Source: Psychromonas sp.
GTDB lineage: Bacteria > Pseudomonadota > Gammaproteobacteria > Enterobacterales > Psychromonadaceae
Assembly (NCBI GenBank): GCA_013619145.1
Contig: JABXKR010000134.1
Span: forward strand, 1 to 37,431
DNA length: 37,431 bases
Direction of reading: 5' to 3'
The notes below the pieces were generated by a model that was given only the letters and a program-made list of their open reading frames with translations, was not told the DNA's origin and searched no databases. Within the stretch, counting starts at the first letter, position 1. Each line of letters begins with the position of its first letter. Made by a program: the position numbers and the translations under genes. Below, one piece after another: positions 1 to 37,431 of this stretch.

Positions 1-14
1 CAGAAAAATTATAA

Positions 15-278
15 TCAGCGGTCAGAACATCAGTTGTACTAGGTGTTAAGGGGGTTAAAGTCAAATTTACAGCATTAGGTAATCTAATCTCTCCTGCTAA
101 AAGACTTGCAATATCTTCTAATCAGCAGGTTTTGATAACAAAAGAAACTTATGAAAGAGGAATTTCAGTTCATGGATGGGTTTTTGACGTAAAAAGCGGA
201 AAATTAATTGATTTAAAAATCAGTGATTTTCTATCAAAATTAAACCTGTATGCATGTTATAGTTTGCTATCACAATAG
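15..278 (+). pseudogene. Degraded C-terminal remnant of a class III nucleotide cyclase-like protein
   Basis: The frame is open from base 15, just after an in-frame TAA at 12-14, and closes at TAG 276-278, so about 87 codons remain and no start codon is evident. The reading contains VKFTALGNLISPAKRLA followed by VLITKETYERG. This resembles the end of class III adenylate/guanylate cyclases (consensus like YTAIGDTVNLAARL...ILVSEATYE). The residues normally found at GDxVN are changed here. The last part, HGWVFDVKSGKLIDL, instead recalls the C-terminal strand of beta-carbonic anhydrases, so the piece may be a fusion or deletion scar. The upstream part lies outside the window or in another frame. 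The family call is tentative. Confidence 0.35.
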
Positions 279-303
279 GCAAGTAAAGGGCTACATTAGT
301 ATT

Positions 304-603
304 ATGTTATGTGCTGTATATAAAAGTATTCGTAAATCACAGACTTATCTTTTTATCGCTAAAAGAGACGACTTTTCACCTGTTCCGGATGCGCTTTTAA
401 CACAATTTGGTCCTCCGCAATTAGTTTCGTTATTAAATATCAAAGAAGGAACAAAACTCGCGCTTGCAGACGCAGACAAGGTACTCGCTGCAATTACAAA
501 AGATGGTTATTATTTGCAACTTCCGCCTCCTCCTGTTGACTATTTAAAAGAGCATAAAAAGTGGCAAGAAAGGCAAAAAGGAAACAGTTATGAAATTGAT
601 TAA
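304..603 (+). CDS. ycgL: YcgL family protein (DUF709)
   Basis: This 99-residue protein has no known catalytic role. The stretch LFIAKRDDFSPVPDALLTQFG and the hallmark YYLQLPPPP match the YcgL family of gammaproteobacteria. I start it at ATG 304 (MLCAVYKS). The ORF-track start at 250 adds 18 residues that do not resemble the family and overlaps the cyclase-like remnant. Its last 14 bp overlap the start of the lytic transglycosylase gene, so the two are probably translationally coupled. A similar ycgL-ycgN neighbourhood is known in enterobacteria. The protein is likely cytosolic, as no signal peptide or membrane segment is seen. Confidence 0.9.
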   Translation: MLCAVYKSIRKSQTYLFIAKRDDFSPVPDALLTQFGPPQLVSLLNIKEGTKLALADADKVLAAITKDGYYLQLPPPPVDYLKEHKKWQERQKGNSYEID

Positions 604-1621
604 ATCAACACATCTCCCCTGTGCATTTAAAAGAGTTTGCTTAACGGTTTTAACAAGCTTGTTATTAACTCAAACAGCAGCTGCCGACAAGCAACAAAAA
701 ATACCTTTTGCAGATTATGTTGCAAAGATAAAAATTGAAGCAAAAGAAAATGGCATAGATGCAACCGTTGTTGATAATGCCTTTGCTAACGTAGAATTTT
801 TACAGCGCAGTGTTAAATCAGATAAGGCGCAACCTGAGTTTAAATTAACATTAGATACCTATATTCCACGTGCAGTACCTGACTGGAAAATTGAACAGGC
901 ACGAGATGCTTATAAAAAGCATTACCATCTGTTACATAAAATTGGTAAAGAATATGGTGTACAACCTCGATTCATTGTTGCACTTTGGGGAATTGAAACT
1001 AATTTTGGTAAGCTAACAGGTCGTCATTATGTTATCTCTTCATTAACAACTATGGCTTATGACGGTCGTCGTGAAGAATTGTTTAAAAAACAGTTATTTG
1101 CTGCATTAACCATTTTAGAACAGGGTCATATTAAACAACAAGAGTTTATCGGTTCATGGGCGGGTGCAATGGGACAGGTGCAATTTATGCCAACCTCTTA
1201 CCTGAACTATGCGGTGGATTATGATGGTGATGGCAAAAAAGATATCTGGAATAGCTATGCTGACGTTTTTGCTTCTGCTGCTAATTATTTAAAAACAGAA
1301 GGTTGGGATTATGATGAAACATGGGGACGCCAAGTTTTATTGCCGGACGATTTTGATAATCAGCTAGCAGGTCTTAAACAGCAAAAAACACTGCTGCAAT
1401 GGCAAGATTTGGGTGTTCGCCGTTTTGATGGTACAGCCCTGCCTAAGGTTGATATTAATGCATCAATTGTTATTCCTGATGATGCCAGCGGCAGAGTTTA
1501 TCTTGCTTATAATAACTACCAAGTATTAATGCACTGGAATCGTTCATATTATTTTGCAACGGCAGTGAGTTACCTTTCTGAGCGTATTAATCATCCGCGC
1601 ATAAACGCACCAACACAATAG
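590..1621 (+). CDS. Lytic murein transglycosylase, MltB family (GH103/SLT_2)
   Basis: The 343-residue protein has an N-terminal hydrophobic signal sequence (about residues 14-32, ending AAA). No clear lipobox is seen, so it is probably periplasmic or loosely membrane-associated rather than a lipoprotein like E. coli MltB. The catalytic glutamate is expected at E136 in ALWGIETNFG. The following motifs SWAGAMGQVQFMPTSY and DYDGDGKKDIW are typical of the SLT_2 fold. The enzyme should cleave peptidoglycan glycan strands with formation of 1,6-anhydromuramyl ends. The start ATG has an AAAGGAAA ribosome binding site and overlaps the end of ycgL by 14 bp. The next gene, ycgN, begins 7 bp after the stop, which makes a probable three-gene operon. 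Confidence 0.9.
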   Translation: MKLIKSTHLPCAFKRVCLTVLTSLLLTQTAAADKQQKIPFADYVAKIKIEAKENGIDATVVDNAFANVEFLQRSVKSDKAQPEFKLTLDTYIPRAVPDWKIEQARDAYKKHYHLLHKIGKEYGVQPRFIVALWGIETNFGKLTGRHYVISSLTTMAYDGRREELFKKQLFAALTILEQGHIKQQEFIGSWAGAMGQVQFMPTSYLNYAVDYDGDGKKDIWNSYADVFASAANYLKTEGWDYDETWGRQVLLPDDFDNQLAGLKQQKTLLQWQDLGVRRFDGTALPKVDINASIVIPDDASGRVYLAYNNYQVLMHWNRSYYFATAVSYLSERINHPRINAPTQ

Positions 1622-1628
1622 GGTCGAC

Positions 1629-2069
1629 ATGGCTAATTTTTGGGAAAAGAAAACACTATCACAAATGGATAAACAAGAGTGGGAATCACTCTGTGATGGT
1701 TGTGGTAAATGCTGTTTAAACAAAATTATTGATGATGATACGGAAGAACTGCATTTTACCAATGTTGCGTGCCATCTGCTGCATACGAAATCATGCCAGT
1801 GTCGGAAATATGAGCAACGTTTTAAATTAGTAAAAGATTGTGTCAAAGTCTCTTTAGAGGATATAGATCAATTTCACTGGTTACCTGCAAGCTGTGCATA
1901 CCGTTTATTAGTTGAAGAAAAACCGCTGCCAGAATGGCATCCTTTAATTACCGGCAGTCAATCAGCAATGCATAAAGCTGGATGTTCAATTCGAGGTAAA
2001 ATCATTTCCGAAGCGGCTATTGATCCCGATAATCTGGAAGATTACATTGTCACTTGGCCAGCTGAATAG
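1629..2069 (+). CDS. ycgN: YcgN family cysteine cluster protein (UPF0260)
   Basis: This 146-residue protein carries the cysteine cluster CDGCGKCCLNK near residue 22 and further cysteines in FTNVACHLL and KSCQCRKYE. It also has WLPASCAYRLL and EWHPLITGS. The pattern is that of the YcgN/UPF0260 family, which belongs to the wider YkgJ-like CxxCxxCC group thought to bind metal or an Fe-S cluster. It begins 7 bp after the transglycosylase gene and is probably the last gene of that operon. The function is unknown. A second Cys-cluster protein of the wider YkgJ group lies at 22758-23048, but the two are not close relatives. Confidence 0.9.
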   Translation: MANFWEKKTLSQMDKQEWESLCDGCGKCCLNKIIDDDTEELHFTNVACHLLHTKSCQCRKYEQRFKLVKDCVKVSLEDIDQFHWLPASCAYRLLVEEKPLPEWHPLITGSQSAMHKAGCSIRGKIISEAAIDPDNLEDYIVTWPAE

Positions 2070-2130
2070 TTAACAAAAAAGTAACTACTCAACACCGCAT
2101 TAATCTGAGTTTTTTTTATAAAATAAGACT

Positions 2131-2324
2131 GTAAATACTCAGGGTTAAGCCATTTATGATGAGTTCAAGGCGAAAAAGCGCAGTTTAGTCGTTTAAATGA
2201 GCATTTTTTAACGCAGACAAATATGTATGGAACATATTTGAATGACTTTAGCCAGTTGCGTAGCAATGAAGTACACGGATGTACTTCATAAATAAGCTTA
2301 AATGGCGACGGCCTGAGTAATTAC
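2131..2324. repeat. 194-bp MITE-like intergenic element with terminal inverted repeats
   Basis: The left end (GTAAATACTCAGG...GCCATTTA) and the reverse complement of the right end (GTAATTACTCAGG...GCCATTTA) match at 20 of 26 positions. Inside are two perfect 9-bp-stem hairpins: CAAATATGT/ACATATTTG near 2219-2241 and TGAAGTACA/TGTACTTCA near 2269-2290. No ORF is present. It ends 18 bp before the yfgD start, so that gene's promoter may lie in it. This architecture suggests a non-autonomous, dispersed intergenic repeat. Confidence 0.7.
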
Positions 2325-2342
2325 ACAAAAAAAGGAATAAAG

Positions 2343-2693
2343 ATGACCGACATTACTATCTACCATAACCCGCGTTGCTCAAAAAGCCGTGAAACTTTAG
2401 CTTTACTTGAAAATAAAAGCGATGCGATCGTTGTAATTAAATACTTGGAAACACCACCAAGTGTCGAAACACTGCAGCAGATCATTGGCTTATTAGGTTT
2501 TACCTCGGCACGCCAATTGATGCGCTGCAAAGAAGAGCTCTATAAAACATTAGCGCTAAAAGATGAAAACAGTGAATCAGTCTTACTCAAAACAATGGTT
2601 GAAAACCCAAAACTGATTGAACGTCCAATTGTCCTGGCAAATGGCAAAGCTGCGATTGGCCGCCCACCTGAATCTGTCCTTGATATTATCTAA
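2343..2693 (+). CDS. yfgD: ArsC-family arsenate reductase-like protein YfgD
   Basis: This 116-residue protein has a thioredoxin-fold ArsC signature at the N terminus: IYHNPRCSKSRET, with the redox cysteine at C12 and R16 four residues later. ERPIVLANGKAAIGRPPE near the C terminus is the family's conserved substrate-binding region. Proteins of this family reduce arsenate with glutathione/glutaredoxin. The YfgD branch sits next to hda in many gammaproteobacteria and its true substrate is uncertain. The ATG is preceded by AAGGAATAAAG. Upstream is the 194-bp palindromic element and downstream an intrinsic terminator, so it appears to be transcribed alone. Confidence 0.88.
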   Translation: MTDITIYHNPRCSKSRETLALLENKSDAIVVIKYLETPPSVETLQQIIGLLGFTSARQLMRCKEELYKTLALKDENSESVLLKTMVENPKLIERPIVLANGKAAIGRPPESVLDII

Positions 2694-2701
2694 GAAACAA
2701 G

Positions 2702-2727
2702 GAGCTAGACTTTCTGGCTCTTTTTTA
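2702..2727 (+). terminator. Intrinsic terminator after yfgD
   Basis: GAGCTAGA and TCTGGCTC form a stem (one G-T pair) with a 3-base loop, followed by TTTTTT. It lies 8 bp after the yfgD stop codon. Confidence 0.75.
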
Positions 2728-2740
2728 TAAGTTGAGTTAT

Positions 2741-3130
2741 ATGAAAACCGATCACTATCAATTGCTGGCAAAATCAGGTTATTTTGGATTATTACTTTTA
2801 GTACCTATTTGGCATTTATGGTTATCCCCCCCGACATTAAACCTAAGCCCGTGGTTTGTAACTAGTATCTGGTTTGTGCCTTTACTGTTCCCTTTTAAAG
2901 GTATTTTACGCGGTGATCCCTACACCTATGCGTGGAGTGGTTTTTTAGCCTTATTTTATTTGATACACAGCATTGTTATTTTATTCAGCTCAGAAACGGA
3001 AACAATCCTGGCAACTATCGAATTATTGTTAACGCTTTTATTTCTAACGGGGAATATCTACTTTGCTAAGCATAAAGGAAGAGAGTTAGGACTGAGTATT
3101 CGTAATAAAAAGAGCAAAAAGAAAAATTAA
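2741..3130 (+). CDS. DUF2069 integral membrane protein
   Basis: This is a small inner-membrane protein of 129 residues, counted from ATG 2741; the ORF track uses a TTG three codons upstream. It has four hydrophobic segments, starting with GYFGLLLLVPIWHLWL and ending with a long segment around ATIELLLTLLFLTGNIYFA. The C-terminal tail is basic (KKSKKKN) and so probably cytoplasmic. The family-like motif FPFKGILRGDPYTYAW sits between helices two and three. DUF2069 genes lie in this yfgD-hda neighbourhood in Vibrio and relatives. No function is known. It converges with hda on the minus strand. Confidence 0.82.
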   Translation: MKTDHYQLLAKSGYFGLLLLVPIWHLWLSPPTLNLSPWFVTSIWFVPLLFPFKGILRGDPYTYAWSGFLALFYLIHSIVILFSSETETILATIELLLTLLFLTGNIYFAKHKGRELGLSIRNKKSKKKN

Positions 3131-3151
3131 ATTATCACTCCTCCCTGTTTA

Positions 3152-3880
3152 TTAAAGATCTAAAACTTCTTTAACAAATGGAATGGTAAGTTTACGTTTT
3201 GCTACCAGTGAAGCGTTATCTAATCGGTCCAGGGTTTTTAATAAGGTATTCATCTCTCGTGATAAACGGTTTAATAAAAATCGCCCGACATCAACGGGTA
3301 ACTTCATACCTTTAAGTTGCGCTCGTAATTGCAGAGCACCGAGTTTTTCTTCATCATTAAGTGGTGATAAATGGTAACAGGCCCCCCACTCAAATCGGGA
3401 AACAAGATCGTCAAGCTTTATACCCAACTGTTTAGGTAAATCGCTTGCACAAAGCACTAAACTTGCACCTGACGGGCGATTGCTTTTGTTATCTAGCCAG
3501 CGATTATAAAAATCAAAAAGAGCTTTTTCCCACGTTTTATCGCCCGCAATTGCACCTACATTATCAATACAAACAAGTGTTACAGCTTCCATATTTTCAA
3601 AAATATCTAAGCTCATGCCCTGATAATGATCAAGTGGAATATAAGCAACACTTTCACCGCGCTCATCAACTTCGGAGCATAATGCATGTAATAGATGTGA
3701 GCGCCCACTACCGGACTCCCCCCACATATATAAAACAGGTTCACCCAAACCAACAACACTATTTTTCAGTTGTGTTAATAAGCTTGCGTTTTGACCCGGA
3801 TAAAAACTGGCAAAAGTTTCATCGTCTGGAAATTTGAGTGCTAATAATGGATATTGAAAGCGCAATTCATCCTGCGGCAT
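3152..3880 (-). CDS. hda: DnaA regulatory inactivator Hda
   Basis: This 242-residue AAA+ protein is homologous to the DnaA ATPase domain. With the sliding clamp it stimulates DnaA-ATP hydrolysis and prevents over-initiation. Visible features are FPDDETFASFYPG near the N terminus, a P-loop-like GESGSGRSHLLHA (about 54-66), a Walker B region VCIDNVGAIAGD, VSRFEWG with the arginine of the box VII region, and the C terminus KLTIPFVKEVLDL. In E. coli the N terminus carries the clamp-binding motif QLSLPL. The aligned stretch here reads YPLLAL, so the motif is strongly changed or displaced. The ATG follows AAGGAACCCC and is 12 bp from the DUF2066 gene, which implies co-transcription. Confidence 0.93.
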   Translation of the reverse strand: MPQDELRFQYPLLALKFPDDETFASFYPGQNASLLTQLKNSVVGLGEPVLYMWGESGSGRSHLLHALCSEVDERGESVAYIPLDHYQGMSLDIFENMEAVTLVCIDNVGAIAGDKTWEKALFDFYNRWLDNKSNRPSGASLVLCASDLPKQLGIKLDDLVSRFEWGACYHLSPLNDEEKLGALQLRAQLKGMKLPVDVGRFLLNRLSREMNTLLKTLDRLDNASLVAKRKLTIPFVKEVLDL

Positions 3881-3892
3881 GGGGTTCCTTAA

Positions 3893-4948
3893 TTAACGCC
3901 AGTTAAAGTGAAATTCTTCACTTTGAGAAAGGTCTTGTTGTAAATTGGGCTGTGCAGAAAGTCCATTTTTAAAACTATTCAGACCGCCATTAATTTTAAT
4001 ATTCACAGTGACCTGTGAACCTTCTACTGCAGTCACTTTAAATGAAGCAATCGCTAATAGGTTTGATAATACTTTATTTAGTTGGGTTAATTCCACTAGG
4101 GAGTCAACGCCACTGATATAAATAGTTTGCGAAAACTTTTCACCTTGATTTTCTAAAATAGCATATTGGCTTGCATAATAATCAGCAATATTACTTACCA
4201 TTGAGGACAGTAGCGAGGATTTCTTACCGTTAACTTTCTCTGAAAACAGCACCTCGTTTTGTTTACTAAGCGGATTATATTTTAGCAGTTCCCACTCTAA
4301 AGACCATTTTTCAGCACTGTTTTGTTTTAAATTTGCAACAACAAAATGATTAATACCATAACGGTTAGAAGCCGTCGCTATTGGATCATAAAAACGCCCC
4401 GAAACATCAGAAATAGATAACGCTAAATTATCCTCAAGATCCATTAATGGAAATTGTAAGGCGATACCGCGGTTATGCTGCTGGTTTTGAAGTGCCCAGG
4501 ATAATGCAGAATCTGCACTGCGGTTTACCATATGATCAGAAACAAGTTGGCGATCACTATTGCTATCTTTAATTAACCAAACCAGTGTTGTGGGTCTTGT
4601 ATCCCCCCAAATCGGTTGTTGCATCTCTTTTAATGCTTGATTAATTTTATGTTTATCAAATACAGCCATAAAATAACGCGTATCTTTTAATGTTTGGTAG
4701 CCATACTGAGACAATATACTCTGTGTGTTTTTCAGCAGCTGTTTACTTTCATCAAGTTTAGCAATTTCAACATTTCCAGATACTTTTACTAAAACTTGTT
4801 TTAATGCCAGCTCTTTTAATTGAGCTTCACTTTGTTGTTTTACAACAATATTACCTTGATAAGGGTTATCAAACTGACTTGCAAAAAGTAGTGAACTGAA
4901 TGAAAGAAGTAAGATAAATAAACTACGCGCTAAGTAAATGAATGTCAT
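3893..4948 (-). CDS. Exported DUF2066 domain-containing protein
   Basis: This protein of about 351 residues has a clear N-terminal signal sequence (LARSLFILLLSFSSLLFAS) and a DUF2066-type body: ALKQVLVKVSGN, YFMAVFDKHKINQAL and PTTLVWLI. It should be periplasmic or envelope-associated, and its molecular function is unknown. I prefer ATG 4948. The ORF-track TTG at 4969 adds seven residues, and neither start has a good ribosome binding site. It lies upstream of hda on the same strand with 12 bp between them, an arrangement shared with Vibrio-type genomes. It is divergent from purM across a 340-bp gap. Confidence 0.85.
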   Translation of the reverse strand: MTFIYLARSLFILLLSFSSLLFASQFDNPYQGNIVVKQQSEAQLKELALKQVLVKVSGNVEIAKLDESKQLLKNTQSILSQYGYQTLKDTRYFMAVFDKHKINQALKEMQQPIWGDTRPTTLVWLIKDSNSDRQLVSDHMVNRSADSALSWALQNQQHNRGIALQFPLMDLEDNLALSISDVSGRFYDPIATASNRYGINHFVVANLKQNSAEKWSLEWELLKYNPLSKQNEVLFSEKVNGKKSSLLSSMVSNIADYYASQYAILENQGEKFSQTIYISGVDSLVELTQLNKVLSNLLAIASFKVTAVEGSQVTVNIKINGGLNSFKNGLSAQPNLQQDLSQSEEFHFNWR

Positions 4949-5146
4949 TAATTTAACTGCCAATTGCAAATAATAAAAGCTAGATCATAAGCAGATCTAA
5001 TTCTATTGCAAGATGATAATCATAATTAAGTTGTTAAACTCGTCAATTTAAACAAAGGAAAATGCATTTTAGTTTTCCATATAGCGCCTAATAACTATTA
5101 ATTTATGAAAGATTCACCATAAAGTTTCAATTCAGCACATAAATAA

Positions 5147-5175
5147 TTAGACCCTAATCATATAAATGCTAAAAT
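5147..5175 (+). promoter_or_regulatory. Candidate sigma-70 promoter for purMN
   Basis: TTAGAC (5147-5152) and TAAAAT (5170-5175) are separated by 17 bp, in the gap upstream of purM. The -35 box is a poor match. No recognisable PurR operator palindrome was seen nearby. Confidence 0.3.
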
Positions 5176-5184
5176 GCGCACAGT

Positions 5185-5239
5185 TATACTCAAACCATTT
5201 GCAAATGCAGGAATCTGCATTTTGAAATGATTTGGTAAA
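5185..5239. repeat. Palindromic hairpin in the purM leader
   Basis: CAAACCATTTGCAAATGCAG is followed by GAAT and the imperfect complement CTGCATTTTGAAATGATTTG, a stem of about 20 bp with few mismatches. The outer TATAC end resembles the palindromes at 26854-26899 and 32285-32443, so it may belong to the same repeat family. It would lie in the 5' untranslated leader of purM. The rest of 4970-5288 shows no gene. A short hairpin, AAAAGCG-ATAAG-CGCTTTT, sits just before purM. Confidence 0.6.
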
Positions 5240-5288
5240 TAAATTCAATAAAAGCGATAAGCGCTTTTAAATTTTGCGAGGATTGCAA

Positions 5289-6329
5289 GTGAGCAACGAA
5301 AAAACCTCTTTAAGCTATAAAGACGCTGGCGTTGATATTGACGCAGGGACAGCATTAGTTGAACGTATTAAAGGTGTAGCAAAGCGCACTAAACGCCCTG
5401 AAGTAATGGGTGGTTTAGGTGGTTTTGGCGCATTATGTCAACTACCAACCGGGTATAAAGAGCCTTTATTAGTTGCAGGTACTGATGGTGTCGGTACAAA
5501 ACTGCGTTTGGCAATTGACCTTAAAAAACACGATACAGTTGGTATTGATTTAGTTGCAATGTGTGTAAACGATCTTATCGTTCAAGGCGCAGAGCCACTA
5601 TTTTTCTTAGATTATTACGCGACTGGTAAGCTTGATGTTGATGTTGCAGCAGATGTTGTAACAGGTATCGGTGAAGGTTGTTTACAATCAAACTGTTCAT
5701 TAATCGGTGGTGAAACTGCTGAAATGCCAGGTATGTATGAAGGCGACGATTATGATATCGCGGGTTTCTGTGTCGGTGTTGTTGAAAAAGCTGACGTTAT
5801 TGACGGTACTAAAGTTGCAGCCGGTGATGCATTAATCGCTGTAGGTTCAAGTGGTCCTCACTCTAACGGTTACTCGTTAGTACGTAAAATTTTAGAAGTA
5901 TCAAAAGCTGATACAAGCGCACCATTTGGCGATTCAACGCTAGGTGACACATTATTAACACCAACTAAAATCTACGTTAAGTCTACTCTGGAATTAATTA
6001 AAAACTGCCCAGTTCATGCTATTTCACATATTACAGGTGGTGGTTTCTGGGAAAACATCCCTCGCGTATTACCACAAGGCAGTAAAGCGGTTGTTGATGG
6101 CAAAAGCTGGGAATGGCCAGCTATTTTCAACTGGTTGCAAGAAAATGGTAACGTAGAAACAGAAGAGATGTACCGCACGTTTAACTGTGGTGTTGGTCTG
6201 ATGATTGTTGTGCCGGCTTCTGAAAAAGAAAAAGCAGTTGAGATTTTAACTGCACAAGGTGAAAACGCCTGGGTACTTGGTCATATCGAAGATGCCGCTG
6301 AAAATGAAGCGCAAGTAGAGATTAACTAA
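5289..6329 (+). CDS. purM: Phosphoribosylformylglycinamidine cyclo-ligase PurM
   Basis: This enzyme (AIR synthetase) closes the imidazole ring in de novo purine synthesis, using ATP to convert FGAM to AIR. The 346-residue sequence is nearly collinear with E. coli Pur[68 protein letters not shown] and [16 protein letters not shown] are all present. I place the start at GTG 5289 (SNEKTSLSY) with AGGA six bases upstream. The ORF-track TTG at 5274 adds five residues not found in the family. It is followed 6 bp later by purN, a classic purMN operon. Confidence 0.96.
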
Positions 6330-6335
6330 ACGCTT

Positions 6336-6998
6336 ATGACAACTTTAGTTACTAAAAAAATTGTTGTACTTATCTCTGGTAACGGCACTAACCTGCAAGC
6401 GATCATTGATAAGTTACATAACAGCGAACTTGCAAATCAAAAAGTAGAAGTCGTTGCTGTGATTAGCAATAAAGCTGATGCTTATGGTTTGCAACGCGCA
6501 AGTGATGCCGGTATTAACACTCAAGTTGTGCTTAGCGAAGGTATTAACTCTCGCGAGCAATACGATCTTTTGTTAAGTGAAGCTATTGATACATTCCAAC
6601 CTGATTTAATTCTAATGGCTGGGTTTATGCGTATTTTAAGCACACAATTTGTTAATAAATATATCGGCAAAATGCTTAATATCCACCCTTCGTTATTACC
6701 TAAATACCAAGGTGTCAATACACATCAACGTGCTATTGATGCAGGTGATAGCGAGCATGGTGCAAGTGTTCATTTTGTGACACCTGAGTTAGACAGCGGC
6801 CCGACAGTATTACAAGCTAAAGTGCCTGTTTTTGCTGAAGATACAGCCGAAGATCTAGCTGAGCGAGTACTCACACAAGAGCATTTAATCTACCCTTTAG
6901 TAACACAATGGTTTCTATCTGAGCGTTTAATGATGGTCAACAGCCAAGCTGTACTTGATGGTGAAATACTGCCAGAAAACGGTTATGCTGCTGATTAA
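6336..6998 (+). CDS. purN: Phosphoribosylglycinamide formyltransferase PurN
   Basis: This is GAR transformylase, which transfers a formyl group from 10-formyl-THF to GAR, the third step of purine synthesis. The 220-residue protein shows VVLISGNGTNLQAIID at the N terminus and LILMAGFMRILS. It also has the catalytic block NIHPSLLPKYQG (with the Asn and His) and HFVTPELDSGPTVLQA (with the catalytic Asp). Length and motif order are normal for the family. It begins 6 bp after purM and is followed by a strong terminator, so purMN is a bicistronic unit. Confidence 0.96.
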   Translation: MTTLVTKKIVVLISGNGTNLQAIIDKLHNSELANQKVEVVAVISNKADAYGLQRASDAGINTQVVLSEGINSREQYDLLLSEAIDTFQPDLILMAGFMRILSTQFVNKYIGKMLNIHPSLLPKYQGVNTHQRAIDAGDSEHGASVHFVTPELDSGPTVLQAKVPVFAEDTAEDLAERVLTQEHLIYPLVTQWFLSERLMMVNSQAVLDGEILPENGYAAD

Positions 6999-7019
6999 CC
7001 TTCAGTTGCAGTAAACATA

Positions 7020-7049
7020 AAAAAGCCGAAGTATCACTTCGGCTTTTTT
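7020..7049. terminator. Bidirectional intrinsic terminator between purN and lrgB
   Basis: AAAAAGCCGAAGT pairs perfectly with ACTTCGGCTTTTT around a 3-base loop, with A and T runs on both sides. It can stop purMN on the plus strand and the convergent lrgAB on the minus strand. Confidence 0.9.
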
Positions 7050-7076
7050 GTGCTTGTTGAAAAACTTTTTAACTGA

Positions 7077-7754
7077 TTAAAAAAGAAAAGCATATAACAG
7101 CGGCATTAATAGTGCAGATAAAATGGCACAGAGTATCAATGCAACAGAAGAAAATGCCCCCGCTACTGTATCGACTTCTAATACTTTGGCCGTACCTAGC
7201 GCGTGGGAGGCACAACCGATTGCGATACCTTGTGCCTGACGGTTTTTCACACCGACCAGCTTTAGAAATCCTAAGCCGACACTTGCACCAATAATACCCG
7301 CAAAAATAACCATAGCAGCTGTTAATGAAACAATGCCTTGTAAACTTTTACTTATCTCCATTGCAATGGGTGTGGTGACTGACTGAGCGGCCAACGATGC
7401 CGATGTGATTAAATCAGCACCTAGCAAAGGCATCACATAAAAAGCACAGCAAAATGCGACCAGCACTGAAAGCAAGCAGGCTAATAAAATACTATTTAAT
7501 TTTTCTTTAATAAGATGAAGTTGCAGATACAGCGGCAATGCTAGGGCAACAACGGCTGGCTCTAATAACGCCGTCAATGGATAGGCCCCCTTTTGATACT
7601 GGCTATAATCTAAACCCAATAAATAGTGGAGCAATATCAAAAACAAAATTGACAATAGTACCGGATTTAAAATTGCCCATGGTTTTACTGAATAGAGATA
7701 TTTACAGGCAAAAAATACTAATATGGTTAACGGTAAAGCAAGGTATAAAAACAA
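7077..7754 (-). CDS. lrgB: LrgB/CidB family membrane protein
   Basis: This polytopic inner-membrane protein (about 225 residues from the chosen start) belongs to the LrgB/YohK family, which works with LrgA/CidA in murein hydrolase control or organic-acid transport. Typical family segments are LLEPAVVALALPLYLQ, SVTTPIAMEIS, and GIAIGCASHALGTAK near the C terminus. I prefer TTG 7754: it directly follows the lrgA stop and has AGGAGAG six bases upstream. The ORF-track start at 7799 is also TTG, has no ribosome binding site and lies inside lrgA. Translational coupling to lrgA is likely. Confidence 0.88.
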   Translation of the reverse strand: MFLYLALPLTILVFFACKYLYSVKPWAILNPVLLSILFLILLHYLLGLDYSQYQKGAYPLTALLEPAVVALALPLYLQLHLIKEKLNSILLACLLSVLVAFCCAFYVMPLLGADLITSASLAAQSVTTPIAMEISKSLQGIVSLTAAMVIFAGIIGASVGLGFLKLVGVKNRQAQGIAIGCASHALGTAKVLEVDTVAGAFSSVALILCAILSALLMPLLYAFLF

Positions 7755-7755
7755 A

Positions 7756-8166
7756 TCAGCTCTCCTCTTTTTTATTAAGATACTGATAGAAGTGCCCAAC
7801 TAAAAACATAATAAATAGTGTTGTAAATAGTAAAGAGAACACAATAACCAACCAATGGCTGATAATCAGATCAAAATAATTAAGCAAACCCACTCCTATT
7901 GGAATAAACAGCAATGCCATATATTTTAAAATAAAATTACCTGACATGGTTATCCATTCCACCTTTACTAGCGAAGTCGATAAAGCAATAAACAATAAAA
8001 TCAAACCAATAATGCTAGCAGGGAAAGGAATGGGTAAATATGCGCTGATCAGCTTCCCAAAGCTTAGAAAAAGCAGAATAAGTAAAAAACCACGCAAAAA
8101 GTTAATCATTTTGCACAGTAAATTGAGCTGTTGAACTTGTCTGATACAGTTTTTAAAGTTTGTCAT
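7756..8166 (-). CDS. lrgA: LrgA/CidA family holin-like membrane protein
   Basis: This small membrane protein of 136 residues has four hydrophobic segments and the family signature LISAYLPIPFPASIIGLILLF. LLFIPIGVGLL follows in the third segment. In other bacteria LrgA and LrgB act as a pair that modulates autolysis or pyruvate and glycolate movement. The ATG at 8166 lacks a clear ribosome binding site; M20 (MINFLRGF, at 8109) is an alternative start that would fit the usual family N terminus better. The stop codon lies within the ribosome-binding context of lrgB. Confidence 0.85.
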   Translation of the reverse strand: MTNFKNCIRQVQQLNLLCKMINFLRGFLLILLFLSFGKLISAYLPIPFPASIIGLILLFIALSTSLVKVEWITMSGNFILKYMALLFIPIGVGLLNYFDLIISHWLVIVFSLLFTTLFIMFLVGHFYQYLNKKEES

Positions 8167-8360
8167 AATATATTGAGGCGCTTAAATATTTTAGATAGCA
8201 ATAATAGCAATACTTTATAGCAATCGCATTAAGTAATATACACACTAGCGGCTCTAGGGAGCAATTCCAGGCATGCCATTGCAACATCCAATAGAAATCC
8301 AGAAGCACCTTACAGCTTGCTTTCAAAGAGCTGGTTAATTGGTCTTTAAAAAAAACGCAA
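8167..8360. other. Gene-free spacer between lrgA and the tRNA cluster
   Basis: I see no ORF and no convincing regulatory motif here. The stretch is AT-rich with scattered short palindromes, for example around GGCATGCC, and presumably carries the lrgA promoter on the minus strand. Confidence 0.4.
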
Positions 8361-8392
8361 AAAAAAACCTAGACTTAACAAGTCTAGGTTTT
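8361..8392 (-). terminator. Intrinsic terminator of the tRNA-Asn cluster
   Basis: On the minus strand AACCTAGACTT pairs with AAGTCTAGGTT around a short loop and is followed by a long T run. It lies 5 bp beyond the encoded CCA end of the last tRNA. Confidence 0.9.
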
Positions 8393-8397
8393 GGATG

Positions 8398-8473
8398 TGG
8401 CTCCTCTTGCTGGGCTTGAACCAGCGACACACGGATTAACAGTCCGTTGCTCTACCAACTGAGCTAAAGAGGA
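8398..8473 (-). tRNA. tRNA-Asn (GTT), copy 2 in transcription order
   Basis: The minus strand reads TCCTCTTTAGCTCAGTTGGT...CGGACTGTTAATCCG...GGTTCAAGCCC...AAGAGGAGCCA. This gives a full 76-nt cloverleaf with 7-bp acceptor stem TCCTCTT/AAGAGGA, anticodon GTT, a normal T arm, and an encoded CCA. It is identical in its mature sequence to the copy at 8650-8725. The terminator follows immediately. Confidence 0.97.
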
Positions 8474-8513
8474 ATTATTCTTTTCTAAATTTTATTCTTT
8501 TATGATTGTTCCG

Positions 8514-8564
8514 TATCACGGATTATCATTCATTCCCGTACTCTACTAATTGAGCTAAAGAGAA
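8514..8564 (-). pseudogene. Degenerate tRNA-Asn fragment
   Basis: The minus strand begins TTCTCTTTAGCTCAATTAGTAG, matching the 5' acceptor strand and D arm of the intact tRNA-Asn. It continues into an anticodon-arm-like stretch ending ATAATCCGTGATACGG. The anticodon stem is broken and the T arm and 3' acceptor strand are missing. It lies between the two intact copies. Confidence 0.75.
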
Positions 8565-8649
8565 GTTCTTATTTTAAAAATATTTATAGTGCTTTCACAC
8601 TTTTCAATCTCGACTTATCTAATAGAAAAAAGTCAAGACTGAAAGAAAG

Positions 8650-8725
8650 TGGCTCCTCTTGCTGGGCTTGAACCAGCGACACACGGATTAACAGTCCGTT
8701 GCTCTACCAACTGAGCTAAAGAGGA
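8650..8725 (-). tRNA. tRNA-Asn (GTT), copy 1 in transcription order
   Basis: This copy has the same 76-nt sequence as 8398-8473, with anticodon GTT, intact D, anticodon and T arms, and encoded CCA. Two identical copies suggest recent duplication or gene conversion. Confidence 0.97.
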
Positions 8726-8750
8726 ATTGTTCTTTTACTGTTAATCCGCG

Positions 8751-8799
8751 TAATGGATTAACAGAGCCTCTACTGCTCTACAAACTGAGCTAAAGAGGA
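8751..8799 (-). pseudogene. Degenerate tRNA-Asn fragment upstream of copy 1
   Basis: The minus strand starts TCCTCTTTAGCTCAGTTTGT and includes CTGTTAATCC, the anticodon loop with GTT. The anticodon stem no longer pairs properly and no T arm or acceptor 3' strand follows. Like the fragment at 8514-8564 it keeps the 5' half only. 8800-9016 contains no gene that I can see. Confidence 0.75.
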
Positions 8800-9016
8800 A
8801 TTGTCATTTATTTTTCTTGCCGGCTAAACAAGCTAAAAGAAAAATATATTTAACACTTAATTTAATACAGAAGTGTTGAAGACGGGCGCAGTATATTTTT
8901 TGCATTTCTTTCTGTCAACAAAAAAGGCGTATAAAATAATTGGTTGCTGATAATTCAAGCAACCAATCACAAAAGAGCACGTTTTTGATTTATTTAAAGA
9001 GTAGATTCAAGGTTTT

Positions 9017-9730
9017 CTAAATATTCCATTGAATATTTTTTTGTAATTTTAAATGCATTTTTTCAAGTGGCTCATCTTTTTCTCCGACAATAACCACATT
9101 GGCATTACCCATTTTTTCAGTTAGTCCTTTTAAATGCTGATTATTAAAAACTGGCGTTTCAATAAATCCAGCATCATCAGGTACAACAAAGACCGTAATA
9201 CGCCCTTTTTCTCCCTGCATAATCATATGCAAGGCGGGAGTTCCTTCAAAACTACAGTAATTTACAAAAAATACATTCCCCAAATCGCCCTGCACCTTAC
9301 CTCCGTAACTTGCAAGCTTGGCATTAACCGCTGTTCGGCTAGCTTGCTCATCTATTTTGGCAGTAAAATAATATTCTTGTTGCACATGTTGCATTGCAAC
9401 CGTGCCAATATCTAATGGCAAAGAATTAAGATTATTTAACAGTGGTAAACTAATACCGATAATAAATGCAATTGAAGCTGCGATCGCCATATGCCAGCGA
9501 TTATTTAGTGTTTTTTTATTCTCAACTGCAAAGCTTTGCTCTAGTAGTATTTTTTCTGCTAAATCTTCTGGTAAGTCCACTTTTAATACCGACTGCAGAT
9601 CTAAATCAAACTGCTTAGCTTCATTTACCAGTGCTTTATCCTGCTCAGCCTCAGCCTGCCTTTGCAAAAAATCATCACCTTTATCATTCGGTGTCGCAAT
9701 TGCAGTATGACGAAATAAGATATCATCCAT
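9017..9730 (-). CDS. DUF3379 membrane protein, putative anti-sigma partner
   Basis: This protein of about 237 residues has a cytoplasmic N-terminal region rich in charged residues (about 1-75) and one membrane segment near HMAIAASIAFIIGISLPLL. The rest is a periplasmic domain with LASYGGKVQGDLGNVFFVNYC and HMIMQGEKGRITVFVVPD. This matches DUF3379 proteins that accompany ECF sigma factors in Vibrio and Shewanella. The single-pass topology fits an anti-sigma factor, which is inference. I start it at ATG 9730, with GGGGAAG upstream and an 8-bp overlap (ATGGATGA) with the sigma gene. The ORF track begins four codons earlier. Confidence 0.82.
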   Translation of the reverse strand: MDDILFRHTAIATPNDKGDDFLQRQAEAEQDKALVNEAKQFDLDLQSVLKVDLPEDLAEKILLEQSFAVENKKTLNNRWHMAIAASIAFIIGISLPLLNNLNSLPLDIGTVAMQHVQQEYYFTAKIDEQASRTAVNAKLASYGGKVQGDLGNVFFVNYCSFEGTPALHMIMQGEKGRITVFVVPDDAGFIETPVFNNQHLKGLTEKMGNANVVIVGEKDEPLEKMHLKLQKNIQWNI

Positions 9731-10289
9731 GTGCTTCCCCATTTTCTTTAGTGACGGATGTCAATGATGACTTCAATAAGTTCTTTGCCCTAAAAAGACG
9801 TGTTAATACGGTGTTTTTATTTAAATCTAACTGTATTGCAATCTCTTCGGCTGTGAAACCGGCAATAAGCTGCATCAATAACGGCTCTTTATATTCACTT
9901 GGCAAAGCCGATATTTTTCGTCTTAAAAACTCATTTTCCATCTCTTTGCTTGAATCGTATTGCCCCGCAACTTCATGATCATCAATATCAACCATAGGTA
10001 ATTGTTTTCGTTCAAAGCGCCGTGCATTTTCACGGCGCAATATAGTAAACAACCAACCTTTGGCTGATTTATCATCTAATAAACTGTCCAGGCTTTTCCA
10101 TGCTCTTAAACAAGTTTCTTGCACTAAATCCTGGGCAATATCCGGATCATGGCAAATCCAATATGCATAACGATAAAGATCAGGACTATAGACATGGACA
10201 AGTGCTTCATAACGTTTCTGTTTTCTGTTCATATCTAAAAAGACCGTTGACTCAGCATTTTTATTTCGTTTGCGAGTGAATAAATTCAT
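9723..10289 (-). CDS. ECF-type RNA polymerase sigma factor
   Basis: This 188-residue sigma-70 family protein lacks regions 1 and 3. Region 2 is visible as YSPDLYRYAYWICHDPDIAQDLVQETCLRAWKSL (about 34-68). Region 4 is ALPSEYKEPLLMQLIAGFTAEEIAIQLDLNKNTVLTRLFRAK (about 128-169) and holds the helix-turn-helix for the -35 element. The ATG has a near-perfect AAAGGAG site. It overlaps the DUF3379 gene by 8 bp, so sigma and presumed regulator are translationally coupled. The signal it responds to cannot be read from the sequence. Confidence 0.92.
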   Translation of the reverse strand: MNLFTRKRNKNAESTVFLDMNRKQKRYEALVHVYSPDLYRYAYWICHDPDIAQDLVQETCLRAWKSLDSLLDDKSAKGWLFTILRRENARRFERKQLPMVDIDDHEVAGQYDSSKEMENEFLRRKISALPSEYKEPLLMQLIAGFTAEEIAIQLDLNKNTVLTRLFRAKNLLKSSLTSVTKENGEAHG

Positions 10290-10564
10290 TTATCTCCTTT
10301 CCCTTGAAAATCTCACATTTTTGATTTAATGATAATAAAGCAATTTAAAGAGTAACCAATAGAAAACAAGCAACAATTTGAATTGTTGCTAATAAATCAG
10401 CCTGATTTAATAATACGAGTAATTTATTGCTTATTTGCGTTATTTCAACGAAAACAACAAACCTTTAAGTTTGATAAATGACAGAGAGCGCTTCCATGCT
10501 CAGTTTGCAGGCGTTTGCAAAGTCGACTAATTGCCGACTTCACAATTCTTGATAGAGGTTTTTT

Positions 10565-11767
10565 TTAATATCCTAACTGCTCTAGATGCCAGTGATTAAA
10601 ACGCGGCATTAGCATCATCAATAACAAACTTATTGCTAAACCGCCCATCAGTACTATCACCGCGTAGGGTGCGCTTAAGCCTGTCTGCTGGATCAGGCCG
10701 GCAAGCAGCGCGGCGCCGCTCATCTGAATACAGCCGAGCATTGCTGAAGCCGTACCGGCGCGCTCGCCAAATGCAGACAGTGCCATACTGGTGGCCGGTC
10801 CAAGCAATAGTGCAAAACCGATACATAGCAGCATCATAGGTAACATAAAGCTAAATGCGGCCGGCAAACCGTTGCCCGGTCCCCATTGCTGGGCAACGAG
10901 CTGCAGTATCGCTGAAGCGACTAGTGTGGATAAGGCAATGATAACCGTAGGGCGATTACCAAATCGTTTAATCACCATAGGTGCGCAGAAGCAGGCGACA
11001 ATATTAACCGCCGCATTCAGGCCGAATAAGGCGCTGAAGCCCAGTTCAGAAACGCCTAGGTGTCTTATCAGCCAATCAGGCGCATAAGATACGTAGGTTA
11101 AAATAGATGCCATGCCGGCCATGCAGGCAAAAGCATAGAACATAAAATGCGGCTCCCGCAGAACTGGTTTAAAGCGTTCCCAATGATACAGGCGCCCGCT
11201 GGTATCGGTATTTTCCGGGCGTGTTTCAGGAAGCCTGTATAATACGAACAGCAGTACAAATATCGCAAACAGGGCCATAAATATAAAAGTTGCACGCCAG
11301 CCGAACTGCAGCGCAAGTAATCCGCCTAAGGTCGGAGCCAGCGCCGGAATAACGCAGATAACCCCATTCAGATAACTGTAATAATGCGCGCTTTGCTGGC
11401 TGTTGAAACTGTCACGCACCGCACTGAATACCACAATAGAAGTCGCACAGGCGGCAATCCCCTGCAGTACTCGTGCTATTTGTAACCATTCAAACTCCAC
11501 CGCCATAGCGCCTAGTAAGCTACTAAGGCCATAAAATACGATACCGGCAATGGCGATCGGACGGCGTCCAAAACGATCCGCAAGCGGGCCAATCAATATT
11601 TGCCCGATTCCCATCGCAAATAAAAACAGTACTAAAGTAGACTGTACTTCACTGGATGAAACATTAAATTCAGTAGCCATAACAGGCATAGAAGGTAAAT
11701 AGATATCAATAGCAAGGGGGCTTAAAACCACCATAGCCATCAGTACAGGTAATATATTTCGGCGCAT
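10565..11767 (-). CDS. Bcr/CflA family MFS drug exporter
   Basis: This 400-residue, 12-helix major facilitator belongs to the 14-proton-coupled drug exporter group related to Bcr (bicyclomycin resistance). Diagnostic stretches are SPLAIDIYLPSMPVMATEF after helix 1, the MFS motif A GPLADRFGRRPI, and RVLQGIAACATSIVVFSAVRD (motif C region begins thereafter). It is divergent from a LysR regulator 125 bp away, which probably controls it. Base composition is visibly GC-richer than the flanking genes (many GCG, CCG and GGC codons), so this pair may have been acquired. Confidence 0.9.
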   Translation of the reverse strand: MRRNILPVLMAMVVLSPLAIDIYLPSMPVMATEFNVSSSEVQSTLVLFLFAMGIGQILIGPLADRFGRRPIAIAGIVFYGLSSLLGAMAVEFEWLQIARVLQGIAACATSIVVFSAVRDSFNSQQSAHYYSYLNGVICVIPALAPTLGGLLALQFGWRATFIFMALFAIFVLLFVLYRLPETRPENTDTSGRLYHWERFKPVLREPHFMFYAFACMAGMASILTYVSYAPDWLIRHLGVSELGFSALFGLNAAVNIVACFCAPMVIKRFGNRPTVIIALSTLVASAILQLVAQQWGPGNGLPAAFSFMLPMMLLCIGFALLLGPATSMALSAFGERAGTASAMLGCIQMSGAALLAGLIQQTGLSAPYAVIVLMGGLAISLLLMMLMPRFNHWHLEQLGY

Positions 11768-11892
11768 TACTTTCCTCGACTTAGATAATGATAACCAAAA
11801 CCTTAGGTTATCGAACAGATGCAGTTTACGCAGTATGAGATATGAATCATAATGGCATAATTTCCAAACTTAATTTCCTTTAAGGAATATCT

Positions 11893-12864
11893 ATGAATCT
11901 TGATAATCTTGCCAGAGTTGATCTTAATCTATTAGTTATCCTGCAAATATTACTCGAAGAAGAGAGTGTTACCCGAGCAGCCAGTCGCCTGCATCTCAGC
12001 CAGTCAGCATTGAGTAAGAGTCTTAACCGACTTCGCGATACCCTGGATGATCCGCTTTTTTTACGCAGTGCTCATGGTCTAAAGCCCACCTCACATGCCT
12101 TGCAGTTAAAATTGCAGCTGCCGGCTCTTTTACAGGGTTTATATCAAGTTACCCTGCCACCGGGCTTTACCCCCGCGACCAGCCATCGCCAATTCTCTTT
12201 TGCGATGGTAGAAAGTGCCTATGAAACCTCACTGCCCTCTTATATTGGCCCGCTGCTCAGCCAGGCGCCGCAAATAACCTTAGATATTTATGACTGGACA
12301 GGAAAATCGATGCAGGATCTGCAACAGGGACAAGTTGATTTCGGCATTACCGCTCGGGATCTTCATCCCATATCTGATTACAGACTTAATAATCTTCCCG
12401 AAGGTATTATGCAAACTACCCTGTTTACCGATCAGCAGATCTGTTTAGTACGCAAAAATCACCCGGTGCTTGCCACACTAAAGAACGGCAGTTGGAATTT
12501 AGATACGTATCTGCAGATGTCGCATGTACAAGTGCGTTGTGAAGGTAATGATTGGTGGGCATTAGATTACCTTTTAGCAGAATCAGGTAAACATCGCCGT
12601 ATTAGCAGCACCCTGCCAGATTTCTACGGTGCCACCAGCGTCTGTGCAAACAGCGATCTTATTTTCACCCTGCCATCCGGTTTTGTAGCGCATGCCCAGA
12701 AACTCTATCCGTTAGTACAGTTGCCTCTGCCGATTGAGTTTTCACCACTCGCTTATGTGCTGTTATGGCACAAACGCAATAACGATGAACCTGGACATAA
12801 ATGGATCCGGGATACCATCTGTGAAAGCGTAGCAAAAGCAATACAAGCGCCTAGCAGTAAATAG
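11893..12864 (+). CDS. LysR-type transcriptional regulator
   Basis: This 323-residue protein has the N-terminal winged HTH of LysR proteins: LNLLVILQILLEEESVTRAASRLHLSQSALSKSLNRLRD, followed by DPLFLRSAHGLKPT. The C-terminal two thirds form the substrate-binding-like effector domain, including DFGITARDLHP. The position divergent from the Bcr-type exporter suggests autoregulation and control of that gene from the shared 125-bp spacer; the inducer is unknown. It shares the raised GC content of its neighbour. A palindromic repeat element begins 4 bp after its stop. Confidence 0.92.
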   Translation: MNLDNLARVDLNLLVILQILLEEESVTRAASRLHLSQSALSKSLNRLRDTLDDPLFLRSAHGLKPTSHALQLKLQLPALLQGLYQVTLPPGFTPATSHRQFSFAMVESAYETSLPSYIGPLLSQAPQITLDIYDWTGKSMQDLQQGQVDFGITARDLHPISDYRLNNLPEGIMQTTLFTDQQICLVRKNHPVLATLKNGSWNLDTYLQMSHVQVRCEGNDWWALDYLLAESGKHRRISSTLPDFYGATSVCANSDLIFTLPSGFVAHAQKLYPLVQLPLPIEFSPLAYVLLWHKRNNDEPGHKWIRDTICESVAKAIQAPSSK

Positions 12865-12868
12865 GAGT

Positions 12869-13031
12869 GATACCAAATCCACTAATTATCTATTCATTTA
12901 CGCTTGTTAAAATGAATGCTAGCTTCGTTATTGATTTTGCAATTAGAACAACTAGTTACTGCAATCAATGCCTTGCTTTCATCCATTTTTCTTGCGCCTA
13001 AATAGATCATCTAATTAGTGGAATTGGTATG
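12869..13031. repeat. 163-bp palindromic MITE-like element (ATACCAA...TTGGTAT)
   Basis: The left end GATACCAAATCCACTAATTA and the complement of the right end CATACCAATTCCACTAATTA are nearly identical. Similarity continues inward for about 55 bp with small gaps (CTATT, AAAATG, ATG..AGC blocks). The whole element can fold into one long imperfect hairpin. It carries no ORF. The remaining bases 13032-13249 hold no recognised feature apart from the presumed promoter of the next gene. Confidence 0.75.
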
Positions 13032-13249
13032 AATAGCGAGTTATATGCAGCAAAGAAAATAGACGATCCAATTCATTTATTGAACAATATTTTCTTTTTC
13101 TCCAAGTAATTACCTATAACCCTTGTGCTTACTGGCTTTTTTCTACCTTGCCCTCTACAATGCGCGACAATTTTCATTCCAATATTTGTAAATAGAATTA
13201 TCGACCGTTCTGTTTCTAGACAAATATTCTTATTTAGACGAATAACGCC

Positions 13250-14275
13250 ATGAGTAATTTAAAAAAGACACGTATACGACATGCTAAAGGCCCTTTTGCT
13301 ATGACTGTGGTATACAGCTTTACTGGTGCAGCTATTTTAGCTTCAATTATATTTTCTCTACTTCTCTTTCTCTCCATTGACGATGATCCCTGGATGAAGG
13401 TGCTATTTGGCGCTTTGGCTGTGATTTTTGAGTTAGGCAAGTTTTTTGCGTGGTATGAGTTTGGTGAGCGCGTTGCCAGACGCAATTTAACGGCGGCCTT
13501 TTCAGCGTTTACGTTTTATTCTATTTTAGCTGCCATCTCGATTGGAGGCAGTGTCGGTGGTATCAATAGTGCAACTAATACAGCGCAACGACATGTGGAT
13601 ATCCAACAAAGCAAGATTACTGCATTTGACTTGCAGATTACTGCGATAGAGAAACAGATTGATTTAAACAATGTTGCTGCCGAAAAATATATTGAACTTA
13701 ATCGTATCGCTACCGGGGTTGCGCGTATTCAAAAAGAGAACGCGTTACTTAGACAGCAACAGGTTGAGCTAGCAGTACAAAGAGACAGTTTACCCGTTGC
13801 CACTCAAGGCTCTGTCTTCGGGCTTATTGGTAGCTTAGCTGATGGGCTTAATATTAATGCAGCGGAAGCTCAGCTTGGCCTGGTAGTCTTTTTATCCGTA
13901 TTACTGGATCTGTTCGCCGCTTTTTTTGTCGGTTTAATCGGTGAAGAGATTAGATTTACGCGAACCATGGCAAGCAGAATAAAACAAGCTGAGTTGCTTA
14001 CGAATAATGCTAACAGTGCAAAACAGCCAATTGAACTTGAGGTTAACGATATTCCAGAGGAAGTCGAGATGGGCATCACTCGCCCCGAAATTCTCTTTCA
14101 AAAAGCACTTGATATATTACATAAAGGTGATGTTCGCTGCAGCAAAAAAGCAATTGCAAATAAGCTTAATATTAGTGGCGAAGAAGTTGACACGATATTT
14201 TTTGGTTTACTGGAAAAAGGCTTAGTCACCCAAAAACCAAACCGCCATTTCAGCTGGCAGGGTGCAGCCGCCTGA
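13250..14275 (+). CDS. Unrecognised four-helix membrane protein with C-terminal winged-helix-like domain
   Basis: I do not recognise this 341-residue protein. Three membrane segments lie near the N terminus (about 19-42, 48-70, 82-102). A coiled-coil-like stretch (about 115-180, IQQSKITAFDLQITAIEKQI and QKENALLRQQQVELAVQRD) comes next, then a fourth membrane segment (about 208-231). The cytosolic tail (about 275-335) includes KKAIANKLNISGEEVDTIFFGLLEKGLVTQ, which reads like a winged helix-turn-helix with a wing at KPNRHFSW. A membrane-anchored DNA-binding regulator is possible, but this is inference. The ATG lacks a good ribosome binding site. A 3' scrap of a second copy lies at 23233-23307. 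Confidence 0.75.
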   Translation: MSNLKKTRIRHAKGPFAMTVVYSFTGAAILASIIFSLLLFLSIDDDPWMKVLFGALAVIFELGKFFAWYEFGERVARRNLTAAFSAFTFYSILAAISIGGSVGGINSATNTAQRHVDIQQSKITAFDLQITAIEKQIDLNNVAAEKYIELNRIATGVARIQKENALLRQQQVELAVQRDSLPVATQGSVFGLIGSLADGLNINAAEAQLGLVVFLSVLLDLFAAFFVGLIGEEIRFTRTMASRIKQAELLTNNANSAKQPIELEVNDIPEEVEMGITRPEILFQKALDILHKGDVRCSKKAIANKLNISGEEVDTIFFGLLEKGLVTQKPNRHFSWQGAAA

Positions 14276-14395
14276 TAATAAAAAGCCGTGCACAATCGGC
14301 TTAAGCAGAACATTTCTGTTCCAAGGCAAAATACAGCAGGCTATTATTGCTTCTCTGAATGAGATGTTACACTTGGAAATTATCCCAGGTTATGA

Positions 14396-15151
14396 TTATT
14401 CCAACGCGCGCTTCAACCCGGCAACGTATTCAGGATACAGCGAAATATCGTTATGATCGGCTCCGCTGACTAGAGTAGAGTCGATCAGTTGATCTGAGAA
14501 CTCTGCAATTAACCGCTCGCTTCTTGCCCGGGGGATCACCCGATCGTTTTCCGCAATAAAGATATAGGTTTTCGCGCTAATGTTTTTCACCCGCTTTATT
14601 GACTGGAACTTATCTTTAATAAGCAGAGATACCGGAAACATCCAATAGACACTTTTAGCGACATTTAAGATGCTGTCATAAGGGGTGACCAGTATTAGTT
14701 TTTCCACCAGCCGGTTAACCGCCACATAGGTGGCAACGCCGGAGCCAAGACTCCTGCCCATTAAAGATATCTGCTGATGGTTAACTTTTACCCGATCAAA
14801 AATATGCAGAGCATCGTGATAGAGATGCGCTTCGCTGGGATCACCGGTACTGTTACCATAGCCCCGATAAGGAATTAAATACACGCTATAATCCGGCAAT
14901 ACTCTCTTAAAAAAAGCAATATTGTTTTCGATACTTTCGGCATTGCCGCCATAATAGATTAACGCCTTAGCACTCCCCTCATTGACCACCCAGCCGCTTA
15001 ACTGCTCGCCATCCGTATTAAACTGGATTTCAGTCACACCACTGATTACAGCTGGCGGTTGTGGAAAATATAAAAACTTACGCTGCATAATAAACAGCAC
15101 GAGGCACAAGCCAATATAGAACAACACTATTTTAATCATGGCATTTTTCAT
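14396..15151 (-). CDS. Alpha/beta hydrolase, membrane-anchored (YfhR/BEM46-like)
   Basis: This 251-residue serine hydrolase has an N-terminal membrane anchor (about residues 5-21) followed by RKFLYFPQPP, as in YfhR/BEM46-type proteins. The catalytic triad is visible: nucleophile S134 in GRSLGSG, acid D203 in AENDRV, and H233 in GADHND. YRGYGNSTGDPSE is the oxyanion-side loop typical of the group. The physiological substrate is unknown. Its start codon overlaps the end of the DUF2784 gene by 4 bp (ATGA), so the two are one operon. GC content is higher than the window average. Confidence 0.85.
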   Translation of the reverse strand: MKNAMIKIVLFYIGLCLVLFIMQRKFLYFPQPPAVISGVTEIQFNTDGEQLSGWVVNEGSAKALIYYGGNAESIENNIAFFKRVLPDYSVYLIPYRGYGNSTGDPSEAHLYHDALHIFDRVKVNHQQISLMGRSLGSGVATYVAVNRLVEKLILVTPYDSILNVAKSVYWMFPVSLLIKDKFQSIKRVKNISAKTYIFIAENDRVIPRARSERLIAEFSDQLIDSTLVSGADHNDISLYPEYVAGLKRALE

Positions 15152-15531
15152 CCTCGTTTCCTACTCTGCTTAGTCATACGTTTATAATAGACAAAAGAAT
15201 AGATGCCGATATTAATTACCACGACAAATATGCCAATTACAATCTGCATATTGAGGGTTAAATTGACCGGGTAAATGACAGGGATTAGATAGTGACTGAC
15301 AAATCCTCCCGTATAGCCCTCACTCCCGGCAAGACTCCTAAACTGATTTTCCAGCGGGGTCAATGGACAGATCCAGCCCTTAAAACTGATCAGCGCTGCC
15401 CAGATAGCGGCGGGGAGATGAACAAAAAACAGAGAGCCGCGCCAGATCAGCAATAGCCCGCCCAAGAGAGCAAAAATAATAAACAGCAGGTGTACTATCA
15501 GCACTAAATCCGCCAGTATTAGGTAAATCAT
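15148..15531 (-). CDS. DUF2784 membrane protein
   Basis: This small inner-membrane protein of 127 residues starts at ATG 15531; the ORF-track GTG at 15555 adds eight residues. Segments LADLVLIVHLLFIIFALLGGLLL, FVHLPAAIWAALISFKGWICPLTPLE and a C-terminal helix near IVIGIFVVVINIGIYS match DUF2784. The CPLTPLEN stretch after the second helix is its most conserved feature. The function is unknown. It overlaps the downstream hydrolase by 4 bp. Confidence 0.82.
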   Translation of the reverse strand: MIYLILADLVLIVHLLFIIFALLGGLLLIWRGSLFFVHLPAAIWAALISFKGWICPLTPLENQFRSLAGSEGYTGGFVSHYLIPVIYPVNLTLNMQIVIGIFVVVINIGIYSFVYYKRMTKQSRKRG

Positions 15532-15757
15532 TCTCTTTACCCCACTTATCAGCACCCATACCTGATATTAAGAATTGCATACCTGCAACTTAAAGACTCA
15601 GAAATCAGCATCTTGAAATAGTTTGGCTATACATTCTGCAATCAAGATTGCAAGCAAACGCCAAGCTTTATACAACTATGGCTGAGGCATGCAATCTATG
15701 CCAATTAATACACATCATCTTGGCACTTAACATTAAAGTTTTTTATCGTCTATCAAG

Positions 15758-16405
15758 CTAACAGTTAGTTATTGCCTTTTTAATAAATACCGCCAGTGTA
15801 TCCATTGCCCGCTGTAAATGGGCTTGCTGGGTAAATCCGCTCTTTACTCTAGGTTTAAGGTCGTGGTTACCATCTTCAAGCCATAACCATTCAATATTGG
15901 CAGGCAGGCCATAACTATCAACCTCCTCTTTATTTCCCATGGTATCTCGCTCACCTTGAATAATTAAGAGATCCTGCTTAATTAATGGAAAATGTTCAGT
16001 GCGCAATTTTTCCGGCTTACCAGTTGGGTGAAACGGGAAACCTAAGCAGGCAACGCCTTTAATAAGACTATCATCTGCAATCACTTTTTCACTGGATAAC
16101 TGCGCTGCCACTAAACTTGCGATACGCCCTCCCATAGACTTACCGCCAATCACCATAGGTTGCTCTATGCCGGCAATCAGCGCTGCATATTGCACAATTA
16201 ACTTAGGCGCCCGCTCCGGTGGTCGACGCGTGCCGTTATCAATACGTTGCTGCATATAGGGGAAATTAAAACGGGCCACGCGAATCCCCCGCAAAGCCAG
16301 CCCTTGCGCGATGCTTTCCATAAAAACGGAATCAGCGCCCGCGCCTGCACCATGTGCAAAAACAAATAAAGGCCCGTCAACGGGACCGTTGTAGATTATT
16401 TTCAT
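15758..16405 (-). CDS. Alpha/beta hydrolase of the KANL3/Tex30-like family
   Basis: This 215-residue protein begins with FVFAHGAGAGADSVFM and continues through ARFNFPYMQQR. The serine nucleophile is S90 in VIGGKSMGGRIAS. CLGFPFHPTGKPEKLRTEHF, IIQGERDTMG (acid D154) and EDGNHDLKPR (H181) complete the fold. These are the landmarks of the bacterial branch of the Tex30/KANL3 hydrolase-like family. The substrate is unknown and there is no signal peptide. The 226 bp before the DUF2784 gene contain a half copy of a TATAnCCAA-type repeat (15608-15631), so it is probably an independent transcription unit. Confidence 0.85.
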   Translation of the reverse strand: MKIIYNGPVDGPLFVFAHGAGAGADSVFMESIAQGLALRGIRVARFNFPYMQQRIDNGTRRPPERAPKLIVQYAALIAGIEQPMVIGGKSMGGRIASLVAAQLSSEKVIADDSLIKGVACLGFPFHPTGKPEKLRTEHFPLIKQDLLIIQGERDTMGNKEEVDSYGLPANIEWLWLEDGNHDLKPRVKSGFTQQAHLQRAMDTLAVFIKKAITNC

Positions 16406-16937
16406 TATTGTTCCTAGTTAAGTCGGGTTCAGTTTTTATAAAATGCAAAGGATAATGCTGATAATGCGTTAGCTGCGCTTCCATCGTCAAGCTTTGATCT
16501 TTTGGCGTTAACACTTTTCATTTGTGATTTCGCTAAAGTCCTCGAGCAAACAGGAAAAACGAAAACGGAAATATCCTAACCGAACAGCTTGTTATAAGCA
16601 AAATACAGCGCCCTGCTCTCTATTTTTTTGTAATGACAAAAAGCACAACGACAAAACAGCAAAAGGCAGTGGACAGATCTTTTTTACAGTAATAAGGATT
16701 TTCCGTGTTTCCACCGCAAACAGGGAACTTTTCCACCTTTCTACAATAGCTAGATCCTATTGTAAAATACAAACGCTTGATAAAATCAACAAAAGACGTA
16801 AAATTAATCTTTATTGCAAATGTTTGATGGGCGTTTTTCTTGTGGAAACACGGAATTGTTCCGTCTAATAAGATGTTAGTTGCATGATAAGCTAGTCTAG
16901 TTAACTCTTTACTTTATAAACTATAAAAGGAAAATTA
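16406..16937. other. 532-bp spacer before the cassette-like array
   Basis: The only ORF here (16524-16868) is low-complexity and lysine-rich with no family resemblance, so I treat it as non-coding. The spacer contains a 155-bp stretch bounded by perfect 14-bp inverted repeats and a second short palindrome, TACAATAG/CTATTGTA, near 16742-16764. The proximal part should hold the promoter for the 16938 gene. Confidence 0.5.
16701..16855. repeat. 155-bp stretch bounded by perfect 14-bp inverted repeats
   Basis: TTCCGTGTTTCCAC at 16701-16714 is the exact reverse complement of GTGGAAACACGGAA at 16842-16855. The interior is AT-rich and non-coding. It could be a small non-autonomous element or the folded boundary of the neighbouring array. 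Confidence 0.65.
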
Positions 16938-17468
16938 ATGTTTAAATATATTGTGATATTAGCGATCGCATTTGGGGGATATAAAGCTTTTCTATCCCCC
17001 GAAGGGTTTATGAAATCATCATCTAGTGAAGTGTATTCAGATGAATATAAGTTTCAAGTACAGTTCCCTAACAAACCTAAAGAAAAGTCACAAACGGTAG
17101 ATTTACCTGAATTTGGCAAAATTAAGTTAACTACTTATTATGTTCGAAGTCCTGAACTAGCGTGCTCTGTTGGGGTTTCGGATTATTTAGAGCAAACAGA
17201 AGTCTCGGGAGATATCTATGATCAAATAGATGTAGCCAAAAGACATTTGCTAAAAGGCTTTGGAGGTAGCATTAATAAAGAGGAGTTTATTTATAACGGA
17301 AGTGTAAGTGGTTATGAATTCAATATGCGAACAAAAAGCAATAAATTATTACAATCACGCATTTTTACATATGAAAACAATGCATATAACCTTATATGCC
17401 AATACCAAGATACTGATGACTATAGAATAAAAGTGAACGATTTCATGCAATCATTTACTTTTATTTAA
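16938..17468 (+). CDS. Hypothetical membrane-anchored or exported protein
   Basis: This 176-residue protein of unknown function has an N-terminal hydrophobic segment (MFKYIVILAIAFGGYKAFL) that may be a signal or anchor. The rest is a compact domain with KFQVQFPNKPKEKS, TTYYVRS and a closing RIKVNDFMQSFTF. That layout recalls the PsbP/DUF1795-like fold, in which an early FP.P strand and a final SF.F strand pair, but the resemblance is weak. The ATG follows AAAAGGAAAATTA. It is the first gene of the plus-strand array of cassette-like genes, and its AT-rich codon use matches a foreign origin. Confidence 0.7.
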   Translation: MFKYIVILAIAFGGYKAFLSPEGFMKSSSSEVYSDEYKFQVQFPNKPKEKSQTVDLPEFGKIKLTTYYVRSPELACSVGVSDYLEQTEVSGDIYDQIDVAKRHLLKGFGGSINKEEFIYNGSVSGYEFNMRTKSNKLLQSRIFTYENNAYNLICQYQDTDDYRIKVNDFMQSFTFI

Positions 17469-17493
17469 ATAGATTAATAGGTTACAGAGCAAC

Positions 17494-17570
17494 TAATCGG
17501 GTAGCCTGAGATATCTAGCCTCCAGCCCCCACACCACCCTGCATTCGGCTCCACACAGGGCGGTTCATCT
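17494..17570 (-). mobile_element. Probable 3'-end remnant of a group II intron (domains V-VI)
   Basis: Read on the minus strand, GAACCGCCCTGTGTGG...GCAGGGTGGTGTGGGGGC resembles a bacterial group II intron domain V. ACCGCCCT pairs with AGGGTGGT (one G-U) and carries a CGC triad. A following purine-rich segment ends in CTACCCGATTAG, like domain VI and the intron 3' end. The apical part of domain V no longer pairs well, and no reverse-transcriptase ORF is nearby. It lies in the spacer between two cassette-like genes. Confidence 0.5.
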
Positions 17571-17583
17571 ATCGAAATGTCAT

Positions 17584-17616
17584 GATCAAGTATTTAATCT
17601 TGTTAAAGACTTGATC
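17584..17616. repeat. REP-like hairpin, copy 1
   Basis: GATCAAGTATTTAA pairs with TTAAAGACTTGATC (one mismatch). The hairpin is followed by CCCATTAAC, and 16 bp later by the GCGTTAAG core. A related hairpin occurs at 18296-18340 in the next spacer, also followed by CCCATTAAC. Confidence 0.65.
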
Positions 17617-17635
17617 CCATTAACTTTTTTGAGGC

Positions 17636-17642
17636 GTTAAGT
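17636..17642 (+). other. attC-like core site (GTTAAGT) before the 17657 gene
   Basis: GAGGC precedes GTTAAGT, which fits the GTTRRRY consensus of the integron R' box. Its exact reverse complement, ACTTAAC, overlaps the stop codon of the following gene (18236-18242), as expected for the two ends of one cassette. Confidence 0.55.
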
Positions 17643-17656
17643 GTATTAGGAGCATT

Positions 17657-18241
17657 ATGGAACAAAATCAAATTTTTACCCGACCAACATATTTGGAGGT
17701 TTCCAGTCATTTTCTCCATGATGCCATCGACTTCAACATTAGATACAAGTTTTGTATGGAAAGTGATGGACCACTTTTTGGTGAGCCGAAGTCTAGGCGA
17801 GCAAAGTGTTTCATTGACCTGAGAATGGGGATCGAGTCAGATCTAAAGTCACTGATATGCTATCACGACTTCAATAATAGAAAAGGTAAAACGCTAGTAA
17901 AATGGATTGAAAAGTTTCGGCATAATATAGAACGAATGACGAATCGAATTGAGCCATATTTAGCAGCCGAGTTCATGGAAAAGCATAAATCGAACTTACT
18001 AAAGCTAGAAAAACTACCAGTAGATTTAAGGTATCGCTTCGATACATGGGAGTTCAGTGAAAACCAGGAAGCGTTGTACGATGAAACCATAGGTTGCAAT
18101 AGATGGTTAACGGAAATGTATCAAATCTTAGAACAGTTGATAGATTTGGCTAATTGCAATCTAAAACAACACGGTGGCATTGTAACAATGGAGGAAGTAT
18201 TAAAAGAGTTAACTGAGCCAAGGTTCAAAAAACACACTTAA
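17657..18241 (+). CDS. Hypothetical helical cytosolic protein in a cassette-like unit
   Basis: I do not recognise this 194-residue protein. It has no signal peptide or membrane segment and looks mostly helical. A charged middle is visible (KTLVKWIEKFRHNIERMTNRIEPYLAAEFMEKHKSN), followed by WEFSENQEALYDET and a C-terminal helical part, WLTEMYQILEQLIDLANCNLKQHGG. The ATG follows TTAGGAGCATT. The unit runs from GTTAAGT (17636) to ACTTAAC (18236), which are exact reverse complements, with the stop codon inside the second motif. This is the clearest cassette boundary pair in the window. The function is unknown. Confidence 0.7.
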   Translation: MEQNQIFTRPTYLEVSSHFLHDAIDFNIRYKFCMESDGPLFGEPKSRRAKCFIDLRMGIESDLKSLICYHDFNNRKGKTLVKWIEKFRHNIERMTNRIEPYLAAEFMEKHKSNLLKLEKLPVDLRYRFDTWEFSENQEALYDETIGCNRWLTEMYQILEQLIDLANCNLKQHGGIVTMEEVLKELTEPRFKKHT

Positions 18242-18271
18242 CTAATAAGGATAGGTCGTAAGGATGTCAGC

Positions 18272-18301
18272 GAAATGTCAGGGTCAGAAATGTCAGGGTC
18301 A
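18272..18301 (+). repeat. 15-bp perfect tandem duplication
   Basis: GAAATGTCAGGGTCA occurs twice head to tail, immediately abutting the hairpin repeat that starts at 18296. Confidence 0.85.
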
Positions 18302-18340
18302 AGTCTTTAATCTTGATATCAATATTAAAGATTTGACCCC
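18296..18340. repeat. REP-like hairpin, copy 2
   Basis: GGGTCAAGTCTTTAAT pairs with ATTAAAGATTTGACCC (one G-T) around a short palindromic loop. It is related in sequence and position to the hairpin at 17584-17616. Hairpins of this kind are mobilised by IS200-like Y1/REP transposases in other genomes, and none is present here. Confidence 0.75.
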
Positions 18341-18421
18341 ATTAACTGCTCGCCGGTGAGAAAGGCGTTATATTTTTTGACAATAGTCAGTACAAATCGA
18401 AAATAAAAAGGAGGATTAAGG

Positions 18422-19072
18422 GTGGAGATTAGTCTTTTCGGAATGTTTGTGACGGTAGCTGTAGCGCATTTCCTTGCACTTATCAGTCCCGGACCTGATT
18501 TTATACTTGTGGTAAAAAGTGCAATTAAAAATGGAAGTAAAAAATCCATTAGTGTGGCGGCTGGCATCGCTAGTGCTAATGCAGTGTACATTAGTTTGTG
18601 TTTAATTGGTGTTGGTTCCATTCTTGCGAGTTCTTTGATGGTTATGGTCGTTCTTAAAGTGGCTGGCGGTCTTTTTCTTATTTATTTGGCAATAATGGCT
18701 TTACGAGCAAAGAAAAGCAGTTACAAGGATTTGGCTTTAAGCAAGACAGATAGCCTTTATGTAGAAACAACCTTCACACGCGAATACCTGACGGGATTTA
18801 TGTCAGGTATTTTGAACCCGAAAAACCTACTATTTTACATGAGTTTATTTACGGTTGTTTTAACGAAGGATGTTAACTTTACCTTCAAAGTGGTGCTTGG
18901 TGTTTGGATGACATTGGTCGTATTCTTATGGGATTTATCGATTATTTATCTTTTATCAACAAGCAAGGTACAACGTAAGTTCTCCAAAATAGCGTATTAC
19001 TTAGACAAGTTTACTGGTGCTGTTTTAGGCATAATTGGTTTCACAATAGTGAAGTCTGCGCTTACGAAATAG
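18422..19072 (+). CDS. LysE/RhtB family exporter 1
   Basis: This 216-residue inner-membrane protein of the LysE/RhtB amino-acid exporter superfamily has six hydrophobic segments. The N-terminal signature is FLALISPGPDFILVVKSAIKNGSKKSISVAAGIASAN. Later landmarks are GGLFLIYLAIMALR and GFMSGILNPKNLLFYMSLFT. The family exports amino acids or related metabolites (homoserine, threonine, lysine), but the substrate cannot be read. The start is GTG with AAGGAGG seven bases upstream. It is the first of three consecutive members of the family. Confidence 0.9.
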   Translation: MEISLFGMFVTVAVAHFLALISPGPDFILVVKSAIKNGSKKSISVAAGIASANAVYISLCLIGVGSILASSLMVMVVLKVAGGLFLIYLAIMALRAKKSSYKDLALSKTDSLYVETTFTREYLTGFMSGILNPKNLLFYMSLFTVVLTKDVNFTFKVVLGVWMTLVVFLWDLSIIYLLSTSKVQRKFSKIAYYLDKFTGAVLGIIGFTIVKSALTK

Positions 19073-19170
19073 GATGGTGGAACAAACTATAAGTTGCTGC
19101 ACTGGACTGTTTACGGCTGTCACGGTTTTTGTGGGTAACATCAATTTACTTATGAAAGGGTAATTATCTT

Positions 19171-19809
19171 TTGAATTTTGAAACTTGGTTATTATTTTTT
19201 GTAGCTTATTTAACAATTACTTTATCTCCTGGCCCAAATGTTTTGCTGGTGATAAAAAATGCGGTTAAGTATGGTTATAAAGCAGCAAGCGTTACTATTC
19301 TGTTAAATCTCATCTGTCAGCTTATGATCATTACATTAGTTGCTTATGGCGCTGGTGCATTATTAGAAAAGTCCCCTATATTGTTTTTCGCTTTAAAGTT
19401 AACAGGCGGGGCTTACTTGATTTATCTTGGTATAACAGGCCTTCTTACAAAAGTGGGATCTAGCCATACAGAGAAAATAGAAGAGATATCTCCAATACAA
19501 TTTTCTTATTATAAAGTGTGCAAAGAAGCTTTTTTAGTTTCAGCAAGTAATCCTAAAACGATAATTTTTCTTTCAGCTTTTTTACCGCAATTTATAGCAA
19601 CTGACGCATCTATTGGTTGGCAATTTACAATAATGTTTTTGACAATTTGTTTTATTGTCATGTCTGTGCATTTAGTTTATTCGTATATCGCGAAAAATAT
19701 AAATAAGAAATGGTCAGGCTTAAAAGCACAACCTATTTTTTCTAAAATAACAAACAGTGCATTTTTAGCCTTTGGTTGTGGTGTGCTATTAAGTAGTCGT
19801 ACAACGTAA
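19171..19809 (+). CDS. LysE/RhtB family exporter 2
   Basis: This 212-residue protein begins at TTG with LLFFVAYLTITLSPGPNVLLVIKNAVKYGYKAAS, the LysE/RhtB signature, followed by GGAYLIYLGITGLL and SASNPKTIIFLSAFLPQF. Six membrane segments are apparent. It is clearly diverged from its two neighbours, so the three are not recent tandem duplicates. The upstream 98-bp spacer shows no clean attC core. The downstream spacer contains the best attC-like site of the array. The substrate is unknown. Confidence 0.9.
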   Translation: MNFETWLLFFVAYLTITLSPGPNVLLVIKNAVKYGYKAASVTILLNLICQLMIITLVAYGAGALLEKSPILFFALKLTGGAYLIYLGITGLLTKVGSSHTEKIEEISPIQFSYYKVCKEAFLVSASNPKTIIFLSAFLPQFIATDASIGWQFTIMFLTICFIVMSVHLVYSYIAKNINKKWSGLKAQPIFSKITNSAFLAFGCGVLLSSRTT

Positions 19810-19818
19810 ATATAAGCA

Positions 19819-19903
19819 AATTAACAGGACTGAAACAGCGGGCTATTTTCGCTACGCACAAGTTTAGCCCACAATTTTCAGCCCGTTAATTTGGGCGTTA
19901 CTT
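19819..19903 (+). other. attC-like recombination site after LysE 2 (best example)
   Basis: The site runs from AATTAAC to GTTACTT over 85 bp. An internal stem pairs CTGAAA and GGGCTA with TAGCCC and TTTCAG. The right end GCCCGTTAATTTGGGCGTTA strongly resembles the right end of Vibrio VCR/attC repeats (GCCC..TTA..GGGCGTTA). Confidence 0.65.
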
Positions 19904-19931
19904 TTTGAATTTAACGAAATAAGGATTATTC

Positions 19932-20567
19932 GTGTCTGATTTTAGTTTTTGGTTATTATTTTTTTCCACTGCATTAGCTTTGAATATCGCTCCTGGGCCT
20001 GATCTTTTATATATATTGACCAAGACAATAGCGAATGGGAAAAAAGTAGGTATCGCATCTTCTCTGGGAGTATGTACAGGGGCGCTTTTTCATGTGGCAG
20101 CAGCTGCTGTTGGTTTATCTGCTATTTTGGTTTCATCCGCATTTTTGTTTTCAATAGTGAAATTTTTAGGGGCTGGTTACCTAATCTATTTAGCCTACCA
20201 GTCATTTCGTTCTGCTGGTACTAGTTTAAATATCAAGTCAGAGGAGCAGCCTAAAGAATCCGCATGGACAGCTTTTAAGCAGGGTGTACTTGTTGATATT
20301 TTAAATCCTAAAGTGGCTATCTTTTTCATGGCATTTTTACCCCAGTTTATTCGCGATGGCTATGGCTCTGTTCCCATTCAGCTACTTTATTTAGGTTTGT
20401 TAGTTATTGCGGTCGCTGTTGTAGTTGAAGTTATTTATGTATTAGTCGCATCAAAACTGACAGAAAAAGTAAGAAGCAGCAAGACTGCCAGTGTATGGAT
20501 CGATCGTGTTGTCGGAACGATTTTTACTGGATTAGGGTTGAAACTGGCAATAAGTTCGAGCATATAA
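19932..20567 (+). CDS. LysE/RhtB family exporter 3
   Basis: This 211-residue LysE/RhtB protein starts at GTG, with AAGGA upstream. The signature ALNIAPGPDLLYILTKTIANGKKVGIASSLGVCTGALFH is followed by GAGYLIYLAYQSFR and VDILNPKVAIFFMAFLPQF. Six membrane segments are predicted by eye. The stop codon TAA lies inside the motif ATATAAC, which begins the next spacer. Having three adjacent exporters of one superfamily is unusual for a chromosome but fits a cassette collection. Confidence 0.9.
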   Translation: MSDFSFWLLFFSTALALNIAPGPDLLYILTKTIANGKKVGIASSLGVCTGALFHVAAAAVGLSAILVSSAFLFSIVKFLGAGYLIYLAYQSFRSAGTSLNIKSEEQPKESAWTAFKQGVLVDILNPKVAIFFMAFLPQFIRDGYGSVPIQLLYLGLLVIAVAVVVEVIYVLVASKLTEKVRSSKTASVWIDRVVGTIFTGLGLKLAISSSI

Positions 20568-20656
20568 CCTAGTGTCTTAAAAGCGCTTAAAATGCGATAT
20601 CAAAGCGCTATTTTTTCTAATATTTGCTGTGAGATAATTCTACAGCCTCGTTATAT
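20562..20656 (+). other. attC-like site after LysE 3
   Basis: ATATAAC (overlapping the gene's stop codon) and GTTATAT are perfect reverse complements bounding 95 bp. Inside, AGCGCTT pairs with AAGCGCT. Confidence 0.55.
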
Positions 20657-20670
20657 TTCAAGGAGAGTGT

Positions 20671-21135
20671 GTGCACTTTATTTCAGCCACTGAGGCTCAC
20701 TATAAGGGAATTTTAAATTTAGTTCCTTCTCGTGAAGAGTTATATCTTGTTTATCCAAGCGGTACTTTCCCTTTGGATAATTCTCAGTTACAACAACTTG
20801 CAAAAACACGCAGTGATTTAACCGTCGCTATTGATGGTGAGCATGTCGTGGCTTTTGCTAACCTGTATCAGGTTAATCAAAGCTGCTCAGCCTTTATCGG
20901 GAATGTTGTGGTTGCCAATTCACACAGAGGACAGGGAATAGGTAAAGCTTTAACATTACACATGGCTGAAGTATGCCAAGTAAAATATGAAGCAACTCCC
21001 CATTTATCTGTGTTCAACTTTAATACTAAAGCTTTGTTAATGTATACAGGATTAGGCTTTAAGCCATATGCAATTGAGCAACGTGAAAACTTAACAAAAG
21101 AACCTGTCGCGCTTGTACATATGAGCCTGCGTTAG
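20671..21135 (+). CDS. GNAT family N-acetyltransferase
   Basis: This 154-residue acetyltransferase has the acetyl-CoA-binding motif A visible as NVVVANSHRGQGIGKALTLHM (about 78-98) and the following strand HLSVFNFNTKALLMYTGLGFKPY. These are standard GNAT landmarks. The acceptor substrate is unknown. The start is GTG, with AAGGAG upstream. The leader AAGGAGAGTGT recurs exactly before the next gene (21181-21191). GNAT genes are common integron cassettes. Confidence 0.88.
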   Translation: MHFISATEAHYKGILNLVPSREELYLVYPSGTFPLDNSQLQQLAKTRSDLTVAIDGEHVVAFANLYQVNQSCSAFIGNVVVANSHRGQGIGKALTLHMAEVCQVKYEATPHLSVFNFNTKALLMYTGLGFKPYAIEQRENLTKEPVALVHMSLR

Positions 21136-21182
21136 AACATTACAAATCAAGCGAGGCATTACGGCTGTTTGCGGCGTTATAA
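21132..21182 (+). other. Short attC-like site after the GNAT gene
   Basis: TTAGAAC (overlapping the stop codon) and GTTATAA are complementary at six of seven positions and bound 51 bp. The right end is GCGGCGTTATAA. The next gene's ribosome binding site begins immediately. Confidence 0.5.
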
Positions 21183-21192
21183 GGAGAGTGTG

Positions 21193-21942
21193 TTGGAAAA
21201 ATTTGCTGTACTGTCAGATATTCATAGCAACGTATTTGCTCTTAAAGCTGTTGTTGATGATGCGAAATCAAAAGGTGTGACAACTTTTATTAATCTTGGT
21301 GATATTTTATATGGACCGATTGCTCCAAGAGAAACATATGATTATTTGCTTTCTCTGGATGCAATAACGATTTCGGGCAATCAGGACCGACAAATTTATG
21401 AGGCCACAGAAGCTGATATTATTTCTAATCCAACCATGCAGTTTATCTTGAATGATTTGGGTAAATCACCCTTGTTATGGATGCAGCAGTTACCTTTCGA
21501 TTTACAGATTAACGCTGATATTTATGCGTGCCATGGCACCCCGAGCGATGATCTTGTATATCTATTAGAGGAGATCAGTTCAGGTCGTGCCGAACTGCGA
21601 TCTGATAGTGAAATAATTGAGTTATTAAATGGCGTATCTTCACCGGTAATTATTTGCGGGCACACTCACACGCCAAGATGTGTTGAGTTATCAACGGGTC
21701 AAATAGTTATTAATCCTGGGAGCGTCGGCCTTCAAGCTTATAGCGACGATCAACCTAGCGTGCATTCTATGCAAAATCATTCATCAAAAGCATCCTATGT
21801 AACCTTGCAGAAAAAAGCAGATAAACAGTGGGAGATAGTGTTTCACAAAGTTGATTATGATCTACAAAGTGCAATAAATGCCGCCAAATCACAAGGTCGT
21901 GATGATTGGGTGCATTTCCTGTCCACAGGCAGGTGCTTATAA
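21193..21942 (+). CDS. Metallophosphoesterase (YfcE/MJ0936-like)
   Basis: This calcineurin-like phosphoesterase of about 249 residues has all metal-binding motifs in order: LSDIHSN, NLGDILYGP, SGNQDRQ (in place of the usual GNHD), CHGTP, and ICGHTHTPR with INPGSVG. It likely hydrolyses phosphodiesters or phosphomonoesters, with the substrate unknown. I start it at TTG 21193, six bases after GGAG. The ORF-track start at 21169 falls inside the attC-like site. Its unit begins with GTTATAA (21176) and ends with TTATAAC (21937), exact reverse complements, and the second overlaps the TAA stop. Confidence 0.88.
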   Translation: MEKFAVLSDIHSNVFALKAVVDDAKSKGVTTFINLGDILYGPIAPRETYDYLLSLDAITISGNQDRQIYEATEADIISNPTMQFILNDLGKSPLLWMQQLPFDLQINADIYACHGTPSDDLVYLLEEISSGRAELRSDSEIIELLNGVSSPVIICGHTHTPRCVELSTGQIVINPGSVGLQAYSDDQPSVHSMQNHSSKASYVTLQKKADKQWEIVFHKVDYDLQSAINAAKSQGRDDWVHFLSTGRCL

Positions 21943-21968
21943 CAACGCAAGCAATCGGCGTGTAAAAT
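21937..21968 (+). other. Partial attC-like left end after the phosphoesterase
   Basis: TTATAAC overlaps the stop codon and is followed by AACGCAAGCAATCGGCG. The matching GTTA right half is not found. A tandem repeat takes its place. Confidence 0.4.
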
Positions 21969-21974
21969 TGCACA

Positions 21975-22004
21975 AAAGGTAAATAAAGGTAAATAAAGGT
22001 AAAT
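21975..22004 (+). repeat. Three tandem copies of a 10-bp unit carrying the ribosome binding site
   Basis: AAAGGTAAAT is repeated three times exactly, ending one base before ATG 22006. The last copy supplies AAAGG at a normal distance from the start. Confidence 0.9.
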
Positions 22005-22005
22005 C

Positions 22006-22623
22006 ATGCACCGAATCATAGTTTCAGATATTTTTGGAAAAACAAAATCATTAGAGAAAATATCAGATTCACTATCTGGAACTGTAGAAATTTTTGATCC
22101 CTACGATTCTGTATCAATGAATTTCAAGACAGAGCAGGAAGCCTATGCACACTTTAGTTCTGAAGTTGGCTTGGAAAAATACACAGAGAAGCTTAAAGAA
22201 TATTTGTTGAATCTTAAAAAACCGGTATCTTTGCTTGGGTTTAGTGTCGGAGCTTCAGCAATATGGAAACTATCAGCAGAGCAAGAGATCGTTAATGTTT
22301 TGGGCTCAGTATGCTTCTACAGTTCTCAAATCCGACACTACAGAGAGATAGTGCCACAATTTCCGGTTCAACTTGTCTTCCCAAGTGATGAAAATAGCTT
22401 CTCGATAACTGAGCTGATAGAACAACTTAAAAAAAATAAGCGAGTAAAAATTCACCAAGCGCCATACCTTCATGGATTTATGAATTTTCATTCTCCAAAC
22501 TTTACCCCTTATGCATACGCCCTATACTTAAGGGCTTTGTGCAATGTGCCATGTAACACCTGTATCCAAATGAGCGAATTCTTCAGAATAAGCGACTTCA
22601 GCAAACGCTTTGTGAGCGGCTAA
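22006..22623 (+). CDS. Alpha/beta-hydrolase-like protein (dienelactone-hydrolase-like)
   Basis: This 205-residue protein has a nucleophile elbow GFSVGAS (S80), a strand ending VFPSDEN (possible acid D128 or E129) and YLHGFMNFHSP (H156). That order is as in small dienelactone-hydrolase-like enzymes. The N terminus MHRIIVSDIFGKTKSL reads as the first strand. The family call is by motif order only, and the substrate is unknown. The stop codon TAA lies in GGCTAAC, the start of the next palindromic spacer. The last 30 residues look unrelated to the fold and may be an altered tail. Confidence 0.65.
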   Translation: MHRIIVSDIFGKTKSLEKISDSLSGTVEIFDPYDSVSMNFKTEQEAYAHFSSEVGLEKYTEKLKEYLLNLKKPVSLLGFSVGASAIWKLSAEQEIVNVLGSVCFYSSQIRHYREIVPQFPVQLVFPSDENSFSITELIEQLKKNKRVKIHQAPYLHGFMNFHSPNFTPYAYALYLRALCNVPCNTCIQMSEFFRISDFSKRFVSG

Positions 22624-22662
22624 CTCACTAATTGGAGGCTAGCAGCAAGTGGCGAGTTATTA
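22618..22662 (+). other. Short attC-like site after the 22006 gene
   Basis: GGCTAAC overlaps the stop codon and GTTATTA ends the site. TAACTC and GAGTTA are perfect inverted repeats, and the right end reads GTGGCGAGTTATTA. Confidence 0.4.
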
Positions 22663-22757
22663 TGTCTATAGCTAGCAAGCGTATAGATCCAAATGAGTTT
22701 CGTGAAAATGGTTGATTTAGCGTAGTATGTCGGTAATTGAATATACTGAAGTTATCT

Positions 22758-23048
22758 ATGACTATTGAAGTAACAAATCTGCCAGATCCTGAAGTAACAT
22801 GTGCAAAATGCCAAGCTTGCTGTTGTCGTTTAGAAGTTATGATTGTTACTGACACTGGTGTGCCAGAGGAACATATTGCAGCTGATGCCTGGGGAGGTCA
22901 AGTTATGGCTCGTTTAGATGATGGTTGGTGTTCAGCCTTAGATCGCGATACCTTGATGTGTACAATCTACGAAAATCGACCATGGATTTGCCGAGAATTT
23001 GAAATGGGTTCGTATGAGTGTCTCAATGAATATAACGAAAATACGTAA
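22758..23048 (+). CDS. YkgJ family cysteine cluster protein
   Basis: This protein of about 96 residues has the cluster VTCAKCQACCCRLEV near the N terminus. Downstream cysteines are in DGWCSAL, TLMCTIYENRPWICREFEMG and SYECLNEY. This is the YkgJ/UPF0153-type CxxCxxCC pattern, thought to hold zinc or iron. The start is ATG 22758 (MTIEVTNLPDPE). The ORF-track TTG at 22737 adds seven residues without a ribosome binding site. It is the last gene of the plus-strand array. Its biochemical role is unknown. Confidence 0.82.
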   Translation: MTIEVTNLPDPEVTCAKCQACCCRLEVMIVTDTGVPEEHIAADAWGGQVMARLDDGWCSALDRDTLMCTIYENRPWICREFEMGSYECLNEYNENT

Positions 23049-23232
23049 CGGTTTTACCTAGCACTAATTGATAGATGATTTCTTCTTTTTGCGGTCGTCT
23101 ACTCTTCCCCTCGAAACACAGCATCGTTCAAACCTCCTTCCTATGTTCACTAAATAGCCAACCTGAATTAACACCACCTACAAGGCGGGAGATCCGCTTT
23201 TATTTTGCAGGTAATTCAATGTATTAGAATAG
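23049..23232. other. Gene-free spacer after the array
   Basis: No ORF is apparent. The only structure I see is a terminator-like hairpin at 23182-23207, where AAG(G)CGG pairs with CCGCTT and is followed by TTATTTT. It could end transcription of the array on the plus strand. Confidence 0.45.
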
Positions 23233-23307
23233 CAAAGCAATTCAGAAAATGGCTTGAGCGCTCAAAAAGAAAATCGCCACTTCAGTTGGCAAGGTGAATC
23301 CGCCTGA
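23233..23307 (+). pseudogene. 3' remnant of a paralogue of the 13250 membrane/winged-helix gene
   Basis: The frame reads ENGLSAQKENRHFSWQGESA then TGA. The intact gene ends EKGLVTQKPNRHFSWQGAAA then TGA. Over the 57 bases 23251-23307, 44 match the intact 3' end by my count, and several differences are silent third-position changes. An in-frame TAG at 23230-23232 closes the upstream side and nothing before it resembles the rest of the gene. It is therefore the tail of a formerly complete homologous gene. Confidence 0.75.
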
Positions 23308-23351
23308 TAGCAAAATGAGCTTATAGCCAAGCTCTCTGCCAAAGCGCCCAA

Positions 23352-23385
23352 AAAAAGCCCGCTAGTTAATCTCTCGGGCTTTTTA
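23352..23385. terminator. Bidirectional intrinsic terminator
   Basis: AAAAAGCCCG pairs with CGGGCTTTTT around a 13-base loop. It lies between the gene remnant and the 3' end of the minus-strand MFS gene. Confidence 0.75.
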
Positions 23386-23407
23386 AAACTACAGGTTAAC
23401 TGGACAA

Positions 23408-24604
23408 TTAATCAATGCAGGCTTGTTGATTAAACTCAGCTTTTAACGCCAAGCGTTCCCTTTCTGCTAAGTACATGAAAAACAGAGCAATTAAACAAAA
23501 CAGGGCTGCGGCGATAAATACCGCATAATAACTGAAATATTGTGCGATCCCCCCCACTATTAGGCTGCTTGATAATATGCTGAGCATTATGCTGTTATTA
23601 AACAGTGTTGAGGCTAAACCTATCTGTTTTTTCATCAAATCCTGTACAACCAGCATACCTAAACTGGCGTTGATACCAATAAACACACCGTTAAATAGCT
23701 GCAGTAACATAAACTGCCAGAGCTGTTGTGCAACTAGCAAACCAGCAAAAAATAGCAGGCCGCTAATACAAGCGATATAGATTAGTCGCGTTGCACCGAA
23801 CCTCGGCGCAAGATAACCCGCACTTAACATAATTGGGATTTCAACAAAGGCCGCAATTCCCATCAGGTAGCCCACCCATTTAGAGTCAAAATTTAACTCT
23901 TGAGTGATATAAAGACTTATTGATGTGAGGTACATATTGTTGGCACTAAAGGCAAAAAAGATGGATATCAAAAAGAATAAGACGCCAGATATTTTTAGCC
24001 AATTCACGTTTTCGCTCTCAACCTGCTCTTCTTTAATCTGGCTATCAGTCATAGCAAAGCAAACAATAATAAATACCACTGCAGCAAAAAAAACCGCAAG
24101 CAGAAACGTTTGTTTAAAACCGAAAGAATCATTTATTAAAAAGGCCACTGGTGGTCCAATCACCCACGCCATAGCCATTGCTGCACGCATCATAGTAACA
24201 AATACTGCCGCTTTATCAGCAAGCTGGTTATCTGCAAAATCACGCCCCATGCTGAAAATTTGCGGTAAACAAACCGCACTTAACGACATAAAAAAAATAA
24301 CCGCACACAATATAGTGTAATAGTGATGACTCATTGCCAAAAAAATCGTAGTGATAATAAACCCAGTTTGGCCCGCTAAAACAATATACTTGCGACTTAA
24401 ACCCTTATCTGATTTTTTGGCAATATATTGCGAGACCAATACCCCGCTTAAAACCATGCAAGTAATCAAAATACCCATGCTTATTGGTGTAGCGTGAACT
24501 TCCTCAATCAGATAAAGACTTAATATAGGATAAATGAAGGCGGTACTTAGCCCGATAAAAAAACAGGTCAATAAATAGATAATCGATTGTTTGCTAAATA
24601 ACAT
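23408..24604 (-). CDS. SetA/SetB-like sugar efflux transporter (MFS)
   Basis: This 12-helix major facilitator has about 398 residues. It begins LLTCFFIGLSTAFIYPILSLYLIEEVHATPISMGILIT and carries SDKGLSRKYIVLAGQ at the cytoplasmic loop. The overall pattern (QIFSMGRDFAD, MMRAAMAMAWVIGPPVAF, GIAAFVEIPIMLSAGYL) matches the SetA/SetB sugar exporters of enterobacteria. The substrate is probably a sugar or glycoside. I start it at ATG 24604 with AAGGAG upstream; the ORF track begins five codons earlier. It is divergent from an AraC-type regulator, its likely controller. Confidence 0.85.
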   Translation of the reverse strand: MLFSKQSIIYLLTCFFIGLSTAFIYPILSLYLIEEVHATPISMGILITCMVLSGVLVSQYIAKKSDKGLSRKYIVLAGQTGFIITTIFLAMSHHYYTILCAVIFFMSLSAVCLPQIFSMGRDFADNQLADKAAVFVTMMRAAMAMAWVIGPPVAFLINDSFGFKQTFLLAVFFAAVVFIIVCFAMTDSQIKEEQVESENVNWLKISGVLFFLISIFFAFSANNMYLTSISLYITQELNFDSKWVGYLMGIAAFVEIPIMLSAGYLAPRFGATRLIYIACISGLLFFAGLLVAQQLWQFMLLQLFNGVFIGINASLGMLVVQDLMKKQIGLASTLFNNSIMLSILSSSLIVGGIAQYFSYYAVFIAAALFCLIALFFMYLAERERLALKAEFNQQACID

Positions 24605-24718
24605 GTTGCGCTCCTTCATAATTGAATAATTTATGCACGTAATTTAGCAATTTAAGGCACAACAAGTGATTCTTTTCAGGCCACTTCTGATACTATCCTA
24701 TCATATGCAAAGGCGGCT

Positions 24719-25594
24719 ATGATAGAAAAGGTATCTGTATTGAAACCGACAATTGAAAAAGTAAGCAATCAGCGTGATTTTAGCTGGCGAATCCACCGTT
24801 ATGATTGTTGTGATGCACAATTTGACTGGCATTATCATTTTGAATATGAGGTTGTACTGCACCGTCATTTAAGCGGAAAGTTGTTTGCCGGTGACTACAT
24901 TGGTGAAATAAAACATAATAACCTGACTATCTTTGGCCCTAAACTGCCTCATACTGTGATCCACGAAGCTGATTCAGATAAACAAAATAACAGCACCTAT
25001 ATCTTATGGTTCAGCCAGCAATGGATAAACCAACTGATTAATCAGCTGCCTGAGCTTAATAATCTGAAATCTTTATTAAGTCGCTCGATTCAGGGATTGC
25101 AGTTTGACGAATTGACAGCTGAGCGTGTATTTCAACTTTTACAAGAGCATCAAGCTTTCAGTCCTGCGATGGGATTTAGCCGCTTAATTGAAGTCCTGAT
25201 TATTTTAAGTGAGGCAAAACAGGTAAAACGGTTAAATACCTACAGCTTGCCCGAGATTGAAGACAATCCAAAAGAGTTAAAGCTGGTACGGAAAATCTCT
25301 AATTATATTGAATTAAATTACCGTAATAATATTCAAGTTATTGACTTATGTAATGAGATACATGTCAGTGAAAGCACCGTTTATCGGCTTTTTGAGCGCC
25401 ATTTTGTATGCAGCTTTTCTAATCATGTTAAGGAATTTAGGATAGGCAAAGCCTGTGAACTTTTGGTTAACAGCAATACCAGCATCGCAGTAATTGCAGA
25501 CTTAGTCGGTTTTAGTAATTTATCGAATTTTAACCGCCAGTTTAAACAGTGTAAGCAGATGACACCTAAGCAGTTTCGCTTACTGTTTGCTTAA
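24719..25594 (+). CDS. AraC family transcriptional regulator
   Basis: This 291-residue regulator has an N-terminal cupin-like sensor (DCCDAQFDWHYHFEYEVVLHRHLSGKLFAGDYIGE). The C-terminal double HTH of the AraC family (about 190-290) shows IQVIDLCNEIHVSESTVYRLFERHF and NTSIAVIADLVGFSNLSNFNRQFKQCKQMTPKQFR. The ATG follows AAAGGCGGCT. It diverges from the SetA-like exporter across a 114-bp spacer that should contain both promoters and its operators. A sugar effector is an inference from the neighbour. Confidence 0.92.
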   Translation: MIEKVSVLKPTIEKVSNQRDFSWRIHRYDCCDAQFDWHYHFEYEVVLHRHLSGKLFAGDYIGEIKHNNLTIFGPKLPHTVIHEADSDKQNNSTYILWFSQQWINQLINQLPELNNLKSLLSRSIQGLQFDELTAERVFQLLQEHQAFSPAMGFSRLIEVLIILSEAKQVKRLNTYSLPEIEDNPKELKLVRKISNYIELNYRNNIQVIDLCNEIHVSESTVYRLFERHFVCSFSNHVKEFRIGKACELLVNSNTSIAVIADLVGFSNLSNFNRQFKQCKQMTPKQFRLLFA

Positions 25595-25617
25595 ACAGAT
25601 AAGATCCCCATGTTTAC

Positions 25618-25640
25618 GCCCTGCTCGATCGGGCTTTTGT
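25618..25640 (+). terminator. Weak intrinsic terminator after the AraC gene
   Basis: GCCC pairs with GGGC around a short loop and is followed by TTTTGT, 24 bp after the stop codon. Confidence 0.45.
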
Positions 25641-25659
25641 CCGCCAGATGATAAAAAGG

Positions 25660-26817
25660 CTAAAGCCCCATCGCATACTTCATCACTTTATTTTTAACTA
25701 CCCCGCTATTCTGCGCTAAATGCAAAATTCCCTTACGTAACAAACGCACTGAATCCAATTCACATTTGCTGCCTTTATAAAACAGATCCATTGCGCTCTG
25801 CATCAGCAAGTTCGCAGGTTTTCGTTTGCATTCATAACGTTTTAACAAAACAGGTATTGGCAAATCTGAGCTGTTTTGCAATAGATCCACTAAACATTCT
25901 ACATCTTTAAAACCAAGATTAACCCCCTGCCCTGCTAATGGATTAATGGTGTGTGCCGCATCGCCCAACAGTACAGATGCCCCCTTAAAATAGCTTTGCG
26001 CATGACGACGTGTTAAAGGAAATGCACCTTTATCTTCGACGCTAAAATCGAACGGCAATGGTGGAAATTCATCAACAATCACCTGTTTTAACTGCTGGTT
26101 AGATAATGATTTCAGATGGTTAATTTTTTGCGGGCTGTGGTACCAGACTAAACTGGCATTGTTTTCTGCAAGCGGCAAAAAGGCACACGGCCCTGTTTCA
26201 CGAAACTCCTGCCAGGTAATATTTTGCTGAGCGCTATCGGTTTTAATATTAATCAACAGACATTTCTGGCGATAATCCCAAGCCGTAATACCGATATTTA
26301 ATAATTGACGCAGCGCTGAATTAGCCCCATCGCAAGCAATTAAAAGATCCGCTTGAATTTGCTGATTATTATCTAAGTTAACTGACACGCCTGAGTCAGA
26401 ATTATGAATGCTGGCAACTTGCCTGTTATCGTAAAAGGTTACATTGTTGAGCGTTTTCAGGGCTTGCCATAAAACAGCCTGGATCCAACGGTTTTCGGCA
26501 AGATAACCTAAGGCATCGATACCAATCTCTTTACTATCAAAGCAGAGTTTCTGACTGCCTTTTTCCCATGTCTGCAATCTTTGATAGGCACACAAACGAT
26601 TTTTCGGGAGCAAATCCCATACTCCAGCCAACTCAAGAAGTTTTTTACTTTGTGCGCTAAACGCCGAGACACGCAAATCAAAAGCTTCATTTTCAAGGGG
26701 GTGAATACAAGGCGTTTTTTCAACAAGATGAATAGAGTCGCCCTGTTTGGCTAACAATAATGCAGTTAATGCGCCGACCATGCCGCCGCCAATCACAATC
26801 ACTTGTCTGTTTTGCAT
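25660..26817 (-). CDS. ubiF: Ubiquinone biosynthesis FAD monooxygenase UbiF
   Basis: This flavin-dependent hydroxylase of the UbiH/UbiF/VisC family has 385 residues and adds a ring hydroxyl in ubiquinone synthesis. FAD motifs are VIVIGGGMVGALTALLLA at the N terminus, LLIACDGANSALRQL in the middle, and SVLLGDAAHTINPLAGQGVNLGFKD near residue 290. The position beside miaB-ybeZYX-lnt is the enterobacterial ubiF position and supports UbiF over its paralogues. I start it at ATG 26817 with AAGGAAAAT upstream. The ORF-track start at 26904 would translate through the palindromic repeat. Confidence 0.88.
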   Translation of the reverse strand: MQNRQVIVIGGGMVGALTALLLAKQGDSIHLVEKTPCIHPLENEAFDLRVSAFSAQSKKLLELAGVWDLLPKNRLCAYQRLQTWEKGSQKLCFDSKEIGIDALGYLAENRWIQAVLWQALKTLNNVTFYDNRQVASIHNSDSGVSVNLDNNQQIQADLLIACDGANSALRQLLNIGITAWDYRQKCLLINIKTDSAQQNITWQEFRETGPCAFLPLAENNASLVWYHSPQKINHLKSLSNQQLKQVIVDEFPPLPFDFSVEDKGAFPLTRRHAQSYFKGASVLLGDAAHTINPLAGQGVNLGFKDVECLVDLLQNSSDLPIPVLLKRYECKRKPANLLMQSAMDLFYKGSKCELDSVRLLRKGILHLAQNSGVVKNKVMKYAMGL

Positions 26818-26853
26818 TATTATTTTCCTTTTAAATATCAACAAACAGCATTG

Positions 26854-26899
26854 TATACCCAAATTACTTGAAGATGCATTTTCAAGTAGTTTGGGTATA
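26854..26899. repeat. 46-bp palindromic repeat (TATACCCAAA...TTTGGGTATA)
   Basis: TATACCCAAATTACTTGAA and its near-perfect complement TTCAAGTAGTTTGGGTATA enclose GATGCATT. It lies in the divergent spacer between ubiF and miaB. Palindromes beginning TATACCCAA..ACTTGAAGATGC are frequent intergenic repeats in Vibrio, Photobacterium and Psychromonas. Confidence 0.85.
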
Positions 26900-27039
26900 A
26901 GCAAATTATGATAAAGAATGGAGAAATTTAGCCGACTTTTTCAGGAGCAATAGATAGCTAAACAAAAAGTAGCAAGTTAGTCTTGATCTGCGTAAAATGC
27001 GACCTCTTTATTTTAGAACCACAGTATGAGCAGCAGATT

Positions 27040-28337
27040 ATGAGCATGAAATTACACGTCAAAACTTGGGGTTGCCAGATGAATGAATACGATTCATCTA
27101 AAATGGCCGATCTTTTAAATTCAACCAACGGTTATATTAAAACTGAAAATGCAGAAGATGCTGACGTTATTTTATTAAATACCTGCTCAATCCGTGAAAA
27201 AGCCCAGGAGTTGATATTGTATTTGGCCCGCAGACATTGCATCGTTTACCTGAGATGATTAAACAGGTTCAACAAGATCACGGCACCGTTGTTGATGTCA
27301 GTTTCCCTGAGATTGAAAAATTTGATTCACTACCTGAGCCAAGAGCGGAAGGAGCAACTGCATTTGTATCTATTATGGAAGGTTGTTCTAAATACTGTAC
27401 CTACTGTATTGTTCCTTACACGCGTGGTGAAGAAGTAAGCCGCCCACTTGATGATATCTTATTAGAAGTAGCGCAATTAGCAGAACAAGGTGTTCGTGAA
27501 ATTAACCTGTTAGGTCAAAATGTAAACTCATTTGTTGGTGCAACCCATGATGGCGGCACTTGCAGTTTTGCTGAGTTATTACGTTATGTAGCATCAATCG
27601 ATGGTATTGACCGTTTACGCTACACCACCAGTAACCCAATCGATTTTACAGATGATATTATTGATGTTTATACAGATACCCCTGAGTTAGTTGATTTCTT
27701 ACATCTACCTGTGCAGGCCGGTGCCGATCGTATTTTGAATCTGATGAAACGTGGTCACACTGCCGAACAATACAAAGAAATAATTGCCAGTTTAAAAGCT
27801 GTTCGTCCTAATCTGACTGTCAGCTCAGACTTTATTGTTGGCTTTCCAAATGAAACCGATCAAGATTTTGAGCAGACTATGGATCTGATCGATTATATCG
27901 GCTTTGATACAAGCTACAGCTTTATTTACAGCCAGCGTCCCGGCACACCCGCTGCTGATATGCCTGATGATGTAACCCTTGAAACTAAGAAACAACGTTT
28001 AGCGATTTTACAAGACCGAATTCATCAGTATTCTCAACAAATTGGTCGTCGTATGGTGGGCTCTGTGCAGCGCATTTTAGTGGAAGGTCCTTCGCGTAAA
28101 AACATTATGGAGCTATACGGACGTACTGAAAATAACCGTATTGTGAACTTTGAAGGTGATCACCGCTCAATCGGTGGATTTGTAGATGTGGAAATTACTG
28201 AAGTACATAGCAACTCGATTCGCGGTAAATTCATCCGTGGCGAGTCTGAAATGAACTTACGTGAATCAATTCGCCCTAGCGATATCGTTAATAAACATGA
28301 AGACACATTAGGTGTTTCAACATTTACTCCAGAATAA
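27040..28337 (+). pseudogene. miaB: tRNA-2-methylthio-N6-dimethylallyladenosine synthase MiaB, disrupted by internal deletion
   Basis: MiaB is a radical-SAM enzyme that methylthiolates i6A37 of tRNAs. The first 56 codons ([20 protein letters not shown]...[11 protein letters not shown]) are intact and carry two of the three cysteines for the auxiliary Fe-S cluster. The frame then shifts. The sequence resumes one frame over at [16 protein letters not shown] and continues to the normal C terminus, including [17 protein letters not shown]. Against E. coli MiaB about 41 residues are absent, among them GVGGCVASQEG with the third cluster cysteine. The start is ATG 27040; the ORF-track start at 26983 is too far upstream. 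The downstream ORF (from TTG 27237) is only its continuation. Confidence 0.9.
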
Positions 28338-28352
28338 AAGGCGTTAACTATT

Positions 28353-29387
28353 TTGACTACAAAACTGACTACGGTTTATCTTGATTTAGTGCCAGCAGAT
28401 ACTAACCGATTAGCAGTATTATGCGGTGCATTTGATGACAATCTTAAGCAGATTGAACGTCGTTTAGGTGTTGAGATCATTTATAAAAACTCACACTTTC
28501 AAGTTGTTGGTGAGCATCGTTATGCTCAGGCTTGTAGCGATCTTTTAAAAGAGCTGTATATTGAGACACAAACGGTAAAAGGTAAAAACCCTAGTTTATC
28601 GGACGGTGATGTGCATCTTGCACTGCAAGACTTAATCTCTAATCACCGCCTGCTAGAAGTAAAACCAGTTAACGATCAAAGCAGTTCCCATAGTCTGACG
28701 ATTAAAACTAAACGTGGCGTAATCAAGCCGCGTGGTGAAAACCAGACTAAATACGTTAATAACATTTTAAAAAACGATATCAGTTTTGGTGTCGGTCCTG
28801 CTGGTACCGGAAAAACTTATTTAGCGGTTGCTTGTGCGGTTGAAGCATTAGAGCGCCAAGAGGTGCGCCGTATTCTACTTACCCGTCCAGCAGTTGAAGC
28901 GGGTGAAAAACTCGGTTTTTTACCTGGAGATCTGTCGCAAAAAGTGGATCCTTATCTGCGCCCACTTTATGATGCCCTATTTGAGATGCTCGGGTTTGAA
29001 AAAGTTGAAAAACTAATTGAACGTAATGTTATTGAAATTGCGCCACTCGCTTATATGCGCGGCCGTACCTTAAATGATGCGTTTGTTATTTTAGATGAAG
29101 CGCAAAACAGCACGGTTGAACAGATGAAAATGTTCTTAACCCGTATCGGTTTTAATTCAACCGCGGTGATCACGGGTGATATCACGCAAATCGATCTGCC
29201 GCATCGTCAAAAATCAGGCCTGCGCCATGCGATTGAAGTACTCGGTGATGTTGAAGACGATATCAGCTTTAGTTTCTTTATAGCCGATGATGTTGTGCGC
29301 CACCCCGTTGTTGCGCGAATCGTTAAAGCATATGAAGCCTTTGAACGTAACGCTGAAATTGAAGCCGCTAAATCGGAAAATAAATAA
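28353..29387 (+). CDS. ybeZ: PhoH-like ATPase YbeZ (PhoL)
   Basis: This 344-residue PhoH family P-loop ATPase partners with YbeY in RNA metabolism. After an N-terminal RNA-binding-like region ([20 protein letters not shown]), the Walker A is [14 protein letters not shown]. It is followed by [22 protein letters not shown] and the Walker [22 protein letters not shown] and the C-terminal GLRHAIEVL complete the domain. The start is TTG, 12 bp after the miaB stop, with AAAAGG upstream. It ends one base into the ybeY start codon (TAATG), so the two are tightly coupled. Confidence 0.95.
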
Positions 29388-29863
29388 TGGATCTGTTTGT
29401 TGATTTACAAATTGCCAGTGCAAATGAAGATTCGCTACCTGATTTGGCCTCTCTTGAAAAATGGATCCAAACTGCCATTATTGCAGGCTCTGAAATGGAG
29501 CGACAAGAAGCTGAACTAACAGTGCGTATTGTTGATATTGATGAAAGCCAGCAGCTAAATCTTCAATATCGGAACAAAGATAAACCAACCAATGTGCTGT
29601 CATTTCCTTTTCAAAATCCACCCGGGATCACATTACCTTTACTCGGTGATCTGGTAATCTGTAAACAAGTGGTTGAAAATGAAGCTATACAACAAGATAA
29701 AACCTTAACAGAACATTGGGCTCATATGCTTATTCATGGCACGCTGCACCTGTTAGGCTATGATCATATCATCGAGAAAGAAGCTGTTGAGATGGAAGCC
29801 ATTGAGACAAAACTGTTAATCGAACTTGGTTTTGCAGATCCCTATTTAAGTGAAAAAGAGTAA
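29387..29863 (+). CDS. ybeY: rRNA maturation endoribonuclease YbeY
   Basis: This 158-residue single-strand RNase acts in 16S rRNA 3'-end maturation and ribosome quality control. The metal-binding H3 motif is clear: [15 protein letters not shown] (about residues 110-124). The substrate-side block [13 protein letters not shown] and [12 protein letters not shown] precede it. The length is normal. It overlaps the ybeZ stop by one base and lies 9 bp before ybeX. Confidence 0.96.
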
Positions 29864-29872
29864 ATAAAATTA

Positions 29873-30742
29873 ATGTCAGAAGACAAAACAGAATCATTAC
29901 AAGATAGTTCAAAATCAGGACTGCTCGATAAAATTGGCAATCTGTTCCAAGGAGAGCCTAAAAACCAAAAAGAATTACTAGAAATCATTCATGGCGCGAA
30001 ACAGCGTGCAGTCATTGATCAAAAAACCAAAGATATGATCAAAGGCGTTTTAGATGTCTCCAAGCTACGTGTCCGCGATATTATGATCCCTCGTTCACAA
30101 ATGATCACACTAGGCCTGCATCAAACAGTTGAACAGTTTTTACCGCAATTAATTGAGTCTGCACATTCCCGTTTTCCTGTAATCACTGAAGATAAAGACC
30201 ATATTGTCGGTTTATTACTTGCAAAAGATCTTATTAAATATGGCTTCACCAGTGAAGCAAACGGCTTTAAAATTGAAGATATTCTCCGAGAAGCGGTCGT
30301 TGTTCCTGAAAGTAAACGCTTAGATACTTTATTAAAAGAGTTTCGCAGTCAACGTTACCATATGGCGATTGTTGTTGATGAATATGGCGGTGTTTCAGGG
30401 CTGGTAACTATTGAAGATATTTTAGAAGTGATTGTCGGCGAGATCGAAGATGAATTTGATGACATCGATGTCGCTGAAATTCGCAAGATTGGTAAAAGAA
30501 CCTATACGGTCAATGCGTTAACATCAATTGATGATTTTAATGAGTATTTTTCGACCGACTATAATATCGAAGAACAAGATACTATTGGCGGCTTAATGAT
30601 TCATAAACTTGGACACTTGCCTGGTCGTGGCGAAAGCATCTCAATGGGCGAATATAATTTTAAAGTAACCAATGCCGACAGCCGCCGTTTAGTACAACTG
30701 CAGGTTCGCATCCCAAAAGAGTTAAAACATATTGAGCAATAA
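29873..30742 (+). CDS. ybeX: CBS-domain protein YbeX (CorC family)
   Basis: This 289-residue protein has an N-terminal linker followed by two CBS domains (VRDIMIPRSQMITL and ...EDILREAVVVPESKRLDTLLKEF; YHMAIVVDEYGGVSGLVTIEDILEVIVGEIEDEFD). The C-terminal CorC/HlyC transporter-associated domain includes YNIEEQDTIGGLMIHKLGHLP. CorC was linked to cobalt/magnesium efflux, while YbeX is more recently associated with ribosome metabolism, in line with its ybeYZ neighbours. The last 11 bp overlap lnt. Confidence 0.94.
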   Translation: MSEDKTESLQDSSKSGLLDKIGNLFQGEPKNQKELLEIIHGAKQRAVIDQKTKDMIKGVLDVSKLRVRDIMIPRSQMITLGLHQTVEQFLPQLIESAHSRFPVITEDKDHIVGLLLAKDLIKYGFTSEANGFKIEDILREAVVVPESKRLDTLLKEFRSQRYHMAIVVDEYGGVSGLVTIEDILEVIVGEIEDEFDDIDVAEIRKIGKRTYTVNALTSIDDFNEYFSTDYNIEEQDTIGGLMIHKLGHLPGRGESISMGEYNFKVTNADSRRLVQLQVRIPKELKHIEQ

Positions 30743-32327
30743 TATCATCAATAAGCTAAACAGTTTTACACAGCATCTTTTCGGGCAACTTATTTTTGCC
30801 CTTATTTTGGGCGCAATTCAAGTTTTTGCTTTTGCCCCTTTTGAGCAGTGGTGGGTTCTCTATCCCTCATTAATCGGCTTTTTTTTATTATTACAGCAAG
30901 TTCAAAAAAGCACACAACGCTATTTTTTAATTAGTTTTACTTTTAGCATATCGATGTTTATTGCCACCATTCACTGGATTTATGTAAGCATGGATCTTTT
31001 TGGCGGCATGCCGACAATAGTAAGTGCACTTTTAATTGTTATCTTCTGTGCGTATTTGGCACTATTTCCAACGATTGCATTATGGGCAAGTACACGTTTT
31101 CTAAACTTATCAAATGCAACGCGTTATCTTTTACTTATTCCCGTTTTTTGGTTAATTTCCGATTGGCTTAGAGGTTATATTTTAACCGGATTTCCTTGGG
31201 CCTATCTGGGATATAGCCATGCCGATACACCTTTAGTCGGATTTGCGCCGATATTGGGAGTACAAGGTATAACACTGGCAATTATGGTTATTTGTGGCGC
31301 ACTAACTTTGCTTATGCAAAAACAAAGAATCGTATTAAATATTTCGCTGATTTGCGGGCTGCTAATAACAGGTTATATTTTACAGAAACAACAATACAAC
31401 GAGCTGCAGCCGGAAATAATGGTGTCGTTAGTACAGGGTAATATAGATCAAAATGACAAATGGAAATCTGATCAGCTCTACCCATCACTATTTAAATACC
31501 TGGATCTCAGTGAAACAGGACTAGACATTCAACCCGAGCTAATTATTTGGCCAGAATCAGCAATTGCAGCCTTAGAAATTGATATGCAGCGCTTTTTGCA
31601 GCCTTTATCAATTAATTTAGCAGAAAAAAACAAAACCTTAATTACTGGCATTATTGGTTATAAATCGGCCAGTGATGAATACCACAATACCATTATCGCA
31701 TTAGGTAAATTACCACTAGGCCAAGGTTACTCTTTAACGGGCAAAAATCGTTACCAAAAACATCAGTTATTACCCATTGGTGAATTTGTCCCATTTGAAG
31801 ATCTACTGCGTCCCCTTGCGCCCTACTTTAATCTGCCTATGTCGAGCTTTCAGCGTGGTGATGAAATTCAACCTAATTTGCAAAGCGGACAAACAACATT
31901 AGCCTCAGCTTTATGTTATGAAATCGCCTTTCCTGAGTTATTACGCAAAAACATTGCCGAAAAAACAGGTATGTTATTAACATTAAGTAATGATGCTTGG
32001 TTTGGTGACTCCATTGGTCCAGATCAACACTTACAGATTGCAAGAATGCGTGCAATAGAGTTTGCTCGCCCATTATTGCGTAGTACAAATAATGGCGTGA
32101 CTGCTATTTTTGATGCCTATGGCAATGAGTTAGGAAGACTGCCATCTAATACTGCAGATGTGTTAAGTAAAAAGGTGCAGCCTGCGTTTGGTAATACCCC
32201 CTACCAAACTTATGGTTCGAGTCCACTTTACTTATACTGCTTATTGATATTGATAGGGATATTTTTTCACAGCAAAAAAGTTAATATACCCAAGCTACTT
32301 AAAACGCGGGAATCTGCAAGTCGATAA
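30732..32327 (+). CDS. lnt: Apolipoprotein N-acyltransferase Lnt
   Basis: This 531-residue inner-membrane enzyme N-acylates the diacylglyceryl-cysteine of lipoproteins. Several N-terminal membrane helices (about 15-215) are followed by a periplasmic nitrilase-like domain. The triad is visible: E275 in IIWPESAI, K343 in NRYQKHQLLP, and C395 in ASALCYEIAF. FVPFEDLLRPLAPYF and LSNDAWFGDSIGP are also typical. The start is TTG inside the ybeX end. The last 14 codons (IPKLLKTRESASR) are encoded by the left end of a TATACCCAAG repeat, so the C terminus seems to have been rewritten by a repeat insertion. Confidence 0.93.
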   Translation: MSNNIINKLNSFTQHLFGQLIFALILGAIQVFAFAPFEQWWVLYPSLIGFFLLLQQVQKSTQRYFLISFTFSISMFIATIHWIYVSMDLFGGMPTIVSALLIVIFCAYLALFPTIALWASTRFLNLSNATRYLLLIPVFWLISDWLRGYILTGFPWAYLGYSHADTPLVGFAPILGVQGITLAIMVICGALTLLMQKQRIVLNISLICGLLITGYILQKQQYNELQPEIMVSLVQGNIDQNDKWKSDQLYPSLFKYLDLSETGLDIQPELIIWPESAIAALEIDMQRFLQPLSINLAEKNKTLITGIIGYKSASDEYHNTIIALGKLPLGQGYSLTGKNRYQKHQLLPIGEFVPFEDLLRPLAPYFNLPMSSFQRGDEIQPNLQSGQTTLASALCYEIAFPELLRKNIAEKTGMLLTLSNDAWFGDSIGPDQHLQIARMRAIEFARPLLRSTNNGVTAIFDAYGNELGRLPSNTADVLSKKVQPAFGNTPYQTYGSSPLYLYCLLILIGIFFHSKKVNIPKLLKTRESASR

Positions 32328-32443
32328 GTGCTAGATTCAAGGCATAAACTCAAGGAGCTAATTGTTCCAGAGCAAGGAGTTAAAGCGCCTTACACCGGCA
32401 TCTTAGCTTAACCCCAAGCACTATTTGCAAGTGGTCAGGTATA
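32285..32443. repeat. 159-bp intergenic repeat overlapping the 3' end of lnt
   Basis: The left end TATACCCAAGCTACTT and the complement of the right end TATACCTGACCACTT match imperfectly. The interior (CTCAAGGAGCTAATTGTTCC and GCTTAACCCCAAGCACTATT) has no ORF. Its ends resemble those of the palindrome at 26854-26899. Confidence 0.6.
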
Positions 32444-32464
32444 AATCTCCCAATAGGAATACCT

Positions 32465-33835
32465 ATGAAGAATAAAATAGCAACATTCCGCCATCCGGAT
32501 TTTCAGCAAAAACTTTGGCAATTAGCCCTGCCTATTACTTTCCAGTCGCTGTTATATTCATTTCTTGGCCTTGTTGATATTTTAATGGTCGGCCAGTTAG
32601 GTGAAAGTGAAATTGCCGCGGTTGGCCTGGGTAATAAAATATTCTTCTTTAACCTGTTAATGATGGTCGGCGTCAGCCATGCAGGTGGCGTACTTGCTTC
32701 TCAATACTTTGGAGCAAAAGATCTATCAGGCTTAAGACGCAGCTTAGTGATATCACTCCTGTTTACTTTTTTGATTACGATTCCCTTTATAGCTTTTTAT
32801 ACTATCTCTCCACAAACCGTTACTGGACTCGCAAGTGATGACCCTCGGCTTTTATTATTAGCCAACGATTATTTAGTGATCACTGCATGGAGCTTTATTT
32901 TTACCGCCGTTGTACTGCCCGTTGAAACAGCATTACGTTCAGCAGGAGATACCAAAACTTCAATGCGCATTAGCATGCTGGTTATACCTATTAATGCTCT
33001 GCTTAACTATATATTCATTTTTGGTCACCTTGGATTTCCAGCAATGGGTGTCCAAGGTAGCGCCTGGGGCACGTTAATCGCGCGGGCCATCCAGTTATTA
33101 TTACTGCTTATTTTCGTTGCTAAAAAACGCTCATTTATCATCACTAAGCGAAATGAGATCAAACAGGCACTTAGCCGATATGAAATAAAACGTTATATAA
33201 AACTGGCAATACCAATGGTATTACATGATAGCGGCTGGGCTTTAGGTGTTTTTGTTTACACTTTAATTTTTGCCATGATTGGTATTCAAGAACTGGCAGT
33301 GATGAGTATGATATCCACCATAGAGCAAACTATTTTTGCACTGTTTATTGGTATCGCTATTGCCAGTGGCACTATGATAGGACATCAGCTCGGGGCAAAA
33401 TCATTTAATATAGCCTGGCAACAAGCCTGGACATTTATCCTGTTTGTACCCATTCTGGCATTTATCTTTACCCCTATCATTATTATATTTAGAGAGCCCG
33501 TATTATCACTATTCCCGGCCCTATCATTAAGTGCAAGCGAAAGTGCATCCCAGGTTTTACTGGTATTGGCATGTGCGTTGTTTGTTCGGGTTATTAACTT
33601 TATTGGTATTATCGGCGTCTTACGTAGCGGCGGAGATGTTAATTACAGTACATTTATTGATATTTTCTGCATGTGGTGCGTGGGTATCCCGTTAACCTAT
33701 ATTGCCGTTAAATATTATAACTTCAGCTTAGTTGAAGCGTATATTGTTACTCTGTCAGAAGAGCTGCTCAAGGTTATTTTAGTGATCCAGCGTGTCCATA
33801 AAAAACACTGGTTAAGAAATATGATCCAAACATGA
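32465..33835 (+). CDS. MATE family efflux transporter (NorM-like)
   Basis: This 456-residue multidrug/toxin extrusion protein has about 12 membrane helices in two halves. Family landmarks include LALPITFQSLLYSFLGLVDILMVGQLGESEIAAVGLGNK at the N terminus and VLPVETALRSAGDTKTSMRI in the first half. The second half has AIASGTMIGHQLGAKS and GIIGVLRSGGDVNYSTFIDIFCMW. It should export cationic compounds using a Na+ or H+ gradient. The ATG follows AGGAATACCT. It stands alone between the lnt repeat and the next operon. Confidence 0.92.
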   Translation: MKNKIATFRHPDFQQKLWQLALPITFQSLLYSFLGLVDILMVGQLGESEIAAVGLGNKIFFFNLLMMVGVSHAGGVLASQYFGAKDLSGLRRSLVISLLFTFLITIPFIAFYTISPQTVTGLASDDPRLLLLANDYLVITAWSFIFTAVVLPVETALRSAGDTKTSMRISMLVIPINALLNYIFIFGHLGFPAMGVQGSAWGTLIARAIQLLLLLIFVAKKRSFIITKRNEIKQALSRYEIKRYIKLAIPMVLHDSGWALGVFVYTLIFAMIGIQELAVMSMISTIEQTIFALFIGIAIASGTMIGHQLGAKSFNIAWQQAWTFILFVPILAFIFTPIIIIFREPVLSLFPALSLSASESASQVLLVLACALFVRVINFIGIIGVLRSGGDVNYSTFIDIFCMWCVGIPLTYIAVKYYNFSLVEAYIVTLSEELLKVILVIQRVHKKHWLRNMIQT

Positions 33836-33943
33836 TAAAAAAACCCAATAGAATCAAATAAAAATTAAGATTAATCCTACAATTTAAACTACAAGCTGAT
33901 AACATCATATTTTTGTTTTCTATAATAATGGTTAGGGATTTTT

Positions 33944-34636
33944 ATGTTTTTAAATAAAACCGCACTTATAACTGCAGTCGCTATTTTTGTAAGCACAGGT
34001 TGTGTCAGCATAGATAATGAAGCACAACAAACACAAATAACCAACCTGCAAGGTGAGCTTGTGCAAGCACAAGAAACTAACCAGCAAACACAAACAAAGC
34101 TAACTACAGCCAATAAAAACTTAACTGGCTGTCAAAATAAAGTTGATGAATTAACAATCTTATTAGCAAAATCAACAAGCGCAAAAAATGCCACAAAACT
34201 GGATGATAAAACAATTCTCGGCCAGTCTGAATGGGTTTATATTTCAACGACTAAAAGTAACTACAAAGGCAGAATTGATACGGGTGCAGCAACCTCTTCA
34301 ATTAACGCGGTTGATATTGAACGTTTTGAACGCGATGGCAAAAAATGGGTGCGTTTTAATCTAAGTCATGAAAAAGGATTAGATCCGCAAATTGTTGAAG
34401 CTAAAATTGAACGTATTGCTAAAATTATTCAATCAAGTAAACCTGGTGAAGAAACTGAACGCCCCGTTGTTAAATTACATGTGCGTATTGGTGATGTAAC
34501 ACATCAAACAGAGTTTACCTTAACGGATCGCACTCATATGGTATACCCTGTATTAATCGGTCGTACATTTATGCAGGATGTTGTATTAGTTGACGTCAGC
34601 AAAGAATACATTCATCCAAAATACAACGCTAAATAG
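33944..34636 (+). CDS. Lipoprotein with RimB-type retropepsin-like protease domain (PF05618)
   Basis: This 230-residue protein has a lipoprotein signal peptide: a hydrophobic stretch, then VSTGC with the acylated cysteine at residue 20. A Gln/Thr-rich coiled linker follows (about 25-85, QGELVQAQETNQQTQTKL). The C-terminal domain (about 90-228) carries the aspartic-protease-like motif GRIDTGAATSSINA with D112-T-G, HTEFTLTD-like strands and YPVLIGRTFMQD. This matches the family formerly annotated as ATP-dependent zinc protease and now seen as retropepsin-like. It should face the periplasm. It is 12 bp upstream of the 7-TM gene. Confidence 0.87.
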   Translation: MFLNKTALITAVAIFVSTGCVSIDNEAQQTQITNLQGELVQAQETNQQTQTKLTTANKNLTGCQNKVDELTILLAKSTSAKNATKLDDKTILGQSEWVYISTTKSNYKGRIDTGAATSSINAVDIERFERDGKKWVRFNLSHEKGLDPQIVEAKIERIAKIIQSSKPGEETERPVVKLHVRIGDVTHQTEFTLTDRTHMVYPVLIGRTFMQDVVLVDVSKEYIHPKYNAK

Positions 34637-34648
34637 TAAGGGCTCCCC

Positions 34649-36175
34649 ATGAACTCAAGAATTGTCTTTTTCGCCTTAGTCGCAGGCCTGTTCACTTTAG
34701 GCATATTTCAAACTGTACAACGCCATTTCGCGTTCGATATTCCCTGGTTGCCTGGCGAAACACGTACCATCTGGAATATTGATGCAAAAGTCGATTTTAA
34801 TGCGATGGGAGAGTCTGTTCTTGCATCACTAACCACGCCAAAAGCGCAAGCTGGTTACACCCAAATTAGTCAAAATGCGGCTTCACCTGGTTACGGGCTT
34901 TCATTTTTAAATGAAAACACTGCGCCACAAGCTCAATGGGCAATTCGCGAAGCAACGGGTAAACAAACGCTTTATTATAATATTCAGGTACTTGCTGATA
35001 ATAAAAGTAAAGATCAAAAATACACTGAAATGCCAGCTTTATTCGATAAAGAATATGATGCTGCGAGCTTGGCTGCCGGCACTGAAATTATCAGAGATGC
35101 ATATAAAACCAGCGCGGATGCATTCAGTTTAACTCGCGAACTGTTAAAAGTACTTAATGCTGAAACCCCGAATCAAAATATCAGCTTGATTTTAAACAGT
35201 GAAATAACAAAAACAGATCTTTTAATCGCACTCTTAAATGAAGCAAAAATTCCGACTAAAAAAGTTGGTGCGCTTCACTTAGAAGATGGTCGTCGCCGTC
35301 AACACTTACAGCCTATAGTGGAAGTATTCCAAGAAAAAGATGGGGTTATCACTTCCCAACTATTTAATGCTAATAATACAGCAGCAGTAAATCGTAATAA
35401 TTTATTGCTTTGGGATCAAAGTGGTAAAGCCTTGCTTGAACTTGTTGGTGGTGAGAACTCCAAAGTCAGCTTCTCAATGATTAAACAAGAGCAGCCGGCA
35501 TTAGCTGCAATCCTTCAAAAAACTGAAGATAATCAATTATTCAACTTTTCAATTCATAGCCTGCCTGTTGAAGATCAGTCACTGTTTAAAGGTATCTTAA
35601 TGATTCCTTTAGGTGTTTTGATTGTAGTTATAATGCGCGTTTTAATCGGTCTGAAAACATCCGGTACTTTTATGCCGGTTTTAATCGCCATGGCATTTAT
35701 TCAAACAAGCCTTGTAACTGGTCTGGTTGGTTTTATTCTATTGGTGGCAGTTGGTTTATTTATCCGCTCATATCTATCACATCTTAATTTATTACTGGTG
35801 TCACGAATATCCACCGTAATCATTATGGTTATCCTGCTGATTGCAATGTTTGGTGTACTCTCATACAAACTTGGTCTTACTGAAGGACTTAAAATCACCT
35901 TTTTCCCAATGATTATTCTCTCTTGGACGATAGAGCGTATGTCTGTTTTATGGGAAGAGGAGGGTGCAAAAGATGTAATTACTCAAGGTGGCGGCAGTTT
36001 GGCGGTTGCAGTGCTTGCATACTTTGCCATGAGCAATGAGGTTACACGTCATCTAATGTTTAATTTCATTGGCTTACAGTTTGTTGTGATGGCCTTTGTT
36101 CTGTTACTGGGAAGTTATACGGGCTACCGCCTGTTAGAATTACGTCGCTTTAAACCCTTGGCTGATAAGGACTAA
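34649..36175 (+). CDS. 7-TM protein with inactive transglutaminase-like domain (PF14400/PF14402)
   Basis: This 508-residue inner-membrane protein has an N-terminal anchor (about 5-22) and a large periplasmic domain (about 25-300). That domain contains a transglutaminase-like fold without an evident catalytic Cys-His-Asp set (SLTRELLKVLNAETPNQNISLILNS, LLIALLNEAKIPTKKVGALHL). A block of about seven helices starts at GILMIPLGVLIVVIMRVLIGLKTSGTFMPVLIAMAF and ends GSYTGYRLLELRRFKPL. This is the 'inactive transglutaminase fused to 7 transmembrane helices' architecture. It is sandwiched between the retropepsin lipoprotein and the ATP-grasp gene, 3 bp from the latter. Confidence 0.87.
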   Translation: MNSRIVFFALVAGLFTLGIFQTVQRHFAFDIPWLPGETRTIWNIDAKVDFNAMGESVLASLTTPKAQAGYTQISQNAASPGYGLSFLNENTAPQAQWAIREATGKQTLYYNIQVLADNKSKDQKYTEMPALFDKEYDAASLAAGTEIIRDAYKTSADAFSLTRELLKVLNAETPNQNISLILNSEITKTDLLIALLNEAKIPTKKVGALHLEDGRRRQHLQPIVEVFQEKDGVITSQLFNANNTAAVNRNNLLLWDQSGKALLELVGGENSKVSFSMIKQEQPALAAILQKTEDNQLFNFSIHSLPVEDQSLFKGILMIPLGVLIVVIMRVLIGLKTSGTFMPVLIAMAFIQTSLVTGLVGFILLVAVGLFIRSYLSHLNLLLVSRISTVIIMVILLIAMFGVLSYKLGLTEGLKITFFPMIILSWTIERMSVLWEEEGAKDVITQGGGSLAVAVLAYFAMSNEVTRHLMFNFIGLQFVVMAFVLLLGSYTGYRLLELRRFKPLADKD

Positions 36176-36178
36176 ACT

Positions 36179-37126
36179 ATGTTTTTTTGTAATCCTTTTA
36201 AGCTCAAACAGAAAGGCATTATGGGCATGAACCAGCGCAATAGCGGCTATATTGGACGCTATAACCCGCGTAAATTATACCCTTTAGTTGATAATAAACT
36301 AAAAACGAAAATTATTGCGCGTGATGCTAATGTTACCACTCCTGCTTTATTGGGAGTAATTTCCATGCAGGCAGAAGTTCAAGGTGTAGAAGAGTTTATT
36401 AAAGATACCCCAGGCTTTGTTATTAAGCCCGCTAAAGGTAGTGGTGGTAAAGGTATTTTAGTTATCACTAAAATTGAAAACGGCCGTTATTTTAAACCCA
36501 ATGGCAGTGAAGAAAGCCTTTCTGAAATTAAGCGTCACGTAACAGATATCCTTGCGGGTTTATTTAGCTTAGGTGGCAGTGCTGATGTTGCTGTAGTTGA
36601 AGGTTTAATTCAGTTTGACAATGCCTTTGATGGTTTTAGTTTCGAAGGCGTGCCTGATGTGCGAGTGATCGTCTTTAAAGGCTTCCCGGTAATGGCGATG
36701 ATGCGTCTTTCCACCGCCGCTTCTGATGGTAAAGCTAATTTACACCAAGGTGCCGTTGGCGTGGGTATTGATATAGGCACAGGCAAAGCCCTGCATGCCG
36801 TGCAGTTTGATCTGCCTGTCCATCACCACCCGGATACCAATAAGGAGCTTAAAAAATTAGAGGTTCCAAAATGGGAACGGCTTATCTATTTAGCCGCTAG
36901 CTGTTATGAGATGTCTGGCATGGGCTATTTAGGCACCGATATGGTACTAGACCGCGATTTAGGGCCAATGCTACTCGAATTAAATGCTCGCCCGGGTTTA
37001 GCTATTCAAACTGCCAATGGGCAAGGCATTCTGCCGCGTTTGAAGCTCATTGAAAGCTTGGGTGATGATCATGGCATGAGCGTTGAAGAGCGTATTAATT
37101 TCTGTCAAAAGCACTTCTCTCAATAG
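36179..37126 (+). CDS. ATP-grasp alpha-L-glutamate ligase-like protein (PF14397)
   Basis: This 315-residue cytosolic ATP-grasp enzyme has ATP-binding landmarks FVIKPAKGSGGKGILVI (about 80-96) and DVRVIVFKGFPVMAMMRL. The C-terminal metal-binding LGTDMVLDRDLGPMLLELNARPGLAIQ also includes the terminal Asn/Arg of the fold. The family is annotated as alpha-L-glutamate ligase-related and probably forms an amide or peptide bond on an unknown acceptor. The first ATG lies 3 bp after the previous stop. M15 (36221), preceded by AAAGG, is an alternative start, but the N-terminal region resembles the family. It is the last gene of the operon, followed by a strong terminator. Confidence 0.88.
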   Translation: MFFCNPFKLKQKGIMGMNQRNSGYIGRYNPRKLYPLVDNKLKTKIIARDANVTTPALLGVISMQAEVQGVEEFIKDTPGFVIKPAKGSGGKGILVITKIENGRYFKPNGSEESLSEIKRHVTDILAGLFSLGGSADVAVVEGLIQFDNAFDGFSFEGVPDVRVIVFKGFPVMAMMRLSTAASDGKANLHQGAVGVGIDIGTGKALHAVQFDLPVHHHPDTNKELKKLEVPKWERLIYLAASCYEMSGMGYLGTDMVLDRDLGPMLLELNARPGLAIQTANGQGILPRLKLIESLGDDHGMSVEERINFCQKHFSQ

Positions 37127-37150
37127 TTATAGCAAATTAATTAATCTGAT

Positions 37151-37191
37151 AAAAAAAGCCCCTGTTTATTTTAATAAACAGGGGCTTTTTT
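37151..37191 (+). terminator. Strong intrinsic terminator of the retropepsin/7-TM/ATP-grasp operon
   Basis: AAAAAGCCCCTGTTTATT pairs perfectly with AATAAACAGGGGCTTTTT around a short loop, with A and T runs on either side. It lies 24 bp after the stop codon. Confidence 0.95.
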
Positions 37192-37250
37192 GTACTCTTA
37201 ACTTTCATCTGCAATAGCAGATAAAAGCTGTCACTATCTAGGATGGTTAA

Positions 37251-37352
37251 ATGAATCATTCAACCTTTATTTCGCAACAAGTGGATAGTAGTCATATACT
37301 TAAAAGTGAGGATATCGACAAACTAGCCATGATCTTTTGCAAGCGACTTTGA
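37251..37352 (+). CDS. Short ORF of unknown status at the window edge
   Basis: A 33-codon ORF (MNHSTFISQQVDSSHILKS...FCKRL) has a plausible AGGATGG site 6 bp upstream. It resembles no family I can name. It could be a small gene or the broken start of a longer one continuing in another frame beyond the window. Confidence 0.25.
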   Translation: MNHSTFISQQVDSSHILKSEDIDKLAMIFCKRL

Positions 37353-37431
37353 GATAAGTAAAGATTATTGTGCAGCTGCTATTTATCACGATTGAGATCC
37401 CGGCATTAACGGATGACCGTAATAAACTGAT

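Follow-up and report, generated by a model that had tools for sequence, protein, structure and literature searches.

The systems closest to the locus described here are integron cassette arrays, the elements that enter their attC sites and the proteins of the HEPN fold. A cluster of attC sites without an integrase, containing at least two such sites, is known as a CALIN. The HEPN fold, which has four helices at its core, occurs in RNA-cutting toxins and in phage-defence proteins. In HEPN proteins of the 2hsb and AbiV types the Rx4-6H motif is without its His, but a different His is conserved; 3jrt has been listed as representing another HEPN family, one carried on cassettes (Anantharaman et al. 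2013, PMC3710099). Group IIC-attC introns have been reported in attC sites, in the orientation opposite to the cassettes (PMC7923331).

We analysed a stretch of 37,431 nucleotides from Psychromonas sp. (contig JABXKR010000134.1), referred to below as the window. The gene at 17657-18241 on the plus strand encodes a protein of 194 amino acids. We hold with good confidence that this gene is an integron cassette in a decayed array, that both of its flanking attC sites are disrupted and that its product is most likely a divergent HEPN domain.

Cassette boundaries and homologues

The left cassette core GTTAAGT (17636-17642, plus strand), which would be the R' box of the preceding attC, is located 21 bp 5' of the ATG and is preceded by TTTTGAGGC. 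Between core and gene a ribosome-binding site AGGAG can be read at 17648-17652 (plus strand). The R'' box of the cassette's own attC, ACTTAAC (18236-18242, plus strand), overlaps the TAA stop codon. As the first-pass annotation of this DNA had stated, the two 7-mers are exact reverse complements (7/7). Chance would rarely place such a pair around an ORF, which taken alone is suggestive yet not decisive. The motif RYYYAAC occurs 72 times in the window against 79 expected matches, i.e. at chance level, and motif counting alone was therefore rejected as evidence for a cassette. The full arrangement, defined after the case had been seen as GTTRRRY at most 40 bp 5' of a start codon with the exact complement of that match lying at most 10 bp before or 60 bp after the end of the stop codon, was present at one of the 52 ORFs of the window; if placement were random, about 0.010-0.012 such cases would be expected across the whole window.

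The cassette reading was decided by a homologue with a matching boundary between complete attC sites. A scan of genome contigs revealed nine loci with homologues of 37-55% identity, and a tenth, L106, came from a search around the Vreelandella genome. L028, the homologue of Vreelandella lionensis, is 51% identical to the window protein, and a complete attC site borders its gene exactly on either side (2250-2347 and 2934-3032 of that locus). Its left core GTTAAGT, 20 bp 5' of the ATG, and its R'' box ACTTAAC over the stop codon are the same as in the window, and its R''/R' pairing is 7/7. At L030 and L031 an attC follows directly 3' of the gene, and the left cores are complementary to its R'' box in 7/7 and 6/7 positions, respectively. 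Taking the window together with L028, L030, L031, L106 and L035, the core stands 19-21 bp 5' of the ATG. Sites in L028, L031 and L035 are also recognised by a covariance model (R1) built from 16 attC sites of congeners; a single tandem array supplied 13 of these, and others lay close to intI. The proposal that the 17657 gene is a cassette is thus supported by L028, by the same geometry at L030 and L031 and by the neighbours of the gene, which form a decayed array (see below). Nor were the homologues confined to fixed contexts with the same flanks: their contexts differ between several genera, among them Alkalimonas, Vreelandella, Onishia, Oceanospirillum and Pseudohalioglobus.

Five homologues (L027, L029 and L032-L034) show no cassette boundary at the corresponding place, so that the family is not exclusively cassette-borne. 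Two of these, L032 from a Motiliproteus MAG and L033 from a Porticoccus MAG, are identical copies whose flanks are nearly the same up to a point about 150 bp downstream, where they part. Identical copies in two distantly named MAGs suggest either that a mobile element was recently at work or that the binning went wrong. The protein is patchily spread, being present in 1 of 60 relatives, credibly in 1 of 395 genomes of the order and in 5 of 275 of the family of L028. A second match within the order, in G738 (E 4e-4 over 59 residues), fell within an unrelated-looking ORF and was dismissed. No match was obtained among plasmids, phages and viral contigs.

The product of the cassette gene

The product had been described as unrecognised. 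This holds at the level of named families, as the 194-aa protein matched none in Pfam, NCBIfam or PADLOC, but a divergent HEPN-like fold is now its best reading. A partial PHROG tail-protein match (E 0.008) and Pfam matches of single members were dismissed as chance. Judged from these searches the protein would belong to a new, rare and unnamed family.

AlphaFold modelled both the window protein and the L031 protein as all-helical, with a mean pLDDT of 80 and 82, respectively. For each model Foldseek ranked 2hsb, a HEPN protein, first among PDB structures, with probabilities of 0.82 and 0.99, and HEPN toxins and several independent HEPN structures recurred lower among the matches of both. In an alignment of eight sequences E60, K64, H89, R125 and Y126 are invariant. 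E60-x3-K64 falls within helix 47-71 of the model, which corresponds to the E-x3-[KR] motif of HEPN helix 2, while no Rx4-6H catalytic motif is invariant among the eight sequences. When the family was compared as a profile with proteins of the PF05168 type drawn from gammaproteobacterial genomes, E-x3-K, the His of a THDI motif and the R-Y pair aligned in register. The score of 27.4 exceeded the maximum of 19.6 among 200 column shuffles, with an hhalign probability of only 20%.

It could be argued that the protein has an unrelated all-helical fold and that its similarity to HEPN is one generic to helical bundles. Sequence families do not match it, Foldseek E-values never fell below 0.1 and TM-scores ranged from 0.34 to 0.54, all of which leaves this alternative a serious though unlikely one. 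It does not readily explain why 2hsb ranks first for two models, why independent HEPN structures recur, or why the conserved residues stay in register in a comparison that beats every shuffle. The likeliest reading of the protein is therefore a HEPN domain of the AF0298/PF05168 type that has diverged and is without the classical Rx4-6H motif, and we call it HEPN-like rather than a proven member.

By analogy, such a protein might act as an RNase toxin or in phage defence. Near the L030 homologue an FRG-domain protein is encoded that matches the PADLOC candidate PDC-S15, which gives mild circumstantial support to a role of this kind. A gene for an MNT nucleotidyltransferase does not adjoin the cassette gene, whose neighbours in the window belong to other families or to none, and MNT was also absent from the tested neighbours in L028, L030 and L031. 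It is conceivable, though we consider it doubtful, that these proteins form a new HEPN family whose active site consists of the His before helix 3 and the R-Y pair in place of Rx4-6H, and that this family travels on cassettes among gammaproteobacterial integrons, has no antitoxin and works as an RNase under stress or against phages.

Disrupted attC sites in a decayed array

The cassette belongs to a series of nine small genes on the plus strand (16938-23048), which shows the traces of a decayed cassette array. The gene preceding it (16938-17468) encodes 176 amino acids and has no Pfam match. TAAC is present at the stop codon of 5 of the 9 array genes but at only 1 of the 31 other genes of the window (Fisher P = 0.001), and these stops look like R'' boxes that have outlived their attC. 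One attC has survived, with a partly decayed R'' box, at 19807-19904 (plus strand) after the LysE-type gene 19171-19809, 1.6 kb downstream of the cassette. It is the only site in the window recognised by model R1 (56.9 bits, E 3e-12). For this reason the LysE-type gene, and not the 17657 gene as the first-pass annotation had it, has the stronger claim to be the best single cassette candidate of the window. Relatives of the LysE-type gene in congeners had no adjoining attC within the sequence pieces examined.

Relative to congener G009, the array lies in an insertion of about 9 kb (16406-25659), whose flanking genes stand about 40 bp apart in that congener. No integrase was found among the Pfam-scanned genes of the window. 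Further attC sites are present on other contigs of the same genome. The sole integron-type integrase found in the genome (G000:C34, L056:6928-7662, minus strand) lacks the first ~70 residues in an assembly that is 86% complete, and there is no attC on its contig. A MITE-like repeat of 179 bp with inverted ends ttccgtgtttccac is located at 16701-16879; several copies occur in the genome, some of them near attC sites. In congener G019, 296-aa tyrosine recombinases are repeated at a spacing of ~3-4 kb (C1:2362766-2370547; C2:106029-109753; C2:249225-252994).

Neither attC next to the cassette is intact. The remains of its own attC extend from 18243 to 18373 (plus strand) and end in a GGC-GTTATAT core. 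They gave no significant match to the attC covariance model, and in a bottom-strand fold the R''/R' pair reaches 5/7 only and L-box pairing is absent. Thus the ends of the proposed inserted cassette are complementary, but the cassette is not intact and its downstream site does not fold as an attC. Because no complete foldable attC is present at its 3' end, we class it as a decayed and not as a functional cassette; since the pairing has been lost, it is probably stranded and immobile.

Two copies of a palindromic repeat flank the gene, one in the slot of the upstream attC (17574-17625) and one in the downstream attC (18287-18347). They are direct copies, 713-722 bp apart, with arms that are 88-91% identical. 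The upstream slot also holds what is probably the truncated 3' end of a group II intron, including the domain V region, at 17494-17570 on the minus strand, opposite to the cassettes. Copies of this 77-bp repeat with about 80-94% identity occur in congeners, and four of them score as RF00029, with the match on the other strand from the genes, while the window copy is below the Rfam threshold for a group II intron. Its position in an attC slot and its strand fit the group IIC-attC introns (PMC7923331).

Similar combinations were seen elsewhere. On the reverse strand of L057 (G008:C29:32000-39000; 2096-5119) small genes alternate with four units of 414 bp, 93-97% identical, that occupy the places expected for attC sites; a group II intron 3' end, on the opposite strand, opens each unit and a conserved GTTA closes it, and similar copies are found in L059 and L061. 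This tandem array resembles a series of cassettes with one and the same truncated intron in each attC site. TwoAYGGAY RNA (RF01731) matches lie near the intron-bearing arrays of all three loci. On G000:C195 (L109:5303-6560) an attC of 109 bits is followed by a cassette gene and then, on the opposite strand, by the end of a group II intron reverse transcriptase.

The two flanking palindromes might also be taken to mean that the gene was mobilised as a unit by them, as a composite element of the IS200/REP type, and not by an integron. Their direct orientation around the gene, close spacing and high identity would fit, but we consider this very unlikely: no copy beyond these two was found in the genome with up to 3 mismatches allowed, the genome has a single Y1 match, a broken fragment that no such repeat adjoins, so that a Y1/REP transposase was rejected as their source, and the cassette boundaries inside the repeats match those of L028, which has no such repeats. 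Least probable of all is a chance match of the 7-mers around a gene that is no cassette but arrived by ordinary horizontal transfer and lies in a genomic island: the chance-level frequency of RYYYAAC, the non-canonical downstream attC and the five homologues outside cassettes would agree with it, but it is opposed by a joint arrangement expected about 0.01 times, by the surviving attC nearby and the TAAC stops of the array, and is largely refuted by the identical boundary of L028 between two full attC sites.

Proposed history and relation to known systems

A cassette later stranded in its array remains the best account of the locus. The gene would have come in as a cassette consisting of one gene with its own leader and an R'' box. 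From the boundaries, which are seen, we infer a move by IntI-catalysed recombination at the attC core GTTAAGT, between G and TTAAGT. It would now reside in a decayed array without an adjoining integrase, within the chromosomal insertion. Later the left attC would have been disrupted by the group II intron end and a palindromic repeat, and the right attC by the second copy of that repeat. The product, which is intact, may by analogy bind RNA or cleave it as part of a response to stress or to phages.

In this way an orphan ORF becomes a traceable event, the capture and subsequent stranding of a cassette. The locus suggests that R'' boxes over stop codons can persist after the remainder of the attC has been lost, and such boxes could provide a handle on fossil arrays that attC models miss. 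If the HEPN reading is true, the HEPN proteins carried on cassettes gain a testable family that lacks the classical motif.

Like the group IIC-attC introns, the probable intron end of the window occupies an attC slot and runs opposite to the cassettes of the array. Unlike them it retains the 3' end only, and the likeness is one of position and strand. With the AF0298/PF05168 (HEPN-T) type, exemplified by 2hsb, the protein would have in common E-x3-K in helix 2, a His before helix 3 and R-Y at the end of helix 3. It differs in falling below Pfam detection, with no HEPN family matched, in its greater length of 194 aa with extra helices and in having no MNT partner. The 3jrt family is likewise of HEPN type and carried on integron cassettes in Gammaproteobacteria, but there Rx4-6H is conserved; the motif is absent from the window protein, and 3jrt, considered as a sequence relative, gave no match. 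The locus also resembles integron cassettes and CALINs: a single small gene has its core at -21 and an R'' box over the stop codon, its neighbours are on the same strand and belong to unrelated families, an attC survives nearby and no integrase stands beside the array. The difference is that the flanking attC sites have been destroyed here and that one recognisable attC is left in the stretch, a full site accompanied by eroded ends. As an integron cassette whose product is unnamed the locus is of an ordinary kind, and it makes a clear case of a fossil cassette.
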